A DNA stretch of 64,000 nucleotides. It comes from an uncultured Bacteriovoracaceae bacterium (GTDB lineage: Bacteria; Bdellovibrionota; Bacteriovoracia; Bacteriovoracales; Bacteriovoracaceae). The position numbers were made by a program, and so were the translations under genes. Under the pieces are notes generated by a model. It ran no database searches. It saw only the letters and a program-made list of their open reading frames with translations, and was not told where the DNA came from. Within the stretch, counting starts at the first letter, position 1, and each line of letters opens with the position of its first letter. The DNA lies in NCBI GenBank assembly GCA_938034385.1, contig CALHLC010000007.1:1-64000 (forward strand). The letters are read 5' to 3'. Shown here in pieces: positions 1 to 64,000 of the stretch.

Positions 1-69
1 AGGTTTACTCTCAATTTTTACGCGCTTTGACAGGCCAGTGACCTGGTATAAGTTTTGTTCCACTTCCAT
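1..69 (-). CDS. 5' end of a gene running off the window edge
   Basis: The first 23 codons of a minus-strand gene are present, beginning MEVEQNLYQVTGLSKRVKIE, and the rest lies outside the window. The ATG at 69-67 has a ribosome-binding site (AAAGGGG) about nine bases upstream that overlaps the stop codon of the preceding 80-residue gene. It is therefore the next gene of the same operon. The N-terminus has no signal peptide, so the product starts in the cytoplasm or is a membrane protein with a later anchor. Too little is visible to name a family. In Glt/Agl-type clusters the neighbour is often an AgmX- or FHA-type protein, but nothing here proves that. Confidence 0.6.
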   Translation of the reverse strand, partial: MEVEQNLYQVTGLSKRVKIESKP

Positions 70-82
70 GTGAAATACCCCT

Positions 83-325
83 TTACTGTATCATATCAAG
101 AGAATCTAGAACCTCTGTGTTAAAAGACTTTTTTTCCGGTAGTTTATTTTTAAACCTGACTCTAAACCTTGGGTTTACTGAAATATCTCCAGGAGAACTT
201 GAATCACCCGCTACAGACATTTTACTAAAATCAAATTTTTCAAATTTTTTATACCTATACTTAGGAGTCTGAGAAAAACTCTCAAACGATATCAAAGAAA
301 TAATAAAAATTAATACAATTTTCAT
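83..325 (-). CDS. small exported protein, unknown
   Basis: An 80-residue protein with a clear N-terminal signal peptide (about residues 1-18, hydrophobic core VLIFIISLISF) followed by a short basic and polar mature part with several aromatic residues. No known domain is recognised. Its start codon overlaps the stop of the upstream TPR lipoprotein by four bases (ATGA), so the two are translationally coupled. Its stop overlaps the ribosome-binding site of the next gene. Its position between a TPR lipoprotein and the truncated gene suggests a small periplasmic component of the same envelope complex, which is inference from context only. Confidence 0.7.
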   Translation of the reverse strand: MKIVLIFIISLISFESFSQTPKYRYKKFEKFDFSKMSVAGDSSSPGDISVNPRFRVRFKNKLPEKKSFNTEVLDSLDMIQ

Positions 326-1194
326 TGAACTATCCTTTTCACTTCTGAATACAATCCATAATTCGCATTTTCAGGTCTGACTTGCATTGTTGAAATAATT
401 GCTTTTGCTTGTTGTTTTTTTCCAAGCTTAGCATATGAGTAAGATTTAAATAACTTCATTGATTCACTTGAACTATTTGTCTTAGAAAATAAACTAATAG
501 CTTTTTGATGTTTTCCACTCATTGAATAAGCCATCGCATGCTTACCTAATACATTTCTATTATAAAAATTCTTATCTTTAATTCTAGAAAAATGAGTAAG
601 TGCTTTATCGCCATGACCGAAAGCTAAATAGAGTCTTCCCAGATTAAAGTTACTAACTTGCGACGAAGGATTTATTTGGTAAGCAGCTTTGAATTGATCT
701 CTGGCTAATAACCAATTTCTTTCTCTTATTGCAATTAATCCTAAATTATTTTTCGCTGGAGAGAAGTTACTTTTCATCTCCAAAGCTTTATTGAAGAATA
801 TCTTCGCACTGTAGTTATTATTTTGAATATAATAACATAGCCCAATTGCATTCCAATATGTTGGCCATTTAGAGTATTTGTTATGTAGAGTCGCAGCTTT
901 AGCCTGACCAGATGATGCCTGTCCTGATCGACAAAGCTTGGTAATCATAAGTATCTCATCGCTTGATTGATTAACACTGCCTGGATTAATCCCATCAAGA
1001 GTTTCACTATTAAAGCTCCCTAAATTCGCAATTTTTATTTTATCTGAACTCGCTGAATAACTTAAAGACCTAGGTGGCTTTCTTTTCTTCATCACATCTG
1101 TATCAATGCTCTTCTCACTTACTTCAGGCTCCCTATTATCTTCTTCTAGGCCTGCACAAGAAACTAATAATATAAAAATAATAAATAACTTCAT
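322..1194 (-). CDS. TPR-repeat lipoprotein
   Basis: A 290-residue protein with a type II signal peptide: a hydrophobic stretch ending in the lipobox LVSC with Cys near residue 13. It is predicted to be lipid-anchored and probably on the outer membrane, since the residues after Cys are AGLEED rather than an inner-membrane retention Asp at +2. From about residue 95 onward there are five to six tetratricopeptide repeats; consensus-like turns such as NNLGLIAIRERNWLLARDQF are visible. TPRs bind protein partners. The gene starts directly after the stop of the 948-residue TPR gene (TAAATG) and overlaps the small exported gene by four bases. The layout resembles GltE/AglT-type lipoproteins of gliding or envelope complexes, but the assignment is by architecture only. 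Confidence 0.8.
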   Translation of the reverse strand: MKLFIIFILLVSCAGLEEDNREPEVSEKSIDTDVMKKRKPPRSLSYSASSDKIKIANLGSFNSETLDGINPGSVNQSSDEILMITKLCRSGQASSGQAKAATLHNKYSKWPTYWNAIGLCYYIQNNNYSAKIFFNKALEMKSNFSPAKNNLGLIAIRERNWLLARDQFKAAYQINPSSQVSNFNLGRLYLAFGHGDKALTHFSRIKDKNFYNRNVLGKHAMAYSMSGKHQKAISLFSKTNSSSESMKLFKSYSYAKLGKKQQAKAIISTMQVRPENANYGLYSEVKRIVQ

Positions 1195-4041
1195 TTATCT
1201 TCCTGTCCTTTCAGCGTCATAAAACTTCATATCATCAAATACGTTATACACTGGAGTTTGTTTCATCCCTTGATATGTTGAAAGAATTTCATTGTCTTTT
1301 ACGGCCTTTTGAGCCAAAAGTTGAAAATTTTTCACTTTTTCTTTTAACTGAGCACTTACTTGGCCCATCGATTGCTTAAAACTTGCTACATATTGAGGAC
1401 TTTTTCCTGGAGGCGTGAACCCATCAATCTCACTAATTAATGATTGGTAACCTTCTATTAAAATAGGGTAAGAGTGAGCCACTCCATAATTTGCTCCCAT
1501 TTTTTGAACTTGCTTAACATTACCCTGAAGAGCGTCTAGCTTTTTGATCTTAGACTCTAGTGTTGATGTAAACCTATCCTCTGGAAAGTTTAACCTTATG
1601 GCCTTCACTCGCCTTAATTCATCCTTCAGTTTTGCAATATCAAACATAGAAACAGCATTTAATCCTTCCGCTGGAACTTTTAATCTTCGAGATTTCGAGC
1701 TTCTATAAAGTTGCTCTATCTTCGACTGCCAATATTTTAATTTCCCAGTATTTCTTTGTTTTTGATAATTAGCATATATTCTAAATGCTGGATCAATTAA
1801 ATATGGCTGAAGATCAAGACTTTGCTCAGCTTTTGGAAAATATCTCTCTAGACCATTATAATCATTCTTAGAAACATAATAATCTATAATTTCTTTATCA
1901 GTTGCTGTAATGGATTTTGTATCAAGCCGACAAGTTCTAGCAGAGTTTCTAAGTTTTATTAAGTTAGAAATTTGATTTGATGCCTTATACATAGAAACAG
2001 AGTTATTATAAAAACTCTTTTTAGCACTAGCACTAGACTTGCACAGTTTTGCATATCCTCTGTGAGAAATATCAGCTGAAGACTTGAATTGTAATCGTTC
2101 AAACAAGTACTTACTGACACTTAAGAATGTTCCTTTATATTTAGAAAACTCTTTGTCATCCATCAAACTAATCGCTTGAGTTCCCCAAGTATATGTTTCT
2201 TGTAATTTTTTATCTTCATAGTTTAAAACCATTAAATTATAAGCAGCATTTGCTTTTGCAACCTTGGAACTCCCTGTAGAGAAAATTTTAAGATATGACT
2301 GCTTAGCCGACTTAAAGTCTTTCTTAGCAAGATATTTTTCAGCTTTTTTAACCTCTATTTTTTGACCCACATCTGCTAAGCCTTTCATCCCGGAAGAGGA
2401 CATTCTATATTTTCCTTTTTTAATGTCTGCTAAAAGCATAGCAAGATCACCATCTTTACCTTGTTTGGAATAAATATTAACAAGAGAATTTACCATCTTT
2501 TCTTGATCAGCTGTTGCATTAGGATATTTTTTAGAAAAAGTTCCTAAGATTTTTTTCATCTCCGTGATGTTTTTTTTCTCATATTGAATTTTATATAACT
2601 TCTTATAAATTTCTTTAGCTTTGTTAGAACTTGAATCATGCTTAAGATAGGCCATATAAACAGGATAATAATACTTTTCTCTCTCAGGAAATTTCTCTTT
2701 AGACTGAGCGACAGCTTGAAGCATCCCTTCTATTGATCGATTCATCGTTGTTTTATTATTGGTTTTTTTAGCAATAGCGTAACCTTTTTTATAATTATCA
2801 ATTGCTTTGCCATATTGACCAGCTTGAAAATATGTTTCTGCCATATAAAAGTGATTATCATTTTTAGTTTGTGGTTCTAACCCTTTAAGTAAAGTTAAAT
2901 ATTTTACGACTTGGTCAACTTTCTCATTCGTTACTACTTTTGATTTCTGGTATGATTTATCACCAATCTTTTTCTGAAGTTTCCCTATCTGCTTTTTTAC
3001 CTGAAATTTAAAAAGCTTATGTTGATCAGCTGTCAGCTTATGATTTTTCGTTAATTTGTATAAAGAAATACTATCTTTTAAGTGATAATTATTTTTCTCA
3101 TACTTATCAAAAAGCTGCATCCTTGTAAGGTAAATTTTCGCTCGACTTTTATTATCTTTTGAAATTTTTAATGCTTCATTTAAAACAGTTGTTGCTTGGG
3201 CAAACTTCCCAGATTCTTTCAAAAAAGTAGCAATAGTAATAAGTTCTAAAGTAAAATCCTTATTATATTTACCATAATGTCTGACTCCTTCATCCATACG
3301 ACCAGACTCTGCATAAAAAAGCCCTATGTCTTTATTTACCTGGCTAGTCATATCAACATATTTTTTATTAGCACTAAGCTTTTCAACATCTTTCATATAC
3401 TTTATTGCCGGGTCATAATTTCTCATTCTAAAATGAGACCAAGCAAGGTTATAGGCATCTTTAGTCCACCATCTATCATTTTTATTACTAATGTTTTTCT
3501 CGTAATAATTAATAGCCTGCTTATATTTTTTATTGTTGTAATACATTTCAGCAAGTGCATTTTGAATTCTAACTTTAGACTTAGGGTTATTTCCTGATTT
3601 TTGTTCCGCTTTAATTAAGTACTCAAGGGCTTTCTTGTCATCTCCGAACTCTTTTTCATTAAATCCTAAAATATAGTATACATCTCCAGCTTTTTCATAA
3701 TCTGGAAATTTTTTTAATAGAGCATGCGCTTCATCTCGAGCCTTTAAAAATAAGTTATAAGATCCTCTGAAGTGTGAGTCTTTACTAGACGACTTTCTTT
3801 GCTCTACAGATAATGACAGGTACTTATTATTTTCTTGTTCCTTAATGAGCCTTCCTTTTTCTAGATAAAGCTCTGACTTTCTAAAAAGAATATTAGGATT
3901 TTGTCCTTGAAATTGCCTAGATAGCCTCGTAACCTCTTGAATTTCTTGATCGATGATATTAATAATTCTCTGACTTCTATTGCTTTGTGAGAAAACACAT
4001 AATGGAAAAAGTAAAACTAAATATAAAAATTTATTTTTCAT
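1195..4041 (-). CDS. large periplasmic TPR protein
   Basis: A 948-residue exported protein. The start was set at the ATG at 4041 because it has a GTGGAG ribosome-binding site seven bases upstream and opens a proper signal peptide (MKNKFLYLVLLFPLCVFSQ). An upstream in-frame start would add ten residues before it and spoil the signal. The first 27 bases after the start overlap or abut the end of the preceding gene. The mature part is almost entirely helical TPR-like repeats rich in Lys, Ser and Tyr, with typical A-x-x-Y-x-x-A and YYxxN patterns. Long periplasmic TPR solenoids of this kind serve as scaffolds in envelope machines such as the myxobacterial Glt complex. Function here is inferred from architecture and the flanking TPR and beta-barrel genes. 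Confidence 0.8.
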   Translation of the reverse strand: MKNKFLYLVLLFPLCVFSQSNRSQRIINIIDQEIQEVTRLSRQFQGQNPNILFRKSELYLEKGRLIKEQENNKYLSLSVEQRKSSSKDSHFRGSYNLFLKARDEAHALLKKFPDYEKAGDVYYILGFNEKEFGDDKKALEYLIKAEQKSGNNPKSKVRIQNALAEMYYNNKKYKQAINYYEKNISNKNDRWWTKDAYNLAWSHFRMRNYDPAIKYMKDVEKLSANKKYVDMTSQVNKDIGLFYAESGRMDEGVRHYGKYNKDFTLELITIATFLKESGKFAQATTVLNEALKISKDNKSRAKIYLTRMQLFDKYEKNNYHLKDSISLYKLTKNHKLTADQHKLFKFQVKKQIGKLQKKIGDKSYQKSKVVTNEKVDQVVKYLTLLKGLEPQTKNDNHFYMAETYFQAGQYGKAIDNYKKGYAIAKKTNNKTTMNRSIEGMLQAVAQSKEKFPEREKYYYPVYMAYLKHDSSSNKAKEIYKKLYKIQYEKKNITEMKKILGTFSKKYPNATADQEKMVNSLVNIYSKQGKDGDLAMLLADIKKGKYRMSSSGMKGLADVGQKIEVKKAEKYLAKKDFKSAKQSYLKIFSTGSSKVAKANAAYNLMVLNYEDKKLQETYTWGTQAISLMDDKEFSKYKGTFLSVSKYLFERLQFKSSADISHRGYAKLCKSSASAKKSFYNNSVSMYKASNQISNLIKLRNSARTCRLDTKSITATDKEIIDYYVSKNDYNGLERYFPKAEQSLDLQPYLIDPAFRIYANYQKQRNTGKLKYWQSKIEQLYRSSKSRRLKVPAEGLNAVSMFDIAKLKDELRRVKAIRLNFPEDRFTSTLESKIKKLDALQGNVKQVQKMGANYGVAHSYPILIEGYQSLISEIDGFTPPGKSPQYVASFKQSMGQVSAQLKEKVKNFQLLAQKAVKDNEILSTYQGMKQTPVYNVFDDMKFYDAERTGR

Positions 4042-5389
4042 TTGGACACTCCACAGGAAGAGCAAAGACATAGTCTCCTAATTCATCGCTCCAAAATTCT
4101 TTATTAAAACTCCAAAAGTATTGTCTATCATTTCTCTTTAAATACTTAATATCCCCTCTTTTTGTAGAAAATTCCTTCCCTTCATAAAGTGCCTCTTTTT
4201 TTCTACCAAGAACCTCTAGCTTAATATAACTCATTGCTTGAAATGCTTTCCGTAGATCTATCCCATGTTTTTCTAATTTATTATGAGCAACAAGACCTAT
4301 AACTTTCTTTTGAACTTTCACAAACTCGTCTATGTTATTATTCAAAAGATTTCTCAAGGCTCCAGATTTTACCTTTCTTATTTTCTTACGCTCAGCTTCT
4401 GCATATCTAATATTATCAAAGAAGGATTTTACATTAGGAGATTTATAAACACCTTTGAGTGCATATTGAAATTCTTCGTCTGATTCACCTTGGTAGTTCT
4501 TTACTAATTGGTAATAATAATCTGGATTATCTTTATATTGTTTAATTAATTGTTCTGATTTCTGTGCTGTTTTTTCATACCTTGCATAAAAGTCTTCAAC
4601 CACTTTTGAGACGTCACCATATAAACACATTCTTAAATATGTTGTTGCTCTCAGTAAATAAACCTCAGGGTTTGAGACAAACCTTAATTGGGGAGCTTTA
4701 TAAGTCACAAGCTTTCCTAAGGTTCTATTATAATGTTTTCTATAATAACTACTCCAAGCCTCTTCCAACAATATTGGTGGCCATGCAATCGATCTTTTAT
4801 CTAGGTCCAAGTAAGTATAATCTGCTTTTTTGTATTTCTTTTGAGCATAATGCACACGTGGAATACCGGCGATGCAAATATCCCTATTTACTTTAATTTG
4901 TTTATAAACTCTTGTTGAGAGTGAATCATCAAGTCTTGAAGCAGATGAACTTAAACAACTTTGATAATGACTCAAGGACTTTGAGTAGTCTTTCTTTAGG
5001 TAACTAATGACTGCTAAGAAGTTTTGAGCGAAAGGATAAAAAGTATTCCCTGAACTTACTCTTGAGAATAAACTTTGTGCTTTGTCGTAATCACCCTCTC
5101 CAAATATTTTTTTTGCGGCTAAGTATCTCATACTAGACGAAGTCCCTCTTAACAAAAGAGAAGTGTCTAATCCTTCAAAGTTTCTAGCACCAACCGTTAA
5201 AATTATCTTCTGGAGATATTTTTCTACAGATCCAATATTTCCTTTAGATAAGTATATATGTTCTTTCAATAATGGTACTAACGAATACCTAAGTCCTTTT
5301 GAATAACCATATTTTATATTCTGAACAAGTTTTCCTTGCCCATAAGAATGAAAAGATAATACAAATAATAAAAATAATACTTTGAGCAT
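4031..5389 (-). CDS. exported TPR-like protein
   Basis: A 452-residue protein with a signal peptide (residues 1 to about 18, ending SYG-Q) and no later membrane segment, so it is probably periplasmic. Helical repeat segments resembling TPRs occupy roughly residues 75-320, for example AKKIFGEGDYDKAQSLFSR. The C-terminal third is charged and ends in an aromatic-rich segment. A GGGAG ribosome-binding site precedes the ATG at 5389. The gene's last eleven bases overlap the start of the next TPR gene, which indicates coupled translation. It is the second gene of the operon that begins with the beta-barrel protein. No enzymatic motif is seen; a scaffold or adaptor role is the likely reading. Confidence 0.78.
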   Translation of the reverse strand: MLKVLFLLFVLSFHSYGQGKLVQNIKYGYSKGLRYSLVPLLKEHIYLSKGNIGSVEKYLQKIILTVGARNFEGLDTSLLLRGTSSSMRYLAAKKIFGEGDYDKAQSLFSRVSSGNTFYPFAQNFLAVISYLKKDYSKSLSHYQSCLSSSASRLDDSLSTRVYKQIKVNRDICIAGIPRVHYAQKKYKKADYTYLDLDKRSIAWPPILLEEAWSSYYRKHYNRTLGKLVTYKAPQLRFVSNPEVYLLRATTYLRMCLYGDVSKVVEDFYARYEKTAQKSEQLIKQYKDNPDYYYQLVKNYQGESDEEFQYALKGVYKSPNVKSFFDNIRYAEAERKKIRKVKSGALRNLLNNNIDEFVKVQKKVIGLVAHNKLEKHGIDLRKAFQAMSYIKLEVLGRKKEALYEGKEFSTKRGDIKYLKRNDRQYFWSFNKEFWSDELGDYVFALPVECPNEK

Positions 5390-5404
5390 CCTTGCTCCCT
5401 TAAT

Positions 5405-6124
5405 TTAAAATAAGAAGTTAAGTCCTAACCCCATATTATAGTTATGAAAAGTTACATCAAAGTCTTCTTTAGAAGAACCTGCTATCTCTCTCGTCCAGAC
5501 CCCTTTGTAATGAAATCCAGTAAACTCTAATCTCAAGCCAATAGTTCTAGTTAAATACCACAAAAACCCAGTTGACCAAGTTATACCAATAGAGCTGTCA
5601 TCTTTAGTTTCAAAGTCTTTGGCATTCACTTGGGCTGCCGATACATCAAAAGCAGGTGAGTCATCCTCAGTTGAGACTTGAGCAACTCCCAATGAAATAT
5701 ACCAGTCTAAGTAATAAACAACATTAAAAGTGTTAAATTTTCCATACCATGGTGACCAGACAACACTTGCTGAAAGGTGCTGAGTTATTGCATTGTAGAA
5801 AGGAACAGCTTGTTGTTCAGCTACCCTGTCGAAGGTATCATTATACGTCGGCTTACCAATTCCAAATCCAAGCTCAATACCCCAATCTTCTTTCAAGAAA
5901 TACGCAGCTTTAATTCCACCACCATAAGTGTTTACAAATTTATCTGAAATATTCAGATTCCCCATTAAGGAGAGATTGAATCGTCCTACTTTTCTAAATT
6001 TTCTATTTTGTAAAACATAGATCTCTTTATCATCATCCATCCATTCAAATTGATACAAAGAACTATCTGCACCCAAAGTAGAGAGTGAAAAAGTGACAAA
6101 TAACATTAATAAAATTTTCTTCAT
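5405..6124 (-). CDS. outer-membrane beta-barrel protein
   Basis: A 239-residue protein with a signal peptide cleaved near residue 18 (STLGA) and a mature part made of alternating hydrophobic and polar strands with many aromatic residues. It ends in Phe (GLGLNFLF), the usual C-terminal signal for assembly by the Bam machinery. The barrel begins near residue 45. The overall look is that of the 'outer membrane beta-barrel domain' proteins common in Myxococcota and Bdellovibrionota. It is the first gene of a minus-strand operon leading into three TPR proteins, with a good promoter just upstream. It most likely supplies the outer-membrane part of that complex. The specific function is unknown. Confidence 0.78.
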   Translation of the reverse strand: MKKILLMLFVTFSLSTLGADSSLYQFEWMDDDKEIYVLQNRKFRKVGRFNLSLMGNLNISDKFVNTYGGGIKAAYFLKEDWGIELGFGIGKPTYNDTFDRVAEQQAVPFYNAITQHLSASVVWSPWYGKFNTFNVVYYLDWYISLGVAQVSTEDDSPAFDVSAAQVNAKDFETKDDSSIGITWSTGFLWYLTRTIGLRLEFTGFHYKGVWTREIAGSSKEDFDVTFHNYNMGLGLNFLF

Positions 6125-6165
6125 TGTTTTATTTACCTTTTTAATAATTTTAAATAGTTATCTAG

Positions 6166-6193
6166 ATTTTATCATGCTCTGCAGTTCAATCAA
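6166..6193 (-). promoter_or_regulatory. sigma70-type promoter for the beta-barrel/TPR operon
   Basis: On the minus strand a -35 box TTGATT (6193-6188) is separated by 16 bases from a -10 box TAAAAT (6171-6166). It lies about 40 bases upstream of the beta-barrel start codon and 60 bases downstream of the end of the helicase gene. This supports an independent transcript for the envelope operon. Confidence 0.5.
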
Positions 6194-6252
6194 ACTATTG
6201 TATGTAAAATCAGAGGCAATGATTGACATAAATGCTTTGAAGAAAGAAGACT

Positions 6253-9200
6253 TTATTTTCTTGAACAAATTAGTTGATGAGAACAATCTGAACAATAATC
6301 CAAGTTTTTCAAGGAGTAATCTGTTCGATTCTCAAAAAGATCAGCTATGAAACCACTCAAGCTTTCATTACTTGTTTTGGCACTAAGTTTCTTTTTATCA
6401 TCTAAAGAGACAATATAAGCACTTGAATCATACTTATTTAATTCAAACACTTGAGTAATTCCGTATAAATATATTTTCAACTGGGCCATATAACTCTCTA
6501 AGTGTTTAGTGACATCTCCTGTTTTAAAGTCCCATACAACAAGTTTTTTTTGTTCTCGATTAATAAAAAATACATCTGCAGTTCCTGAGACCATAAATTT
6601 TTTAAAAGAAAACTTAATATTCCTTTCAGTATATTTTTCGAATCCCTCGAATTCCACTAATTGATTTTCGACCCAAGAAATAATCTCAGAATCTTTTCCA
6701 CCAGAAATTTTCTCACCTAATACTAATTTTTCTAATTGCTTATGCAGTTTTATACCTCTACTTAAAGAACTCTTTGGACTTAACTCGCTATCAATAAAAA
6801 GTTTATCCATGGAGCGTAAATCCTGATCTCGTATTTTTAAAACCTCACTCAAGTAGAACAGATGAGAACAAACTGATAACTTTGATAATCCTGTTACCGA
6901 TATATCTGGAAAAATCTTAAATGCTTTATTTAATTTTTTATTTCGAAATCCAAGGTCATATTTTATATAAGCACTTTTTATACTCTTATCAGTATCCATC
7001 GTAATTTCAACAATATTGCTTTTTATTTTCCAATTCTTTCTTAGTAAATTTGCCCATCTCCCATCCTCCTTAAATGGAGATGATTCAAGAACGACGAAAT
7101 TCAAAGACTTACAGGCCCTAGTCGCAGCCACATAAAACAATCTTTTTTCTTCTTCGATAGCTTTTGTCTTTTCAGCAATTTTATTGAAGTAATATTGCGG
7201 TGTTTGTTCATCCTCACCTGAGTAATTTTTTAACTTCAAACCATTATTATTTTTAATAATCAAAGAAGAATCTGAAGGAGATCTATTAGAGGAATGAAGA
7301 TCGGCTACTACAACAAAATCAAATTCTAAGCCTTTAGATGAGTGAATTGTCATCAGCTCAACATATTTATCTTTAATTTCAGTTTGTAAGTAAACTTTGA
7401 CCTTTTCTCCCTTGATAGAATTAAGATATTGAAAAATCCTCGCTGGAATCTCTTCAAAGGCCTCACAAGCCTGCTTAATTAGTAATAAGTTCACATCATA
7501 TTTGGAAATGACAATTGATTTTTGTGAAAGAAATAAAATAAAAGACAAGTATAGTCCATGTAACTTTAAGTTTTCTTGAAAAATTTCAAGATCGGACTTT
7601 TCAACATTCTCTTTTCCATTGAAGAAGTGAATGATCCCATTAATAAAGAACAAGCTTTTTTCAAATTCTTCAATATTTTCAACTGATAGCAAGCTCTTTA
7701 ATAAATACTGAAAGATATTTAAAACTGGCTCTCCATCATTGGGTATTTTAATTTCAGCCACAAAGGGAATTTTTTCTTTAGAAAGTTCTTCAACTAACAC
7801 CGAAATCCCTGTCAAGTTTTTATATAAAACAGCAAAAGTTTTAAACTCATCTTTAGTAATGTTTTCTCGTATTACCTTAGATAAAATCTTAGCCTCAGCT
7901 TCTCTTAGTTGTTCTATTCTTGAACTAGATAAGTCTAAATTACCATTATAAAAGTTGACTTCACCACCTTGCTCATGAGCAACTTGGTTAACTGTGATTT
8001 TTGAAAAGATCTGTGAAAATAATTTATTATTAAAATCTACTATTTTTCTTTGTGATCTATAATTACTACTTAGCTCTAAAACAGGAAGCTCTCTCTGTGC
8101 ATTTTCAAAGACCTCAACTTCGCCACCTCTAAAAGAATAAATAGCCTGTTTAACATCTCCAACATAAAGTTTAGATTCATTTGAACCTATTAACTTATCT
8201 ATGATCTCACATTGTAAAAAAGATGTATCCTGGAATTCATCGACTATAATTTTTTCTAAGTTTAGAGAAACCTTCTCTATGTTTTTAACAAGTAAGTACT
8301 CTAAGTCTGTATGTCCAATATATGAATCATCATAATAGTGCTTATCAACGAATTTGAATATTTTATTCAAACCATCACTAAAATTTTTAAAAAAATCCTT
8401 TTTTACCTTATAGTTTTCAATGAGAGGATAGAATACTTTAAATTCTTTCTGATACTCCTTTAATTCTTCAAAAAAGTTCAAGATTTTGCTATCTACTGAT
8501 TCGCTCTTACGAGGAGACTTTCTAGTAGTCAATAAGAAAACACTTAACTCATCAAATCTCCTTTCGAGGTTTGATATTTTAAAAATTTCCTTAAGTTCTA
8601 AATAATACTTCTCCCACGCTTTATTGGCATCCACTTCCAAAAGAGGAAAGTTCAACTCATAAAGCTCAAACCACTGGTGCTTAAAATGTCCTTCATCCTC
8701 AGTAGTGACGTCTCTCCAATTAAGCCTAGAAGAAGCATTATTAAAAACATTAGTAAATGTTTTAAGGATCCTTGCTTCATTAAAGTAAAAAACTTCTTTA
8801 TTCTCATCAAGAGACTCAATTGCTTGAGAGACTAGTCTTCTTAATTTTTCTTGTATCACAAAGAAATCAACATGCTCTTGATCACTTCTTAAGATAGAGT
8901 GAGTTCTTAAGATATAAGAACAAAGTGAATGAATGGTACCAACGAATAAGTAATTTAAATTTTGAACAATTAATTCAAAGATCTTTGAATCTTTAGCTTG
9001 CTCTTCAAAGGATCGATAGATCCTTTCATAGATTTCATTCGTTGCCTTATTAGTAAATGTAATAACACAAATCGACCTTAAAATATTCTTAATTTCTTCT
9101 TGTTCATCTACATGCTCAGCCTTTAATTTAATTTTACCAAAATATTTTTTTAAATACTCAATAATAACAAATGTTTTCCCAGCTCCAGCTCCAGCACTAA

Positions 9201-9255
9201 GTAAAAGAGCTCCTTTATGGTCAATTACTTTAATCTGTTCAGGACTAAGTTTCAT
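6253..9255 (-). CDS. addA: UvrD/RecB-family helicase-nuclease (AddA-like)
   Basis: A 1000-residue superfamily 1 helicase with a C-terminal nuclease, probably the AddA-like half of a double-strand-break end-processing enzyme that feeds RecA. Visible motifs in order are the Q motif (SPEQ), Walker A SAGAGAGKT (about residues 20-28), the motif II/Walker B region DEFQDTSF, GDVKQAIYSFRGG, NYRSQR, IHSSKGLEFD, and VAATRA. The end has a PD-(D/E)XK nuclease (TAD...VVWDFKTGD). A Cys at SVCSH and a closing C-x2-C-x5-C look like a Cas4/AddB-type 4Fe-4S site, unusual for the AddA half. The ATG at 9255 was chosen over a TTG 15 bases upstream because GGAG sits eight bases before it and it overlaps the upstream stop as ATGA. 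Confidence 0.85.
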   Translation of the reverse strand: MKLSPEQIKVIDHKGALLLSAGAGAGKTFVIIEYLKKYFGKIKLKAEHVDEQEEIKNILRSICVITFTNKATNEIYERIYRSFEEQAKDSKIFELIVQNLNYLFVGTIHSLCSYILRTHSILRSDQEHVDFFVIQEKLRRLVSQAIESLDENKEVFYFNEARILKTFTNVFNNASSRLNWRDVTTEDEGHFKHQWFELYELNFPLLEVDANKAWEKYYLELKEIFKISNLERRFDELSVFLLTTRKSPRKSESVDSKILNFFEELKEYQKEFKVFYPLIENYKVKKDFFKNFSDGLNKIFKFVDKHYYDDSYIGHTDLEYLLVKNIEKVSLNLEKIIVDEFQDTSFLQCEIIDKLIGSNESKLYVGDVKQAIYSFRGGEVEVFENAQRELPVLELSSNYRSQRKIVDFNNKLFSQIFSKITVNQVAHEQGGEVNFYNGNLDLSSSRIEQLREAEAKILSKVIRENITKDEFKTFAVLYKNLTGISVLVEELSKEKIPFVAEIKIPNDGEPVLNIFQYLLKSLLSVENIEEFEKSLFFINGIIHFFNGKENVEKSDLEIFQENLKLHGLYLSFILFLSQKSIVISKYDVNLLLIKQACEAFEEIPARIFQYLNSIKGEKVKVYLQTEIKDKYVELMTIHSSKGLEFDFVVVADLHSSNRSPSDSSLIIKNNNGLKLKNYSGEDEQTPQYYFNKIAEKTKAIEEEKRLFYVAATRACKSLNFVVLESSPFKEDGRWANLLRKNWKIKSNIVEITMDTDKSIKSAYIKYDLGFRNKKLNKAFKIFPDISVTGLSKLSVCSHLFYLSEVLKIRDQDLRSMDKLFIDSELSPKSSLSRGIKLHKQLEKLVLGEKISGGKDSEIISWVENQLVEFEGFEKYTERNIKFSFKKFMVSGTADVFFINREQKKLVVWDFKTGDVTKHLESYMAQLKIYLYGITQVFELNKYDSSAYIVSLDDKKKLSAKTSNESLSGFIADLFENRTDYSLKNLDYCSDCSHQLICSRK

Positions 9256-11474
9256 CTTCTCTCCAAACAAATATTTCTAAACTCACAATAAGAACAAGAA
9301 GTTTCATCTTGAGGGTGAGCGACAAAGGCCCTATCAAGAGAAATTTTCTCTATTAAACCTTTTTCAAAGTCATGATATTTCTCAACAGTCTCTGATAAAT
9401 TCTTATTAGCACGTTTACTCTTTCCAAGCATTTCGTAACTAAAAGTTGAAAGTATTCTCGAGTCTTTTGGGGAAGTTAGATTAAAATATCCAACCATAAA
9501 GTTATCTTTTTTGACGACTTTATCTGCATAAAATACTGTTTGTATTTTCTTTAACTCAATAATTCCTTTTACTGTCGGAATAGAGGATGCTCCTGATTTA
9601 TAATCAATAATAGCTTCTTGATTTTTTCCAATGATATGAAGGTCAATAGATCCAATATAACCTAGGCTAGTAATCTCTTTTTCAAAATAAATCTGTGGCT
9701 CTTCGAACTGATCGAGAAGTTCTCTTGTAAATTTGACACCATTAAATATTCTCTGAAATGAAATTTCTTTCATACTACTAAAGTCTTTAAACTCAACACT
9801 CTTATTAGAGAAAAATTCTAGGAAAAATCTATCATACCATGACCTAATATCGACTTCTAAAACTTGCTCAGTAATAAATTTCTCTATACCTTGATGCTCA
9901 AATCTTCCCCTTTCTAATGGTCCCAAAAGTTCAAGAGAATCTAGTGGCTTCGTAAGTTTAGTTTGATATTTAAAGTAAAATTTACGAGGACAATCCAAAT
10001 AAGCTTGCAAAGATGTAGCTGAGTGATACTTTCTTTCGCTTTTTACTCCTGATGCAAGAGTAATATAACTGGTTGTCTTCAGAGGAAAACTCTCTCTTTC
10101 CCACCTAGAAATTTTTTCTCCATCAAGGAAGATTTGAATGTTTTTATTTTCTAAGTATAACTTTTGATCAATTAATAATTTTTTTGTTTTATCGAAGAAC
10201 AACTCTTCTTTATAAAATTTCTCATATAACTCTTCGAAACGAGTGTTTTTGATCGCTCCAATCGCTCCCAAAGCCTTTAAAGTTTCATTAGGCAAATTCC
10301 AAAAAGGATTACTCGTATGAGTTTTTTCTGACTCATAAAAACAAGTTACTTCTTTATCCCCAATATAAAGCAGTTCATCTAAAGCATATATCGAATGGTG
10401 CTCATTGAAGTTTACAAGAAATATTCTAGGTAAATCCAAGTCTAGTATAGATATGAACAAGTGGAAATCAAAATATGAAAAGTCTTTATTTTCAGAGGAC
10501 TTTTCGAGTTGAGTAATTATTAAAGATAAAACTTTAATTTCTTTATACCTATGCTCTTGAATCATATTATCTAAAAGACCTTTTAGACTAAGTTTTAAAT
10601 CCTTATGTTTCTTACCAATATATGTTTTCAATTTCTTTCTGAGTTTAATTAAAACTAAATTGAAATAATCTTGCTCAACCTTGAAATAGACTTCACTGCC
10701 TAAAGACTGTATCCATTCTAAATCAAAGGAGTTAACTGATAAAATATTACCTTCCTGATTTTTTAAAAAATCTCGTTTAAAACTTAGGTTTTCAATATAG
10801 TTGTTGACAGGTTTTTCTCCCTTCACAGCTCCTAACTCTAAGACATTATAGTCAACTAACCAGTTCACCCAATCAAGATGAGAACTCTCGCTTAACACTT
10901 CATGGGGAATCCCTATTGCGATATTTTTTGTCCGTGATAATTCATTTAAAAAATCAATTTGATTGGAATTGAAAAACTTAAACCCCCAAAACACATAACG
11001 ATCTTTTGTAAACGCAGAGACTCTCTCCTTTAACTCCCGAACAAGTCTTGATTCATCATAGAAGTCATGTTCTTCCAGTATAGAGTATGAATGGTAATAA
11101 AAACTTTGCTGCTCTTTTGCTAAAGTCTCAACTACAGAAGAAAAACTATCGAAGTCATTGGTATTATTTCTAATCTCTGTAAAGTAATCAAAAGCCATTT
11201 TAAATAAATTGAAATTTTGATCTTGGCCAGTCTTTATCCAAATTTCAGACAAGAGTTTCATCAACTCTGATTTTTTTAGAACTTCAAAGTCTCTACTATG
11301 GTTTTGAAGAAAATTAGAAATTGAAACAATTTCTAAATGCCCCAACTGAGACCTCAAAAGATCTGCTTCACTAGGACTAGGAACAATCACTAAAGTCTGC
11401 TCTTTTGGTAACTCTGACCAATAGTTATCTTTATAGAGACTATTTATAGACTTAAAAGTTAATAAGTTTAACAT
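9252..11474 (-). CDS. PD-(D/E)XK nuclease family protein (AddB-like)
   Basis: A 740-residue protein, shorter than typical AddB (about 1100). The N-terminal two thirds resemble the inactivated helicase scaffold of AddB and carry no intact Walker A motif. The C-terminal third is a RecB-type nuclease: SATSLQAYLDCPRKFYFKY supplies the first Cys of a 4Fe-4S cluster. It is followed by GSIDLHIIG and AIIDYKSG (the catalytic Asp and Lys), and the closing CSYCEFRNIC gives C-x2-C-x5-C. The gene overlaps the AddA-like helicase by four bases (ATGA), the classical addB-addA arrangement, so the products probably form one complex that trims DNA ends and loads RecA. It starts four bases after pdxH. Confidence 0.8.
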   Translation of the reverse strand: MLNLLTFKSINSLYKDNYWSELPKEQTLVIVPSPSEADLLRSQLGHLEIVSISNFLQNHSRDFEVLKKSELMKLLSEIWIKTGQDQNFNLFKMAFDYFTEIRNNTNDFDSFSSVVETLAKEQQSFYYHSYSILEEHDFYDESRLVRELKERVSAFTKDRYVFWGFKFFNSNQIDFLNELSRTKNIAIGIPHEVLSESSHLDWVNWLVDYNVLELGAVKGEKPVNNYIENLSFKRDFLKNQEGNILSVNSFDLEWIQSLGSEVYFKVEQDYFNLVLIKLRKKLKTYIGKKHKDLKLSLKGLLDNMIQEHRYKEIKVLSLIITQLEKSSENKDFSYFDFHLFISILDLDLPRIFLVNFNEHHSIYALDELLYIGDKEVTCFYESEKTHTSNPFWNLPNETLKALGAIGAIKNTRFEELYEKFYKEELFFDKTKKLLIDQKLYLENKNIQIFLDGEKISRWERESFPLKTTSYITLASGVKSERKYHSATSLQAYLDCPRKFYFKYQTKLTKPLDSLELLGPLERGRFEHQGIEKFITEQVLEVDIRSWYDRFFLEFFSNKSVEFKDFSSMKEISFQRIFNGVKFTRELLDQFEEPQIYFEKEITSLGYIGSIDLHIIGKNQEAIIDYKSGASSIPTVKGIIELKKIQTVFYADKVVKKDNFMVGYFNLTSPKDSRILSTFSYEMLGKSKRANKNLSETVEKYHDFEKGLIEKISLDRAFVAHPQDETSCSYCEFRNICLERR

Positions 11475-11478
11475 TGCT

Positions 11479-12111
11479 CTATGGATATTTCCTAAAAATA
11501 TTCCAACGATCTTGCTCTATGAAGTCACACACTACTCTATCATGCATTCTATTTTTTCTACCTTGCCAGAATTCAATTGAAGTTGCTTCAATTTCGTATC
11601 CTCCCCAATGATCGGGACGTTCAAGAACCTTTTGACTTAAAATTTTTTTAAATTCTCGAATGAATCCTTCTCTCGAATCTAGTTTTCCACTCTGCTTGGA
11701 AGCAATGGAAGCTGATTGACTCTCCAGAGGTCTAGATTTAAAGTACTCGTCTGATTTTTCAGCTGATAGCTTTCTAGCAACACCTGAGATATTAACCTGC
11801 CTAAATTGATCAACCCAAAAAAAATTCAAACTTACTCTATTATCTTCTTCAATATTAAGACCTTTAGTACTTAGATAGTTTGTGTAAAAAATAAATTTTC
11901 TACCAATAACTTCTTTTAATAAAACAATTCGAGAACTAACCCCCTTATCTTTAGAGTAAGTTGAAAGAGTCATTGCATTGGCCTGGACTATTTTTTTTTC
12001 TATTGCTTGATTTAACCATACCTTGAAAAAACTTATAGGATCACCCTTAAGATCGACTATCTCTAGTTTTTGATCCCCATAGTTTGCCCTCAATGATGTT
12101 ATATTTTTCAC
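11479..12111 (-). CDS. pdxH: pyridoxamine 5'-phosphate oxidase
   Basis: A 210-residue FMN enzyme that oxidises pyridoxine or pyridoxamine 5'-phosphate to pyridoxal 5'-phosphate in the cytoplasm. The family pattern is complete: an N-terminal DPISFFKVWLNQA segment, AMTLSTYSKDKGVSSRIVLLK (FMN binding), FYTNYLSTKG, a middle FFWVDQFRQVNISGVA, the substrate segment SRPLESQSASIASKQS, and a C-terminal EFWQGRKNRMHDR with final W-x-R-type ending (DRWNIFRKYP). Length matches the family. The start is a GTG immediately after the TAG of the upstream lipoprotein gene, and no ATG fits the conserved N-terminus. It is transcribed with the nuclease genes downstream. Confidence 0.93.
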   Translation of the reverse strand: MKNITSLRANYGDQKLEIVDLKGDPISFFKVWLNQAIEKKIVQANAMTLSTYSKDKGVSSRIVLLKEVIGRKFIFYTNYLSTKGLNIEEDNRVSLNFFWVDQFRQVNISGVARKLSAEKSDEYFKSRPLESQSASIASKQSGKLDSREGFIREFKKILSQKVLERPDHWGGYEIEATSIEFWQGRKNRMHDRVVCDFIEQDRWNIFRKYP

Positions 12112-13065
12112 CTATAGATTTTTATTAATGTTTTGAAATTGATAAATCCCACAAAAAAGTTCTGAACTTGCTCCATAACTAAAAAGTGGAGATATAATTC
12201 CTCGTTTCTCGGTTTTAGTAGTGTTATTCAAATCTCCCCATTTTTTTCCACGTAATGGAAAATCTAAATTAATGGTTCCGGCTCCCGTTAATAAAATTAA
12301 ACTATCAACAGAACTATGTGTGTTTTTTATAAAATTTATAAAGTTTCCAATTTCTACTAAGACATTTTGAGCAGCTTTATAATTCCTCGCGTTTAAGTGT
12401 TTAACATAATTTAAATTCCTATAAACAAGGATAGTGTTATTTTTTATAAATCTCTGTCTCAGTGAAATAAAATTTTCCTGCAAAGAGTTAAAACACTCGC
12501 CTTGAGAGCATGACTTATCATCATAAATCCCAGCACTCATTGCTTTAGTATTATTTGCATGAAAGCTTAGTCTATTAGAATCCATCATTGAGCTTGTTCT
12601 ATTAAGATAAACAAGGTTGCTCAACCATGAGCTTGATTTACACTTAAGACTTGTAATTATTGAGTCTTGCGAACTAAAGCCTTCTTCAATAATAATTTTA
12701 TCATGATTCACATATTTACTTTTTTGATAAAACGGATCAGAAGAAAAGCTTTGGCAATTTAAACCATCAAAACTTGTTCCAGACATTTGTGAATTTAGAC
12801 CATGAGAAACACTTGGTCTCATTTCAAAAAGAGTATAATCCCAAAAACTCCCCAAGCATGAAAAAGAACTAAAAGCTTCACCTTTAGATGGATTCCAATC
12901 AGTAAACTTTAAAAGTGCTAAGTGTTCTTGAGAAAAACCTGGAACTTGAATCCAAAAAATATTTTCAGGAACTTTTCCTACTTTATGCTTATTTCCACCC
13001 AGTTCTATTGTTTGAGAACACGAAAATAGAAAAAAAAATATTAAAGCTCTAAGAAAGATATTCAT
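12112..13065 (-). CDS. putative lipoprotein, possibly alkaline-phosphatase fold
   Basis: A 317-residue protein with a lipoprotein signal: hydrophobic residues 4-15 followed by FFLFSC with Cys at about 16. The body has Cys pairs and no firm domain match. Two segments look loosely like alkaline-phosphatase/phosphodiesterase-fold proteins: an early FWIQVPGFSQEHLALL and a late LILLTGAGTINLDFPLRG followed by SPLFSYGASSELFCG. The metal-binding Asp and His residues of that fold are not clearly visible, so any activity is doubtful. The gene overlaps the end of the heptosyltransferase-like gene by 17 bases and abuts pdxH, so it belongs to the same operon. It may act at the cell envelope. Confidence 0.65.
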   Translation of the reverse strand: MNIFLRALIFFFLFSCSQTIELGGNKHKVGKVPENIFWIQVPGFSQEHLALLKFTDWNPSKGEAFSSFSCLGSFWDYTLFEMRPSVSHGLNSQMSGTSFDGLNCQSFSSDPFYQKSKYVNHDKIIIEEGFSSQDSIITSLKCKSSSWLSNLVYLNRTSSMMDSNRLSFHANNTKAMSAGIYDDKSCSQGECFNSLQENFISLRQRFIKNNTILVYRNLNYVKHLNARNYKAAQNVLVEIGNFINFIKNTHSSVDSLILLTGAGTINLDFPLRGKKWGDLNNTTKTEKRGIISPLFSYGASSELFCGIYQFQNINKNL

Positions 13066-14026
13066 TTATTTTACCAAATACTGCTTCAGGTGTTATCTCT
13101 ACCATACATTTTTTATACGTATCTTGCGAACACTTTCCTCGCCCATCCTTAGTACATGGTCTACATGCAAGCTTTACTTCTAGTACATTTACAACTTGGC
13201 TTGCAGGGTATCCAAAAGCAGTTGGACCCATTAAACAAACTCCAGGAACACTTAGACCATCACCAACATGCAAAAGTCCCGTATCTGCTGATACAAAAAA
13301 CTTAGACTCAGATAAAATATAACAACTCTCCAACAAAGAGCATTTATCTACGTAGTTATGTACTCTCTCTTGATACTTTGCAGCGATAATCTCTGCAACA
13401 TTTTGTTCTAACTTTCCGCCAAGTAAAACAATTTCTTCTGAGGTTTTATCCAAAATCAATCTAATTAACTCGATCCAATGCTCCTGCGGCCAAATCTTCA
13501 AGTCCCAATTAGCTCCAAGAACTAAAGAAATTCTACTTTTAGGTAAGTCATTACGATCTAGATCAAAAACCCAATCAGATTTTTTGATATCATCAAAGCC
13601 TAGAGGTTTAATAAAACTTAGCCTTGAAACAAAGGGCCAATTATCAAATAAATTCTTTCTAAATTTAAATAAGAACAGTCTTTTTAATCTCGATTTTTTT
13701 CTAGTTATAACTTTTAAATTTGATCCAAAATTTAAAATCGTTTTCACTACAAAACTACGAATATTACTATGAGCGTCATAAACAACTTCATAGTTTTGCT
13801 TTCTTAATTGCTTAGCCAATTTAACGAGGCCAATAATTCCAGAAGACTTATCAAATGAATGTATTTTATTTAACTTCTTTTCAAGTCCAACTACCTCAAT
13901 AAAATTTGATTTAGTCAAAAAGTCTATCTGAGAATTTGGGTATTTCTCTAACAACACTGGAATACACGACAAACTTTGTACGATATCTCCAAAACTGCTG
14001 AATCTTATTATTAATAGCTTTTTCAT
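13049..14026 (-). CDS. glycosyltransferase family 9 (heptosyltransferase-like)
   Basis: A 325-residue GT-B fold transferase like WaaF/WaaC, which adds heptose from an ADP-sugar to the lipopolysaccharide core at the cytoplasmic face of the inner membrane. The N-terminus KLLIIRFSSFGDIVQSL is the family's Rossmann start. The C-terminal half has VLGANWDLKIWPQEHW, LLGGKLE and SADTGLLHVGDGLSVPGVCLMGPT, which bind the nucleotide sugar. A Cys cluster (CRPCTKDGRGKC plus a later Cys) is typical of bacterial members. The ATG at 14026 was taken because it opens the conserved strand; an in-frame ATG 30 bases upstream has no ribosome-binding site. The acceptor cannot be deduced. Confidence 0.87.
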   Translation of the reverse strand: MKKLLIIRFSSFGDIVQSLSCIPVLLEKYPNSQIDFLTKSNFIEVVGLEKKLNKIHSFDKSSGIIGLVKLAKQLRKQNYEVVYDAHSNIRSFVVKTILNFGSNLKVITRKKSRLKRLFLFKFRKNLFDNWPFVSRLSFIKPLGFDDIKKSDWVFDLDRNDLPKSRISLVLGANWDLKIWPQEHWIELIRLILDKTSEEIVLLGGKLEQNVAEIIAAKYQERVHNYVDKCSLLESCYILSESKFFVSADTGLLHVGDGLSVPGVCLMGPTAFGYPASQVVNVLEVKLACRPCTKDGRGKCSQDTYKKCMVEITPEAVFGKINEYLS

Positions 14027-14085
14027 TTCTTTTAACTTTCTGACTATAATAGTCATTAAATAAACTAATTTAAAGGAATAATCCT

Positions 14086-16089
14086 ATGGATATGAATGCT
14101 TCTCGAGAAATTATGTGGAACATCCCAAGTTCTTTCAAATACGCGATGTACGCTTTCTTTTTAATTTCGCTATTTTTCTTTCTAAAAGGAACTTATGCTA
14201 AGTATCAATTCGTCACTCAAGGCGGATCAATTAAAGGACTACTCCCAGAAAAATTAAATTGGAAAAATCTTTTTGAAACAATTTTCTTTCAAGGGAAAAT
14301 TAAGCGTTTCAAAGCCCCAGGGATTTTTCATACTTTAATTTATTATGGATTTGTTATTTTATTCATTGCAACTGAGCTTGTTGCGATTCATGTTGATACT
14401 CCTTTTGAAATATTTAAAGGACCTGTTTACATTATAGTAAGTTTTCTTGCAGACTTTGCAGGGCTAGCAATACTTGTCGGTCTAGGTATTGCTTACAAAA
14501 GAAGATATATAGATAAACCAGATTATTTAAGTGCTACTAAACCAAAGCAAGAAAAATTCATGTATTTCATGTTGGCTGCTCTAGTACTGCTTGGCTTTCT
14601 ACTGGAAGGAATTAGGATTGCTGGAATTGAAGATTTAGCGACTACACCTGAATCAATGTATTCTCCCATAGGATTTCTGATTGCTAAAGTTATCAGTGTT
14701 TTTGGCTTAAGTGATTCATCTTTAAGCTTAATCTATAGAGTAAGCTGGATGCTACACATGGTTAATACTATGGTCTTTATAGCTTCAATTCCTTATACAA
14801 AGTTTTTTCATTTCATTGCAGCTCCATTAGGAGCACTAGTTACACCTCCAATGCGAGGGGCAGTTTTAGAACCAATGAATTTTGAAGACGAAACGGCAGA
14901 AACTTTTGGTTTAGGAAAGCTATCTGAACTTTCAATGAAGCAAAGACTAGATACTTTATCTTGCGTTGAGTGTGGCAGATGTACTCAAGTCTGTCCGGCC
15001 AATCTCGCTGATAAACCATTAGATCCTAAAAAAATTATTACCAAGATGAGAGATACATCAGAGCTTGCTAAAGGCGAAGATAAAGATCTGTGGGAAGATC
15101 AAGTATATTTAAATAATGAACTAGATGCATGTACAACTTGTGGTGCATGTATGGAAGAGTGCCCTATGAATATCGAACACGTTGATATTATCATGGACCT
15201 TAAAAGATATAAGGCCTTAACTTTAGGTCAACTACCTCCAGCTGCTGCTGATGCAACAAATAAAATCAGAGTCAACGGAAACCCATGGGGAATTTCTCAA
15301 GATGAGAGATTTAAGTGGGCTGAAGGTCATGACGTTCCAGTAGCCGTTGAAGGTGAAAAAATAGATTATTTATATTATGTAGGATGTGCTGGTTCTTACG
15401 ATGCTTCTAATCAAAAAGTTGTAAAAGATACAGTTATGCTTTTGAAAAAAGCTGGTGTTAGCTTTGCAGTCATGGGTAAAACTGAAAAATGTAATGGTGA
15501 CCCAATTAGAAGATTTGGAGATGAATATACTTTCTTTGAAGTTGCTATTGAAAACATTGCTAATATGAATAAATACACTTTTGATAAAGTTGTCACTCAT
15601 TGCCCACATTGTTTACATACAATTGGAAAAGAGTATGCCAAGTTTGAAGATGGCCAATTTGATACTGTTCATCACACAGAATTATTGAGTCAACTTGTTA
15701 GAGATGGAAAACTTCAACCTAAAAAAGCTATAAACGAAGAAATTACTTTCCATGATCCATGCTACCTTGGTCGTCATCATGGTGAGTACAACGCTCCAAG
15801 ATCTATCCTTGAAGCAATCCCAGGATTGAAAGTAACAGAAATGGAGAAAAATAAAGACAAAGCTCTATGCTGTGGAATGGGTGGTGGAAATATGTGGTAT
15901 GAGCTAGATGAAGGAAAGCATCTTGCAGAGAATAGACTGGAAGAAATTGGAGAAACTAAAGCTCCAAAGCTAGCGACAGCTTGTTCTTATTGTATGATTA
16001 ATTTTAATTCATCTAAAGGAACTGTCTCTACCACTGAAAACCTAGAAGTAGAGGATATAGCACAAATTCTAGCTAAATCAATTGAATAA
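14086..16089 (+). CDS. membrane iron-sulfur oxidoreductase (ETF:quinone oxidoreductase/HdrD type)
   Basis: A 667-residue fusion of a NarI-like membrane domain and an HdrD-like iron-sulfur domain. Five to six membrane helices fill about residues 15-260. Two 4Fe-4S ferredoxin motifs follow (CVECGRCTQVCP and CTTCGACMEECP, about residues 293-365). Two CCG-type cysteine domains then carry HCPHCLHTIG, DPCYLGRHHGEY, CCGMGGGN and CSYCMINF. Proteins of this build pass electrons from electron-transferring flavoprotein, reduced by acyl-CoA dehydrogenases, into the quinone pool. The etfAB genes are not in the window. The ATG has AAGGA nine bases upstream. The gene diverges from the heptosyltransferase-like gene and overlaps the next gene by eight bases. 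Confidence 0.85.
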   Translation: MDMNASREIMWNIPSSFKYAMYAFFLISLFFFLKGTYAKYQFVTQGGSIKGLLPEKLNWKNLFETIFFQGKIKRFKAPGIFHTLIYYGFVILFIATELVAIHVDTPFEIFKGPVYIIVSFLADFAGLAILVGLGIAYKRRYIDKPDYLSATKPKQEKFMYFMLAALVLLGFLLEGIRIAGIEDLATTPESMYSPIGFLIAKVISVFGLSDSSLSLIYRVSWMLHMVNTMVFIASIPYTKFFHFIAAPLGALVTPPMRGAVLEPMNFEDETAETFGLGKLSELSMKQRLDTLSCVECGRCTQVCPANLADKPLDPKKIITKMRDTSELAKGEDKDLWEDQVYLNNELDACTTCGACMEECPMNIEHVDIIMDLKRYKALTLGQLPPAAADATNKIRVNGNPWGISQDERFKWAEGHDVPVAVEGEKIDYLYYVGCAGSYDASNQKVVKDTVMLLKKAGVSFAVMGKTEKCNGDPIRRFGDEYTFFEVAIENIANMNKYTFDKVVTHCPHCLHTIGKEYAKFEDGQFDTVHHTELLSQLVRDGKLQPKKAINEEITFHDPCYLGRHHGEYNAPRSILEAIPGLKVTEMEKNKDKALCCGMGGGNMWYELDEGKHLAENRLEEIGETKAPKLATACSYCMINFNSSKGTVSTTENLEVEDIAQILAKSIE

Positions 16090-17899
16090 AAAAAGTTATG
16101 CTTTTATAGCATGTATATTTATTTTCCTTAGTAATGGAGTGATTGCTCAAAGCAATCAAGGGATACTTGAATCTCTCGATAATTTGATATTGAAAGATAA
16201 ACAAAAGAGTCTTTTTTATTCAAATTTCCCTGTTGTCATTTCTAAGAAATCAGATCTTGATAGTAAGAAATATTCTTATGAATTAAATGTAGACTACCTA
16301 AACTCTTTATTTTTCAACTCTCCTACTACTATCAACAATGCAATTAAATCTAACACTTGTACCCTTTATGAACTTCTATATTTAAACGTTTTTCACCACA
16401 AGATTTTTCGTGATCAAGTACTGGTTAATCAAATAAACATTCGAACAAAACAAGCCAGAGTTGTAAAAGCTTCCAAGAAAACTATTTTAAATCATTTAAT
16501 CAATACTCAATGTCCTCAATCCAAAGCTAATGTCACTCTTGCACAAAATAATAATATAAAAATTTTAAAAAATTATAGTTTCAATGAATTATTACAAAGT
16601 AACCGATGCGAGCAAAAAGTTTCAAGCTTAATTCGTTCACAAAATTTTTCTTATCTTGCTTACCTCTCTAAGAAAGCGAAGACAAAACCATCCTTTTTTA
16701 AATCTCTTTCTCAACAAGAACTCAATGGTCTAAAATTATTTAACGAATATTTGCAAAATAATTCAAAGATTTGTTCAAACCAAAAAGGTGAGAATTTATT
16801 AAGTATTAGCCAAGATCTACTCACTAGAAAAAACTATATCATTCCTCTTTGTAAAGACTTCTATAAAACTAAAAGGTCTTTAAAAGACAGTGAAGTCCTT
16901 AAATGTGTTACAGCTATAAGAAATAATTTGGATTTTTGCTACTCTCATAAATCTAGGTATAACAATGCCTTTTTTCCTCTTCAAGACTGCAAAGTCATAG
17001 GAGAGAACTTTATTTTAAATAAATACAAAAACCTAACTTCTGATTGCCCTGGGAAAATAGCAAACGAAGGGATAGTTAATGCTGCAAGAATCATCTCTAC
17101 TCTTACTGACACCAAGGAAAAAAGTCATTGCTTCTCAAAGAAAATTGAAAAGTTAGTAGAGTTTTCGAATAAGGCAGGTATTGACGATGTATGGGATGTA
17201 AAACTCTGTTATCTTAATAAGTTCTACAACGATAAAAGGTGCTATAAAACATTATTTGATCGAATAGATGGGCCTCTTTCTTATAAATATATTATTGAAA
17301 AAATATTAAAAGACTCTAAAGTTATATCAGCAAATATTAATTGTGTGACCACGAAGTATAAAATTCTAAAGATTGGTGAATCAAGCTCTGGTTGTGCCAT
17401 TCAAATAGATCCTACTATCTGTTCTCTTAACTCTTGTCCCTTTTCTATCTATATAGATGGAAAAAAAATAAAACATAGTATTCAATTAGAGTCAAAAATC
17501 CAACTCAGCTACTTCCCTAAAACAAATAGAGATTTTAGTAACTCATTCCAAAGTTTATTAAAGTCCGAGTATAAAATGAACTCAAACTCTATTAAAAACA
17601 TGACTCAATTAACAAAATATTTAAAAAAGAAAAAAGCTATTATTCATGGTGTTGGATGTGCTGAGGAATTACTCTCTAACTCTTATTATAGAAAATCGTT
17701 TTTTAGTTGCCGCCCTATCCCTTTTCTGATCTCCGGGGTAAAGACAGACTCGAGAGGATTTAAGAATGCTCTGGTAAATTTATCAATTGATAATATGTTA
17801 AATACAAGAGAAATTGCCTGGAATGATATCTCTTCAGCTATCTCAAATTATACGAAACATTTTGGAAAATGGAGTCTTTATGCGATTTATAAAGATTAG
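16082..17899 (+). CDS. exported Cys-containing protein, unknown
   Basis: A 605-residue protein with a signal peptide (about residues 1-22, core AFIACIFIFLSNGVIA) and no other membrane helix, so it is expected in the periplasm or outside the cell. The mature part is rich in Lys, Asn and Ser and has many scattered Cys residues, suggesting disulfide bonds. No domain is recognised. The only start that keeps the signal peptide is a TTG overlapping the last codons of the iron-sulfur oxidoreductase, with no good ribosome-binding site, so initiation may depend on coupling. It overlaps the next exported gene by 20 bases. All three downstream genes appear to be one transcript. Confidence 0.72.
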   Translation: MNKKSYAFIACIFIFLSNGVIAQSNQGILESLDNLILKDKQKSLFYSNFPVVISKKSDLDSKKYSYELNVDYLNSLFFNSPTTINNAIKSNTCTLYELLYLNVFHHKIFRDQVLVNQINIRTKQARVVKASKKTILNHLINTQCPQSKANVTLAQNNNIKILKNYSFNELLQSNRCEQKVSSLIRSQNFSYLAYLSKKAKTKPSFFKSLSQQELNGLKLFNEYLQNNSKICSNQKGENLLSISQDLLTRKNYIIPLCKDFYKTKRSLKDSEVLKCVTAIRNNLDFCYSHKSRYNNAFFPLQDCKVIGENFILNKYKNLTSDCPGKIANEGIVNAARIISTLTDTKEKSHCFSKKIEKLVEFSNKAGIDDVWDVKLCYLNKFYNDKRCYKTLFDRIDGPLSYKYIIEKILKDSKVISANINCVTTKYKILKIGESSSGCAIQIDPTICSLNSCPFSIYIDGKKIKHSIQLESKIQLSYFPKTNRDFSNSFQSLLKSEYKMNSNSIKNMTQLTKYLKKKKAIIHGVGCAEELLSNSYYRKSFFSCRPIPFLISGVKTDSRGFKNALVNLSIDNMLNTREIAWNDISSAISNYTKHFGKWSLYAIYKD

Positions 17900-18866
17900 T
17901 TTTCTATTAACTTGTAGTCTTTGCTTTTCAAAGGTCGATATTCGTCTATTTAACCCTAAGTTTTCAACATCTCAAATTAGGGCCTATTACCCAGACCTTA
18001 ACACGAACTATACTCAAAACTTTAAAGGTGAGTTATATGTCACAACTAATCGTAAAAAAAATAGAATCTTAAAAGGTTCTAACTCTGACGTCCAGTATGT
18101 ATTAAGCTCTAATGAAAATAGTATTATAGGCATCGAAAAAATAGAAAACTTTTCTCAAAACTTAAATTTCAGAAAACTCTCCTCTCTATATTATTCTAAA
18201 ATTGGAGAACAAAAAGTAGTTGAGTTAGGAAAAGGTATTTCTCTAGATATTCACTTAAACGGTGAATATGCTAGTTATTATGATCCTAATACTAAGAAAA
18301 TTACAATTAAAGGCCTTAAAGATTTTTCTGAAAAAGCAATCTCTATCAAGAATATCTGGAATCCTTATTTTATCCCTACAATTATTATGAACTATTCCAA
18401 GGATGTTATTTATAATGAGTACTCCAAGAATGGGAAAATGATTATTAGTAAGTTTAACCTAAAATCAAATAAACAATCAGTTTTAGTTAGATCAAAAAGT
18501 ATCAAGCGAAGATTTGATTTTTGCATAAATCATTCAAATGAAATGATTTATGTACTTAATTCTAGTCTTGATACTAAAAACTCTTTACCTACATTTATCG
18601 CAACTTTATCTGGCGAACAGGTTTATAAAACTGACTATAAGATAAAAGGAAAAATAATTTGCAATGATGATTCAATCTTTTTTACTCAAGAGAAAACAAA
18701 GATTTCAAATGATCAAGAATATAGATATATCCTCAGGGGATTTAAATTTAAAACATCTCAACTAATAGATCTTCATAAATCACAATACCAAATGAATCTT
18801 TTCAAGCAATCAAACACAGTGTATTTTCATAATAATAACAATATTTTTGAGATTTATAATAAATGA
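17880..18866 (+). CDS. exported protein, beta-propeller-like, unknown
   Basis: A 328-residue protein with a signal peptide (about residues 1-18, FIKISFLLTCSLCFSK). The rest is made of short beta-strand-like segments with repeated turns, reminiscent of TolB/WD-type beta-propellers (for example NEMIYVLNSS and KDVIYNEYSK), but no repeat is regular enough to be sure. The ATG at 17880 was chosen because GGAG lies seven bases upstream and it opens a clean signal peptide. The longer in-frame version, starting 66 bases earlier inside the previous gene, would bury the signal. The gene overlaps the previous one by 20 bases and the next by four. Confidence 0.72.
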   Translation: MRFIKISFLLTCSLCFSKVDIRLFNPKFSTSQIRAYYPDLNTNYTQNFKGELYVTTNRKKNRILKGSNSDVQYVLSSNENSIIGIEKIENFSQNLNFRKLSSLYYSKIGEQKVVELGKGISLDIHLNGEYASYYDPNTKKITIKGLKDFSEKAISIKNIWNPYFIPTIIMNYSKDVIYNEYSKNGKMIISKFNLKSNKQSVLVRSKSIKRRFDFCINHSNEMIYVLNSSLDTKNSLPTFIATLSGEQVYKTDYKIKGKIICNDDSIFFTQEKTKISNDQEYRYILRGFKFKTSQLIDLHKSQYQMNLFKQSNTVYFHNNNNIFEIYNK

Positions 18867-19456
18867 AATATTTGCTAATGATATTAATTTCTTTTCATCT
18901 CTTTGCTGAAAAAACTCAAAATCCAGTAGAGCTGACTTATTTAAATCAATGCTTGAATTTTCAAAGCTCGAGAATTCAAAATATTTCTCTCACTCAAGAT
19001 CAGTACTCTTCTCTAATAAAATCTATTATCTTGAAAGGTCTTTTATCGAGAGATAACTTCCCAAACTATCTTGCTAATAAGAATGTACATCCGAATGAAG
19101 TTTCCCAAATTTTCACAGTAGCTCAAAACAAAGCATCTATCTTCTGCCCTCTAACAAGATATGTTTTAAATGGATTAAAAAATGACTACTTAAAAAATAA
19201 GAAAAAATTTACAAGGTACTTACCTCACTTATCTCCATGGTTTTCATACTTTAAAAGCTCTAATGGTCCCGAAGGTTTACGACCTCTTTATAGAAAGATT
19301 GCTCAACAAATACAAGATCGCCTTTCAATCTTTAAAGGTAAAATTAAGATTAGCTATACTAACCAACCAATTATGAATGAATCGATGATTATTGATCAAG
19401 CTCCCACAATAGATATGAATGCAGAGCTTGATTCTCTATTTGAAACGATCGAATAA
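18863..19456 (+). CDS. exported protein, unknown
   Basis: A 197-residue protein with a short signal peptide (residues 1 to about 15, LLMILISFHLFA). The remainder is mostly helical, with two Cys and a C-terminal acidic, Met-rich segment (DQAPTIDMNAELDSLF). No known family is recognised. It starts with an ATGA overlap on the previous gene and is the last gene of the plus-strand series. Its stop codon abuts the stop of the convergent leucine dehydrogenase with no space between. The three exported proteins may work together, but the sequence does not say how. Confidence 0.7.
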   Translation: MKYLLMILISFHLFAEKTQNPVELTYLNQCLNFQSSRIQNISLTQDQYSSLIKSIILKGLLSRDNFPNYLANKNVHPNEVSQIFTVAQNKASIFCPLTRYVLNGLKNDYLKNKKKFTRYLPHLSPWFSYFKSSNGPEGLRPLYRKIAQQIQDRLSIFKGKIKISYTNQPIMNESMIIDQAPTIDMNAELDSLFETIE

Positions 19457-20566
19457 TTAATTTCTATTACTTCTTCCTGGAAATCTATGTTGAACATTTC
19501 CTAATGTAGATGTTTTGATTTTCTTAATAGAATCAATTCTTCTCTCTGCTAATCTATCAGTAGCGTGATTAACCGGAATACCTTCATTATCTGATATATC
19601 AAAAACATTTAATGTTTGGTCATAAATGCTATCAATCATTCTTCTAGATTTAGAATCGCTCCACCCTTCAAACTCAATACTTACATTCATTAATCCTCCA
19701 GCATTAATAAGATAATCTGGGGCATAAAGAATATTTCTCTTTTTAAGCTCTTGACCGTGATAATCTTTATCAAGTTGATTATTTGCAGCTCCACAAACTA
19801 TTTCACATTTAATTCTAGAAATCGTGTCATCATTAATAGAGGCTCCGAGAGCACAAGGAGAGAAGATATCACATTCAACATCATAAATTTTTGAAGGATC
19901 CACAAACTCTGCACTTGGAATGGCCTCTTTCATTCGTGCTATATTTTTCTCAGAAATATCTGTAAAAACTATTTTTGCATTTTGTTCATTGACTAATTTT
20001 GCCAACTCAAACCCTACTGAACCTACTCCTTGAAGAGCAATAACTTTTCCAGCAGGTGATCTAGTACCATAAGTTTTAAAGCACGATGCTTCTAAACCTC
20101 TAAAAACTCCAAGTGCTGTATAAGGAGCAGGGTTTCCTGATCCACCACGAATTTTAGCAACACCTACAACGTTACTAGTTTCAACAAACATTTCTTCAAT
20201 ATCACCAACTGTAATATTCACATCTTCAGCAGTAATATATCTTCCGTTTAATGATTCTATAAATCGTCCATACGATCTAAACAATGCTTCTGATTTATCT
20301 TTTTTAGGATCTCCAATAATTACTGCTTTCCCTCCACCAAGGTGAAGACCAGATACAGCTGCTTTATAAGTCATTCCCTTAGAAAGTCTGAGAACATCTT
20401 TTAGTGCATCTTCTTCACTTGCATAAGACCACATCCTAGTTCCACCTAAAGCTGGTCCCAATGTAGTATCGTGAATTGCTATTATTGCTTTTAAATTACA
20501 CGTAGGATCGCTAAAAAATACAACTTGCTCATGACCCATACTATTTACTTGTTCAAATACGCTCAT
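19457..20566 (-). CDS. leucine/branched-chain amino acid dehydrogenase
   Basis: A 369-residue member of the Glu/Leu/Phe/Val dehydrogenase family. It reversibly deaminates leucine or other branched-chain amino acids to 2-oxo acids with NAD+. Diagnostic segments are ALGGTRMW (substrate site), GLHLGGGKAVIIGDP (the catalytic Lys), ITAEDVNI, and the nucleotide-binding stretch VIALQGVGSVGFELAKL followed by VFTDIS. Late motifs CGAANNQL and PDYLINAGGL also fit. Length is typical for leucine dehydrogenase, and phenylalanine or valine specificity cannot be excluded. The ATG has AAGGAAG eight bases upstream. The gene is monocistronic and fits growth on prey or environmental amino acids. Confidence 0.88.
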   Translation of the reverse strand: MSVFEQVNSMGHEQVVFFSDPTCNLKAIIAIHDTTLGPALGGTRMWSYASEEDALKDVLRLSKGMTYKAAVSGLHLGGGKAVIIGDPKKDKSEALFRSYGRFIESLNGRYITAEDVNITVGDIEEMFVETSNVVGVAKIRGGSGNPAPYTALGVFRGLEASCFKTYGTRSPAGKVIALQGVGSVGFELAKLVNEQNAKIVFTDISEKNIARMKEAIPSAEFVDPSKIYDVECDIFSPCALGASINDDTISRIKCEIVCGAANNQLDKDYHGQELKKRNILYAPDYLINAGGLMNVSIEFEGWSDSKSRRMIDSIYDQTLNVFDISDNEGIPVNHATDRLAERRIDSIKKIKTSTLGNVQHRFPGRSNRN

Positions 20567-20656
20567 AACAACTTCCTTTCATATATTTCTAATAATTGAG
20601 ATAAAAACTAGATTATATTAGTAGATTTTTTACAGTTTTTGGGTATAAATTTAAGT

Positions 20657-20959
20657 ATGCACCGTGCAACAAATCTTTCATCAATTAAATCTATTGATAT
20701 CTCTCCTGAAGAAACGATTTGTGATGGATTTGATAGAAATGAGCTTGAACTTAAGCATGGTTGCTTAGCTGGGAGCTGCGGGGTCTGCTTAATAGAAGTT
20801 GTTTCTGGTACTCAATTCTTAGCTCCAGCCAAAACAATAGAACTAGATACCTTAAATAGAGCAAAACGAAATAATCCCAAGTTAGAAAAAGTTTCCTTAA
20901 GACTTGCTTGTAAAGCAAAAGTAATTGGTCTTGGTGAAGTTCAATTTAAAAAACTTTAA
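20657..20959 (+). CDS. 2Fe-2S ferredoxin
   Basis: A 100-residue plant-type ferredoxin, a small cytoplasmic electron carrier. The cluster ligands are visible as GCLAGSCGVCLIEV (C-x4-C-x2-C) and a fourth Cys in RLACKAKV about 47 residues later. It lacks an N-terminal signal. Two starts are possible: a TTG at 20639 adding six residues, or the ATG at 20657, and neither has a strong ribosome-binding site. The ATG was preferred. The gene diverges from leucine dehydrogenase and its last four bases overlap the end of the convergent receiver-like gene. Its redox partner is not evident. Confidence 0.83.
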   Translation: MHRATNLSSIKSIDISPEETICDGFDRNELELKHGCLAGSCGVCLIEVVSGTQFLAPAKTIELDTLNRAKRNNPKLEKVSLRLACKAKVIGLGEVQFKKL

Positions 20960-21513
20960 CTATATTTAAGAAGCACTCTATAAAAATCTTCCATTGTAAA
21001 TGGCATATTTAAGTAATCATGAACTCCTAAGTCTGATTCAAGGTGAGCTTTTACTTTTTCAGGAGTAAGGTGCTTTGAAGTAAGAGTAATTTTAACATGC
21101 TTAAATTTTTTCTTCACAAGAGGAATCATTTGATTACAAAGCCTTGGGTACCCACTGTAATTTAAGAATAAAACGGTATTTCTTTCGTCTTTTAAAGTTT
21201 TAGGCAAGTCTTCAAACTCCTTAATAATTTCCATATCTAAAGTTGGATCTATCTCTGGAAGTAAACCTTCAAAATAACCTGATTTATAATCAAAAAAGAC
21301 AACTCGTGTTTTTATCTTATCTATCTGAGTTGCATATTCTCTAAGCACGACAGCTTGAGGTCCAGCAGCAACTCCTCCCAACATTTCAGGAAGGTTAGCA
21401 CCACTACCAACTTGGACAACTTCTGGTCCTTGTTTTTTTTCAATTTTTCTTTTGACCTTCTCGTCAATTTTAAAAATTAAATCTGTTTCAATATCAAATT
21501 CTTTATCTGCCAT
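20956..21513 (-). CDS. degenerate receiver-like protein
   Basis: A 185-residue soluble protein. After an acidic and basic N-terminal region of about 65 residues, the pattern is that of a response-regulator receiver: strands RVVFFDY, TVLFLNY and VKITLTS alternate with helices and end in HDYLNMPFTMEDFYRVL, which matches the usual (D/E)YI-KPF ending. The conserved Lys of that ending is Met here, and no clear acidic phosphorylation pocket is seen, so phosphorylation is unlikely. It follows the flavoprotein gene by a single base and is surely cotranscribed with it. It may be a protein-protein adaptor. Confidence 0.62.
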   Translation of the reverse strand: MADKEFDIETDLIFKIDEKVKRKIEKKQGPEVVQVGSGANLPEMLGGVAAGPQAVVLREYATQIDKIKTRVVFFDYKSGYFEGLLPEIDPTLDMEIIKEFEDLPKTLKDERNTVLFLNYSGYPRLCNQMIPLVKKKFKHVKITLTSKHLTPEKVKAHLESDLGVHDYLNMPFTMEDFYRVLLKYS

Positions 21514-21514
21514 A

Positions 21515-22504
21515 CTAATTTAATTCTAATACTTTTTTTCTATTTTCTCTTCTTATTTTCGCATTTATATCATCTGCTGCATCTACAGCACTATCCCAAG
21601 CTGTGTAGATTTGTTTTTTTAAGTTTGCACGTAAATCTCCTGCAATATAGAGTCCTTTTACGTTTGTTTCACCTTTACTATTTGTTAATACAAAACCTCT
21701 TTGATCAACTTCTGCTCCAACTGCTATAGCTAATTCATTATAAACAATCATCCCTAAAGATATAAAGCAAATTTCCGCAGAAATATTTTTACCTTCAGCT
21801 AAAACAAATCCATCTAAACTTCCAGAGCGAACATCTCCTAAAATCTGCATAATTTCTTCTTCATGCGTCTCAATTTTATAGGCCTTTAAAAGTTTTCTAG
21901 TCTCTTCAGAGAACTCACTCTTTTTTCCGTTTGTTATTATATTTATAGATGGGTTCTTGTATCTTTCATAGAGCATTATTGCTACCCATGCAGTAGAGTT
22001 AGATTCCCCAATAATAGCTAGCTCCTTCCCATAAACATGATGCCCATCACATCTTAAGCAATAATCAGCAGTCTGTTTATTTGCAAAAGGAAGAATATCT
22101 CTTATCGATTCTTGAATATGAGGTTGAACATCTGTCACCCCTGTACATAGAATAACACTTTCACATTTATAAGTTTGTCCTTCTGAATCAGTAACTTCAA
22201 AATAGTCTTGATGTTTTTCCAGCGAGTTAACACCTAAATCTTTTTTCCAGTGAAATTTTTCTTTAAAGACGCCTTGCTCTAACCAATTTAGTGATTCAAG
22301 ATTTGGCTCTTGTATACCTCTAGTGTACTCAAGGTGACCTGGCATATTTTCTACTTTCTTAACCCATTTTTCTCTGGATCGCTTTCTATCTCTTTTAGTT
22401 CCAGGAAAAAAAAGTGTTTCATCATTATTAAGAACTGTTCGCAGTACTGCCATGACTCCAGCAGAGCCTCCGCCTATAACACATATTGGATATTTTTTAC
22501 TCAT
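21515..22504 (-). CDS. thioredoxin-reductase-like FAD oxidoreductase
   Basis: A 329-residue flavoprotein of the thioredoxin reductase type. The FAD site starts at ICVIGGGSAGVMAV (about residues 6-19) and closes with GLYIAGDLRAN near residue 290. A redox pair CLRC sits where thioredoxin reductase has CATC. The second nucleotide-binding loop reads LAIIGESNSTAWVA in place of the usual GxGxxA, so NADPH may not be the electron donor; ferredoxin-dependent relatives exist. A 2Fe-2S ferredoxin gene lies close by on the other strand. It is the first gene of a two-gene unit with the receiver-like protein. The substrate is unknown. Confidence 0.78.
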   Translation of the reverse strand: MSKKYPICVIGGGSAGVMAVLRTVLNNDETLFFPGTKRDRKRSREKWVKKVENMPGHLEYTRGIQEPNLESLNWLEQGVFKEKFHWKKDLGVNSLEKHQDYFEVTDSEGQTYKCESVILCTGVTDVQPHIQESIRDILPFANKQTADYCLRCDGHHVYGKELAIIGESNSTAWVAIMLYERYKNPSINIITNGKKSEFSEETRKLLKAYKIETHEEEIMQILGDVRSGSLDGFVLAEGKNISAEICFISLGMIVYNELAIAVGAEVDQRGFVLTNSKGETNVKGLYIAGDLRANLKKQIYTAWDSAVDAADDINAKIRRENRKKVLELN

Positions 22505-22528
22505 GAGAAAATCATAACGTAATTAAAT

Positions 22529-23860
22529 TCAAGAAGAAAGAGGTTTTGCAAGAGGCTCTTGACCCTCATCTTTATCTTGGGCAGTCGCACTTTCGATTGT
22601 CTGCCCATCTAAAGATTTGATAATTATTTTTTCAATGTTTGAATTTGTAACTTTTTCTAATTCGAAAGAAAAATTTTCCCATAAAATAACTTGACCTTGT
22701 TTTGGAAAAACATCTTCAAGCATATCAAGGATAAATCCAGTAAGAGTTGAATAATTGTCATTCAGCGGAATCTTTATATCATATTCATTATACAAATCTC
22801 TAAGAGAAATCACTCCTGAAACAGTTAAGCCATCTGGCCCAATAATATGATTTGCATTTGGTAAATCATCTTCTTCATTATCATGTTCATCGAGGATTTC
22901 TCCAAAAATTTCTTCCATAATATCTTCAAGTGTGATGATTCCAACGACAAGTCCACTTTCATCTTTAACCAAAGCAAGGTGAACCTTATTTTTATTCATA
23001 TGATCAAAAACAGATTGGATCTTCATACTTTCATAAACATAAAATGGGTCTTTGGTATAATTCTTTAAATCAAATCGACCTCTTTCATCTTGGTCAACGA
23101 AAGCTAAGTCCTTTACGTGTAAAAATCCCACAGGAGAATCTAAGCTATCTTCAAAAATTGGATATCTGGTATGAGCATGTTCTTTAACTGCAGCGATAAC
23201 TTCTTCAAAAGTCGAATTAATTTTAATCCCATTAACTTGAGTCCTTGGAACCATAGCATCTCGAACTTTAATCATAGGAAATTCTAAAACTGAATTAAGC
23301 ATATCAATCTGTTTAGAATCAATTGATTTTTCTTCTTCAGCTTGATTAACCATATATTCAATATCGTTTTGGGTAATTAACCTTCCACTGATTTGAGCAT
23401 TTTTACCAAGAAGAGTCTCCAGTAGAAATGTCACTAAAAATACCGCAGGAGAAAATAAATAGTAAAAAAACTTTAAAATAAAAAGAACTGGTTTTACTAA
23501 TTTTTCCGCACTCGATCTAGCAAACGTTTTTGGGAAGACTTCCCCAAAGATTAAAATCAAGGTCGTTGTCACACCTGTTGCAATAGCAATTACGTTACTC
23601 TTAAATAATTTCATTGCAATAGTAGTCGTTAAAGCACCAAGGAAAACATTTACTAGGTTATTTCCAATCAAAATAGTTGTTAAAAGCTCATTGGGTTTAT
23701 TGATTAAAAACTTTAAACCTTTAAACTTCTTCTCATCATCTTCTATTAATTGCTTTGCTCTATCATGAGAGATAGTCATCAAGATGGCCTCAGATCCTGA
23801 AAAGAAAGCTGAGCCTATAAGACCAAGAACAAATAGAGCGATATCATACATATCAAGCAT
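22529..23860 (-). CDS. CNNM/CorC-HlyC family membrane protein
   Basis: A 443-residue inner-membrane protein of the hemolysin C/CorC/CNNM family, members of which are linked to magnesium and cobalt export. Residues 1 to about 150 form a DUF21 domain of four membrane helices (GSAFFSGSEAILMT is the family signature). A CBS pair follows at about 200-330 (VRDAMVPRTQV, GIITLEDIMEEIFGEI), and a CorC_HlyC domain (GLTVSGVISLRDLY) comes near 345-420. AAGGAC precedes the ATG by eight bases. A 213-base gap separates it from the next minus-strand gene, so it probably has its own promoter. The ion transported cannot be deduced. Confidence 0.88.
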   Translation of the reverse strand: MLDMYDIALFVLGLIGSAFFSGSEAILMTISHDRAKQLIEDDEKKFKGLKFLINKPNELLTTILIGNNLVNVFLGALTTTIAMKLFKSNVIAIATGVTTTLILIFGEVFPKTFARSSAEKLVKPVLFILKFFYYLFSPAVFLVTFLLETLLGKNAQISGRLITQNDIEYMVNQAEEEKSIDSKQIDMLNSVLEFPMIKVRDAMVPRTQVNGIKINSTFEEVIAAVKEHAHTRYPIFEDSLDSPVGFLHVKDLAFVDQDERGRFDLKNYTKDPFYVYESMKIQSVFDHMNKNKVHLALVKDESGLVVGIITLEDIMEEIFGEILDEHDNEEDDLPNANHIIGPDGLTVSGVISLRDLYNEYDIKIPLNDNYSTLTGFILDMLEDVFPKQGQVILWENFSFELEKVTNSNIEKIIIKSLDGQTIESATAQDKDEGQEPLAKPLSS

Positions 23861-24073
23861 CTATAAAGTCCTTAAAAAATTGTGAGTATATTTGAAAATT
23901 GATAAGTTCAGTTCAGACGGGGGTTCTATTGAGATTCTCCTTTTTTCGTCTCTAATTCTGGCAATTAGTTTTTAAGCTAATCTTTCCTTCATGAAAGCCC
24001 ATTTTTTGGCCCAGATTATTAAATTTATTATAGCATGAGAGCTTTTTTTGCTCAAATCTCTATTCTAAAATAA

Positions 24074-24523
24074 TCAATGCTCAAGTGGCTTTCCTTCAAA
24101 ATTATGATCTGAATAGACGATTCTATCGTGCATTTCATGGTTAAAGTCAGGAATTTCTGCCAGATTTTTCACTCTACGAAAATTTGTATTGCATTTATAA
24201 CAGATAACAACATTGCCAATTTTACTGAACAAAAAGAGATCAAATAGCCATAATACAATAAGACTAACCCCATAGGTCCAAATTGATAAAATCGCAGCAA
24301 TAATAAATAATCCTACTCCAACTTTTCTATTAAAGTCTTTTTGCTTATAAAAATCTTTACGACTACAACTTGGGCAATCGATTAAGTCTCCATTTAAATG
24401 ATCTTTGGAAAATTTCACTTGAGCTACATGTTCACAAACTGAACATTTCGTCTTTGTAGCTTCTAGAGTCGGAACGACTTCTACCCCTGACTGACATTCT
24501 TCACATGTAAATTGTACTTCCAT
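24074..24523 (-). CDS. membrane zinc-ribbon protein
   Basis: A 149-residue protein with four CxxC knuckles (CEEC, CSVC, CPSC, CYKC), enough for two zinc ribbons. Two close membrane helices lie between the third and fourth knuckle (about residues 68-102). Both ends are therefore probably cytoplasmic. The ATG at 24523 was chosen because it overlaps the stop of the upstream membrane gene as TAATG and has GGATG eight bases ahead. An ATG 12 bases earlier is possible. No enzymatic motif is present. It is the last gene of a Nudix, membrane protein, zinc-ribbon series. Confidence 0.7.
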   Translation of the reverse strand: MEVQFTCEECQSGVEVVPTLEATKTKCSVCEHVAQVKFSKDHLNGDLIDCPSCSRKDFYKQKDFNRKVGVGLFIIAAILSIWTYGVSLIVLWLFDLFLFSKIGNVVICYKCNTNFRRVKNLAEIPDFNHEMHDRIVYSDHNFEGKPLEH

Positions 24524-25308
24524 TAAAGCATCCATGATTTGTTAACAAAATAATACAAAGCAATCAATTCTGAAGTGAGTACAAAAAATGTCGAAACATA
24601 CATAACACCTGTAGCACTTTGTATTGAACGCATCCTTGAGAGCCGATAACTAATTATACTCAAGACAAAGATTGCTAAAAAACCCCAAAGAACTCTCATG
24701 CTAATCATGATCATATCAAACAAACTTGCAATATTTAAGTCAATATTAAATGTTGAAATGGAGTAAGCAAAATATAAAATTTTTATTATTAATAGTACCC
24801 ATAAAACCCAATGAAGATTCAGTAAAGGCTTCTCGCTCAACTTTGGAACAACAAGATAATAATGTCCTAAAATCATCGAAAAAATGACATTACTAAAATA
24901 CAAAGTAGAAACAAGTAAATAACTACTAGAGTTTAGAAAGTAAGTTTTAAAATATATTTTGAAAGCAAGAATCACAACAAGCCCTGTTACCATTGAAGAG
25001 AAGGATAAAACATAAACTAAAATCTTTGAAAGCTTCGGTGAAGCTTTTTCAATATAATAAATAAACCATATGCATAGAATTGTAAGTCCAGCAATTAAAT
25101 ACTCATAAGGCTCAAAGCTAAAGTTAGTATTGATAAATTTCTTAGTAATAAAAATCATTGAAACATTACAGATGATACAAATTAGAGTGATAAGTTTATG
25201 AAAACCTGGGCCTGTTTTAAGAATATTCACAAAAGGAAGAAAGAATAACATTCCAAGAGAAATATAAATTAAAAAATAACAAATCACTTTATAGTATATT
25301 ATTTCCAC
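24523..25308 (-). CDS. polytopic membrane protein, unknown
   Basis: A 261-residue protein with about eight hydrophobic segments spread over its full length and short polar loops, clearly an integral inner-membrane protein. No family motif is recognised. It starts with GTG, supported by a strong GAGGAG seven bases upstream, and overlaps the end of the Nudix gene by ten bases. Its stop overlaps the start of the zinc-ribbon gene. The tight packing points to one functional unit, but what it transports or senses cannot be read from the sequence. Confidence 0.72.
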   Translation of the reverse strand: MEIIYYKVICYFLIYISLGMLFFLPFVNILKTGPGFHKLITLICIICNVSMIFITKKFINTNFSFEPYEYLIAGLTILCIWFIYYIEKASPKLSKILVYVLSFSSMVTGLVVILAFKIYFKTYFLNSSSYLLVSTLYFSNVIFSMILGHYYLVVPKLSEKPLLNLHWVLWVLLIIKILYFAYSISTFNIDLNIASLFDMIMISMRVLWGFLAIFVLSIISYRLSRMRSIQSATGVMYVSTFFVLTSELIALYYFVNKSWML

Positions 25309-25730
25309 AAAAACTCCTCAAACTCTAAGAACTCTTTCATATCATTCCCAAAGAATGATTTCAAATCAGTGAACAATTCTAAGTTTGCTGGTGGGATTTC
25401 ATCAAGATAGCTCTTATCTTCTATACTAAACCAATCCTTCAGATTGTGGTCGTCCTTATTTTTAAATAGATAAGTATAAAAAAGAAATGTCTTTTGATTT
25501 TTTTTATACCTACTTAGCTTAAAGAAAAGAGGGTTCTCAACCGTAATATTTACTTCTTCTCCAATTTCTCTAACAATGGCTTGCTCGGGGGTCTCTTCTT
25601 CCTCAATCTTGCCACCAGGAAATTCTAAAAAATTATATAAGTCACCAGGAGTACTGCGCCTTTGCATAAAGATATGTGGCTTTTCATCTATAAATTTATA
25701 AATAATTCCAAGTGAGATAAAACTTATCAC
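25299..25730 (-). CDS. Nudix hydrolase
   Basis: A 143-residue MutT-like pyrophosphohydrolase that splits nucleoside diphosphates linked to another group, such as oxidised dNTPs. The Nudix box spans about residues 39-62 (GGKIEEEETPEQAIVREIGE then EV), with the metal-binding REIGEE core intact; the Gly before the last hydrophobic residue is Asn. The beginning FMQRRS and PGGKIE fit the MutT group. Start is GTG with no clear ribosome-binding site. It is the middle gene of a minus-strand series between a small beta-barrel gene and a membrane protein. The substrate cannot be fixed. Confidence 0.83.
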   Translation of the reverse strand: MISFISLGIIYKFIDEKPHIFMQRRSTPGDLYNFLEFPGGKIEEEETPEQAIVREIGEEVNITVENPLFFKLSRYKKNQKTFLFYTYLFKNKDDHNLKDWFSIEDKSYLDEIPPANLELFTDLKSFFGNDMKEFLEFEEFLWK

Positions 25731-25733
25731 TAA

Positions 25734-26180
25734 TTAAAAATACCAACGGGCAATTAAAGCTGATTCAAAATCAAAGTCAGTTTTCTCTAGAATTGAAAAA
25801 ACACCTGCTGCCTCAATAAAAATCTCTAATGGAATAGATTTCCAATAATGCCCTATTCCAGCGACGACCCTTGGACCAAAAAGAAAAACTTCATCTTCTT
25901 TATCTTTCATCCGAACGCCAGCACCATAATAAATATCAATAAAGTATTCATCGATCGTAAAAAGGTTTTTCTTATGCTTCAAAAAGTCTGCTCTAATATT
26001 AAAAAAATCTTCAAAGTCATAAGAAAACATTGCATCAACAGAGGTCGTATCATCTAGGAAATAATTTAGTGAAATACCTGTAGGTACTCCTAACGAAACC
26101 CCTACTCCAAACTTTCTTGTTTTCTCCGAAAATCCCACACTTGAAATAAAAATTAAACTTAGAATTAAAAACTTTTTCAT
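25734..26180 (-). CDS. small outer-membrane beta-barrel protein
   Basis: A 148-residue protein with a signal peptide (residues 1-18, LILSLIFISSVGFS) and a mature part of alternating strands, ending ALIARWYF with a terminal aromatic as in Bam substrates. The size fits an eight-stranded barrel. GVGVSLGVPTGISLNYF opens the first hairpin. Its start codon overlaps the stop of the RNase Y gene (TAATG), a surprising partner, so it is probably translated from the same message. The function is unknown. Confidence 0.7.
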   Translation of the reverse strand: MKKFLILSLIFISSVGFSEKTRKFGVGVSLGVPTGISLNYFLDDTTSVDAMFSYDFEDFFNIRADFLKHKKNLFTIDEYFIDIYYGAGVRMKDKEDEVFLFGPRVVAGIGHYWKSIPLEIFIEAAGVFSILEKTDFDFESALIARWYF

Positions 26181-27739
26181 TATTTCGCAATCCCCACAGC
26201 TCTAGTTTCTCTAATAACAGAAACTTTAATTGTTCCAGGATAAGACATTTCTTCTTCTATCTTTTTAGCAATATCTCTAGATAAAACAACAGTAGTCTCA
26301 TCGTTAATCTTATTATTCTCCACTAAAACTCTAATCTCTCTACCTGCTGAAATGGCATAACTCTTTTTTACACCTTCAAAGCTATTAGCGATTTTTTCAA
26401 TATCTGTAACTCTACTTACGTATGATTCTTTTAAAAATTTTCTAACACCAGGACGTGCTCCACTGATAGCATCAGCAGCCATAACTAAATGGGCAAGTAC
26501 AGTCTCAGGCTTAACATCCTCATGGTGAGCTCTAATTGCATGAATAATATCGGCATGCTCTCCATATTTTTTTACAAAGTCAGCTCCAACCATTGCATGC
26601 GACCCTTCCATAGAAGCATCCATCACTTTTCCAATATCATGTAATAATCCAGCTCTTCTTGCTTGCTTAGTATTTAATCCAAGCTCTGCTGCCATAGCTC
26701 CACATAAAAAAGCAACTTCAAGAGAGTGTTGATACTGGTTTTGCATATAAGAAGTTCTCCAATTCAGAGCACCAATCATTTTTAAAACTTCTGGATGCAT
26801 CCCATGAACTCCAATTTCCATTTGAGCTTTTTCACCAAGATCTCTTAACCTTGACTCAAATTGTACTTTTGATTTCTCATAAAAGTCTTCAATCTTAGCT
26901 GGATGAATTCTTCCATCAGCAATTAATCTCTCAAGAGTCATTCGAGCAATTTGCTTTCTCACAACATTGAAACAAGAAATTACAACCATCCCTGGAGTAT
27001 CATCAATAATTAAATCAACACCACAGATTTGCTCAAAGGCCCTAATATTTCGACCTTCTCTACCAATTAACCGACCTTTAATATCATCACCAGGTAGCGC
27101 GACTGAAGAAATTGTTTGTTCAGCAACATACTCTCCAGCAAATCTTTGAATAGCAGTTGAGATAACCTTTTTAGCTAACTTTTCAGATTGCTCTTTAGTA
27201 TCTTCTTCTATTCTTTTAATTTCTTTAGAAGCATCAATTTTTGCTTCTTGAGTATAAATATTAATTAGTTCTTCTTTGATGTGATCTTTACTCATTCCAG
27301 AAACAGAAGATAGCTTCTCAGCATATTCCTGCTCTTTAGTTTCATATCTGATCTCTTTTTCTTTTAGCTTAGTTTCTAAAATTGTAAGAGTTGATTTTTT
27401 TTCTTTAAATTCTCTTTCTAATTTTTCTTGATACTCAAGTTTTTGATCAAGCTTTACTTCTTTTTTTGTAAGCTCTCTTTCAATGTTTCCAAGCTTATCA
27501 TTTTTAGATTGATACTCTCTCTCAAGGTTAATTCGCTCATCTCTAATAATAACTTTCGCTTCACCTCTAGCTTCAGACTTTAATGACTTTGCTTTTTCTT
27601 TAGCAGCATTAAGGATTTCATCACCTTCTTTTTCTCGTCTTTTCTTATCACTCGAACTTCTTAAATATCCTGGTGCAAATCCACACACCAAACAAACTGC
27701 TCCAACTAGCGCTGTCACAATCATTGAATTCGTCTCCAT
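26180..27739 (-). CDS. rny: ribonuclease Y
   Basis: A 519-residue membrane-tethered endoribonuclease that starts decay or processing of many mRNAs. The domain order is standard: one N-terminal membrane helix (residues 6-24), a long charged coiled coil (about 30-190), a KH RNA-binding domain with GRLIGREGRNIRAFE, and an HD metal-dependent hydrolase domain (LLHDIGKVMD and HAIRAHHED). The end KVSVIRETRAVGIAK is the family ending. AGGAG lies ten bases before the ATG. It follows ygfA closely and is coupled to the small beta-barrel gene. RNase Y in place of or beside RNase E is a useful lineage marker. Confidence 0.95.
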   Translation of the reverse strand: METNSMIVTALVGAVCLVCGFAPGYLRSSSDKKRREKEGDEILNAAKEKAKSLKSEARGEAKVIIRDERINLEREYQSKNDKLGNIERELTKKEVKLDQKLEYQEKLEREFKEKKSTLTILETKLKEKEIRYETKEQEYAEKLSSVSGMSKDHIKEELINIYTQEAKIDASKEIKRIEEDTKEQSEKLAKKVISTAIQRFAGEYVAEQTISSVALPGDDIKGRLIGREGRNIRAFEQICGVDLIIDDTPGMVVISCFNVVRKQIARMTLERLIADGRIHPAKIEDFYEKSKVQFESRLRDLGEKAQMEIGVHGMHPEVLKMIGALNWRTSYMQNQYQHSLEVAFLCGAMAAELGLNTKQARRAGLLHDIGKVMDASMEGSHAMVGADFVKKYGEHADIIHAIRAHHEDVKPETVLAHLVMAADAISGARPGVRKFLKESYVSRVTDIEKIANSFEGVKKSYAISAGREIRVLVENNKINDETTVVLSRDIAKKIEEEMSYPGTIKVSVIRETRAVGIAK

Positions 27740-27760
27740 TTCTAACTCCTAATATATAAC

Positions 27761-28279
27761 TTAATTAACTTTTAAAACTTCTTTTTCTTTAATGACATAT
27801 TCAATAGCAATGTCATGATCCTCTCTTGGTAGCTCATCAACATGATTAAAGCTAACTCCAAGAGTTATTCCTGAATAGTCTGCAAGATAGCGATCATAAA
27901 ATCCTCCACCTCGTCCTAAACGCACTCCAGATTTATCATAAGCAAGTGCTGGTACAACGATCATTTCAGGAATTATATCATTGCCTCTATATTTTTCTTC
28001 CAAATCAAAACTTGGATCTTCGTTCAAAATAGATTCTTCAACTAAAGAAAATCTCATCTCTGAACGATCTAAATAAGGAAGGGCAATAGAAACAGATTTA
28101 AAGACTTCAGAGTCAATAAAATTCACTTCATCTTTCAGAGCAACATAGGCCCCAATGGAATTTACATTTTTCTCGGCAATAAAGTTTTGAATGATAGATT
28201 TGATCTCCAAAGATCGTTGATCTCTTTGGTTATTAGATAAAATTTTCTTTCTAAATGTTTTTCGTAATTCACTTTTCAT
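27761..28279 (-). CDS. ygfA: 5-formyltetrahydrofolate cyclo-ligase
   Basis: A 172-residue enzyme that converts 5-formyltetrahydrofolate to 5,10-methenyltetrahydrofolate with ATP, returning the folate to one-carbon metabolism. The family marks are the N-terminal KSELRKTFRKKIL and the C-terminal active-site region ALAYDKSGVRLGRGGGFYDRYL, with the ATP-binding RLGRGGGFYDR complete, then GVSF and the DIAIEYVI ending. It is slightly short for the family (about 180-200). The gene sits between zapA and rny. In many proteobacteria 6S RNA lies between zapA and ygfA; here the gap is 35 bases and has no room for it. Confidence 0.9.
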   Translation of the reverse strand: MKSELRKTFRKKILSNNQRDQRSLEIKSIIQNFIAEKNVNSIGAYVALKDEVNFIDSEVFKSVSIALPYLDRSEMRFSLVEESILNEDPSFDLEEKYRGNDIIPEMIVVPALAYDKSGVRLGRGGGFYDRYLADYSGITLGVSFNHVDELPREDHDIAIEYVIKEKEVLKVN

Positions 28280-28314
28280 AATAATAAAAGCGAATCTAAA
28301 TTTTGAGTCGTTAC

Positions 28315-28632
28315 TTAATTAACAATAGTAGAATTGTCCTCAACTACTTTAAATTTGTTAATAAATTCCATTGCTTTATTAATGGAACTTTCAAACGAAT
28401 TGATTTGTTCTTTGCACTCTTTTTTTAACCGAACATTATCAGCAGCTAATTTTAAAGACGCCAATAAAATAGTCTTAGATCTATCTAAGTTGCTAGAGTG
28501 ATTAGTGATAGAGCCAATTTCAGCCTTCAATAACTGTATAACTTCTTCAGGACTTATATCTGTAGAAGATTCAGTTAGTCGTACTTTGTGACCCAATATG
28601 TCAAATTCTTTAATCTCATTAGATTCATTCAT
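28315..28632 (-). CDS. zapA: cell division protein ZapA
   Basis: A 105-residue ZapA-like protein, which binds FtsZ and helps bundle its filaments at midcell. The N-terminal globular part starts IKEFDILGHKVRL, the typical ZapA opening. A long helix for dimer or tetramer coiled coil follows (LAADNVRLKKECKEQINSFE). The ATG at 28632 was chosen; a TTG 36 bases upstream would add a hydrophobic stretch unlike the family, and neither start has a good ribosome-binding site. Its place next to ygfA and ftsY is the usual one in this lineage. Confidence 0.82.
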   Translation of the reverse strand: MNESNEIKEFDILGHKVRLTESSTDISPEEVIQLLKAEIGSITNHSSNLDRSKTILLASLKLAADNVRLKKECKEQINSFESSINKAMEFINKFKVVEDNSTIVN

Positions 28633-28685
28633 TGTATAAAGAGTAAATAAAATAGGAGAGCTAGTCAATTTGATAATGAGAAAAC

Positions 28686-29948
28686 TTAACCTAAAAGAGC
28701 ATCTAAATATTCATCGGTATTAAAGATTTCAAGGTCTTCAACATCCTCTCCAACTCCAATATAAGTAATAGGAACTGAAAGGCTAGAGGCCATACTGATT
28801 GCATTCCCAGCTTTGGAAGATCCATCACACTTAGTTAAAACTAGTCCTGTAAGATTTAAGGCCTTATTAAACTCTTTTGCCTGAGCAAGAGCGTTTTGAC
28901 CTGTGATTGAATCAATTACTAGAAGTGTCTGATCCGGTGCACCTTCAACAACCTTCGACAAAACATTTTTTGTTTTAGCTAATTCATCCATCAAGCCTTG
29001 AGCAGTATGTAATCTCCCAGCAGTATCTAAAATACAATAATCAGCATCCAAGCTTTTTGCCTTGGCAAGCGTATCATAAGCAACCCCACTAGGGTCAGCT
29101 CCAGAACCAGCTTTAATAATTTCAACTCCAGCTCTCTTACACCAAACTTCTAATTGCTCAACTGCAGCTGCCCTAAAGGTATCGCAAGCTCCAACAACTA
29201 CTTTAGCACCTTGTTTATTTAACTTTGTTGCAAGCTTACCAATTGTTGTTGTTTTACCTGCACCGTTAACTCCTACAACCATGATCACTTTCAAGCCAGA
29301 GTTTTTGGTATATTGAAATAATGAAACTTCAGCAGATTTTTGAACAGGCTCTAATTTACCTTTAAGATATTGCCGGGTCCAAGATTTAAAATTACTAAAA
29401 TCAGATTCGGATTTACTCATCTCTTTTTTAAAGTTTTCAGTAATATCATCTACTATCTCATGGCCCATATCGGCGGTATAAAGAAGCTCTTCAATTTGAT
29501 CTAGTGTATCAGCATCAATTTTTTTTGAAGAAAATATATTCTCAAGTTTTCCCCAAACACCCACGCGTGTAGCTGAAAGCCCTAGTGAAAGTCTATCTTT
29601 CCAAGATTTAGATTCTTTTACGTCGGCAATATCAACAGTAGGCTTACTTTCAACTCTACTTTTCTCTACTTCTTCTTTTACATTTTCAGTACTAGAGATG
29701 ACTTGTTCATCTTGAGTTTCAGCTGCCTCATCTTCACTAAAACCATCAGGAAGTTCATCGGCTGATATATCTTGAACTTTTTCAATCTTAGATCTTTTAC
29801 GAGCAATTTTAAATAATAATAAAAGACCAACAAGTGATGAAAATACTCCGACTATTAAGTACTTCTCTTGATCAGTTAACAAATGATATCTTTGAATAAC
29901 ATCTGCAACACAATCGTTGGCTTGAATGAATAAATCGTTAAAATCCAT
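28686..29948 (-). CDS. ftsY: signal recognition particle receptor FtsY
   Basis: A 420-residue SRP GTPase that docks ribosome-nascent-chain complexes at the inner membrane. An N-terminal membrane-associated helix (about residues 30-48) is followed by an acidic linker, the NG domain helices, and the GTPase motifs GVNGAGKTTTIGKLA, DTFRAAAVEQL, LDTAGR and TKCDGSSKAG. The closing GVGEDVEDLEIF is typical. It diverges from epmA with 52 bases between the start codons, so the promoters are close or shared. It is upstream of zapA, ygfA and rny on the same strand. Confidence 0.95.
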   Translation of the reverse strand: MDFNDLFIQANDCVADVIQRYHLLTDQEKYLIVGVFSSLVGLLLLFKIARKRSKIEKVQDISADELPDGFSEDEAAETQDEQVISSTENVKEEVEKSRVESKPTVDIADVKESKSWKDRLSLGLSATRVGVWGKLENIFSSKKIDADTLDQIEELLYTADMGHEIVDDITENFKKEMSKSESDFSNFKSWTRQYLKGKLEPVQKSAEVSLFQYTKNSGLKVIMVVGVNGAGKTTTIGKLATKLNKQGAKVVVGACDTFRAAAVEQLEVWCKRAGVEIIKAGSGADPSGVAYDTLAKAKSLDADYCILDTAGRLHTAQGLMDELAKTKNVLSKVVEGAPDQTLLVIDSITGQNALAQAKEFNKALNLTGLVLTKCDGSSKAGNAISMASSLSVPITYIGVGEDVEDLEIFNTDEYLDALLG

Positions 29949-30000
29949 AAATTATTGATTGAATAATTACATAAGCAATTACATTCAGTAAAATTATCCT

Positions 30001-30900
30001 ATGAATAATCTAGAACAAAGACTCCTATTTATTAATAAAATTCGAACTTTTTTTGCTCAAAACCAATTCATTTCAGTAGACTCACCACCTATTGTGGATA
30101 ACCCTGGAATGGAGCCTCATATTCATCCATTCCAAGTAAATGATAAATACCTTCACACTTCTCCCGAATTTAGAATGAAAGAGGTCTTAGCTAAAACAGG
30201 CCTTAGCTCAATTTACTCCTTAGGGTATTGCTTCCGAAAAGAACCTCAAAGTCCAATTCATAGAACTCAATTTTTAATGCTTGAGTGGTATAGAACTCAT
30301 AGCTCACTTTTAAATTTAATAAATGATATCTCTAATCTTTGTACCTATCTAACAGGATCAGAGGTTGAGTTGAAAGTCTCATCCATGAAAGAAATATTCT
30401 TGGAATTTTTAGAGATAGATATTTTAGAATATATCACAGTTGAGAGTATCCAAAAGCTACTCACAGAAAAGTTTCCAAGCTTACTCCCAAATAATAAAGA
30501 AAATCTTTATTGGGATGATTATTTCTTTTTACTTTTTTTAAACCATATTGAACCTAAGCTTAAAAAATATCCATATTTAATTATTACTGATTTTCCTGCA
30601 CCTCTTAGTGCTTTAGCTGAAATCAGTGAGCTTGATAAGAGAGTAGCAAAAAGATTTGAATTCTATGTTAATGGTGTAGAAGTCGCTAATGCTTTCCATG
30701 AACTAAGAGATGTCGCCGAACAAGGTTATCGATTTAAAAAATATCAAGAGCAAAAACAAAGTGAATATGATTATACTCTCCCATGGCCAAATAGATTTTT
30801 AGAAAATCTTGAACACCTTCCACAATCAGTTGGAATCGCACTAGGGGTTGAGCGCCTATTTGGAGAATTAACTCGGCAAAAAGAAATTTTTTGGGACTAA
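30001..30900 (+). CDS. epmA: EF-P lysine ligase-like class II synthetase
   Basis: A 299-residue paralogue of the lysyl-tRNA synthetase catalytic domain without the anticodon-binding domain. EpmA/PoxA attaches (R)-beta-lysine to elongation factor P, easing translation of proline runs. Class II motifs are visible: SPEFRMKEVLAKTGL with YSLGYCFRKEPQSPIHRTQF (motif 2), FEFYVNGVEVANAFHEL, and VGIALGVERLFGEL (motif 3). Length is a little below the E. coli enzyme. It ends four bases before the convergent rimO stop. The EF-P and EpmB genes are not in the window. Confidence 0.88.
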   Translation: MNNLEQRLLFINKIRTFFAQNQFISVDSPPIVDNPGMEPHIHPFQVNDKYLHTSPEFRMKEVLAKTGLSSIYSLGYCFRKEPQSPIHRTQFLMLEWYRTHSSLLNLINDISNLCTYLTGSEVELKVSSMKEIFLEFLEIDILEYITVESIQKLLTEKFPSLLPNNKENLYWDDYFFLLFLNHIEPKLKKYPYLIITDFPAPLSALAEISELDKRVAKRFEFYVNGVEVANAFHELRDVAEQGYRFKKYQEQKQSEYDYTLPWPNRFLENLEHLPQSVGIALGVERLFGELTRQKEIFWD

Positions 30901-30904
30901 ATAT

Positions 30905-32254
30905 TTAAGAAACTATTTTTCCAACCAAATCATAATCATGAGAATCAGTTATTAAAACATTCACTATATCTCCAGGATAAGCTAGTCCGTCATTGATAAT
31001 CACACATCCATCAATATCTGGAGCTTGTCCAACATGTCGACCTTTGATTAATAATTCAGTTTCAGGATGTGCTCCCTCTACTAAAACTTCAAATATTTTA
31101 CCAATATGAGATTGCATTTTCCTAGCACTGATTTCTTTTTGAATCTCATAAACTTCATCAAATCTTTTCTCAATAATTTCTTGTGAAATTTTATCACCAA
31201 GATTAATCGCTGGAGTACCTTCTTCATCTGAATATTTAAAAACTCCAAGATGATCAAATTCAATCTCTGCTATCTTTTCTTTTAATAAACTAAAATCATC
31301 TTCAGTCTCACCAGGAAAACCAACAATAACTGAAGTTCTTAAAAAGATGCCAGGGATTTTCTCTTTAAGCCTATGAATTTTTTCCATCATCGCTTCTGTT
31401 GAAATCTTCCTATTCATTTTTCTTAAAATCTGTGAAGAGAAATGTTGAACTGGCATATCAAGATATGTGCATATCTTTTTAGAATTTGCGATCACATCTA
31501 TTACTTGTTCAGTTAAATCATCAGGGTAATAATAAAATAATCTAATCCATTCAATACCAGGAACTTTTTCAAGCTCTATCAATAATTCATATAAGTCGTT
31601 TTTCTCATTTAAATCAACACCATAATCAGATAGGTCTTGAGAAATAATATTCAGCTCTTTAACTCCACTTTCAGCTAACCTAGTTGCCTCTTTAACTAAA
31701 GATTCAACTGATCGTGATCTAAGTTTTCCTCTAAGAGTTGGAATGATACAAAATGTACAATTTCTATTACACCCTTCACTGACTTTTAACCACGCCATAT
31801 ATCCAGGAGAAGTATTTATTCTTGGATCCATATCAGAGTGAATATATTTGGGAATCTCTACAAATGATTTTTTTTCTAACTTATTATCTTCTAAGGCCTT
31901 TAATAAAATCGTAATTTTATTATATTCCCCAGTCCCAATAAAAAGATCAACCTCAGGCATAGAGTCTTCAAGATCAGTACTATATCTTTGGGCCATACAG
32001 CCTGCCATTACAAGAGCTTTACATTTTCCATGTTCAGGATCTTTCAGGTCAGCAAAATCTAGAATTGTTTCTATAGATTCTTTCTTAGCAGCTTCAACAA
32101 ATGAGCAAGTATTTACTATGATCACTTCTGCTTCTTTTGGCTCTTCAACGACTGAGTACCCATCTAGTCCTAAATACCCAAGCATCACTTGAGAATCAAC
32201 AAGGTTTTTAGAGCATCCAAGAGATGAGAAATATAGGCTTTTTGACATGCTCAT
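30905..32254 (-). CDS. rimO: ribosomal protein uS12 methylthiotransferase
   Basis: A 449-residue radical SAM enzyme that methylthiolates an Asp of ribosomal protein uS12. The N-terminal UPF0004 domain has the diagnostic SLGCSKNLVDSQVM and NTCSFVEAAKKES with three Cys for the auxiliary cluster. The radical SAM motif is CNRNCTFC near residue 157, and the C-terminal TRAM domain ends EVLVEGAHPE through GDIVNVLI. RimO and not MiaB is indicated by the GCSKN-VDS segment. Two ATGs (32254 and 32248) are possible and neither has a clear ribosome-binding site. It converges with epmA, another translation-modifying enzyme. Confidence 0.94.
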   Translation of the reverse strand: MSMSKSLYFSSLGCSKNLVDSQVMLGYLGLDGYSVVEEPKEAEVIIVNTCSFVEAAKKESIETILDFADLKDPEHGKCKALVMAGCMAQRYSTDLEDSMPEVDLFIGTGEYNKITILLKALEDNKLEKKSFVEIPKYIHSDMDPRINTSPGYMAWLKVSEGCNRNCTFCIIPTLRGKLRSRSVESLVKEATRLAESGVKELNIISQDLSDYGVDLNEKNDLYELLIELEKVPGIEWIRLFYYYPDDLTEQVIDVIANSKKICTYLDMPVQHFSSQILRKMNRKISTEAMMEKIHRLKEKIPGIFLRTSVIVGFPGETEDDFSLLKEKIAEIEFDHLGVFKYSDEEGTPAINLGDKISQEIIEKRFDEVYEIQKEISARKMQSHIGKIFEVLVEGAHPETELLIKGRHVGQAPDIDGCVIINDGLAYPGDIVNVLITDSHDYDLVGKIVS

Positions 32255-32450
32255 ACTTACGAAAAATGAGCTTATAGGTCAATTTAGCTGATAGAAATTA
32301 CAATTTAGTCAGAAGTATTTCCATGAGACCTCTTAGCTCACTCCTTCATTAACCTTTGTAAATTTTTCATAAATGCTGAAGAGAATTAGCTATAACTTAA
32401 AAAAAATGATACTCTGCGTCGTAATTAAAAATTAACTACTTAGGAGAGAA

Positions 32451-33299
32451 ATGAAAACACTACTTTCAACACTACTGATTACTCTAACTTTATTTTCATG
32501 TGCCAAGGAAGAAAGCCCTGATGCACTTATAAATCAATTAGAGAAAATAGAACAAGAAGAGATGAATCAATATGGAATTGAGCTAGATTATACTAGAAAT
32601 GAAGCTAGTCATTCAGTAAATTTCAGTGATGCTTGTAAAGAGAACTACATTCAATGGCTTACAAATATAGAGGCAATACAATCAATTGTTAATTATATTG
32701 ATGTTTCAAATAAACTAGTTGAACAATTTTCCCACTTAGAAGAAGAAAATGAAGCAGTTGCTGAAATTATTCTTAAAAATGGATTTTTAAAACAAAAAGA
32801 AAAGTTCTTTAGAGAACAGTTAACTTTACTTAATACTAAGAAAGAACAAGAAGATAATGAAATTGCTTATAATAGATTAGTTAAATCATATGGAGCTTGT
32901 CCTACAAACTTTATTAAAGACTCGTCTTATATTGAGGCTCTTATAGATAGTATTAGAGATCAAAAAGCTACAACTTCTGAATTTAGAGCGAAAAGATTAG
33001 ATAAACTAAACTCTACTTGTGAAGACTTTTATCAAGACTATGGAATAGAAAAATTTTCTTGTGTTCACAGAATAAATACAGGAGAAGTAAATCTAGATGC
33101 TTCTTTTCTTGGATGGAGATTATGTGCAGAGTCTGAAAAAATCATAGCTCAAGAAAGAAATCAAGAGACCTCAGAACCTAGAGAAAAAACAGAAATAAAA
33201 AAGTTAGAAAATAAAAGAGAAGAAATAAGTATCCAGAAATTGGAAAAATTGGAAATAAAAAACTTGGAAATCAAAAGAGAAAAAATCAAAATTGACTAA
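32451..33299 (+). CDS. putative lipoprotein with charged C-terminal helix
   Basis: A 282-residue protein with a lipobox (TLFSC, Cys at about residue 17) after a hydrophobic segment. The body is helical with several Cys (DACKENY, GACPTNF, STCEDFY, FSCVHR, RLCAES). The last 50 residues are a run of alternating Lys, Glu, Ile and Leu with the repeated units KKLENKREE, QKLEKLEIK and KNLEIKREK, probably a coiled coil. GGAGAG precedes the ATG. It is monocistronic and ends before a hairpin. No known family was recognised. Confidence 0.72.
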   Translation: MKTLLSTLLITLTLFSCAKEESPDALINQLEKIEQEEMNQYGIELDYTRNEASHSVNFSDACKENYIQWLTNIEAIQSIVNYIDVSNKLVEQFSHLEEENEAVAEIILKNGFLKQKEKFFREQLTLLNTKKEQEDNEIAYNRLVKSYGACPTNFIKDSSYIEALIDSIRDQKATTSEFRAKRLDKLNSTCEDFYQDYGIEKFSCVHRINTGEVNLDASFLGWRLCAESEKIIAQERNQETSEPREKTEIKKLENKREEISIQKLEKLEIKNLEIKREKIKID

Positions 33300-33306
33300 A
33301 ACATCT

Positions 33307-33340
33307 TATCTAGTGGGGTTATATATAACCCTACTAGATA
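33307..33340. terminator. hairpin between convergent genes
   Basis: A nearly perfect inverted repeat: TATCTAGT and ACTAGATA arms enclose the palindrome GGGTTATATATAACCC. It lies between the stop of the plus-strand lipoprotein and the stop of the minus-strand basic protein. It can act for both directions, although no long T-run follows on either side. Confidence 0.65.
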
Positions 33341-33341
33341 T

Positions 33342-33629
33342 TTACTCATCACTTCTTCTATATTTTTTCTTAAAGCTCTTTCGAAAAAGCTCTCTTTTCT
33401 CATCATCCAAGTAAATTTCTTTTAATTTTGCTCTACGCTTAGCAGGTAATTTTTTAAGTTTATTCATTTTTTTTCTAAGACGTCTTTTTTTATTTTCTGG
33501 TAGTTTTTTAAACTCGTTAATTCTTTCTTCACGAGTCATTTTTCTCCACTTACCATAATCTTCAAGACTTATCTCATCAGCATATATCAAAGTTGAAAGA
33601 CTTATTAATAGGGCCAATAATATCTTCAT
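33342..33629 (-). CDS. small exported basic protein (DUF3106-like)
   Basis: A 95-residue protein with a signal peptide (residues 1-17) and a strongly basic helical mature part: WRKMTREERINEF, LPENKKRRLRKKMNKL, LPAKRRAKLKEIY. The repeated 'leucine-proline then basic helix' units resemble DUF3106 proteins that accompany some ECF sigma operons. It starts by TAATG overlap on the putative anti-sigma gene. Its place in the operon suggests a periplasmic sensor or modulator for the membrane partner, by analogy with CnrX/RseB-type proteins; this is inference. Confidence 0.68.
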   Translation of the reverse strand: MKILLALLISLSTLIYADEISLEDYGKWRKMTREERINEFKKLPENKKRRLRKKMNKLKKLPAKRRAKLKEIYLDDEKRELFRKSFKKKYRRSDE

Positions 33630-33973
33630 TACGATTGTCCCTCTTCTAATAGTTCATCCCACTCTTCATGAGCAACATCTAAGACTTCATCATCTATATG
33701 CATTAATAGTTCCATATTTTGAAGAATATCTTCATCTTCAACCGCTGCCCCTATTGTTACTCTTTCAGTTTCTAAAGTAGCGGAATTATAAAAGACAACT
33801 CCCATCAAAAGCATTGCAGCAACAGAAGCTGGAACCATCCAGAACGTCCAAAACTTAGATGGAGATTTGTTACTAAACTCATCATTAAAACCCTTCCAAA
33901 AGTCTTTATCAAAGTCTTTAGAAGGCTCGTGTTTAAGTTTAGATTTTAATCCATTAAAAAATTCATCACTCAT
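33629..33973 (-). CDS. single-pass membrane protein, putative anti-sigma factor
   Basis: A 114-residue protein: a cytoplasmic N-terminal part of about 45 residues, one membrane helix (about residues 46-62, MVPASVAAMLLMGVVFY), and an acidic outer segment with several Asp and Glu (VEDEDILQNME and EEWDELLEEGQS). There is no zinc-binding HxxxCxxC motif. It begins eight bases inside the ECF sigma gene and overlaps the basic exported gene. A small membrane protein directly downstream of and overlapping an ECF sigma gene is usually its anti-sigma factor. The acidic tail may pair with the basic exported protein. Confidence 0.65.
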   Translation of the reverse strand: MSDEFFNGLKSKLKHEPSKDFDKDFWKGFNDEFSNKSPSKFWTFWMVPASVAAMLLMGVVFYNSATLETERVTIGAAVEDEDILQNMELLMHIDDEVLDVAHEEWDELLEEGQS

Positions 33974-34604
33974 GGATATCTCCTTTTTCTAAACAATCCT
34001 TAACACACTTAATGAGATTCATCTTTGCTCTATTTAACAAAGATTTCGTCGCAGACAATGTAATATTTAATGTTTCTGCTATCTCATCATAACTTTGTTC
34101 ACTAAATATCCTTAAGTTCAAAGCATCCTTTTGAGTTAACTTCATATTATCTAAACATTTCATCACAAGTGCTTTATCAGACTCTAAAACTAATTTTTCT
34201 TCAACTCCCATTGACTCATCTTCGATCTCAAATTCTTTTCCATCATCTGATCTAAAACTCTCAAGAGAGACTTCTTTTTTCTTTCTTAAATAATCATAAG
34301 TTGTATTTCTGGCTATAGTCCAAAGCCAAGTCGTAAACTTATACTCACTTCTATACGAACCACGACTTTTATAAACTTTCATAAAACTAGTCTGAGCAAG
34401 ATCTTCAGAGATCCCGGGATTCTTAGTCATGTTGTAGATAAAACTCACTATCGGTCCTTTATACTTATCAAAAAGAACTCTAAAGGCTTCCTGATCATTT
34501 TCTTGAACCAAAAGCATGAGCTCTTTATCACTTAAAGGTTCTACGGTAGAGCCTTTAAAAGGTTTCGAAAAAATTTTTGTTTGTTTCTTAATAAATTCAG
34601 CCAC
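33966..34604 (-). CDS. ECF-type RNA polymerase sigma factor
   Basis: A 212-residue sigma70-family regulator of the extracytoplasmic type, directing RNA polymerase to a small set of promoters. Region 2 is visible as EAFRVLFDKYKGPIVSFIY and SEDLAQTSFMKVYKSR with TWLWTIARNTTYDYLR. Region 4 is SYDEIAETLNITLSATKSLL. The start is GTG with a weak ribosome-binding site. A perfect TATAAT stands in the intergenic region at 34655-34650 on this strand. It heads a three-gene operon with a putative membrane anti-sigma factor and a basic exported protein, and diverges from a His/Arg-rich gene that could be a target. Confidence 0.9.
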   Translation of the reverse strand: MAEFIKKQTKIFSKPFKGSTVEPLSDKELMLLVQENDQEAFRVLFDKYKGPIVSFIYNMTKNPGISEDLAQTSFMKVYKSRGSYRSEYKFTTWLWTIARNTTYDYLRKKKEVSLESFRSDDGKEFEIEDESMGVEEKLVLESDKALVMKCLDNMKLTQKDALNLRIFSEQSYDEIAETLNITLSATKSLLNRAKMNLIKCVKDCLEKGDIHE

Positions 34605-34726
34605 TTATAGATTCTAAGGTGAATCAGAACCTTTTTCAAATTGAGGCGTATTATACTCATACCCGCTGATTCTACTAAGCAATAGCTAGTTTGAGTCACG
34701 TAACATACTGAAAAAAGGAGGGTTTT

Positions 34727-35050
34727 ATGGAACCACTTATATTAGCAACAGGGATATTAATTGGAAGTGCCGTTAGTCATGGTGCTCATGATCATCACAG
34801 ACACAGACGTGTTCAGCAGAGAGTTCACTATCATTCTGCTCATTGCCCAGATACTCACTTTAGAACGAGTATTACTTATAGAAGTCCACGCCCAAGGTAT
34901 AGATATTATAAGCCAAGGTTAAGATCAGTTGGGCATAGAAGACATCATTACCATAGAAGTCATAAACCAAGTGTAAGAAGAACAGTTAGATACAAGCCAC
35001 ATTATAGAACACGAACAACAAGTTCTCGACGAAGGTTGAGAAAAATTTAA
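34727..35050 (+). CDS. His/Arg-rich small protein
   Basis: A 107-residue protein with an uncharged N-terminal segment (residues 3-18, PLILATGILIGSAVSH) that could be a membrane anchor or weak export signal. The rest is extremely basic, with about 15 His and more than 20 Arg, many Tyr and a single Cys (clusters HDHHRHRR and HRRHHYHRSH). The composition suggests metal, nucleic-acid or polyanion binding. A very strong ribosome-binding site (AAGGAGG) and a dedicated terminator point to high expression. It diverges from the ECF sigma operon. No family is recognised. Confidence 0.68.
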   Translation: MEPLILATGILIGSAVSHGAHDHHRHRRVQQRVHYHSAHCPDTHFRTSITYRSPRPRYRYYKPRLRSVGHRRHHYHRSHKPSVRRTVRYKPHYRTRTTSSRRRLRKI

Positions 35051-35079
35051 TCAATAACCTAAGATTAAATGTGTTTTTT

Positions 35080-35106
35080 AAGGGTCCTTTCCGGGGCCCT
35101 TTTTTT
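35080..35106 (+). terminator. intrinsic terminator of the His/Arg-rich gene
   Basis: A G+C-rich stem (AAGGGTCC with GGGCCCTT, one G-U pair) and a TTTCC loop are followed by a run of T on the plus strand. It begins 29 bases after the stop codon and runs into the convergent nadB stop. Confidence 0.8.
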
Positions 35107-36634
35107 ATCCTTCATTCAACAGACATGCATGAATAATCATTTGAGTAATTTCAACACTATTTCTTAAGCCTATTAGCTCATCTCTTAGCTCTGCGTTTCG
35201 ATAAAACTTTTGGATTTGAATATTCAACTCTCTCATCATTGCTTGAGCTCTTAATAATCTGTTTCTGGATTTTTTGATTCCAACATAATTCCACATTGTA
35301 TGTTTGATAATCATTTTATCTTGGTTAATAAGACTCATGTCGATTTCTTCGTTTGAAGTGACCCAATCCTTAATTTTTTCACTCGTATAGAAGTTGCTCT
35401 CTTTAATGTTTTCTTGAATATCTACTGCTGCTTTATATCCAAAAGTTAAACCTTCAAGAAGTGATGTAGAAGCTAGTCTGTTTTCTCCATGCAACCCAGT
35501 ACAAGCTACTTCTCCTACTGCGTAGAGATCTTTAATCGTTGATCTACCATGAAGATCAACTTTTACACCTCCACAGGTATAGTGAGCAGCTGGGACCACT
35601 GGAATAAGATCTTTACTCATATTAATTTTATGCTCAATTAAGTGATTAAAAATAGTGGGAAATCTTTGTTTTAAATGTTCTTCAGATTCGTGAGTAATGT
35701 CTAAAAAAACTGAGTCCCATTTGTTCTCAATCATCTCTGACATGATTGCATCAGAGACGACGTCTCTTGGAGCAAGTTCGAGGTCTTTATGATATCGCTT
35801 CATAAAGCGCTCACCATTTGGATTTAAAAGCTTTGCACCCTCACCTCTCACGGCTTCACTTATTAGAAATCTTTTTTGAGCAACAGGTCCAAAGAATGTA
35901 GTTGGATGGAATTGAATAAATTCCATATTACTAACCTGCCCTCCAGCTCTTCTTACCATCGCATGTCCATCACCTCTGGCTCCTAGTCCATTTGTGTGAT
36001 GAAGGTAGAGAGCATTAACTCCACCTGTTGCTAAAACTGTTTTTTTCGCAATAACCTTTAAAACTTTTTTATTTTCTTGATCAAATAGATAAGCACCTAC
36101 AATTTTACTTTCCTCATATCTTTGATGGATAGTAGCTCCATGATGAGAAGGTGCAATTAGATCGATCGCTGTAGTCTTAGTAAAGATTGAAACATTTGAT
36201 AAACTAGCTAAATAATTTAGCAATGACATTTCTATTGCTTTACCTGTAGCATCTGCATTAAAAAGTATTCTTGGAAATGAGTGAGCTGCTTCTTGAGTAA
36301 AAGAAAGAGAGCCATCTTCATTTTTGGTAAATTCTGTTTTTGCTTTATTAAATAGGATCTCTCTTAAAATTGGAGATGACTCATTGACTAAGACATCTAC
36401 TGCCTTATCAAAAGATGTATTCCTACTTGCACTTTGAATATCATCATCAATTAATTTGTCATCATCTTGAATATAGATAATTCCGCCTTGGGCCCAATAA
36501 GTGTTACTCTCTTCTGGTTTTTGGCCTCTGGTAACCAAAGCAATATCGAGATCTTTATTCTCTGCTAATTTAATGGCACAAGTTAATCCTGCGATTCCTG
36601 TTCCAATAATTAAAACGTCATAATTTTTTTTCAT
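35105..36634 (-). CDS. nadB: L-aspartate oxidase
   Basis: A 509-residue FAD enzyme that oxidises L-aspartate to iminoaspartate, the first step of NAD synthesis. The FAD site is VLIIGTGIAGLTCAIKLAE. The family's active-site regions are SNTYWAQGGI, TGKAIEM, the substrate segment VSNMEFIQFHPT, ISEAVRGEGAKL, and the late HYTCGGVKVD and GLHGENRLASTSLLEGL. The C-terminal helical domain carries KSRNRLLRAQAM. Succinate dehydrogenase is excluded by length and the GENRLASTSL pattern. nadC follows upstream with one base between; nadA is not in the window. Confidence 0.94.
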   Translation of the reverse strand: MKKNYDVLIIGTGIAGLTCAIKLAENKDLDIALVTRGQKPEESNTYWAQGGIIYIQDDDKLIDDDIQSASRNTSFDKAVDVLVNESSPILREILFNKAKTEFTKNEDGSLSFTQEAAHSFPRILFNADATGKAIEMSLLNYLASLSNVSIFTKTTAIDLIAPSHHGATIHQRYEESKIVGAYLFDQENKKVLKVIAKKTVLATGGVNALYLHHTNGLGARGDGHAMVRRAGGQVSNMEFIQFHPTTFFGPVAQKRFLISEAVRGEGAKLLNPNGERFMKRYHKDLELAPRDVVSDAIMSEMIENKWDSVFLDITHESEEHLKQRFPTIFNHLIEHKINMSKDLIPVVPAAHYTCGGVKVDLHGRSTIKDLYAVGEVACTGLHGENRLASTSLLEGLTFGYKAAVDIQENIKESNFYTSEKIKDWVTSNEEIDMSLINQDKMIIKHTMWNYVGIKKSRNRLLRAQAMMRELNIQIQKFYRNAELRDELIGLRNSVEITQMIIHACLLNEG

Positions 36635-36635
36635 A

Positions 36636-37484
36636 TTATTTATTATATTTTAGAGAAAGATCAACTTTCTTGGGTGCATAAGTTAACATACCTACACTCA
36701 TGGCATCAATACCTTTAATAGCATAATCTTTTAAAATTCCAAGATGCAAACCACCTGAGACTTCATAAGTCATAGACTTTGGTTTTATTTTAATTGCTTC
36801 TCGAATTTTATCCGGTGAGAAGTTATCAAGCATGACATGTTGTATCCCTAGGTCTATAGCAGCCTTTAATTCAGCAAGGTCGTGGATTTCGACGACTCTA
36901 GGATTATAAAAAGAACCCATTGAATCGAAAAACTTCATTGCACCTTCAAGTCCACCAAAAAAAGATTTATGGTTATCTTTAATCATCCACACATCCGTTT
37001 GATGCATACGGTGATTATATCCACCTCCAATTCTAACGGCATACTTCTCAAAAGCTCTTAAACCAGGAGTCGTTTTTCTTGTATCAAGAATTTTAATGTT
37101 TTTATCTTTTACTATATCGACAAAATCTTTCGTCGTTGTTGCTATACTCGACATTCTATTTAAAAGATTCAGAGCAAGCCTTTCAAGAGTTAAAGCCACA
37201 TTAAAAGGTAGTTGAAAATGAATTTCCTTTTTTTCTTCTTCTTTGAAAAATTTTCCTTCATGAACTAAAAACTTTTTATAATCAATAGGTTCATCTAGAA
37301 ATACGTTAAAACATTCAAAAAAATACGGAAGGCCTGCCAAGACAAGATCACTTTTTATTTTCAACTGACATTGTACTATATCAGTCGGCAGGGATTGAAC
37401 ATAAAGAAAGTTTTCTTGAAATCCGTCTTCTTGTAAACTTCTATGTACAAATTTTGAAATAAATTCTTTTGTTAGATTCGTCAT
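36636..37484 (-). CDS. nadC: nicotinate-nucleotide pyrophosphorylase (carboxylating)
   Basis: A 282-residue enzyme that turns quinolinate and PRPP into nicotinate mononucleotide, the third step of de novo NAD synthesis. Typical stretches are ALNLLNRMSSIATTT, ILDTRKTTPGLRAFEKYAVRIGGG, NHRMHQTDVWMIKDNH, and HVMLDNFSPDKIREAI with EVSGGL (the phosphate-binding end). The ATG at 37484 is preferred over a GTG nine bases upstream because AAGTGG precedes it. It is the first gene of the nadC-nadB pair and diverges from the ComEC-like gene. Confidence 0.93.
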   Translation of the reverse strand: MTNLTKEFISKFVHRSLQEDGFQENFLYVQSLPTDIVQCQLKIKSDLVLAGLPYFFECFNVFLDEPIDYKKFLVHEGKFFKEEEKKEIHFQLPFNVALTLERLALNLLNRMSSIATTTKDFVDIVKDKNIKILDTRKTTPGLRAFEKYAVRIGGGYNHRMHQTDVWMIKDNHKSFFGGLEGAMKFFDSMGSFYNPRVVEIHDLAELKAAIDLGIQHVMLDNFSPDKIREAIKIKPKSMTYEVSGGLHLGILKDYAIKGIDAMSVGMLTYAPKKVDLSLKYNK

Positions 37485-37539
37485 TATAACCACTTAGTTT
37501 TTTTTCTATAGTACAGGTAATTGCAGTATTTCTAAAGCC

Positions 37540-38493
37540 ATGAATAGAAAATATTTAATAATTCTTTTAATTAGTTCTGTTCTCTTGTCACTTGAGAGCA
37601 AAAGATTCAACTATTCAAATAAGTCATTTTATAAAAGACGTCCTCAAATAAAAATCTCTCTCCCAAGTTGTAAGTCCATTGAGTGTAAATTGGAGCTTGC
37701 AATAAATACAGGAATTAAGAAATTTCGTAAAGATGAAATTAAGCCTTATAAAGATTTGCATCTACTACATCTTTTCACTCCTTCAGGCTTGCATTTAATA
37801 CCTATCTCCTTTTTTGCTAAGTTTGTACTGAATAGATACTTTCATCTCTTGTTTATTCTTGGAGGATACCTCATATTATTTGGATCAAATAACTTAATGT
37901 CTCTTGAAAGAATTTTTTCTTTAAAGCTCTTCTATCTACTCGGTAAGAATATGAACTTCAATTTTTCTATTATCTCCGTATTTATCGTTGCAATGATATT
38001 TAACTTCTTAAGTGGTAACTACCAAACATCTCCCCTAAGTTTTACTTTTAGTTTTCTTTTTCTAGGTTCAGTAGTAAGTGGAAATAGTTTTAAAGAAGTC
38101 TCAAAAAACTTGTACACCAGCAATCTGCTTGTAGCATATTTCTTTACTGGTTCGGTAAACTTCATTTCACCTTTCATTGGAATTTTAGTTTCTAGCGTTT
38201 TTACTTTCCTCTATCCTTTTATATTTATCAATTTCTGGATATTAAGAAGACTCTTTAGATATGATCTAGATTTCTTTATAAGGTTTTTTCATCTTACTAT
38301 TGAAAAGTTACATCTCTTCTCTTCCCATATAAATTCGGTTGAATTATCAATTGGAATGATTCTTCTCTCTCTTCTCATAAGAATAAATAAAAAGGCTTCT
38401 TTATTATTACTTCTTGTTTGCTTAGACTTAAACCAAGGATCCTTCCAATCAATGAGCAAGGAGTATTATAAAAGGGTTGAGATATCTAGATAG
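37540..38493 (+). CDS. ComEC/Rec2-like membrane protein, short
   Basis: A 317-residue protein with an N-terminal hydrophobic segment and about six further membrane helices. The segment HLLHLFTPSGLHLIPISFF matches the competence-domain signature of ComEC/Rec2 (normally HLLAxSGLH), the inner-membrane DNA-uptake channel. Full ComEC proteins are 700-800 residues, with an N-terminal OB domain and a C-terminal metallo-beta-lactamase domain. Both are absent here, and the downstream DNA holds no in-frame remains of them. It could be a self-standing channel core, a relic, or a distinct protein. Its last 28 bases overlap the convergent gene. Confidence 0.65.
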   Translation: MNRKYLIILLISSVLLSLESKRFNYSNKSFYKRRPQIKISLPSCKSIECKLELAINTGIKKFRKDEIKPYKDLHLLHLFTPSGLHLIPISFFAKFVLNRYFHLLFILGGYLILFGSNNLMSLERIFSLKLFYLLGKNMNFNFSIISVFIVAMIFNFLSGNYQTSPLSFTFSFLFLGSVVSGNSFKEVSKNLYTSNLLVAYFFTGSVNFISPFIGILVSSVFTFLYPFIFINFWILRRLFRYDLDFFIRFFHLTIEKLHLFSSHINSVELSIGMILLSLLIRINKKASLLLLLVCLDLNQGSFQSMSKEYYKRVEISR

Positions 38494-39221
38494 ATTTCTT
38501 TTTTATCTTTATTCACTTTTAAGAAGTCACTTTCTAGTTTCTTCATTTCATTTAGTAACCTTCCAACAATTGAAAAGATACCAACTCTCGCTGATTTAAC
38601 TTTTAAGGTAAGGACTTTATTCGATTCATTATAAACTCCAGTACCTTTGATTTTTAATTTCCCTATAAAGCCAGCTTCAGCATCAGTTTCTATACGTATC
38701 TCACCATCTCTTATTTTAATGAAACCATCTTCAAATAGAGTCTTACTTTTTGGCGAATCAATAAGAATTAGAGATTCTGTTAAATCACCTTTATTAAGAC
38801 AATTTCTAATAATATCTTCTAAAAAATTAATATGATTTTTATCTTCAAAGCAATTGAGCACAATATTCTTGAGTTCTAAATTACTCTCAGTGCTTTCACC
38901 TTTAAAAGAGACAACACTTAAAGAGGTTTTCTCATTAACTGTATTGTTAAAGTTTAAGTCCTTAATAGAAACAGACGATATCTCTTTAATACTAGTTGGA
39001 ATATTTTCGAGAGAATACTCTTCATTTTCAATGATGATTTTCAATTCATTATTTTGATAAGTCAGGAGGTACCCTTGATTACTCCAAGAGCCTTCATCTA
39101 TCTGTAAAAAAGAAAAATCACCTTCACCTGAAAAATTTAAATATTGTGTATTAAGATTTTCAAGGACAACACCTGAAAACGTATATAGACTAAAAACAGT
39201 AATAAATAAAAAAATCTTCAA
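38466..39221 (-). CDS. exported protein, unknown
   Basis: A 251-residue protein with a signal peptide (residues 1-17, IFLFITVFSLYTFSG). The mature part alternates beta-like segments with many Asn, Glu and Ser and contains two Cys close together (LNCFEDK, IRNCLNK). No family is recognised. The start is TTG, supported by AAGGATG eight bases upstream; no ATG fits the signal peptide. It follows the trigger factor gene by 33 bases and is probably cotranscribed. Its end runs antisense to the ComEC-like gene for 28 bases. Confidence 0.7.
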   Translation of the reverse strand: MKIFLFITVFSLYTFSGVVLENLNTQYLNFSGEGDFSFLQIDEGSWSNQGYLLTYQNNELKIIIENEEYSLENIPTSIKEISSVSIKDLNFNNTVNEKTSLSVVSFKGESTESNLELKNIVLNCFEDKNHINFLEDIIRNCLNKGDLTESLILIDSPKSKTLFEDGFIKIRDGEIRIETDAEAGFIGKLKIKGTGVYNESNKVLTLKVKSARVGIFSIVGRLLNEMKKLESDFLKVNKDKKEIYLDISTLL

Positions 39222-39254
39222 AACACATCCTTATGTTCATGAAAAATTAAAACC

Positions 39255-40541
39255 TTACTTAATTGTAATTTCTTTTTTTATCGCATCAAAGGTTTTTTCT
39301 TCTCTAATTGCATAAGTCAGGTTTTGCTTTAGCTTTTCATTCCCACCATAAATAGATTTCACTTGCTCCAGAGGTGTACTAGATAGTTCTGCCATTGCAT
39401 TAAACTTATCATCCAAGTCAGACTCTTCTACTTTCACATCGTATTTTGCAGCTAATTTCTCAAGAATTAGTCCTGATCTAACTTGAAAAGATGCTCTTTG
39501 TTTAAAATCGTCTTCCCATTTATCATAATATCCTGCGAGCATTTCTTCACTCAAACCACTTCTTAAAAGGTTGGATTTTGTTTCTTCCTTTAATGCATTT
39601 ACTTGATTAACAATTAAAGTCGCCGGTACATCAAATTCATTATCTTTAACAAGTTTTTCTAATATTTGCTGATGAAGAGTTTCATCTGATTTTCTTTTCT
39701 TTTCAGCTGCTAATCTTTTGTTAGTCTTTTCTTCAAAGTCAGATACTGAGTCAAAACCAAACTCTTTAAGGATTTCATCATTGTACTCAGGAAGTTTCTT
39801 TTCTTTAATTTCTAATAACTCTACTTCAAAAGTTACTTTTGCGCCTTTTAAGTCTTCTGAGTGATAATCTTCCGGAAAAGTAAGTTCAATGTTTTTATTT
39901 TCACCTTTTTTCATTCCGATCATTTTATCTTCAAAACCTGGAATAAATTGTCCTGAACCGATTTCAAGAACATAGTCGGTACCTTTCATATTCTCTGGTT
40001 TAGCTCCGTCAGCTTTTACCCCTTGAAAATTCATAGTAGCAAAGTGACCTTTTTCTAAAGCTTGATCTTTATTACTAACTTCAACCATCTCACTTCTTGA
40101 GCCTAACATCTGATTCTTAACAGCATCAAAGTCTTCAGTCTTTACTTCTTCACTAGTTTTTTCAAATTCATATTTAGAATAGTTTCCAACTTCAAATTCA
40201 GGAAAGGTTTCTACTTCAGCAATAAAAGAAATATTCTTCTTTTCAACTTCATAATTTGTATCAGAAAACTTTGGATAGCCAATTGCTTTGATACCTTCAG
40301 TTTGAATAGCTTCATAAAATTCTTTTGTTACGAATCTATAAAGAGCATCATTTTCTACTTGTGGACCATACATACTTTGAATCATCGAAAGCGGAGCTTT
40401 TCCAGGCCTATAACCTTTTAACTTAGCACCTTTTTGTTTTTGCTTTAATGCTTCGTTAATTTCCTTAGATAGATCTACTGATTCAAATTTAAAACTTAAT
40501 TTTTTAGTACAAGTATTTAGAGTCTCGATAGAGTAATTCAT
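39255..40541 (-). CDS. tig: trigger factor
   Basis: A 428-residue ribosome-bound chaperone with peptidyl-prolyl isomerase activity. The N-terminal ribosome-binding domain contains GYRPGKAPLSMI (family signature GFRxGKxP). An FKBP-type domain lies at about residues 160-245 (GHFATMNFQG through GAKVTFEVELLEIKEKKLPE). The helical arms follow, with FDVPATLI and the final DAIKKEITIK. GGATC sits nine bases before the ATG. In many genomes tig precedes clpP-clpX-lon; here it is followed instead by an unknown exported protein. Confidence 0.95.
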   Translation of the reverse strand: MNYSIETLNTCTKKLSFKFESVDLSKEINEALKQKQKGAKLKGYRPGKAPLSMIQSMYGPQVENDALYRFVTKEFYEAIQTEGIKAIGYPKFSDTNYEVEKKNISFIAEVETFPEFEVGNYSKYEFEKTSEEVKTEDFDAVKNQMLGSRSEMVEVSNKDQALEKGHFATMNFQGVKADGAKPENMKGTDYVLEIGSGQFIPGFEDKMIGMKKGENKNIELTFPEDYHSEDLKGAKVTFEVELLEIKEKKLPEYNDEILKEFGFDSVSDFEEKTNKRLAAEKKRKSDETLHQQILEKLVKDNEFDVPATLIVNQVNALKEETKSNLLRSGLSEEMLAGYYDKWEDDFKQRASFQVRSGLILEKLAAKYDVKVEESDLDDKFNAMAELSSTPLEQVKSIYGGNEKLKQNLTYAIREEKTFDAIKKEITIK

Positions 40542-40672
40542 GAGTGCTGATCCTTTATAGTAAACAAGTTATATTTTGATGCGAAATTATCATATATTGC
40601 CCTTCAGCACAAGCCCACTTGACGAAGGCAAGGAAATTTTGTTTAAGGTCTGATACTTTAATGGAGGCCCTA

Positions 40673-41410
40673 ATGCTACGACTTGCAGCGTTATTTATAT
40701 TAATTTCTTCTAACCTTTTTGGACAGTTTGCTCCCATGGAAGAACATGTCCCTCTAACAAATATCTTCATCCCTGAAGGCTTTGATAATAATGATATCGT
40801 TGAAATAATTGTAGAAGGTTATACGCCTTCACTTTGCCATTATGAACCCAAAATTAATGTAAAAATAGAAAACAAAATGATTTACCTTAGTGCTATTTCT
40901 CAATATAAGGCCCAATCTGATTGTATTAAATCAATGGTTCCGTTTCAAAAAGTAGTGAAAATTGCAAAAGATCTAGAAGCTGGAATTTATACTATTATGA
41001 TCGAAGATTTCTTTAATCTTAAAACAAAAAAAGTTATTACTTCACAGTTTAGATTGAAAGTTAAAAATTCGAGATCTAGTACTCATGATGAAAAAATTTA
41101 TGCAAATATTGAATACATCATCCCTAGAAGTTCTAACTCTATAGACCTTATTGGATATCACCCAAGTAGTTGTTACAAAAAAGATAAAGTTCAAATCAAA
41201 AAAATCTCAAATACCATTGTAATATTGCCTCAATTAAAAATTGAAAAATACGCTAAATGTTGGCCACCTAAAATGGTTCCATTTAAATACAGTATTGATA
41301 TCCCTCAAGAATACTTGAGTGAGGAAAAGATTTTAATTCATATTAGAAAAATGAGCGGTAAGTCGATTAATTATATTTTTGACTCTACTCTTTTTAATCT
41401 CTCAATTTAA
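40673..41410 (+). CDS. exported protein, unknown
   Basis: A 245-residue protein with a signal peptide (residues 1-16, LRLAALFILISSNLFG then Q). The mature part looks all-beta, possibly immunoglobulin-like, with four Cys (LCHYEP, SDCIKS, SCYKKD, KCWPPK). The N-terminal half and C-terminal half have similar openings (NIFIPEGFDNNDIVEI and IEYIIPRSSNSIDLIG), each followed about 15 residues later by a Cys, hinting at a duplicated domain. The ATG at 40673 was chosen because GGAGG lies six bases upstream; an earlier in-frame start would spoil the signal. It overlaps truA at its 3' end. Confidence 0.7.
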   Translation: MLRLAALFILISSNLFGQFAPMEEHVPLTNIFIPEGFDNNDIVEIIVEGYTPSLCHYEPKINVKIENKMIYLSAISQYKAQSDCIKSMVPFQKVVKIAKDLEAGIYTIMIEDFFNLKTKKVITSQFRLKVKNSRSSTHDEKIYANIEYIIPRSSNSIDLIGYHPSSCYKKDKVQIKKISNTIVILPQLKIEKYAKCWPPKMVPFKYSIDIPQEYLSEEKILIHIRKMSGKSINYIFDSTLFNLSI

Positions 41411-42173
41411 TATTCTGCAAATATAGTCCTCGTGGGTCCAGAACTTTAGATAACTTCCTTGAAAGTTTTTCATTTAATGACTTTTCAATTTCTATTAATC
41501 CTATATTACTTTTGCCTACCTCTATGAGAGCTCCCATTATTAATCTAATCATTTGTTTCAAAAAACCATTGCCTGTAATTTTCAAAGCATGAATCTCACC
41601 TGAAAATTGTATAGGAAAATCATTCTCTGCTAGTTTCGTAATCTCTGAACAGAAAATCTTTTTCTTCGTTGTGGAAACATCTGATCCTAAAGTATAAAAG
41701 TTCATAAAATCATGTTCTCCTATAAATAGATGTGCAGCTTCATTCATTTTCCTTATATTTAATTCACTTTTTTCACCATAAGAATAGAGATTTTCATAAA
41801 TATTAGGAGAGGAGATTCCTGAGCTAAAGAGATAAAGATAAGTTTTTTTTTCTACGTTATAGATAGGGTGAAACTCTTCACTTGTTCTCAAAACACTTTT
41901 AATTAAAATGTCCTCTGGTAATTGATCGTTAATAGCTTTTAATACATTTCTTTCAGGGACATTACAATCAATTGAAAGCTTAGACAATTGATCTAAGGCA
42001 TGAACTCCTCGATCTGTTCTACTTGCCCCTAATGTCTTGAATGTACTCTTTGGAAATGCTCTAGTGATGGCTTTATCTAATTCACCTTGTATCGTTTTTT
42101 CATTGTTTTGAATTTGCCACCCATAATAATGAGTTCCGAAATATTGTAACCTTAATTGATAAAAGTTATTCAT
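41394..42173 (-). CDS. truA: tRNA pseudouridine synthase A
   Basis: A 259-residue enzyme that makes pseudouridine at positions 38-40 of tRNA anticodon stems. The active-site motif GASRTDRGVHALDQ holds the catalytic Asp. Other family segments are YDGxxYxGWQ-like LQYFGTHYYGWQIQ at the N-terminus and the C-terminal GNGFLKQMIRLIMGALIEVG. The ATG at 42173 is preferred over a TTG one codon earlier; it overlaps the end of pssA by eight bases. It is the last gene of the long rpsB-to-truA block and runs antisense to the exported gene for 17 bases. Confidence 0.94.
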   Translation of the reverse strand: MNNFYQLRLQYFGTHYYGWQIQNNEKTIQGELDKAITRAFPKSTFKTLGASRTDRGVHALDQLSKLSIDCNVPERNVLKAINDQLPEDILIKSVLRTSEEFHPIYNVEKKTYLYLFSSGISSPNIYENLYSYGEKSELNIRKMNEAAHLFIGEHDFMNFYTLGSDVSTTKKKIFCSEITKLAENDFPIQFSGEIHALKITGNGFLKQMIRLIMGALIEVGKSNIGLIEIEKSLNEKLSRKLSKVLDPRGLYLQNIKLRD

Positions 42174-42891
42174 CAATCGCTAAGATGTCATCTACTACAT
42201 TTTTTCTATTCTTTATGAATAAAACTAAAGAAATCAAAGCATACAAGTTAAGTAAACCGAAAAGAATAACTTCTTCATATACAAAAATCAAAGCTATTAC
42301 TAAAAGAATTAATAGAAAAATTTTTTTTCTATGCTTTTGAATAAATTCAGACTTCTTAAATGAGAAAAATGGAATAGTTGAAATTAGAAATAACGAATAG
42401 ATAAAAATATAAGCTGATGCGATATTTTTATCATTAAACATTGGAATATCTAAAGAAATTAAAATATAGCTAATTAAAGCTAGAGCTCCACCTGGAATGG
42501 GTAAACCTTGAAAATAATCAGAACTTACCTTTTTTATATTCACATTAAATCTTGCCAATCTCAATGCTCCACAAAGAAGGTAGATGAAAGCAAGAACGAT
42601 ACCCAGTCTTTCAAAACCAGATAAAAATTTAGTATAAAATAAAATAGCAGGAGCCATTCCAAATGAAATTAAATCACTAAGAGAATCAAATTGTTCTCCA
42701 AAGGATGATTGAGTTCCTGTCCATCTTGCTACTCTCCCATCAAATAAATCAAAGATTGATCCAACTCCAATAAATAGACATGCTTTATAAAATTCACCTT
42801 TAAAGGCCAACAAGATTGCAACAAATCCACATGCCATATTCAGAGCTGTAAATAAATTGGGTAAGAAAAATGATATTTTTTTGGTTTCCAT
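42166..42891 (-). CDS. pssA: CDP-diacylglycerol--serine O-phosphatidyltransferase
   Basis: A 241-residue integral membrane enzyme that makes phosphatidylserine from CDP-diacylglycerol and serine. The CDP-alcohol phosphatidyltransferase motif is complete: FDLFDGRVARWTGTQSSFGE followed by QFDSLSD (D-x2-D-G-x2-A-R-x8-G-x3-D-x3-D). Around it lie about seven membrane helices. The start LPNLFTALNMACGFVAI is typical of PssA. It overlaps both the upstream Psd-like gene (TAATG) and truA. With cdsA nearby, the block supplies successive steps of phospholipid synthesis. Confidence 0.92.
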   Translation of the reverse strand: METKKISFFLPNLFTALNMACGFVAILLAFKGEFYKACLFIGVGSIFDLFDGRVARWTGTQSSFGEQFDSLSDLISFGMAPAILFYTKFLSGFERLGIVLAFIYLLCGALRLARFNVNIKKVSSDYFQGLPIPGGALALISYILISLDIPMFNDKNIASAYIFIYSLFLISTIPFFSFKKSEFIQKHRKKIFLLILLVIALIFVYEEVILFGLLNLYALISLVLFIKNRKNVVDDILAIDE

Positions 42892-43514
42892 TAATTAGCC
42901 TTACATAAAAAGGTTTCTAAAGCATGAACTTTCATACCTTCCTTAACATTTAGTTTTACATCTCCTGAGATATTTAACAATAGTTTTCCTCCCCAAGGAA
43001 CAATCCCCAAGTTGCTGCCAAGTGAACATTGGTCCCCAAGATCAACATTTAAAACTAACTCGTTATATTTCTTTCTATTTAAAAATCTCATTTCAATCGA
43101 AATTTTCTCATTTTCAAGATCAATGAATTCATAATTTAAGCCCGAATATTTATTTACCTGATGGTTTTTATCTGTTGCCAAATTTTCACTGAATCCAAGG
43201 TTTGATACTCGACAATTAGAAGGAGCATAAACTCCCCAGGGCTTGTAAAAAGGAATTGAAATTAAGATAGAAATAAGATCAGGACCTATAACATTAATCT
43301 TTTTTATTTTTCCAGAGATAGGTAAGAAAAATATATTATCTGTAACGTATTCTTGTGAAAAATTTTTAAAGTTCTTCTTTCTTAATAAAAAAAAGAGAAT
43401 ACAAATAATTAGGATTAAAATCAATGCTATGAAGACAGAAAGAAAATTAGCGGTAAAAACTAACAAAATACAAACTGCTAGTATTATCCATTTATTTATG
43501 AAGAAAAAACTCAT
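42891..43514 (-). CDS. phosphatidylserine decarboxylase-like protein lacking catalytic residues
   Basis: A 207-residue protein with two N-terminal membrane helices (about residues 7-42) and a domain that follows the short phosphatidylserine decarboxylase fold: FLPISGKIKKI (normally PADGKV), SILISIPFYKPWGVYAPSNC, a late LGDQCSLGSNLGIVPWGGKL (normally ...GxIxFGSRVD) and EGMKVHALETFL. The Ser that is cleaved to form the pyruvoyl group is Gly (WGG), the Asp of ADGK is Ser, and the His of NVHxN is absent. It therefore cannot decarboxylate in the known way. It lies directly before pssA with TAATG overlap and after tsaB with ATGA overlap. A regulatory or binding role is possible. Confidence 0.68.
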   Translation of the reverse strand: MSFFFINKWIILAVCILLVFTANFLSVFIALILILIICILFFLLRKKNFKNFSQEYVTDNIFFLPISGKIKKINVIGPDLISILISIPFYKPWGVYAPSNCRVSNLGFSENLATDKNHQVNKYSGLNYEFIDLENEKISIEMRFLNRKKYNELVLNVDLGDQCSLGSNLGIVPWGGKLLLNISGDVKLNVKEGMKVHALETFLCKAN

Positions 43515-44110
43515 GCTTTTGTATACTCTTCAGATAGAGTTCTGTAATAAAACACCTCTCTTTGATTTTTTCTATTAAGGACTTCTTTGAAAAATTGATT
43601 AAACTCATTTTTAAAAACATCTAAATAATCAATATCTCCTAATTTCACATCATAAGAGAGAAGTCGTTTATTTTCTTTATAAGAATTTAGATCTTCCTTT
43701 TTTATTTTTTGATAGTGTATTTCATCATTTTTAAATTCAGAAACAAAGAATTCGTTTTTAAATGCATTGGATATGAAAATGTAGCCAGACTCTATAACTT
43801 TTAAAATTTCAAAACTATAATAATCATAACAATTTAAATTATTAAATTTCAAGTAATCCTCTAAGCCTTGAGAGATTCGAAGACCTGTATAAGATCCAGG
43901 ACCTTTACAAAAATAAAAACAGTCTATTTCCTCTAATGAAATCTTATTCCTTGATAGAACTTCATGCATTTTTATAAGTAGAGCTTTTGAAGGTTGCTCT
44001 TCAGTAATACTATCATCAACGATAGTATCTTTTTGAACCAACCAAATACAAACTTTATGGCTAGTATCAATTATAATATTAAATTTTTTAGAAGAATCTA
44101 ACGAAGTCAT
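43511..44110 (-). CDS. tsaB: tRNA threonylcarbamoyladenosine protein TsaB
   Basis: A 199-residue partner of TsaD in the complex that makes N6-threonylcarbamoyladenosine at position 37 of ANN-decoding tRNAs. The ASKHA-fold N-terminus has IIIDTSHKVC and the signature FCKGPGSYTGLRISQGLEDY. The C-terminal half is divergent and short. The family identification rests mainly on the GPGSYTGLRI motif and the N-terminal strand order. It overlaps rseP by 23 bases and the Psd-like gene by four. TsaC, TsaD and TsaE are not in the window. Confidence 0.85.
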   Translation of the reverse strand: MTSLDSSKKFNIIIDTSHKVCIWLVQKDTIVDDSITEEQPSKALLIKMHEVLSRNKISLEEIDCFYFCKGPGSYTGLRISQGLEDYLKFNNLNCYDYYSFEILKVIESGYIFISNAFKNEFFVSEFKNDEIHYQKIKKEDLNSYKENKRLLSYDVKLGDIDYLDVFKNEFNQFFKEVLNRKNQREVFYYRTLSEEYTKA

Positions 44111-45602
44111 TGATTATTACAAAAGCCATTAAAGATAGAAGGAGAAACAATCCTATTTGCTGAACTATCATTAGTTTTTTCTCCGAAAGAGGTCTTCCCA
44201 AGATAGCCTCAATACCTAATAGAACTATATGTCCTCCATCTAAAACAGGCACAGGCAAAAGATTAAAGATCCCAAGGTTTATAGAAAGTATCGCCATTAA
44301 ACTAAAAAAGTGCTCAAGACCTATATGAAATGATTGAGAGGCCATATTAGCGATGGCTACAGGACCACCAAGAGAACTTAATACATCTTTATTAAAGCTA
44401 AATAATTTCATTATTGCTTCAAATGTTTTGGTGATTCCTTTCCAAGTTTTTAAACCGCCAGTTTTAAGTGAGTTAACTAATCCTCTTCGAGGTAAAGTAT
44501 GAACTCCTGGTTGAGCCAATTTCATAGAACTTTGTATACCTATTAAAAACCTCTCATCAACTTTTTTTGGAGTAATTTTTAGAGTAAGTTCTTGTCCGTC
44601 TCTAATAATTCCTAAATTAGCTTCTTTGTCTTCATATTTTTTCAAAGCGGTGGGGAGATCATAGAACGAATGTAAATTTTCATCATTATAACTTATAAGG
44701 ATATCATCAGGCTTTAGTGAAGCATCTGAAGCAGCTGAATCAGGCATGACCGTTGCAACCTTCAAGTCATGAGAGAAATATTTAGCTCTTAACAATAGAT
44801 CATTTAAGCTCTCATTAGGAGTTGATTGCAATGTTGAATGGAATTTCAATTTATTATTAAATAAATGAACTATTCCATTATAGTTTTTTCGAATCTCATT
44901 GAAAGTTTTATTTGCATACTCACTACTTTGAAGAGAGAGAAAAAAGCTGTTCCCATTTTGATCAAAGACCTTTGATTCAATTAAATACTTAGAGTTAACA
45001 ACGTAATCTTCTAATAAATTCTCAACAGACTCTTTAGTTTTTACTTCTACTATTTCACCATTTCTTTCAACCTCAAATTTATTTGAGCCATCATCTAAAA
45101 AGAAAATATCTTCTTGAGTATAAATGATTTCGTCATTTAGTTTTTTTATCACATCACCAGTTTCAAATCCAACCGTGCTCATTAAAGCTGTCTCTTTTAG
45201 CTCTGCTATTTTAAACTTTTTTACCTCGCCACCTTTTAGAATGAGTGAGGAATAAATGAAATATGCTAAAATAAAGTTTGCAATAGGTCCTGCGAGAACA
45301 ATCCAAAACCTTGCAAATTTAGACTTATGATTAAACGCTACTTTTTTTTCTTCATCTGTTAATTTTTCTTTTCTAGTAGGATCATCTCCAAACATTTTCA
45401 CATACCCACCAAGTGGAATTAGAGCGAACTTGTATTCGGTATCACCCTTTGTGAATTGTAATAAACTCTTTCCAAAACCAATTGAAAATTTCTCAACTCT
45501 TACACCAAAGAATCTTGCAACTAGAAAATGTCCTAACTCATGAATAAAAACAAGAGGACCAAGAAAAATTAAAAAAATACCAATCTTTTGAAGAATTTCC
45601 AT
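44088..45602 (-). CDS. rseP: site-2 zinc metalloprotease RseP
   Basis: A 504-residue inner-membrane protease that cuts anti-sigma factors and signal-peptide remnants inside the membrane. The zinc site is FIHELGHFLVARFFGVRVE (His21, Glu22, His25), and the second motif NLLPVPVLDGGHIV lies near residue 445. One or two PDZ domains occupy about residues 120-340. Four membrane helices are visible. It is longer than E. coli RseP (450), with an extra segment in the first PDZ region. It sits between cdsA and tsaB. An ECF sigma factor with a membrane partner is encoded about 9 kb away. Confidence 0.93.
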   Translation of the reverse strand: MEILQKIGIFLIFLGPLVFIHELGHFLVARFFGVRVEKFSIGFGKSLLQFTKGDTEYKFALIPLGGYVKMFGDDPTRKEKLTDEEKKVAFNHKSKFARFWIVLAGPIANFILAYFIYSSLILKGGEVKKFKIAELKETALMSTVGFETGDVIKKLNDEIIYTQEDIFFLDDGSNKFEVERNGEIVEVKTKESVENLLEDYVVNSKYLIESKVFDQNGNSFFLSLQSSEYANKTFNEIRKNYNGIVHLFNNKLKFHSTLQSTPNESLNDLLLRAKYFSHDLKVATVMPDSAASDASLKPDDILISYNDENLHSFYDLPTALKKYEDKEANLGIIRDGQELTLKITPKKVDERFLIGIQSSMKLAQPGVHTLPRRGLVNSLKTGGLKTWKGITKTFEAIMKLFSFNKDVLSSLGGPVAIANMASQSFHIGLEHFFSLMAILSINLGIFNLLPVPVLDGGHIVLLGIEAILGRPLSEKKLMIVQQIGLFLLLSLMAFVIINDFVRFF

Positions 45603-45606
45603 TTAC

Positions 45607-46419
45607 TTATATTAGTTTAATAAGCAGTAAATAAAAAGGAGCAGTAAATAGAATGCTGTCAGCTCTATCGAAAAATCCTCCATGTCCAGGAATCAATGAG
45701 GAACTATCTTTTATTGAGTAATGCCTTTTTAACTTGGATTGTATTAAATCACCAATTATTGAAACAACAGCAAGAATCATAAAAAACAATGCAACTTTTA
45801 TCCCTGTAGATGGAAAGATCCAATTCCAATAGAGAGTCATTGTTAATGCTGTACAAAGCATACCAGCAATAGCACCTTCTCTTGTTTTATTTGGACTTAC
45901 ACTTTTCCATAGAGGAGTTTTTCCGAATTTTTTGCCAAAAAACCAGGCTCCTGCATCTGCACTTGTTACTAAAATTAACAGTCCAATCAAAGCATATGGA
46001 AAACTTGTAGCATCAATAATACGAAACAAAACAAGTATAAAGAGTGACAAGAAACACGGGCTTAAACTCTCAAAGAGACTTTTTGCTTTCAATACATTCA
46101 CATTAAATAAAAACAAGGCTAAGAAAAAGCAAATACCTAAGGCTCCACATAATATTATATTCGACCATAAGCTCGAAAGTCCCAATGTAGATACATAAAA
46201 TGAATCAAAAGCAATAATAGCAATGAAAGGAACTATTGATAAAAGATATTTTGAAGAAAATCTTTCTACTTGATAAAAATTAGTAAAAAGCTCATCACAA
46301 ACAAAAAGACCAAAAACAAAACAAAGTACTTTTGCCGGAACTATCCCTTGCCATATACTGATCGCAATTATTGCAATAATTACAAATGCAGAAATTAATC
46401 TTTTTTGAGTCGTGCTCAT
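45607..46419 (-). CDS. cdsA: phosphatidate cytidylyltransferase
   Basis: A 270-residue polytopic membrane enzyme that makes CDP-diacylglycerol from phosphatidic acid and CTP. The family signature is present: SADAGAWFFGKKFGKTPLWK, SPNKTREGAIAG, and the C-terminal GDLIQSKLKRHYSIKDSSSL with IPGHGGFFDRADS. The ATG at 46419 was chosen; it follows the uppS stop by one base. A longer in-frame reading would overlap uppS by about 200 bases and is not credible. Downstream comes rseP with only a four-base gap; the dxr gene usual at this spot is absent. Confidence 0.93.
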   Translation of the reverse strand: MSTTQKRLISAFVIIAIIAISIWQGIVPAKVLCFVFGLFVCDELFTNFYQVERFSSKYLLSIVPFIAIIAFDSFYVSTLGLSSLWSNIILCGALGICFFLALFLFNVNVLKAKSLFESLSPCFLSLFILVLFRIIDATSFPYALIGLLILVTSADAGAWFFGKKFGKTPLWKSVSPNKTREGAIAGMLCTALTMTLYWNWIFPSTGIKVALFFMILAVVSIIGDLIQSKLKRHYSIKDSSSLIPGHGGFFDRADSILFTAPFYLLLIKLI

Positions 46420-46420
46420 A

Positions 46421-47158
46421 TTATAGATGCGTTTGGTTTTCTTTTTGGAACTCTGTCTCTGAACTGGTATGAATTCCACCAAATCTCCTTTCTCGTGTTG
46501 AAACTTGAGATAGGATATCTTGAAACTCCTGTGAAGAAAAATCAGGCCAGAAAGTGTTAGTAAAAAAGAGTTCAGCATAAGCTGACTGCCATAGTAAGAA
46601 ATTAGATATTCTTTGATCTCCACCTGTTCTAATTAAGAGATCGATATTAATGATTTCATCATACAAGTGCTTAGATATATTCTCTTCGCTAGCTTTAAGG
46701 TTCTTAGATATTAATGTATTACAAGCCTCAACTATTTCAGCTCTACCGCCATATCCAAAAGCAAATCTCAATTTCAAGCCAGTATTGTCTTTAGTTAAAT
46801 CTTCAAGTTCTCTAACTTTTCTTAATGTTTTTTCACTTAAAAAATCAAATTTTCCAATCACTCTAAAATGAATATTATTTTTTAGAATTTTTTGTTTTTC
46901 TTTGATTAGAAATTTATCTAATAATTTAAATAAAAAATTTACTTCTTGATCAGGTCTTGAAAAATTCTCAGTACTAAAAGCATAAAGTGTTAATGAATTT
47001 AACTCTAAATCACTCGCACTTTCAGCAATTTTCGAAACGACCGAAGCTCCTCTAACATGACCCCAAATTCTTGGACGTGATCTATTCTTGGCCCATCGTC
47101 CATTGCCATCCATAATAATAGCTACATCTTGAATTTTACTTTGATCTTTTAAGTTCAA
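46421..47158 (-). CDS. uppS: undecaprenyl diphosphate synthase
   Basis: A 245-residue cis-prenyltransferase that builds the C55 lipid carrier for peptidoglycan and O-antigen. The signature regions are VAIIMDGNGRWAKNR, a GHVRGASVV helix, TLYAFSTENFSRP, and RTGGDQRISNFLLWQSAYAE near the C-terminus. The Asp of MDGNGRW binds magnesium. The start appears to be TTG at 47158, with no clear ribosome-binding site, just after frr; translation may rely on coupling. Neighbours are frr and cdsA, the usual order. Confidence 0.94.
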   Translation of the reverse strand: MNLKDQSKIQDVAIIMDGNGRWAKNRSRPRIWGHVRGASVVSKIAESASDLELNSLTLYAFSTENFSRPDQEVNFLFKLLDKFLIKEKQKILKNNIHFRVIGKFDFLSEKTLRKVRELEDLTKDNTGLKLRFAFGYGGRAEIVEACNTLISKNLKASEENISKHLYDEIINIDLLIRTGGDQRISNFLLWQSAYAELFFTNTFWPDFSSQEFQDILSQVSTRERRFGGIHTSSETEFQKENQTHL

Positions 47159-47159
47159 A

Positions 47160-47717
47160 TTAGATAGTCATTAATTCTTTTTCTTTTGCAGTGATAACAT
47201 CGTCTACTTTGCTTACAAAAGAATCAGTAACTTTTTGAATTTCTGCTTGAAACTTTTTTGTATCATCTTCTGTAATCTCTTTAGCTTTTTCAGCCTTTTT
47301 TACAGTATCATTTTGATCTCTTCTTAAGTTTCTAATAGCTATCTTTGTTTCTTCACCCATTTTCTTTACAGACTTAACAAGGTCTTTTCTTTTATCTTCT
47401 GTTAATGCTGGGAAAACGATTCGAATTAAGTTTCCATCATTTGAAGGAGTGAGACCAAGGTTAGCATTAATAATCGCTTTTTCTATTTCACTGATAAGTG
47501 ATTTATCAAATGGTTGAATTTGAAGAAGTCTGGCTTCTGGAGTACTCATTTGTCCAACTTGCTTAAGCGGTGTAGCAGTTCCGTAATAATCAACAGAGAC
47601 TCTATCTAATACAGCTGGATTTGCTCTACCTGTTCGAACTTTTAAAAGTTGACCACTTAATTTTACTATAGATTTTTCCATGTCTTGATTTAAAGTTGTT
47701 TTAATTTGATCGATCAT
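47160..47717 (-). CDS. frr: ribosome recycling factor
   Basis: A 185-residue protein that, with EF-G, splits terminated ribosomes. The two-domain pattern is typical: LLKVRTGRANPAVLDRVSVD, YYGTATPLKQVGQMSTPEAR with IQPFDKS, LGLTPSNDGNLIRI, and the long helices TEDKRKDLVKSVKKMGEET. Length is exactly that of the family. AAAAGGAAA precedes the ATG. It lies between pyrH and uppS, as in most proteobacteria. Confidence 0.97.
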   Translation of the reverse strand: MIDQIKTTLNQDMEKSIVKLSGQLLKVRTGRANPAVLDRVSVDYYGTATPLKQVGQMSTPEARLLQIQPFDKSLISEIEKAIINANLGLTPSNDGNLIRIVFPALTEDKRKDLVKSVKKMGEETKIAIRNLRRDQNDTVKKAEKAKEITEDDTKKFQAEIQKVTDSFVSKVDDVITAKEKELMTI

Positions 47718-47729
47718 AATAGTTTCCTT

Positions 47730-48443
47730 TTAAGATTTTATGGTAACAAGTGTACCTAACTTATTTCCTTCTACTACTTTTTTGATATTTCCTTTTTCAA
47801 ACATATCAAAAACAATAATTTCCATTTTATTATCCATACATAAAGTAATCGCTGTTGAATCCATCACAGTAATTCCTTTATTTAGCACTGAGATATAATC
47901 TAATTGGTCAAACTTCACGGCATCTTTATGCTTTTCTGGATCTTTATCATATATTCCATCAACTTTAGTTGCTTTTAAGATCACGTCAGCATGAATTTCA
48001 TTTGCTCTCAAAGCCGCCGTAGTATCAGTAGTAAAGTATGGGTTTCCTGTGCCGGCTGCAAAAATAACAACTCTACCTTTTTCAAGGTGTCGTACGGCTC
48101 TTCTTCTTATATAAGGCTCAGCTACTTCTTTCATTTCAATAGCAGAAAGGACTCTTGTATAGATCCCTTTTCTCTCGAGAGCATCTTGAATGGCAAGTGC
48201 ATTTAAAACCGTAGCAATCATTCCCATATAATCTGATGTTGCTCTATCCATTCCTTCTACGGCTCCAGCAACTCCTCTATGGATATTACCAGCTCCAACA
48301 ACAATGGCTATTTCAACACCTTCTTTAGAGATTTCTCCAATCTCAGAGCTTAAGGAATTAAGAATATTAATATCTACTCCATAACCTTTATCACCGGCTA
48401 ATGCCTCACCTGATAATTTTAGAAGTATTCGTTTATATTTCAT
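47730..48443 (-). CDS. pyrH: uridylate kinase
   Basis: A 237-residue bacterial UMP kinase (amino-acid-kinase fold) that phosphorylates UMP to UDP. Motifs: [68 protein letters not shown], and [14 protein letters not shown]. The ribosome-binding AGGG directly follows the T-run of an intrinsic terminator placed between tsf and pyrH. Expression of pyrH and the genes after it therefore needs read-through or a promoter inside tsf. Confidence 0.96.
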
Positions 48444-48452
48444 TTCAAACCC

Positions 48453-48479
48453 TAAAAAAAAGGGCCATTTAATGACCCT
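48453..48479 (-). terminator. intrinsic terminator between tsf and pyrH
   Basis: On the minus strand, AGGGTCAT and ATGGCCCT form an eight-base stem with a TAA loop, followed directly by eight T. It begins 15 bases after the tsf stop codon and ends ten bases before the pyrH start. It should separate rpsB-tsf transcripts from the downstream block, with partial read-through. Confidence 0.85.
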
Positions 48480-48493
48480 CTTATATTTTGCAT

Positions 48494-49411
48494 TTAGCTT
48501 CTAGTCATTTTAGCGACTTCTTCAGCAAGGTTATCTTGCTTCTTCTCTATCCCTTCACCCAAGTTAAACTTATAAAAGTTTTTAATTGAAACACTTGCTC
48601 CAAAATTCTTACTTGTCTCAGCGACATATTTCTCAACTGTTTGATCAGGATTCATAACAAATTTTTGCTTCATTAAACAAATTTCTGAAGCCATTTTATT
48701 AAGTTTACCTTTAACAATATTTGGAATCATATTCTCAGGCTTGCCTTGATCTTTTAATTGAGCTGCATAAATTTCTGCTTCTCTATTTTTAAAATCTTCA
48801 TCAATTTCATTCTCATTGATAAATCTTGTATCTGAAGCAGCAACATGCATACAAACATTTTTTACCATTTCTTGAAACTCAGCTTTAGAACTAACATCCG
48901 AATCAGGAGTAACTTCCAAAAGAACACCTATCTTTCCACCGTGTGAATAAGAACCGATATAACCATCAGTATTTACTTTATGGAAACGTCTGATTGCAAT
49001 CTTTTCACCGATCTTAAGAGTTAGATTATTAAGCTCATCAGTAAGTGTTGCTTCCTCTCCAAACTTTGAAGCAAGAAGTTCTTCATTGTTTGAAAAGTTA
49101 TTATCATTTACATATTTTGAAATTGAAGAAACAAAGTTTTTGAAATCATCGTTTTTAGCAACGAAGTCAGTTTCACAATTAATCTCTACTACTGCAGCAC
49201 TTTTTCCGTTTTCAGAAACGCAACAACCAACAAGTCCGTCAGCAGCGATTCTTCCAGCTTTTTTAGCAGCCTTAGCTAATCCTTTCTTTCTTAGATAATC
49301 AATTGCAGCTTGTAGATCACCACCAGCTTCAGCTAGGGCTTTTTTACAATCCATCATACCGGCACCAGTACTATTTCTTAATTCTTTTACATCTTTTGCT
49401 GTTATGCTCAT
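48494..49411 (-). CDS. tsf: elongation factor Ts
   Basis: A 305-residue nucleotide-exchange factor for EF-Tu. The N-terminal UBA-like domain reads [20 protein letters not shown], and the core starts at DGLVGC with [17 protein letters not shown]. The middle [18 protein letters not shown] and the closing [14 protein letters not shown] are also typical. AAAGGATAAA lies ahead of the ATG. It is 27 bases after rpsB and is followed by a terminator. Confidence 0.97.
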
Positions 49412-49438
49412 ATTTTATCCTTTTATCTTTAAATTAAA

Positions 49439-50311
49439 CTATGCGTCTTTTGATCCAGCATCAGTTGTCGTCTCAGCTGTTGCAGATATCTCTGCTTCTA
49501 TTTCAGCCTCGATTGGATCTGCAAACTCTGCTTTTAATTCCACATCTTTTTCGTACTTTTCAATGATTTCTTTTTCAAGTGATACATCTCTTGAAGAATC
49601 ACCATCGTTTTTAGCTTTTACTTTTACGTTCTTTGAACCTTCAGTAACAGCTTGAGCGAAATAATTTGTAAATAAAGAAATAGACTTAATAGCATCATCA
49701 TTTCCTGGTACTACATAATCAACATCAGTTGGATCACAATTTGTATCAGTGATTGCAACTACAGGAATTTTTAAATTTTTAGCTTCTTGAATAGCAATTT
49801 TTTCACAACTTGGATCAATAACAAAAATTGCTCCAGGAAGTTTTCTCATATTCTTGATTCCACCTAAGTTTTTCTCAAGCTTATCAATATCTTTATTGAT
49901 TTTTGATTGCTCTTTTTTAGTTAGTAATTCAAAATCACCATTATCTTTCATTTTTTCAACTTTTCTAAGTTTATCAATTGAAAGAGAAATCGTTTTGTAA
50001 TTTGTTAACATCCCACCTAACCATCTATAAGTAACATGAAATGCGCCACACTGAGCAGCAGCGTCTCTCATTACTTGAGAAGCTTGTCTTTTCGTTCCAA
50101 CAAATAAAACAGACTTACCACTAGCAGCTGTTTTTTTAAGAAAGTTGTACGCCGTTTCTGCTAAAGTAACACTTTGAGCGATGTCGATGATGTAGATCCC
50201 ATTTCTTTCCCCATAAACGTAGGGTTTCATTTTTGGATTCCACTTTTGAGTTTGATGTCCGAAATGTGCACCTGCTTGTAACAGATCTTCTAGAACTAAT
50301 TTGCTTGCCAT
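49439..50311 (-). CDS. rpsB: 30S ribosomal protein S2
   Basis: A 290-residue ribosomal protein uS2 with an added acidic C-terminal tail of about 50 residues (FADPIEAEIEAEISATAETT). The core shows LLQAGAHFGHQTQKWNPKMK, ERNGIYIIDIAQS, RWLGGMLTNYKTI, PGAIFVIDPSCEKIAIQEA and DTNCDPTDVDYVVPGNDDA. GGAG six bases before the ATG is embedded in a structured leader. It is the first gene of the rpsB-tsf pair and lies downstream of ftsK on the same strand. Confidence 0.97.
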   Translation of the reverse strand: MASKLVLEDLLQAGAHFGHQTQKWNPKMKPYVYGERNGIYIIDIAQSVTLAETAYNFLKKTAASGKSVLFVGTKRQASQVMRDAAAQCGAFHVTYRWLGGMLTNYKTISLSIDKLRKVEKMKDNGDFELLTKKEQSKINKDIDKLEKNLGGIKNMRKLPGAIFVIDPSCEKIAIQEAKNLKIPVVAITDTNCDPTDVDYVVPGNDDAIKSISLFTNYFAQAVTEGSKNVKVKAKNDGDSSRDVSLEKEIIEKYEKDVELKAEFADPIEAEIEAEISATAETTTDAGSKDA

Positions 50312-50317
50312 GAATGT

Positions 50318-50386
50318 CTCCTTTGGTCGTTAAGCTCGCATCACCCCTGACTGCATGACGCAGACGTCCAAAGTTGGGGAGGTGAT
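50318..50386 (-). promoter_or_regulatory. S2-type autoregulatory leader of rpsB (pseudoknot)
   Basis: In the rpsB 5' leader (minus strand) an outer stem pairs 50386-50377 with 50347-50340 (ATCACC-T-CC with GGGGTGAT, one bulged T). An inner stem CTGC/GCAG lies at 50363-50360 and 50354-50351. The loop segment CTTTGG at 50373-50368 is complementary to CCAAAG at 50326-50321, which overlaps the ribosome-binding site CCAAAGGAG. This makes a pseudoknot that can hide the start region, the same principle as S2-binding leaders of other bacteria. Confidence 0.65.
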
Positions 50387-50504
50387 TATTTTCTAGGAAA
50401 TTTTTAACATGGAGCACTTAAGACGGCAACTAAATTACTTAATTTGAATGACTAGCAGCTCATACTTTTAGTCAGATAAAATCTAGGTAATATTATGAAT
50501 AAAG

Positions 50505-52727
50505 TTATATTAAGACCTTTCTAGGTTTTGACCCTTGTTGAGGCCCGACTATTCCATCAGACTCCATCTCTTCTATAAGATTAGCAGCCCTGTTATAACC
50601 GATTTTAAGTCTTCTTTGCAGGAAAGAAGCACTTGCTGATCTTGTTTCTTGAACTAAAGTAACAGCGTCTTTGTAAAGAACATCTTTATTAGAAATCTCC
50701 GGAAATGTTTGATCGATTTTTACTTCATCTGGAAACCTTAAATCACTTCCACCGCTTTCCATTTCTTCTAAAAACTCCATTGCCTGATCATTAAACTTTG
50801 GCTCACCTGAGCTCATTTTTTCAATAAAGTTCTCTATTTCATTTTCATCTATATAAGAGGCATGCAAACGTTCCATTTCCACTCCATGCTTATAGAGCAT
50901 ATCACCCTTACCTAGAAGCTTTTCAGCTCCCATAGAGTTTAGAATTGTTCTTGAATCAACCGGAGAGGTAACTCTAAAAGAAACTCTTGTAGGAAAGTTG
51001 GACTTTACTAGACCTGTAATAACATCAACTGAGGGTCTTTGAGTTGCAAGAACTAAATGAATACCAGAAGCTCTTGCTTTTGCTGCTAGTCTACATATAT
51101 TTGTTTCTATATCTTTCCCAACTTTACTCAAAATTAAATCAGCAAATTCATCAACAATAATCACTATATAAGGTAGCTCTAGTGACTCCCCTGTTTTATA
51201 TAATTTTCTAATTTTCTCAACGTCTGCTTTTGATGATCTCGCTAGCTTCTCGTTAAAACCATCAATATTTCTCACACCCATTTCTTTTAAAATCGTATAT
51301 CGCCTTTCCATCTCTTGGCACGCCCATAAAAGAGCAAGCGATGAACTCTTAGGATCAGTCATAACAGGCATTAATAAGTGTGGAAGTTTTGAATAAAGTG
51401 CTAGTTCCAATTGCTTTGGATCAACTAATATTAATTTTAATTTCTCAGGGTTTAGTTTCACCAATAAAGAAACAAGAAGTGTATTAATAAATACGGACTT
51501 ACCAGCTCCGGTTGCTCCCGCTACTAACATATGTGGCATTGCTCCAAGATCTACAACTTTAGTAGCTCCAAATGCATCTTTTCCCATCGCAATAGGCAAC
51601 TTCATAGATGAGTTTTTATATGCTCTAGCTTTTAGAACCTCATCTAAATAGATTATTTCCCTTGGGTTTCTTGGAACTTCTATTCCCATAGTTGTTCTAC
51701 CTTTAAGTGGATAGATCATTCTAATAGGTGCTCCAGATAGTGCTAAAGAAAGATCTTCAGTTAACCCTGTTACCTTTGAAACTTTTACACCTGGCCCCAG
51801 TTCAACTTCAAATGTATCAACCACTGGACCTTTGAGAGCATTAATAACTTTTGCTTCTATTTTAAATTCTCTCAATTTTTCTTCAATACGATTCATAATA
51901 CTTTCAAAGTATTTTTGATCTGGCCCAGCAATTACTTTCCTAGACATACTCTCCAGTGAAGTAATTAATGAGTCTTGTGATTGATAAGAACTTATTGATT
52001 TTTTTCTTGCTAGAGGATTTTTTATCTTAGAAACTTTTGAGATAACTTTAGGATTAGGCCTAACTGCAATTTTTGCATTTTCTTGATCTATAAAAAATTC
52101 ATCTTTTGACAGTTCTTCAAGATCAGCTTCTTCCTCTTCAACTTCCTGCTCATAGATTTCATCTTCAAAATCAAAACTCTCAAAACTGTCATTGCTCTCT
52201 TCTTGAATTTTCTTCTCAAAGATTTTTGGTATTTTTATGTTTTTAATTTTTTCTAAGTTAATATTAGGTTTAAAAGTAAATAATGATTTTCCAAGTAAAC
52301 AAAACGCTAAAAGCATTAAAGAAATTGAAGAAATCAAAAATATAAAAGATCCTCCAAGAGAAGTTTTATAATAAGAATCAAGTCCGAAGCCAATCATGTG
52401 AGGATAAAAATATGAAGTAAAAAAACTTCCAAGAACAAATAAGCACCCAAAAGCAACGAGACTAATCAGTATGTTCTTTGAACTAAGAAATTTATCGTGA
52501 ATCATCAAAAAAGTACCAAAAACCATACACACAAATACGCCTGTATAAAACTCAACAAAAGCAAAGGCAGAGAATAAATAATAACTAAAGAAATTGGTTG
52601 AACTGCTCTTTGATGAAATATGAAATGCGTTATCTATTAAAGATGTTGAAAAAAAAAAGTAAAAAGCATTAATTAGAGCAAAAATGCCTAACGCAATCAG
52701 TAAGAAATGTTTTGAAATGACACGCAC
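50505..52727 (-). CDS. ftsK: DNA translocase FtsK
   Basis: A 740-residue septal ATPase that pumps chromosomal DNA during division and helps resolve dimers at dif. Four N-terminal membrane helices (about residues 8-165) precede an acidic linker of about 100 residues. The motor has VPRNPREIIYLDEVL, AGATGAGKSVFINTLLVSLL (Walker A), LPYIVIIVDEFADLIL (Walker B), and RLAAKARASGIHLVLATQRP. The C-terminal gamma domain has SFLQRRLKIGYNRAANLIEEME and GIVGPQQGSKPRKVL. The GTG start has a weak ribosome-binding site. It is compact for the family. Confidence 0.95.
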   Translation of the reverse strand: MRVISKHFLLIALGIFALINAFYFFFSTSLIDNAFHISSKSSSTNFFSYYLFSAFAFVEFYTGVFVCMVFGTFLMIHDKFLSSKNILISLVAFGCLFVLGSFFTSYFYPHMIGFGLDSYYKTSLGGSFIFLISSISLMLLAFCLLGKSLFTFKPNINLEKIKNIKIPKIFEKKIQEESNDSFESFDFEDEIYEQEVEEEEADLEELSKDEFFIDQENAKIAVRPNPKVISKVSKIKNPLARKKSISSYQSQDSLITSLESMSRKVIAGPDQKYFESIMNRIEEKLREFKIEAKVINALKGPVVDTFEVELGPGVKVSKVTGLTEDLSLALSGAPIRMIYPLKGRTTMGIEVPRNPREIIYLDEVLKARAYKNSSMKLPIAMGKDAFGATKVVDLGAMPHMLVAGATGAGKSVFINTLLVSLLVKLNPEKLKLILVDPKQLELALYSKLPHLLMPVMTDPKSSSLALLWACQEMERRYTILKEMGVRNIDGFNEKLARSSKADVEKIRKLYKTGESLELPYIVIIVDEFADLILSKVGKDIETNICRLAAKARASGIHLVLATQRPSVDVITGLVKSNFPTRVSFRVTSPVDSRTILNSMGAEKLLGKGDMLYKHGVEMERLHASYIDENEIENFIEKMSSGEPKFNDQAMEFLEEMESGGSDLRFPDEVKIDQTFPEISNKDVLYKDAVTLVQETRSASASFLQRRLKIGYNRAANLIEEMESDGIVGPQQGSKPRKVLI

Positions 52728-52801
52728 TATTAAAATTTAACATGTTATTGCATAGCGTTCAAAGGGGTGAAAGTATGAGCTTGAGTAATTTGATCTAAAA
52801 T

Positions 52802-52847
52802 AAAAAATGCTCTTCTCGGACATTCATCCCAAAAGAGCATTTTTTTA
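52802..52847 (-). terminator. bidirectional intrinsic terminator after the 5S gene
   Basis: A 13-base perfect inverted repeat (AAAAAATGCTCTT at 52802-52814 and its complement at 52833-52845) flanks an 18-base loop. Read on the minus strand it gives a GCTCTT/AAGAGC stem followed by T residues a few bases beyond the 5S end; it can act in both directions. Confidence 0.8.
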
Positions 52848-52853
52848 AAAAAG

Positions 52854-52971
52854 AAGGTGCATCGTGCTATTTTGCCACCAAGTCGCCCTGGCAGTATTTT
52901 CGCCGCTGGCAGGCTTAACTTCCGGGTTCGAGATGTAACCGGGTGTTTCACTGCCGCTATAGACACACCAA
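52854..52971 (-). rRNA. rrf: 5S ribosomal RNA (solitary)
   Basis: About 117 bases on the minus strand fold as 5S rRNA. The 5' segment GGTGTGTC (52969-52962) pairs perfectly with the 3' segment GATGCACC (52863-52856) as helix I. The conserved TCGAACCCGGAAGTTAAGC loop-C/helix-III segment is present, and the 3' half contains GCCAGGGCGACTTGGTGGC. No 16S, 23S or tRNA gene lies beside it: ftsK begins 127 bases downstream and a protein operon diverges 113 bases upstream. It has its own promoter and terminator. The exact ends are estimated to within two bases. Confidence 0.92.
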
Positions 52972-52987
52972 ATCTGGAGTCCTGGTC

Positions 52988-53016
52988 ATACTAGTTAACT
53001 CAACTTTCAAAGTCAA
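52988..53016 (-). promoter_or_regulatory. promoter of the solitary 5S gene
   Basis: On the minus strand TTGACT (53016-53011) and TAGTAT (52993-52988) are separated by exactly 17 bases, about 17 bases upstream of the mature 5S end. On the other strand a perfect TATAAT at 53035-53040 could serve the diverging YbjQ operon. Confidence 0.7.
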
Positions 53017-53083
53017 CCCTTTATTCTAATTTAGTATAATTCATCCTCTTTTTTTCATATTATAAGGTTTTAAGGAGAACACC

Positions 53084-53398
53084 ATGATTTTAACCAACCT
53101 TGAGTCCGTTCCGGGCAAAAGTATTACAACCCATTTTGGTCTTGTCAGCGGAAGCACTATTCGGGCCAAGCATATAGGAAGAGACTTAATGGCAGGCTTT
53201 AAAAATATTCTTGGAGGAGAACTTAAAGGATACACCGAACTCTTAAATGAATCGAGACAAGAAGCTGTAAAAAGAATGAAAGAGCAAGCACGCTCTTTAG
53301 GAGCCAATGCAATTATTAATGTTAGATTCTCGACAAGTTCTATTACTCAAGGAGCAGCAGAGCTTTATGTTTATGGAACAGCTGTGAGTGTTTCATAA
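53084..53398 (+). CDS. YbjQ-family (UPF0145/DUF74) protein
   Basis: A 104-residue protein of the YbjQ family, which forms small oligomeric (pentameric) soluble proteins sometimes labelled heavy-metal-binding, with no proven activity. The family pattern is clear: LTNLESVPGKSITTHFGLVSG at the start, SRQEAVKRMKEQARSLGANA, IINVRFSTSSI and the ending ELYVYGTAVSV. AAGGAGA precedes the ATG. It is the first of three tightly coupled plus-strand genes: its stop shares a base with the start of a membrane-anchored paralogue, which in turn overlaps an M48 protease gene. Confidence 0.88.
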   Translation: MILTNLESVPGKSITTHFGLVSGSTIRAKHIGRDLMAGFKNILGGELKGYTELLNESRQEAVKRMKEQARSLGANAIINVRFSTSSITQGAAELYVYGTAVSVS

Positions 53399-53850
53399 TG
53401 TTTAGCTATGGAAGTTTAGCACTTTTTTTAGCTGCAGGTTTTATTTTTGGAACCATTGCAGAAAAAAAGCATTTAAAAGAATTAAGAGAAAAAGAGAACT
53501 TATTAAAATCGATTATTTTAAGTACTTCAAAAAAACATAGTTTTGTTCAACAATCATTACATTCTACTTTAGTCACAGGTCATGTTGTTGTTGCTCTTGA
53601 TTACTTTAAAAGATTTGTTGCTTCACTAGTTAATCTAGTTGGTGGACGAGTTTTTTCATTTGAAAGTTTAATTGATAGAGCTCGTCGTGAGGCAATCATT
53701 AGAATGAAGGAAGATGCTCATCGAAACGGATTTGATTCCATCATTAATGTTCGAATAGAAACAAGTAATATAGGTGGAAGTGCAGGTAAAAAAGGTGGAA
53801 TGGGTGCCATTGAAGTCATGGCCTATGGTACGGCAATTAAACACTCATGA
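53398..53850 (+). CDS. membrane-anchored YbjQ-like protein
   Basis: A 150-residue paralogue of the preceding YbjQ protein with an added N-terminal membrane helix (about residues 4-20, YGSLALFLAAGFIFGTI) and a charged linker (EKKHLKELREKENLLK). The YbjQ core follows from about residue 45: VTGHVVVALDYFKRF, RARREAIIRMKEDAHRNGFDS, IINVRIETSNI and EVMAYGTAIKHS. The core would face the cytoplasm if the helix inserts as a signal anchor with the positive linker inside. It starts on the stop of the first YbjQ gene and overlaps the protease gene by four bases. Confidence 0.82.
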   Translation: MFSYGSLALFLAAGFIFGTIAEKKHLKELREKENLLKSIILSTSKKHSFVQQSLHSTLVTGHVVVALDYFKRFVASLVNLVGGRVFSFESLIDRARREAIIRMKEDAHRNGFDSIINVRIETSNIGGSAGKKGGMGAIEVMAYGTAIKHS

Positions 53851-54671
53851 AGTACGATCAGAACCTCCCAGATGATTCAGTAAATGCCCCAGATGAAGCT
53901 TGGTGGAAACAGGTATTAAAGCTTGGACTGACTATACTTTTTGTCGTTGGGATTATCGGATTAGGTTCTCACTTTTTGGGACATATATTAGGGCCACTTA
54001 TTCCAGTTTCTATACATAAAAAAATGTCTAATTATTATGCCAAGGCCTTTATTAATCTTAGCGATAAAAATTCACCTCGCTATCTTTATACTAAAGATCT
54101 TTTTGAAAAAATCTTAGAGAAAAAAAATTTAAACATTGATGAATGGGAGATTAAGCATGTGAAGCAAGAAGTTGTTGCAGCAACTCTGCCTGGTAAGATT
54201 ATCGTTTTTTCAGATAAGCTTTTTGAATATGTTTGTCATGAAAATGCTCTTGGCTTTATTTTATCTCATGAAATTGGGCATGCTTACCTAAAACATCCTG
54301 AATTAGCTTTTGGAAAGTTACTACCTCATGTTCTTTTAAATCTAGTGTTTAATATTAATGTAGGCAACGATGTTCTCGAATCCTTAAACTCCATGCTTGA
54401 TTTGAAGGTATCAAGAACCAGAGAAAAAGCTGCTGATAAATTTGCAAAAAAATTAGCTTTAGAATTATATGGTCACCTAAATGGGGCTGATGAGTTCTTT
54501 CAAAGGCATTTAGAAGAACAAGGAAAAGCTGGTCCTCATGAATGGTTCTCAACCCATCCTGATACAAATAAAAGAATTGAAGCAATCAATTCCAAAGAAG
54601 GTCATTTAGCTGAATTAATAGCTCTGCCTGACAATATTAGATCTAAGAAATGTAATATTTTCAATGAATAG
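53847..54671 (+). CDS. M48-family membrane metalloprotease
   Basis: A 274-residue zinc metalloprotease of the M48 (HtpX/Oma1-like) family. One membrane helix lies at about residues 24-44, and the catalytic motif HEIGHAYLKH at 141-150. A third zinc ligand is probably the Glu in SRTREKAADKFAKKLAL (the family's E-x3-D helix). A late WFSTHPDTNKRIEAI is the conserved M48 ending. There is no lipobox or cleaved signal. It is coupled by a four-base overlap to two YbjQ-type genes, which suggests they work with it, perhaps as subunits or regulators. Confidence 0.85.
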   Translation: MKYDQNLPDDSVNAPDEAWWKQVLKLGLTILFVVGIIGLGSHFLGHILGPLIPVSIHKKMSNYYAKAFINLSDKNSPRYLYTKDLFEKILEKKNLNIDEWEIKHVKQEVVAATLPGKIIVFSDKLFEYVCHENALGFILSHEIGHAYLKHPELAFGKLLPHVLLNLVFNINVGNDVLESLNSMLDLKVSRTREKAADKFAKKLALELYGHLNGADEFFQRHLEEQGKAGPHEWFSTHPDTNKRIEAINSKEGHLAELIALPDNIRSKKCNIFNE

Positions 54672-54704
54672 TATAAGTATTCAATATTTTGATAAAATTA
54701 ACTC

Positions 54705-55346
54705 ATGAAAAACATCTTTCTTCTATTCCTATTATCATGTGGTCCGCTTGTCAGGTCAGCCCATGTAGATATCAAGAAAAACAAACAAGACTTTGAAAAT
54801 CATCCGCAAGCCATTGAGATAGAATCTTTAGAGAAGGAACATGTAGAGAGCTTTCAAGTAGATATTCAATTCAAAACCGTTTCTAAAAATCAAATAGTTA
54901 ACTACAAATATGAGCTCTCATTTAGTTTTGATACTGAGCATATTTATATTAATAGAGATTTATTCTTAAGTGATGAAAAAACCTCCTCTACCCTTAAGTT
55001 TAAAATTAAATCGCTACCAAATATGAGCCAAGAACAAAGAAGCCTCATTTCTATCAATGCCAAAGGAAAAGACGCTGGACTTTTATTCTTATCAAGAAAA
55101 GCTCAAGACCCACTAAACTTTTTTGGACTTTCTTACCCTAAAGAAATTGGATATTTTAAAAATAAGTGGGGCTGGATTGGGATTACTATTGAAGATAATA
55201 ATATTGTAAGACATCAAGATTCTCAAAATAACCTGATTCCATTCACTAGAGTTGAAATCCCTGATGATAAAGACTTTCTTTTATATAAGAAAAAGTTTGG
55301 ATTTAAAAAAATTCCTCTAGGAATTAAAAAGTATACAATTTATTAA
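54705..55346 (+). CDS. putative lipoprotein, unknown
   Basis: A 213-residue protein whose N-terminus MKNIFLLFLLSCGPLV carries a lipobox (LLSC, Cys12). The mature part is beta-rich with many charged residues and no other Cys. No family is recognised. It begins 33 bases after the M48 gene and may be cotranscribed with it. Its last four bases overlap the stop of the convergent diaminopimelate decarboxylase gene. Confidence 0.7.
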   Translation: MKNIFLLFLLSCGPLVRSAHVDIKKNKQDFENHPQAIEIESLEKEHVESFQVDIQFKTVSKNQIVNYKYELSFSFDTEHIYINRDLFLSDEKTSSTLKFKIKSLPNMSQEQRSLISINAKGKDAGLLFLSRKAQDPLNFFGLSYPKEIGYFKNKWGWIGITIEDNNIVRHQDSQNNLIPFTRVEIPDDKDFLLYKKKFGFKKIPLGIKKYTIY

Positions 55347-56737
55347 ATCAGACTTTTTTGTATTTTTTGATTTCTAAGTAAATCATCAAAATCTTCACGT
55401 TTTCTAATTAAGTAATCGCTCTTTCCTTTAATCGCAACTTCAGCTGGAAGATAAAAACTATTGTACTCACTGGCCATTGTAAAACCATAAGCACCTGAGT
55501 CTAGAAGAGCTAGAATATCACCGACCTCAGGTTTAGGTAAAAGTCTATCTTTAGTTAACATATCCCCTGTTTCACAAATATTTCCTGCAACTTGAAATTT
55601 TTTTGTTTTCGACTTTCCATTTAGAATTCTCACTCTATGGTATGCCTCATACATTATGGGCCTTGCTAAATGATTAAAACCCGTATCGACATTTATGAAA
55701 TTTGTTATATCAGTCATTTTTACTGAATTAACTCTTGATAATAATACGCCAGCTTCAGCAACAAGGTATCGTCCAGGTTCAAGCCAAACCTCAGGAAGAT
55801 TTTTAAACTTTGAAAAACTTTTCTTTATAATAGGACAAACGATACTGGCCAATCTCTCCGGTGAAAACCTTGCTTGATTATCTCTATAAGGAATACCAAG
55901 ACCTCCTCCCATATTAATAAAGCTGATTTCATGACCAAACTTTCTTTTAATCTCTAAAGCTATAGAGCATAAAATATTTGCATTTTTTTCAAAAGGTTTA
56001 GATTCTAAAATCTGTGATCCAATATGACTATGAATCCCTTCAAAGCTAATAAGGTTGTTCTCTATTGCTCTTTTAGCAGCTTTATAAATATCTCCATTGA
56101 GATACATAAGACCAAACTTAGTAAACTTATGACCAGTAGATATATGTTTATGAGTAGAGCTTGTTTCGACGTCTGGATTAATTCTAAAGCATACTCTAGA
56201 TTTAGATTTTACTTTTTTTAGAACTTTTTCCAAATTCTCTAACCCGCTTAAAGAATCAATATTTATTAAAATATTATTTTTTATTGCAAACCCTAATTCT
56301 TCTTCAGACTTACTATTTGAAGTGAAAATAATGTTCTTACCAGTCTGACCTGCTTTAAGAGCAAAGCTCATTTCTCCAATTGAAATACATTCTGCTCCAG
56401 CTCCAAGAGAAGTAAGATAAGAGACAATGTTTAAATTTGTATTTGCTTTGTATGCATAATGAACTTTAACTTTAGGGTAATGCTTTTTAAACCCATCACT
56501 AAATTCTAAGTATCTTGTTTTGATTAAATCCCAATCATAAATATATGTTGGACTTCCATATTTATTTGCAATTTTTCTTAAAAAAGAATGACTAAATCTT
56601 CCAACAGATGAAAAGTATGGATCTAGTTTTTCTTTTTTATTCTTAGGGCCCCCAGCTTTTAGATTTAATGGTAAGGACAGAGCAAGTCCGCCTATAGTTG
56701 AAACCTGAAAAAACTCTCTTCTATTAAATTTAGACAT
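55343..56737 (-). CDS. lysA: diaminopimelate decarboxylase with Tat export signal
   Basis: A 464-residue PLP enzyme that decarboxylates meso-diaminopimelate to lysine. The catalytic domain is intact: VHYAYKANTN (PLP Lys97), HSHIGSQ, INMGGGLGIPY, WLEPGRYLVAEAG, ICETGD (active-site Cys) and DSGAYGFTMASEYN. The odd part is the first 30 residues: NRREFFQ is a twin-arginine motif (Arg6, Arg7), followed by a mild hydrophobic segment STIGGLALSLPLNL and a cleavage-like KAGG. Ordinary LysA is cytoplasmic and lacks this. Export would place the enzyme in the periplasm with PLP bound. Its ribosome-binding site lies inside a hairpin. Confidence 0.88.
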   Translation of the reverse strand: MSKFNRREFFQVSTIGGLALSLPLNLKAGGPKNKKEKLDPYFSSVGRFSHSFLRKIANKYGSPTYIYDWDLIKTRYLEFSDGFKKHYPKVKVHYAYKANTNLNIVSYLTSLGAGAECISIGEMSFALKAGQTGKNIIFTSNSKSEEELGFAIKNNILINIDSLSGLENLEKVLKKVKSKSRVCFRINPDVETSSTHKHISTGHKFTKFGLMYLNGDIYKAAKRAIENNLISFEGIHSHIGSQILESKPFEKNANILCSIALEIKRKFGHEISFINMGGGLGIPYRDNQARFSPERLASIVCPIIKKSFSKFKNLPEVWLEPGRYLVAEAGVLLSRVNSVKMTDITNFINVDTGFNHLARPIMYEAYHRVRILNGKSKTKKFQVAGNICETGDMLTKDRLLPKPEVGDILALLDSGAYGFTMASEYNSFYLPAEVAIKGKSDYLIRKREDFDDLLRNQKIQKSLI

Positions 56738-56764
56738 AAAAAAACTCCTGAAATTCAGGAGTTT
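56738..56764 (-). promoter_or_regulatory. hairpin over the lysA ribosome-binding site / terminator
   Basis: On the minus strand AAACTCCTGA and TCAGGAGTTT form a perfect ten-base stem with an ATT loop (56764-56742), followed by four more T and then the lysA ATG. The only ribosome-binding site for lysA, AGGAG seven bases before the ATG, is the 3' arm of the stem. The hairpin with its T-run also looks like a terminator for the Cys-rich gene upstream. A weak -10-like TATATT at 56770-56765 would start a transcript at the hairpin itself. Confidence 0.7.
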
Positions 56765-56800
56765 AATATATATCGTATTTTAGTGTTAAGAAAGTACTTT

Positions 56801-57727
56801 CTACCAGTCCTCATCTTCATCTAGTGAGTAATCAGGAATTTCATCTTCTGAATCAACAATATTACTTAATTTAAAATCAGCATCTTCTTCTACGCTTGAG
56901 ATTCCTCTTGTAGACTCTTCTTCATTAGTAGTTGTTCCAAGAGTTGTCTCCTCTTGAGTTGGCTCAAATAACGAATCATCTTCAAACTCTGTATTCGTAT
57001 TTGCACTTTCATCAAACTCTCCTGTAGACCAATCTGTTGAGTCTTCTTCTGAAAACTCTTTTCCAAGACTTTCCGTAGCAATTTGCCTTTTGGTTTTCTC
57101 TATTGTCTTAGTTGATCTAATTGGAGCATATTTTGTTCTATACTTAACTTTACCAGAATTCGTTCTATGAAGAACATAGAAGCCTTGATTTTTTATGTCT
57201 CTTTCAGAGTGGTGAGTTCCACATACATTATTGACAACTTCTTCGTTACAAACTGCCTCTCCTGCACATGTTAATTTTTTACCTTTAAACCTAAATCCCG
57301 CTCCACATAAACAACTTTGTCCTGGACTTAGTTTATCTCCAGCTTCACAAGTTCCAATACTGCCATTACTTGCGACGTATCTAAAGTTTTTGCTTTTTAC
57401 TTTTGAAGAAAAATAATGATGTTCTGAATTATAATCTCCGCTTAAAACAGAAACTTTCTTTACTCCAGTGCTAAGATTTTTGTTATTCTTACCTTTAGTA
57501 TTACAAAGAGTTGAAACTAATTCTTTGTCACATAAGTTCCCACCAGAACAAGTTAGCTTCTTCTCTTTTCCTGCAGGAGAATCTGCTGGACAGAAACAAG
57601 TTCTTCCTTGCAGTAGGCCTTTGCTTAAATTACAAGTTTTTCTTAGACTATCTTCTGCTTGAGCTGTGCTTATACCAATCAATGGCATTGCTAAGCAAAG
57701 ATACATAAACACATTTACAATTTTCAT
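56801..57727 (-). CDS. secreted Cys-rich protein with duplicated domain and acidic tail
   Basis: A 308-residue protein with a signal peptide (residues 1-24, ending TAQA-ED). Two copies of a six-cysteine module follow with the same spacing: CNLSKGLLQGRTCFC...LTCSGGNLC...LC and CEAGDKLSPGQSCLC...LTCAGEAVC...VC, about residues 32-75 and 125-170. Even numbers of Cys point to disulfides. The last 110 residues are an unstructured acidic tail of Asp, Glu, Ser and Thr ending DEDEDW. The ATG at 57727 was chosen because GGAGG lies five bases upstream. No family is recognised. Confidence 0.75.
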   Translation of the reverse strand: MKIVNVFMYLCLAMPLIGISTAQAEDSLRKTCNLSKGLLQGRTCFCPADSPAGKEKKLTCSGGNLCDKELVSTLCNTKGKNNKNLSTGVKKVSVLSGDYNSEHHYFSSKVKSKNFRYVASNGSIGTCEAGDKLSPGQSCLCGAGFRFKGKKLTCAGEAVCNEEVVNNVCGTHHSERDIKNQGFYVLHRTNSGKVKYRTKYAPIRSTKTIEKTKRQIATESLGKEFSEEDSTDWSTGEFDESANTNTEFEDDSLFEPTQEETTLGTTTNEEESTRGISSVEEDADFKLSNIVDSEDEIPDYSLDEDEDW

Positions 57728-57823
57728 TTTTCCTCCAAAATACGTTCTACAATTCTTAACGGAAAACAATTGTGTTTACTTTAATGGAAGTTTCGAAAAT
57801 CCTAAAAAAATTTCATATTTTGG

Positions 57824-60523
57824 TTATAGACGTAATTTGGTGTGAATTTTTATTGGCGCTTCAACCTTTATACCGACATTACTTAGGCCTTGAATTAGCT
57901 CTCTTGGCCTTATAGTCCTGCCTTCTATGTTCAGAACCTCTATTTTAATGCCTTTGCCGTCCTTGAAATCTACGATTTGCTCAAGATATTGCTTCTGAGT
58001 CCCCTCAAAACTAGCATTAGATTTCTTAATTTCACCTATATAAGGTCTAATATTTTTTTGAACATAGGCCTTCTTTTTCTTCACATAAGACTCAACGAAC
58101 ATCTCATCAGTTAACTCAATCTTCTTATCTTCTGAGAATGGAATGAAATACGTTATTGATTGAGTTGCTTCTTGGATTGATTTCACTGACTTATCTATAA
58201 GTTTGCAAGTTTCAAAAAAGATTCCTGGTTCTGAATGCTTACTAAGACTTGCCATTATTTCATCAATGTTTTCCCATTGCTCGGGAACCCTAACATCAAA
58301 GTGCTCACAAAAACTACTCACCCCTACCGATAAAGCAGGTCCAAAAGAAATAAGTGGTCTTTGATTATAACCTTCAGAAAATAAGACTTTTATATCTGCT
58401 CTTTTAAAGATTCTTCCCATAATTTTTTGAAGATCTAAGTGACCTACAAAACTAATTGGTCCAAGCTTTGAAAATTTAATTCTATATTTATACCCTAAGA
58501 ATTGACCTCTTTTTTCTCTAAAATCTAAGATATTCTTTTTTAAGACTTCAGGTTGAACATATTCTTCATCATCAAAAGCTTTGATTTCAGTCAGATAATC
58601 TCGACGCTCTTCGACCATTCCTTTTAAGTCACAAGCAATTCCGCAGTGATAACAAACAAGCCTTTTCTTATCTATATCAAATTTCTTCTCTAATGTTGCA
58701 AGGTTAGAATCGTGAACAATATCACCCGCAACCTTCCCACATGGAGGAGATAATCTATTTTTTGTAGCTTTTAACCATTCTCTTTCTAGAAACTTTGGCT
58801 TTAGCCCTACATCTATATGATCCCATGGCAACTTTCCAGTCATTGGAATAGTTCCAAGAGTATATTCTGGGTTTATCCCAAGCTCTTCCACACATTCCAT
58901 CCAAGTATCAAAATTAAATGTCTCATCCCAACCATCAAATCTAGCTCCTCTCTTCCAAGCTAGTTCAATTAAATCACCATGCCTTCTATCACCTCTTGCA
59001 ATAATTCCTTCTAATAGAGAAATTTTCGAGAAGTGCTTTCTAAACTTTAGTTTATAGTTTTTTGAAAGACCAAAAAGTAAATTTTGCTTTCTTATAATCT
59101 CATCAAGTTTTAACATTGGTGCCCATTGAAAAGGCGTATGTGGTTTAGGAACAAAAGTTGAAGCAGAAATAGTAATCTCTGGATTAGAAACTCCACATTC
59201 TCCTCGAGCTATATCTCTAGCACGCTTACCTGTCTCCATAATTCCTTGAACATCTTCATCAGTCTCAGTTGGAAGGCCTATCATGAAATATAGTTTCATT
59301 TTTTTCCAGCCTCTACTAAAGACGTCTCGAGCAGTTTGCATCATATCAGCATCTGAAACGTTCTTATTAATAACGTCTCTCATCCGAGCTGTTCCAGCTT
59401 CAGGAGCAAAAGTTAAAGATGAGTTTTTTACTTCAGCGAGTTTATCTAAAATTTTATTATCTAGTCCATAAGCTCTTAATGAACTGATCCCAAGAGTCGA
59501 TTTATCTTTTGATAATTTATCTAAAAGCTCCACAACTAAAGGAGTTACTGCTGAGTAATCAGCTGTTGATAAGCAGGTAAGTGAGGCCTCATCAAAACCA
59601 CCATTTTTAATACCATCCATCACTAGGTCAATGACTTGATTAGGAGATCTCTCTCTGACTGGTCTATAGATCATTCCAGCCTGGCAGAATCTACAACCTT
59701 CGGTACAACCTCTAGCTAACTCAACTGAGAATCTATCAAAAATAGCAGTCATATGAGGAATAGGAGATTTTGTTGGAAAAGGATAATCTCTTAAACTATC
59801 TATAAAAAATCTTGTTACTTTATTTGGAATCTTTCCATCATATTCTTTTTTTGCACCAACAACATATTCAAGTCCTGATAAATCATCTAATGCAACTTCA
59901 TAAAACTCAGGCACATAAATACCTTCCCAAGTAGCAAGCTCTAATAAAATATCTTTTCTAGTTCTTTTATTTTTTCTCGCTTCACCAATAAAACTTGCCA
60001 GCATAGCAAAAAGTTTTTCACCATCGCCAATAACAAAGAAATCTATAAAAGGAGCAAGAGGTTCTGGATGAGTTGCACAAGGACCACCAGCAATGACAAA
60101 TGGATGTTCTTCTTTTCTATCAACAGACCTTAAAGGAATATGCGAAAGATCTAGCATAGTTAAAATGTTTGAATAGCTCATCTCATATTGAAGAGAAAAA
60201 CCAACAATATCAAATTCAGATAAAGATCTATAACTTTCAAGACTAACAAGAGGAAGATTTTTTTCTCTAAGTTTAGCCTCCATATCTATCCAGGGAGTAA
60301 AGCATCTCTCTGCTAATAAATCTGGAACTCTATTGATCTCATCATATAAAATCTTAAAACCAAGGTGGCTCATCCCAATTTCATAAGTATCTGGAAAACA
60401 AAGTGCTACTTTAGAATGACATTTATCCCAATCTTTTTTGATCGAATTATGCTCATTTCCAATATATCTGGCTGGTTTAGCGACATCTCCTAAAAAGGAG
60501 GCATAGGGATTAATTGTAGTCAT
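57824..60523 (-). CDS. B12-binding-type radical SAM protein fused to DUF2344
   Basis: An 899-residue fusion of two proteins often encoded side by side. The N-terminal part has a B12-binding-like fold (ALCFPDTYEIGMSHLG, FVIAGGPCATHPEPLAPFID) and a radical SAM core with CTEGCRFCQAGMIYRPVRER near residue 278. The C-terminal 230 residues form the DUF2344 domain (YRIKFSKLGPISFVGHLDLQ and FSEGYNQRPLISFGPALSVG). A linker contains the Cys cluster CYHCGIACDLKG. Such proteins (TIGR03960/TIGR03936 type) are widespread, and their reaction is not settled. AAAGGAC precedes the ATG. Confidence 0.87.
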   Translation of the reverse strand: MTTINPYASFLGDVAKPARYIGNEHNSIKKDWDKCHSKVALCFPDTYEIGMSHLGFKILYDEINRVPDLLAERCFTPWIDMEAKLREKNLPLVSLESYRSLSEFDIVGFSLQYEMSYSNILTMLDLSHIPLRSVDRKEEHPFVIAGGPCATHPEPLAPFIDFFVIGDGEKLFAMLASFIGEARKNKRTRKDILLELATWEGIYVPEFYEVALDDLSGLEYVVGAKKEYDGKIPNKVTRFFIDSLRDYPFPTKSPIPHMTAIFDRFSVELARGCTEGCRFCQAGMIYRPVRERSPNQVIDLVMDGIKNGGFDEASLTCLSTADYSAVTPLVVELLDKLSKDKSTLGISSLRAYGLDNKILDKLAEVKNSSLTFAPEAGTARMRDVINKNVSDADMMQTARDVFSRGWKKMKLYFMIGLPTETDEDVQGIMETGKRARDIARGECGVSNPEITISASTFVPKPHTPFQWAPMLKLDEIIRKQNLLFGLSKNYKLKFRKHFSKISLLEGIIARGDRRHGDLIELAWKRGARFDGWDETFNFDTWMECVEELGINPEYTLGTIPMTGKLPWDHIDVGLKPKFLEREWLKATKNRLSPPCGKVAGDIVHDSNLATLEKKFDIDKKRLVCYHCGIACDLKGMVEERRDYLTEIKAFDDEEYVQPEVLKKNILDFREKRGQFLGYKYRIKFSKLGPISFVGHLDLQKIMGRIFKRADIKVLFSEGYNQRPLISFGPALSVGVSSFCEHFDVRVPEQWENIDEIMASLSKHSEPGIFFETCKLIDKSVKSIQEATQSITYFIPFSEDKKIELTDEMFVESYVKKKKAYVQKNIRPYIGEIKKSNASFEGTQKQYLEQIVDFKDGKGIKIEVLNIEGRTIRPRELIQGLSNVGIKVEAPIKIHTKLRL

Positions 60524-60622
60524 TTTAAGTGTCCTTTATTCCAAACGTATTTGGGAGGGATTCAAACCCTCAAATATTTAAGATGAGTGAATTTAGCAAA
60601 GAAAGTACCCTAGTGCAAAAAT

Positions 60623-60651
60623 TTGACCTTATAGTTGATAAGTTCTATTTC
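60623..60651 (+). promoter_or_regulatory. candidate promoter of the LysR gene
   Basis: TTGACC (60623-60628) and TATTTC (60646-60651) are 17 bases apart, about 65 bases upstream of the LysR start. Downstream, the palindrome CTATT-CCA-AATAG (60666-60678) could be an autoregulatory operator. The -10 match is only moderate. Confidence 0.35.
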
Positions 60652-60716
60652 TTAGTAAGTATATTCTATTCCAAATAGAGCAATACTTAACAATTCTTAT
60701 TCCCAAGAGGAATGCT

Positions 60717-61544
60717 ATGGATTTTTTAAAAAAAGAACTAGATTATTTTTTTTCAGCAGCACTTGAAAAAAGCCTTACAAAAGCGGCTGATAAATTAGAT
60801 GTAGGACAACCTCACCTTAGTAAGGTTATCTCTAAATTAGAAAAAGAATATGAAGAAAAGCTTTTCTATAGATCAAAGCAAGGAGTAAAGCTAACGCCTG
60901 AGGGAAGCCTTCTTTTTGAAAAGATTCAAAAAATAAAAAACGCACTCTTAGATAATGATTATGATGAATTAAGTGAAGATTTTAGAGGCAACTATTCTAT
61001 CTCTCTTCATCCAGTCATCGCCCATTACACTCTTCCAAAATTTTTAGGTGATATACTTTCTAATAATCCAAAGCTAGACCTTAAAATTTCTTTTAGACCA
61101 TCTAGAGAAGTCGTTAGAAAAATAGTTGAAGGAGAAGTTGACCTAGGAATAGTTATAAATCCTGGAAGCCATCCAGATCTTGTTATAAAAAAGATTGCAA
61201 AAGAGCGTTGCTATATTTTCACTAAATCTAAAAAGCCTTCAGATGTTTTATTTTATAACCCAGAGATGATTCATATTATTTCAAATCTTAAAAAAATAAA
61301 AAAGCTCTCTCACGTTAAAAAAATGGTTCCTATTTCTAATTATCATTTAATCGCTCAACTTGTGACTGATCATAATGGATTAGGTCTGCTACCTGAATAC
61401 TTAGCAAAGGACTTAGGCCTAGATATCTTTTATCAAAAATCATTTCTGGAAGCCGATGTAGCACTGATCTATAGATACGAGCTACAAAATAATAAGACTT
61501 TTAAAGCTCTCACTTCTGAAATTTTAGAAAAGGTTAAAATTTAA
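60717..61544 (+). CDS. LysR-family transcriptional regulator
   Basis: A 275-residue regulator. The N-terminal winged helix-turn-helix (residues 1-62) includes FFSAALEKSLTKAADKLDVG and QPHLSKVISKLEKEYEEKLF; the effector-binding domain starts near residue 88 and has the usual two-lobe layout (EGEVDLGIVINPG, LLPEYLAKDLGL). It is slightly short for the family (about 300). GAGGAA precedes the ATG. The EamA transporter starts on the base after its stop, so the regulator and the transporter are one unit; LysR proteins often control their own operon or neighbours. The ligand is unknown. Confidence 0.9.
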   Translation: MDFLKKELDYFFSAALEKSLTKAADKLDVGQPHLSKVISKLEKEYEEKLFYRSKQGVKLTPEGSLLFEKIQKIKNALLDNDYDELSEDFRGNYSISLHPVIAHYTLPKFLGDILSNNPKLDLKISFRPSREVVRKIVEGEVDLGIVINPGSHPDLVIKKIAKERCYIFTKSKKPSDVLFYNPEMIHIISNLKKIKKLSHVKKMVPISNYHLIAQLVTDHNGLGLLPEYLAKDLGLDIFYQKSFLEADVALIYRYELQNNKTFKALTSEILEKVKI

Positions 61545-62423
61545 GTGCATCTTTGCTTATTAGTTTTCACCACTTTTATTTGGGGACTTGGATTTGTTGG
61601 AACTCGTTGGACCTTCGATATTTATGACCCTTATTGGTCTCATGCATGGAGGTTCATTATTGCTGGGGCGATAATCTCTCCCTATTTATTCATAAAAAGA
61701 AAAGAGATCATTTGGAAGCCTGCGATAATGATATCAACACTCTTATTTTTAGCTCTCTTAATTCAAACCATAGGAATAAAATATACAACTCTTGCTAAAA
61801 GTGGATTCCTTACTGCTTTCTATGCAGTCTTTACTCCCTTATTCTTAGGTTTATTATATAAAAAGAGATTTTCTTGGAAGTACTGGTGCTTAGTTGTCTT
61901 ATCTATGCTTGGGATGGCCTTATTATGTGAATTGAAAATTGAAAACTTTAATTACGGTGATATGTTTATTTTGATGAGTGCTGTTTTATTCTCACTTCAT
62001 ATTATTATTATAGAAAAATATGCTCATGAGTTTTCTCCTATGGTCTTAAATTCACTTCAATGTTTTTTAACGGGAATATTGGGACTAATCACCGCCCTTG
62101 TAATCTCTGGCCCATCTTCACCTAGCTATTTTATTCTTGGCTCTAAAGATTTTATTCCATCGGTATTTCTGGGATTTATTATATTAAGTATTTTTTCATC
62201 GATTATCGCTTACAGTATCCAAATATTTGTTCAAAAATTCATCCAGTCCCATATTGTCGGAGTTGTGTTTTTAATGGAAGCAATCTTTGCAGCGATTTTG
62301 GGCTATATTTTCTTCAATGAAAGCTTGAATCAAGTTCAGATCTTTGGAGCATTGGTCATTTGTATCTCTCTAGTTCTTCTAAATAACTTAAACCGCCAAG
62401 AGCAAGAATCTACTCAAAAATAA
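61545..62423 (+). CDS. EamA/DMT-family transporter
   Basis: A 292-residue inner-membrane transporter of the drug/metabolite superfamily with ten predicted helices in two EamA repeats. The first begins FTTFIWGLGFVGTRW, with TTLAKSGFLTAFYAVFTPLF; the second includes VLFSLHIIIIEKYA and GVVFLMEAIFAAILGYIFFNE. These segments are the conserved ends of each repeat. The start is GTG directly after the LysR stop, with AAGG upstream. Substrates in this family range from amino acids to nucleotides and cannot be inferred here. Confidence 0.88.
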   Translation: MHLCLLVFTTFIWGLGFVGTRWTFDIYDPYWSHAWRFIIAGAIISPYLFIKRKEIIWKPAIMISTLLFLALLIQTIGIKYTTLAKSGFLTAFYAVFTPLFLGLLYKKRFSWKYWCLVVLSMLGMALLCELKIENFNYGDMFILMSAVLFSLHIIIIEKYAHEFSPMVLNSLQCFLTGILGLITALVISGPSSPSYFILGSKDFIPSVFLGFIILSIFSSIIAYSIQIFVQKFIQSHIVGVVFLMEAIFAAILGYIFFNESLNQVQIFGALVICISLVLLNNLNRQEQESTQK

Positions 62424-62473
62424 AGTAGATATAGTCTCTACATTTCATGCTCTTTATGGGATATTTAGTATCT

Positions 62474-63745
62474 ATGACTCAAATTTCAAAATCTCCATAT
62501 AAAGGCTGCAGAGACCTTTTCCCTAAAGAAAAAAGAGAACAAGATTATCTTTTTTCCAAAATGAAAGAAATCGCATCACTTTATGCTTATGAACCTTATG
62601 ATGGACCAATGCTAGAGCTTGTTGATTTATATAAAGCTAAATCAGGAGAAGAATTAATCAATGATCAAATTTATTCCTTCACTGACCGAGGGAATCGATT
62701 TGTAGCAATTAGACCAGAGATGACTCCAACTGTAGCGAGAATGATTGCTCAAATTCACAGAGCAACTCCTAAGCCTATGAGATGGTATTCAATTCCAAAC
62801 TTAATGCGATACGAGCGCCCTCAAAAAGGAAGACTTAGAGAGCATTGGCAATTTAATTGCGATATCTTTGGTGGTCCTGAAGTTTTAAGTGAAATGGAAG
62901 TTTTAGAACTAGTAAAAGATCTCTTAAAGCATTTTGGAGCCAATGAAAAACATTTCTCTATTCTAATAAATGATAGAGCTATCGTTAATGAGCTTTTTTT
63001 AAATGTTTTAAAAGTTGATGAGCAAACTTCTTATAAGTTATATAAAATTATTGATAAATCTAAGAAGCTCCCATATGAGAAACTTGAAGCTCTTATGGAT
63101 GACGTATTATCTGCTGAGCAAAAAAGTAATTTAAAAAAGTACCTTGCTCTAGATAATTTTAAAGATGCTTTTGAATTTTTAAATATAGAAAGTCCTCTTA
63201 AGCAATTGGTAGAGAAAGTTGAAGATACTGATTTATATAAATATCTTAAATATGATCCAAGTATAGTTCGAGGTCTGGATTATTATACCGGTATAGTTTT
63301 TGAAGTGTTTGATCTTCACCCGGATAATAGAAGAGCTATTTGTGGTGGTGGAAGTTATGCTAACCTTCTTGAAATATTTAAAGAATCTCCTCTTCCAGGA
63401 GTAGGTTTTGGTTTAGGAGACGTTACACTTAAAGACTTTCTTATAACTCATGAGTTAATGCCAGACTTTAATCAACCAGATGATGCCATACTGGTAACCT
63501 TTCAAGCTAGTGAATTTGAAAGTAAGGCCTTAAAAATCTCCAGAGAATTCAGAGAGAGTGGCTTTGGAGTAGAGAGTAATCTAAAACCAATAAATGTTTC
63601 AAAAGCATTCCAATTAGCTGAGAAGAAAAATTATTCTTACTTAGTATTAATAGAAGACGAGCAATTCGTTTTCAAAGATTTAGTAAATAAAAAAGAAATT
63701 CGATCAAATTCTATAAATGATGAGATCTTAGATCTTTTAAGTTAG
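62474..63745 (+). CDS. hisS: histidyl-tRNA synthetase
   Basis: A 423-residue class II aminoacyl-tRNA synthetase that charges tRNA-His. Visible motifs: YKGCRDLFPKEKREQDYLF at the start, AIRPEMTPTVARMIAQ (motif 1/2 region), LMRYERPQKGRLREHWQFNCD (motif 2), RGLDYYTGIVFE and CGGGSYANLLE (His-specific), GVGFGLGDVTL (motif 3). The C-terminal anticodon-binding domain follows from about residue 330. The ATG at 62474 was chosen because it starts the conserved sequence, although it lacks a strong ribosome-binding site. valS follows nine bases after the stop. Confidence 0.93.
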   Translation: MTQISKSPYKGCRDLFPKEKREQDYLFSKMKEIASLYAYEPYDGPMLELVDLYKAKSGEELINDQIYSFTDRGNRFVAIRPEMTPTVARMIAQIHRATPKPMRWYSIPNLMRYERPQKGRLREHWQFNCDIFGGPEVLSEMEVLELVKDLLKHFGANEKHFSILINDRAIVNELFLNVLKVDEQTSYKLYKIIDKSKKLPYEKLEALMDDVLSAEQKSNLKKYLALDNFKDAFEFLNIESPLKQLVEKVEDTDLYKYLKYDPSIVRGLDYYTGIVFEVFDLHPDNRRAICGGGSYANLLEIFKESPLPGVGFGLGDVTLKDFLITHELMPDFNQPDDAILVTFQASEFESKALKISREFRESGFGVESNLKPINVSKAFQLAEKKNYSYLVLIEDEQFVFKDLVNKKEIRSNSINDEILDLLS

Positions 63746-63754
63746 AGGTAGAAG

Positions 63755-64000
63755 ATGGAAACAAATATCGAAAAAAACTATGAACCAAAGAACATAGAAA
63801 AAAAATGGTATAAAACCTGGTTAGAAAAAAAATCTTTTGCTCCTGATATGAAAGCTCAAGAGTCTTTTTCTATCATCATGCCACCACCTAATGTTACAGG
63901 TAAACTCCATATGGGCCATGCTCTTGATAATACATGCCAAGACATTCTTATTAGACACAAAAGAATGAGTGGATTTTGTACTCTCTGGATCCCAGGAACG
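63755..64000 (+). CDS. valS: valyl-tRNA synthetase, N-terminal part
   Basis: The first 82 codons of a gene cut off by the window end, starting [20 protein letters not shown]. The class I signature appears as [19 protein letters not shown] (the HIGH motif is HMGH), with PPPNVTG the usual ValRS context. The opening [15 protein letters not shown] also fits ValRS. GAGG lies eight bases before the ATG at 63755. It follows hisS by nine bases, so the two synthetases are likely cotranscribed. The rest of the protein is outside the window. Confidence 0.93.

Follow-up and report, generated by a model that had tools for sequence, protein, structure and literature searches.

Diaminopimelate (DAP) decarboxylase, LysA, is a textbook cytoplasmic enzyme, and the solved LysA structures from Methanocaldococcus jannaschii (1TWI/1TUF) and Helicobacter pylori (2QGH) share their fold, their pyridoxal phosphate (PLP) lysine and their DAP-binding residues with the protein analysed here. 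This protein carries what reads as a signal for twin-arginine translocation (Tat), and if the signal works as predicted we would be dealing with a known enzyme in a new location. As we propose for this LysA, PvdN of Pseudomonas is a PLP enzyme that is exported in the folded state by Tat. PvdN, however, matures siderophores and has another PLP fold, whereas LysA is an amino-acid decarboxylase of primary metabolism. A literature search that left out most subscription journals turned up no report of an exported LysA.

The lysA gene lies on the minus strand at 55343–56737 (stop codon included) of the window, the 64,000-nucleotide stretch of DNA from an uncultured Bacteriovoracaceae bacterium that we analysed. 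It starts with ATG and encodes 464 amino acids, annotated here from profile match, alignment and fold as a Tat-tagged meso-DAP decarboxylase. Profiles, alignment and fold likewise define residues 47–464 (55346–56599, minus strand) as a fold-type III PLP decarboxylase body with DAP-binding residues. Against the lysA profile TIGR01048 the protein scored 432.7 bits (cut-off 297.9), with residues 53–457 aligned; it also matched both Pfam domains of fold III decarboxylases, and its nearest solved relatives by sequence were DAP decarboxylases (1TWI, 5.9e-86). The conserved LysA motifs comprise the PLP lysine K97, HIGSQ (H238), GGGLG (G277–279), EPGR (E320/R323), RPxxY (R359/Y363) and CE (C388/E389). 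In an alignment of 12 LysA proteins from the phylum, K97, R323, R359, Y363, C388, E389 and Y425 were invariant and H238 nearly so; the PLP- and substrate-binding roles of these aligned residues (K97 and the Arg, Tyr, Glu and Cys positions) we take to be those known from solved DAP decarboxylases. In the AlphaFold2 model (mean pLDDT 83.7) the catalytic part starts at about residue 47, residues 1–45 lying outside the fold with values below 50, and the best 14 Foldseek matches of the model were all DAP decarboxylases (TMt 0.86–0.94; 0.88–0.94 for the best five).

The TIGR01048 score, the invariant residues and the predicted fold bear out the preliminary description of a complete LysA with its catalytic motifs; judged by sequence and structural model, the open reading frame (ORF) is a genuine DAP decarboxylase with predicted activity. 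When the window genome (99.3% complete) was searched for a second, signal-less lysA, as the preliminary description had suggested, none was found. The sole other match, considered as a candidate for a second cytoplasmic LysA (C48), was ruled out as the arginine decarboxylase SpeA (731.8 bits).

Compared with LysA of the TIGR01048 type, the window protein differs in having 46 additional residues, made up of the Tat signal and a linker, and in belonging to genomes with no detectable dapA or dapB. The N-terminal extension, MSKFNRREFFQVSTIGGLALSLPLNLKAGG, reads as a twin-arginine signal. Motif rule, conservation and model assign residues 1–28 (MSKFNRREFFQVSTIGGLALSLPLNLKA; 56654–56737, minus strand) to a predicted signal peptide, followed by a linker (residues 29–46; 56600–56653, minus strand) that is variable in the comparison of relatives and lies outside the predicted fold of the AlphaFold2 model. 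NRREFF occupies residues 5–10, within a short n-region, with the arginine pair R6–R7 encoded at 56717–56722 (minus strand), and is followed by 18 uncharged residues with a best mean hydropathy of 1.6. A TatFIND-like rule devised for the present analysis flagged a single one of the 60 window ORFs of at least 100 amino acids, the LysA ORF, and was passed by 0.03% of shuffled LysA N-termini. Applied to longer stretches around the loci, the rule flagged five of 188 ORFs, four of them tagged LysA and the fifth a LysC with the motif at residue 31, which is probably a false match.

The curated Tat signal HMMs PF10518 (TAT_signal) and TIGR01409 gave no match with the window protein, and the proteins of two relatives, G002 and G001, reached 15.6 and 13.5 bits with PF10518, below its cut-off of 22.7; missed thresholds are usual for Tat HMMs as short as these. 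A signal-peptidase site of the AxA type is present as ASA in G001 and as AHA in G108, a genome outside the genus, and is weak in the window protein (LKA-GG) and in G003 (LKS). A downstream start that would drop the tag was considered and rejected, there being no in-frame ATG, GTG or TTG at residues 2–30 in either the window protein or that of G002; an internal ATG at residue 22 of the tagged LysA occurs in G003 and G001 only.

Every one of the four genus genomes encodes a tagged LysA, and RRxFF is invariant in these proteins, which are 62–86% identical; the three other genus proteins start with MSSFNRRKFFQISTIGGLALSMPIDLKS, MSKINRRSFFEISALGGVAIGLAPRAFS and MSKISRRSFFEISTIGGVALTMPLKASA. Within the tag, RR, FF, S13, GG and A19 are invariant across the four members, while residues 21–46 drift. 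A comparison of the window lysA with that of its closest relative shows nine silent and three amino-acid changes in the first 20 codons, and eight silent and 11 amino-acid changes in the next 26. TatC is encoded in all four genomes. The nearest LysA outside the genus, that of G108 (59% identical), has an open frame without a tag; the tag is encoded just upstream as METNRRQFMQLGLAGGLSLTFLKDAHA, with a frameshift between the two, and the upstream DNA encodes METNRRQFMQLGLAGGLSLTFLKDAHAGPKK...YRFTHKQLQELVQKYGSPLYVYDGD, the N-terminal part of this LysA that the frameshift has split off. The G108 tag, METNRRQFM...AHA, ends in the standard AHA site, and its arginine codons are CGT CGT as opposed to AGA AGA in the window and the rest of the genus, which indicates that the arginine pair has been kept at the protein level. 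In the G108 lysA (L085, 1670–3050, minus strand), the frameshift lies near an A6 run and separates the Tat-signal part from the catalytic part; it is either an assembly error or recent damage.

A check for close orthologues without the RR motif thus found it retained in all four genus members and in G108. Beyond this clade, the TatFIND-like rule, applied in all frames to the 240 nucleotides upstream, flagged no tag at any of the roughly 90 further LysA loci of the phylum (the scan took in 102 LysA loci, some counted twice). Moreover, among the 369 genomes of the phylum covered by a profile search, those of the genus were the only four in which the N-terminal extension aligned. A tree of 54 LysA proteins, all from the phylum, placed the five tagged proteins in a single clade with support of 100/99, indicating a single origin. 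This clade fell outside the main LysA clade of its own family, so the tagged lysA may, on this phylogenetic placement, have been acquired from elsewhere. The twin-arginine export signal of the preliminary description therefore stands as a real and conserved sequence feature limited to one LysA clade, but the KAGG cleavage site named with it is weak.

Abutting the lysA ATG is a 10-bp hairpin followed by a T-run (T7) at 56742–56764 (minus strand), with the Shine-Dalgarno sequence AGGAG (56745–56749) in its 3' arm. The comparison of the four genus species showed hairpin and T7 to be identical except in the loop, and G108 has a different hairpin, of 13 bp, at the same place before lysA (L085, just above 3050). 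The hairpin probably serves the upstream gene as its terminator, and translational control by it is possible. A switch specific to lysA is made less plausible by another G002 gene with the same hairpin–T7–ATG arrangement. At L093 (3939–5018, minus strand), hairpin, T7 and ATG of a gene of a genus member follow each other without a spacer; with the arrangement seen outside lysA as well, overlap of terminators with start regions may be frequent in this compact genus. No lysine riboswitch or other Rfam RNA was detected at lysA, the sole match being a nearby 5S rRNA gene (52854–52970, minus strand) that lies between ftsK and a YbjQ-type gene pair. The neighbours of lysA encode FtsK, the YbjQ pair, an M48 peptidase, a radical SAM protein, a LysR protein, an EamA protein and a tRNA synthetase, with no wall or lysine gene among them. 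The two adjacent YbjQ paralogues and the membrane M48 peptidase that follows them (53084–54671, plus strand) keep their order in two genus relatives.

The DAP pathway of the genus is incomplete. dapA was detected in none of its four genomes, whereas 108 of 129 family genomes had it, as did 14 of 14 controls. dapB likewise went undetected in all four and was matched in 49 of the 59 genomes of the dapB search, the model used being less sensitive (11 of 14 controls matched) and scoring mostly below cut-off in Bacteriovoracaceae. Since neither dapA nor dapB is detectable, LysA would not be the last step of a home-made DAP pathway. The genus should need outside DAP for its wall, and its gene content fits the earlier proposal that LysA uses DAP from outside. 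Both murE and dapF are kept in the genus, and MurE carries DNPR, the motif of enzymes that add meso-DAP. Scavenging of meso-DAP alone would not account for the retention of dapF.

In relatives, the operon order is lysC-dapB-dapA-dapD-decarboxylase-desuccinylase-like. The decarboxylase of this operon belongs to the same superfamily as the window LysA; unlike it, the operon enzyme lacks the CE and RPxxY motifs as well as the signal, and sits with lysC-dapB-dapA-dapD. Its scores of 178.9 bits (L084, 4527–5690) and 201.2 bits (L086, 4361–5578) do not reach the LysA cut-off, and it is missing in the genus of the tagged LysA. At L086 (4361–6705) and L084 (4527–6757), dapD is followed by the fold III decarboxylase and an AstE/AspA-like desuccinylase, which together perhaps form a variant route from a succinylated intermediate.

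DAP synthesis seems to have been eroded repeatedly in Bacteriovoracaceae. The family members G076 and G107 (98–99% complete) are without dapA and keep an untagged LysA, and G034 (86% complete) has neither dapA nor LysA. G076 and G107 resemble the genus in keeping LysA without dapA, but differ from it in having no export signal, and the G076 LysA falls in the main LysA clade of the family, unlike the tagged window protein. These two genomes suggest that DAP scavenging does not require export. Conversely, G108 has the tag together with dapA and dapD, and pathway loss does not by itself account for the tag. A causal role of pathway loss in the origin of the tag is therefore weakened from both sides, and tagging may have preceded the loss, to judge from these gene contents.

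We regard it as fairly probable, on the sequence evidence, that Tat exports folded LysA and that in the periplasm the enzyme makes lysine from exogenous meso-DAP, separated from the DAP imported for MurE. LysA would fold and bind PLP in the cytoplasm, and the N-terminal RR signal would send the folded enzyme via the Tat translocase to the periplasm, where it would decarboxylate peptidoglycan-derived meso-DAP to L-lysine, which would then be imported. Because dapA and dapB appear to be lost, the genus would be unable to make DAP, and MurE would have to rely on imported DAP or DAP peptides; with LysA kept outside, this imported pool would be spared. The DAP would most likely come from prey wall digested in predation, and possibly also from the bacterium's own wall turnover. 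Cultured Bacteriovoracaceae are predators of bacteria, and the family name makes a predatory lifestyle of the genus probable. Tat translocation reaches the periplasm only, and no result argues for transfer into prey, leaving the prey-space location raised in the preliminary description unsupported.

Other readings of the tag have to be weighed against periplasmic lysine production. LysA could be wholly or partly cytoplasmic, with a slow or inefficient Tat signal or a signal anchor, and could make lysine from imported DAP, the tag then serving dual localisation or membrane attachment. That it is the only LysA of its genome speaks for this, as do the weak cleavage sites in the window genome (G000) and G003, and the dapA-less relatives with untagged LysA make cytoplasmic DAP-to-lysine salvage plausible. 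We nonetheless consider this reading unlikely: RRxFF and the GG-hydrophobic core have been preserved next to a drifting linker, and the AHA cleavage site of G108 is of textbook form, observations that suggest selection for export as such. At the other extreme, an RR motif arising by chance in a disordered N-terminal extension would agree with the failure to pass the Tat signal HMMs; with RR kept in five of five clade members, one of them using different codons, with so few shuffles passing the rule and with the motif missing from all other LysA tested, such a coincidence is exceedingly improbable.

The remaining readings accept export and change what the enzyme does. It might handle wall fragments, clearing free DAP released by turnover of the bacterium's own wall or that of prey, and not serve lysine nutrition. 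Location and substrate chemistry would suit this, and so would a MurE of the meso-DAP type, but without dapA and dapB lysine would otherwise be supplied by direct uptake alone, and lysA is adjoined by no wall-recycling genes; we therefore hold it to be quite improbable. A switch of substrate, for example to D-lysine, ornithine or another wall-derived amino acid, leading to a polyamine or similar product, is highly improbable in our estimate: the LysA equivalog gives the best score by far and the residues aligned with the substrate binders of DAP decarboxylases are kept, even though the fold family includes enzymes for such substrates and the 'SEYNSFYLPAEV' segment differs from the usual SxYNxRPRPAEV of some relatives.

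Periplasmic conversion of exogenous DAP can be extended to a fuller account, to which we give a little less than an even chance. According to this account, the lineage gave up DAP synthesis, and its Tat-exported LysA makes lysine in the periplasm from DAP that digestion of the prey wall sets free. A single prey polymer would then nourish the predator in two separate compartments, as lysine for protein synthesis and as DAP for its own wall. If this is true, a biosynthetic step of amino-acid metabolism now serves digestion outside the cytoplasm, and the organism would depend on the peptidoglycan of other bacteria for both its wall and its lysine. A tagged LysA without dapA and dapB would then offer a direct and testable genetic marker of bacteria that depend obligately on prey wall.
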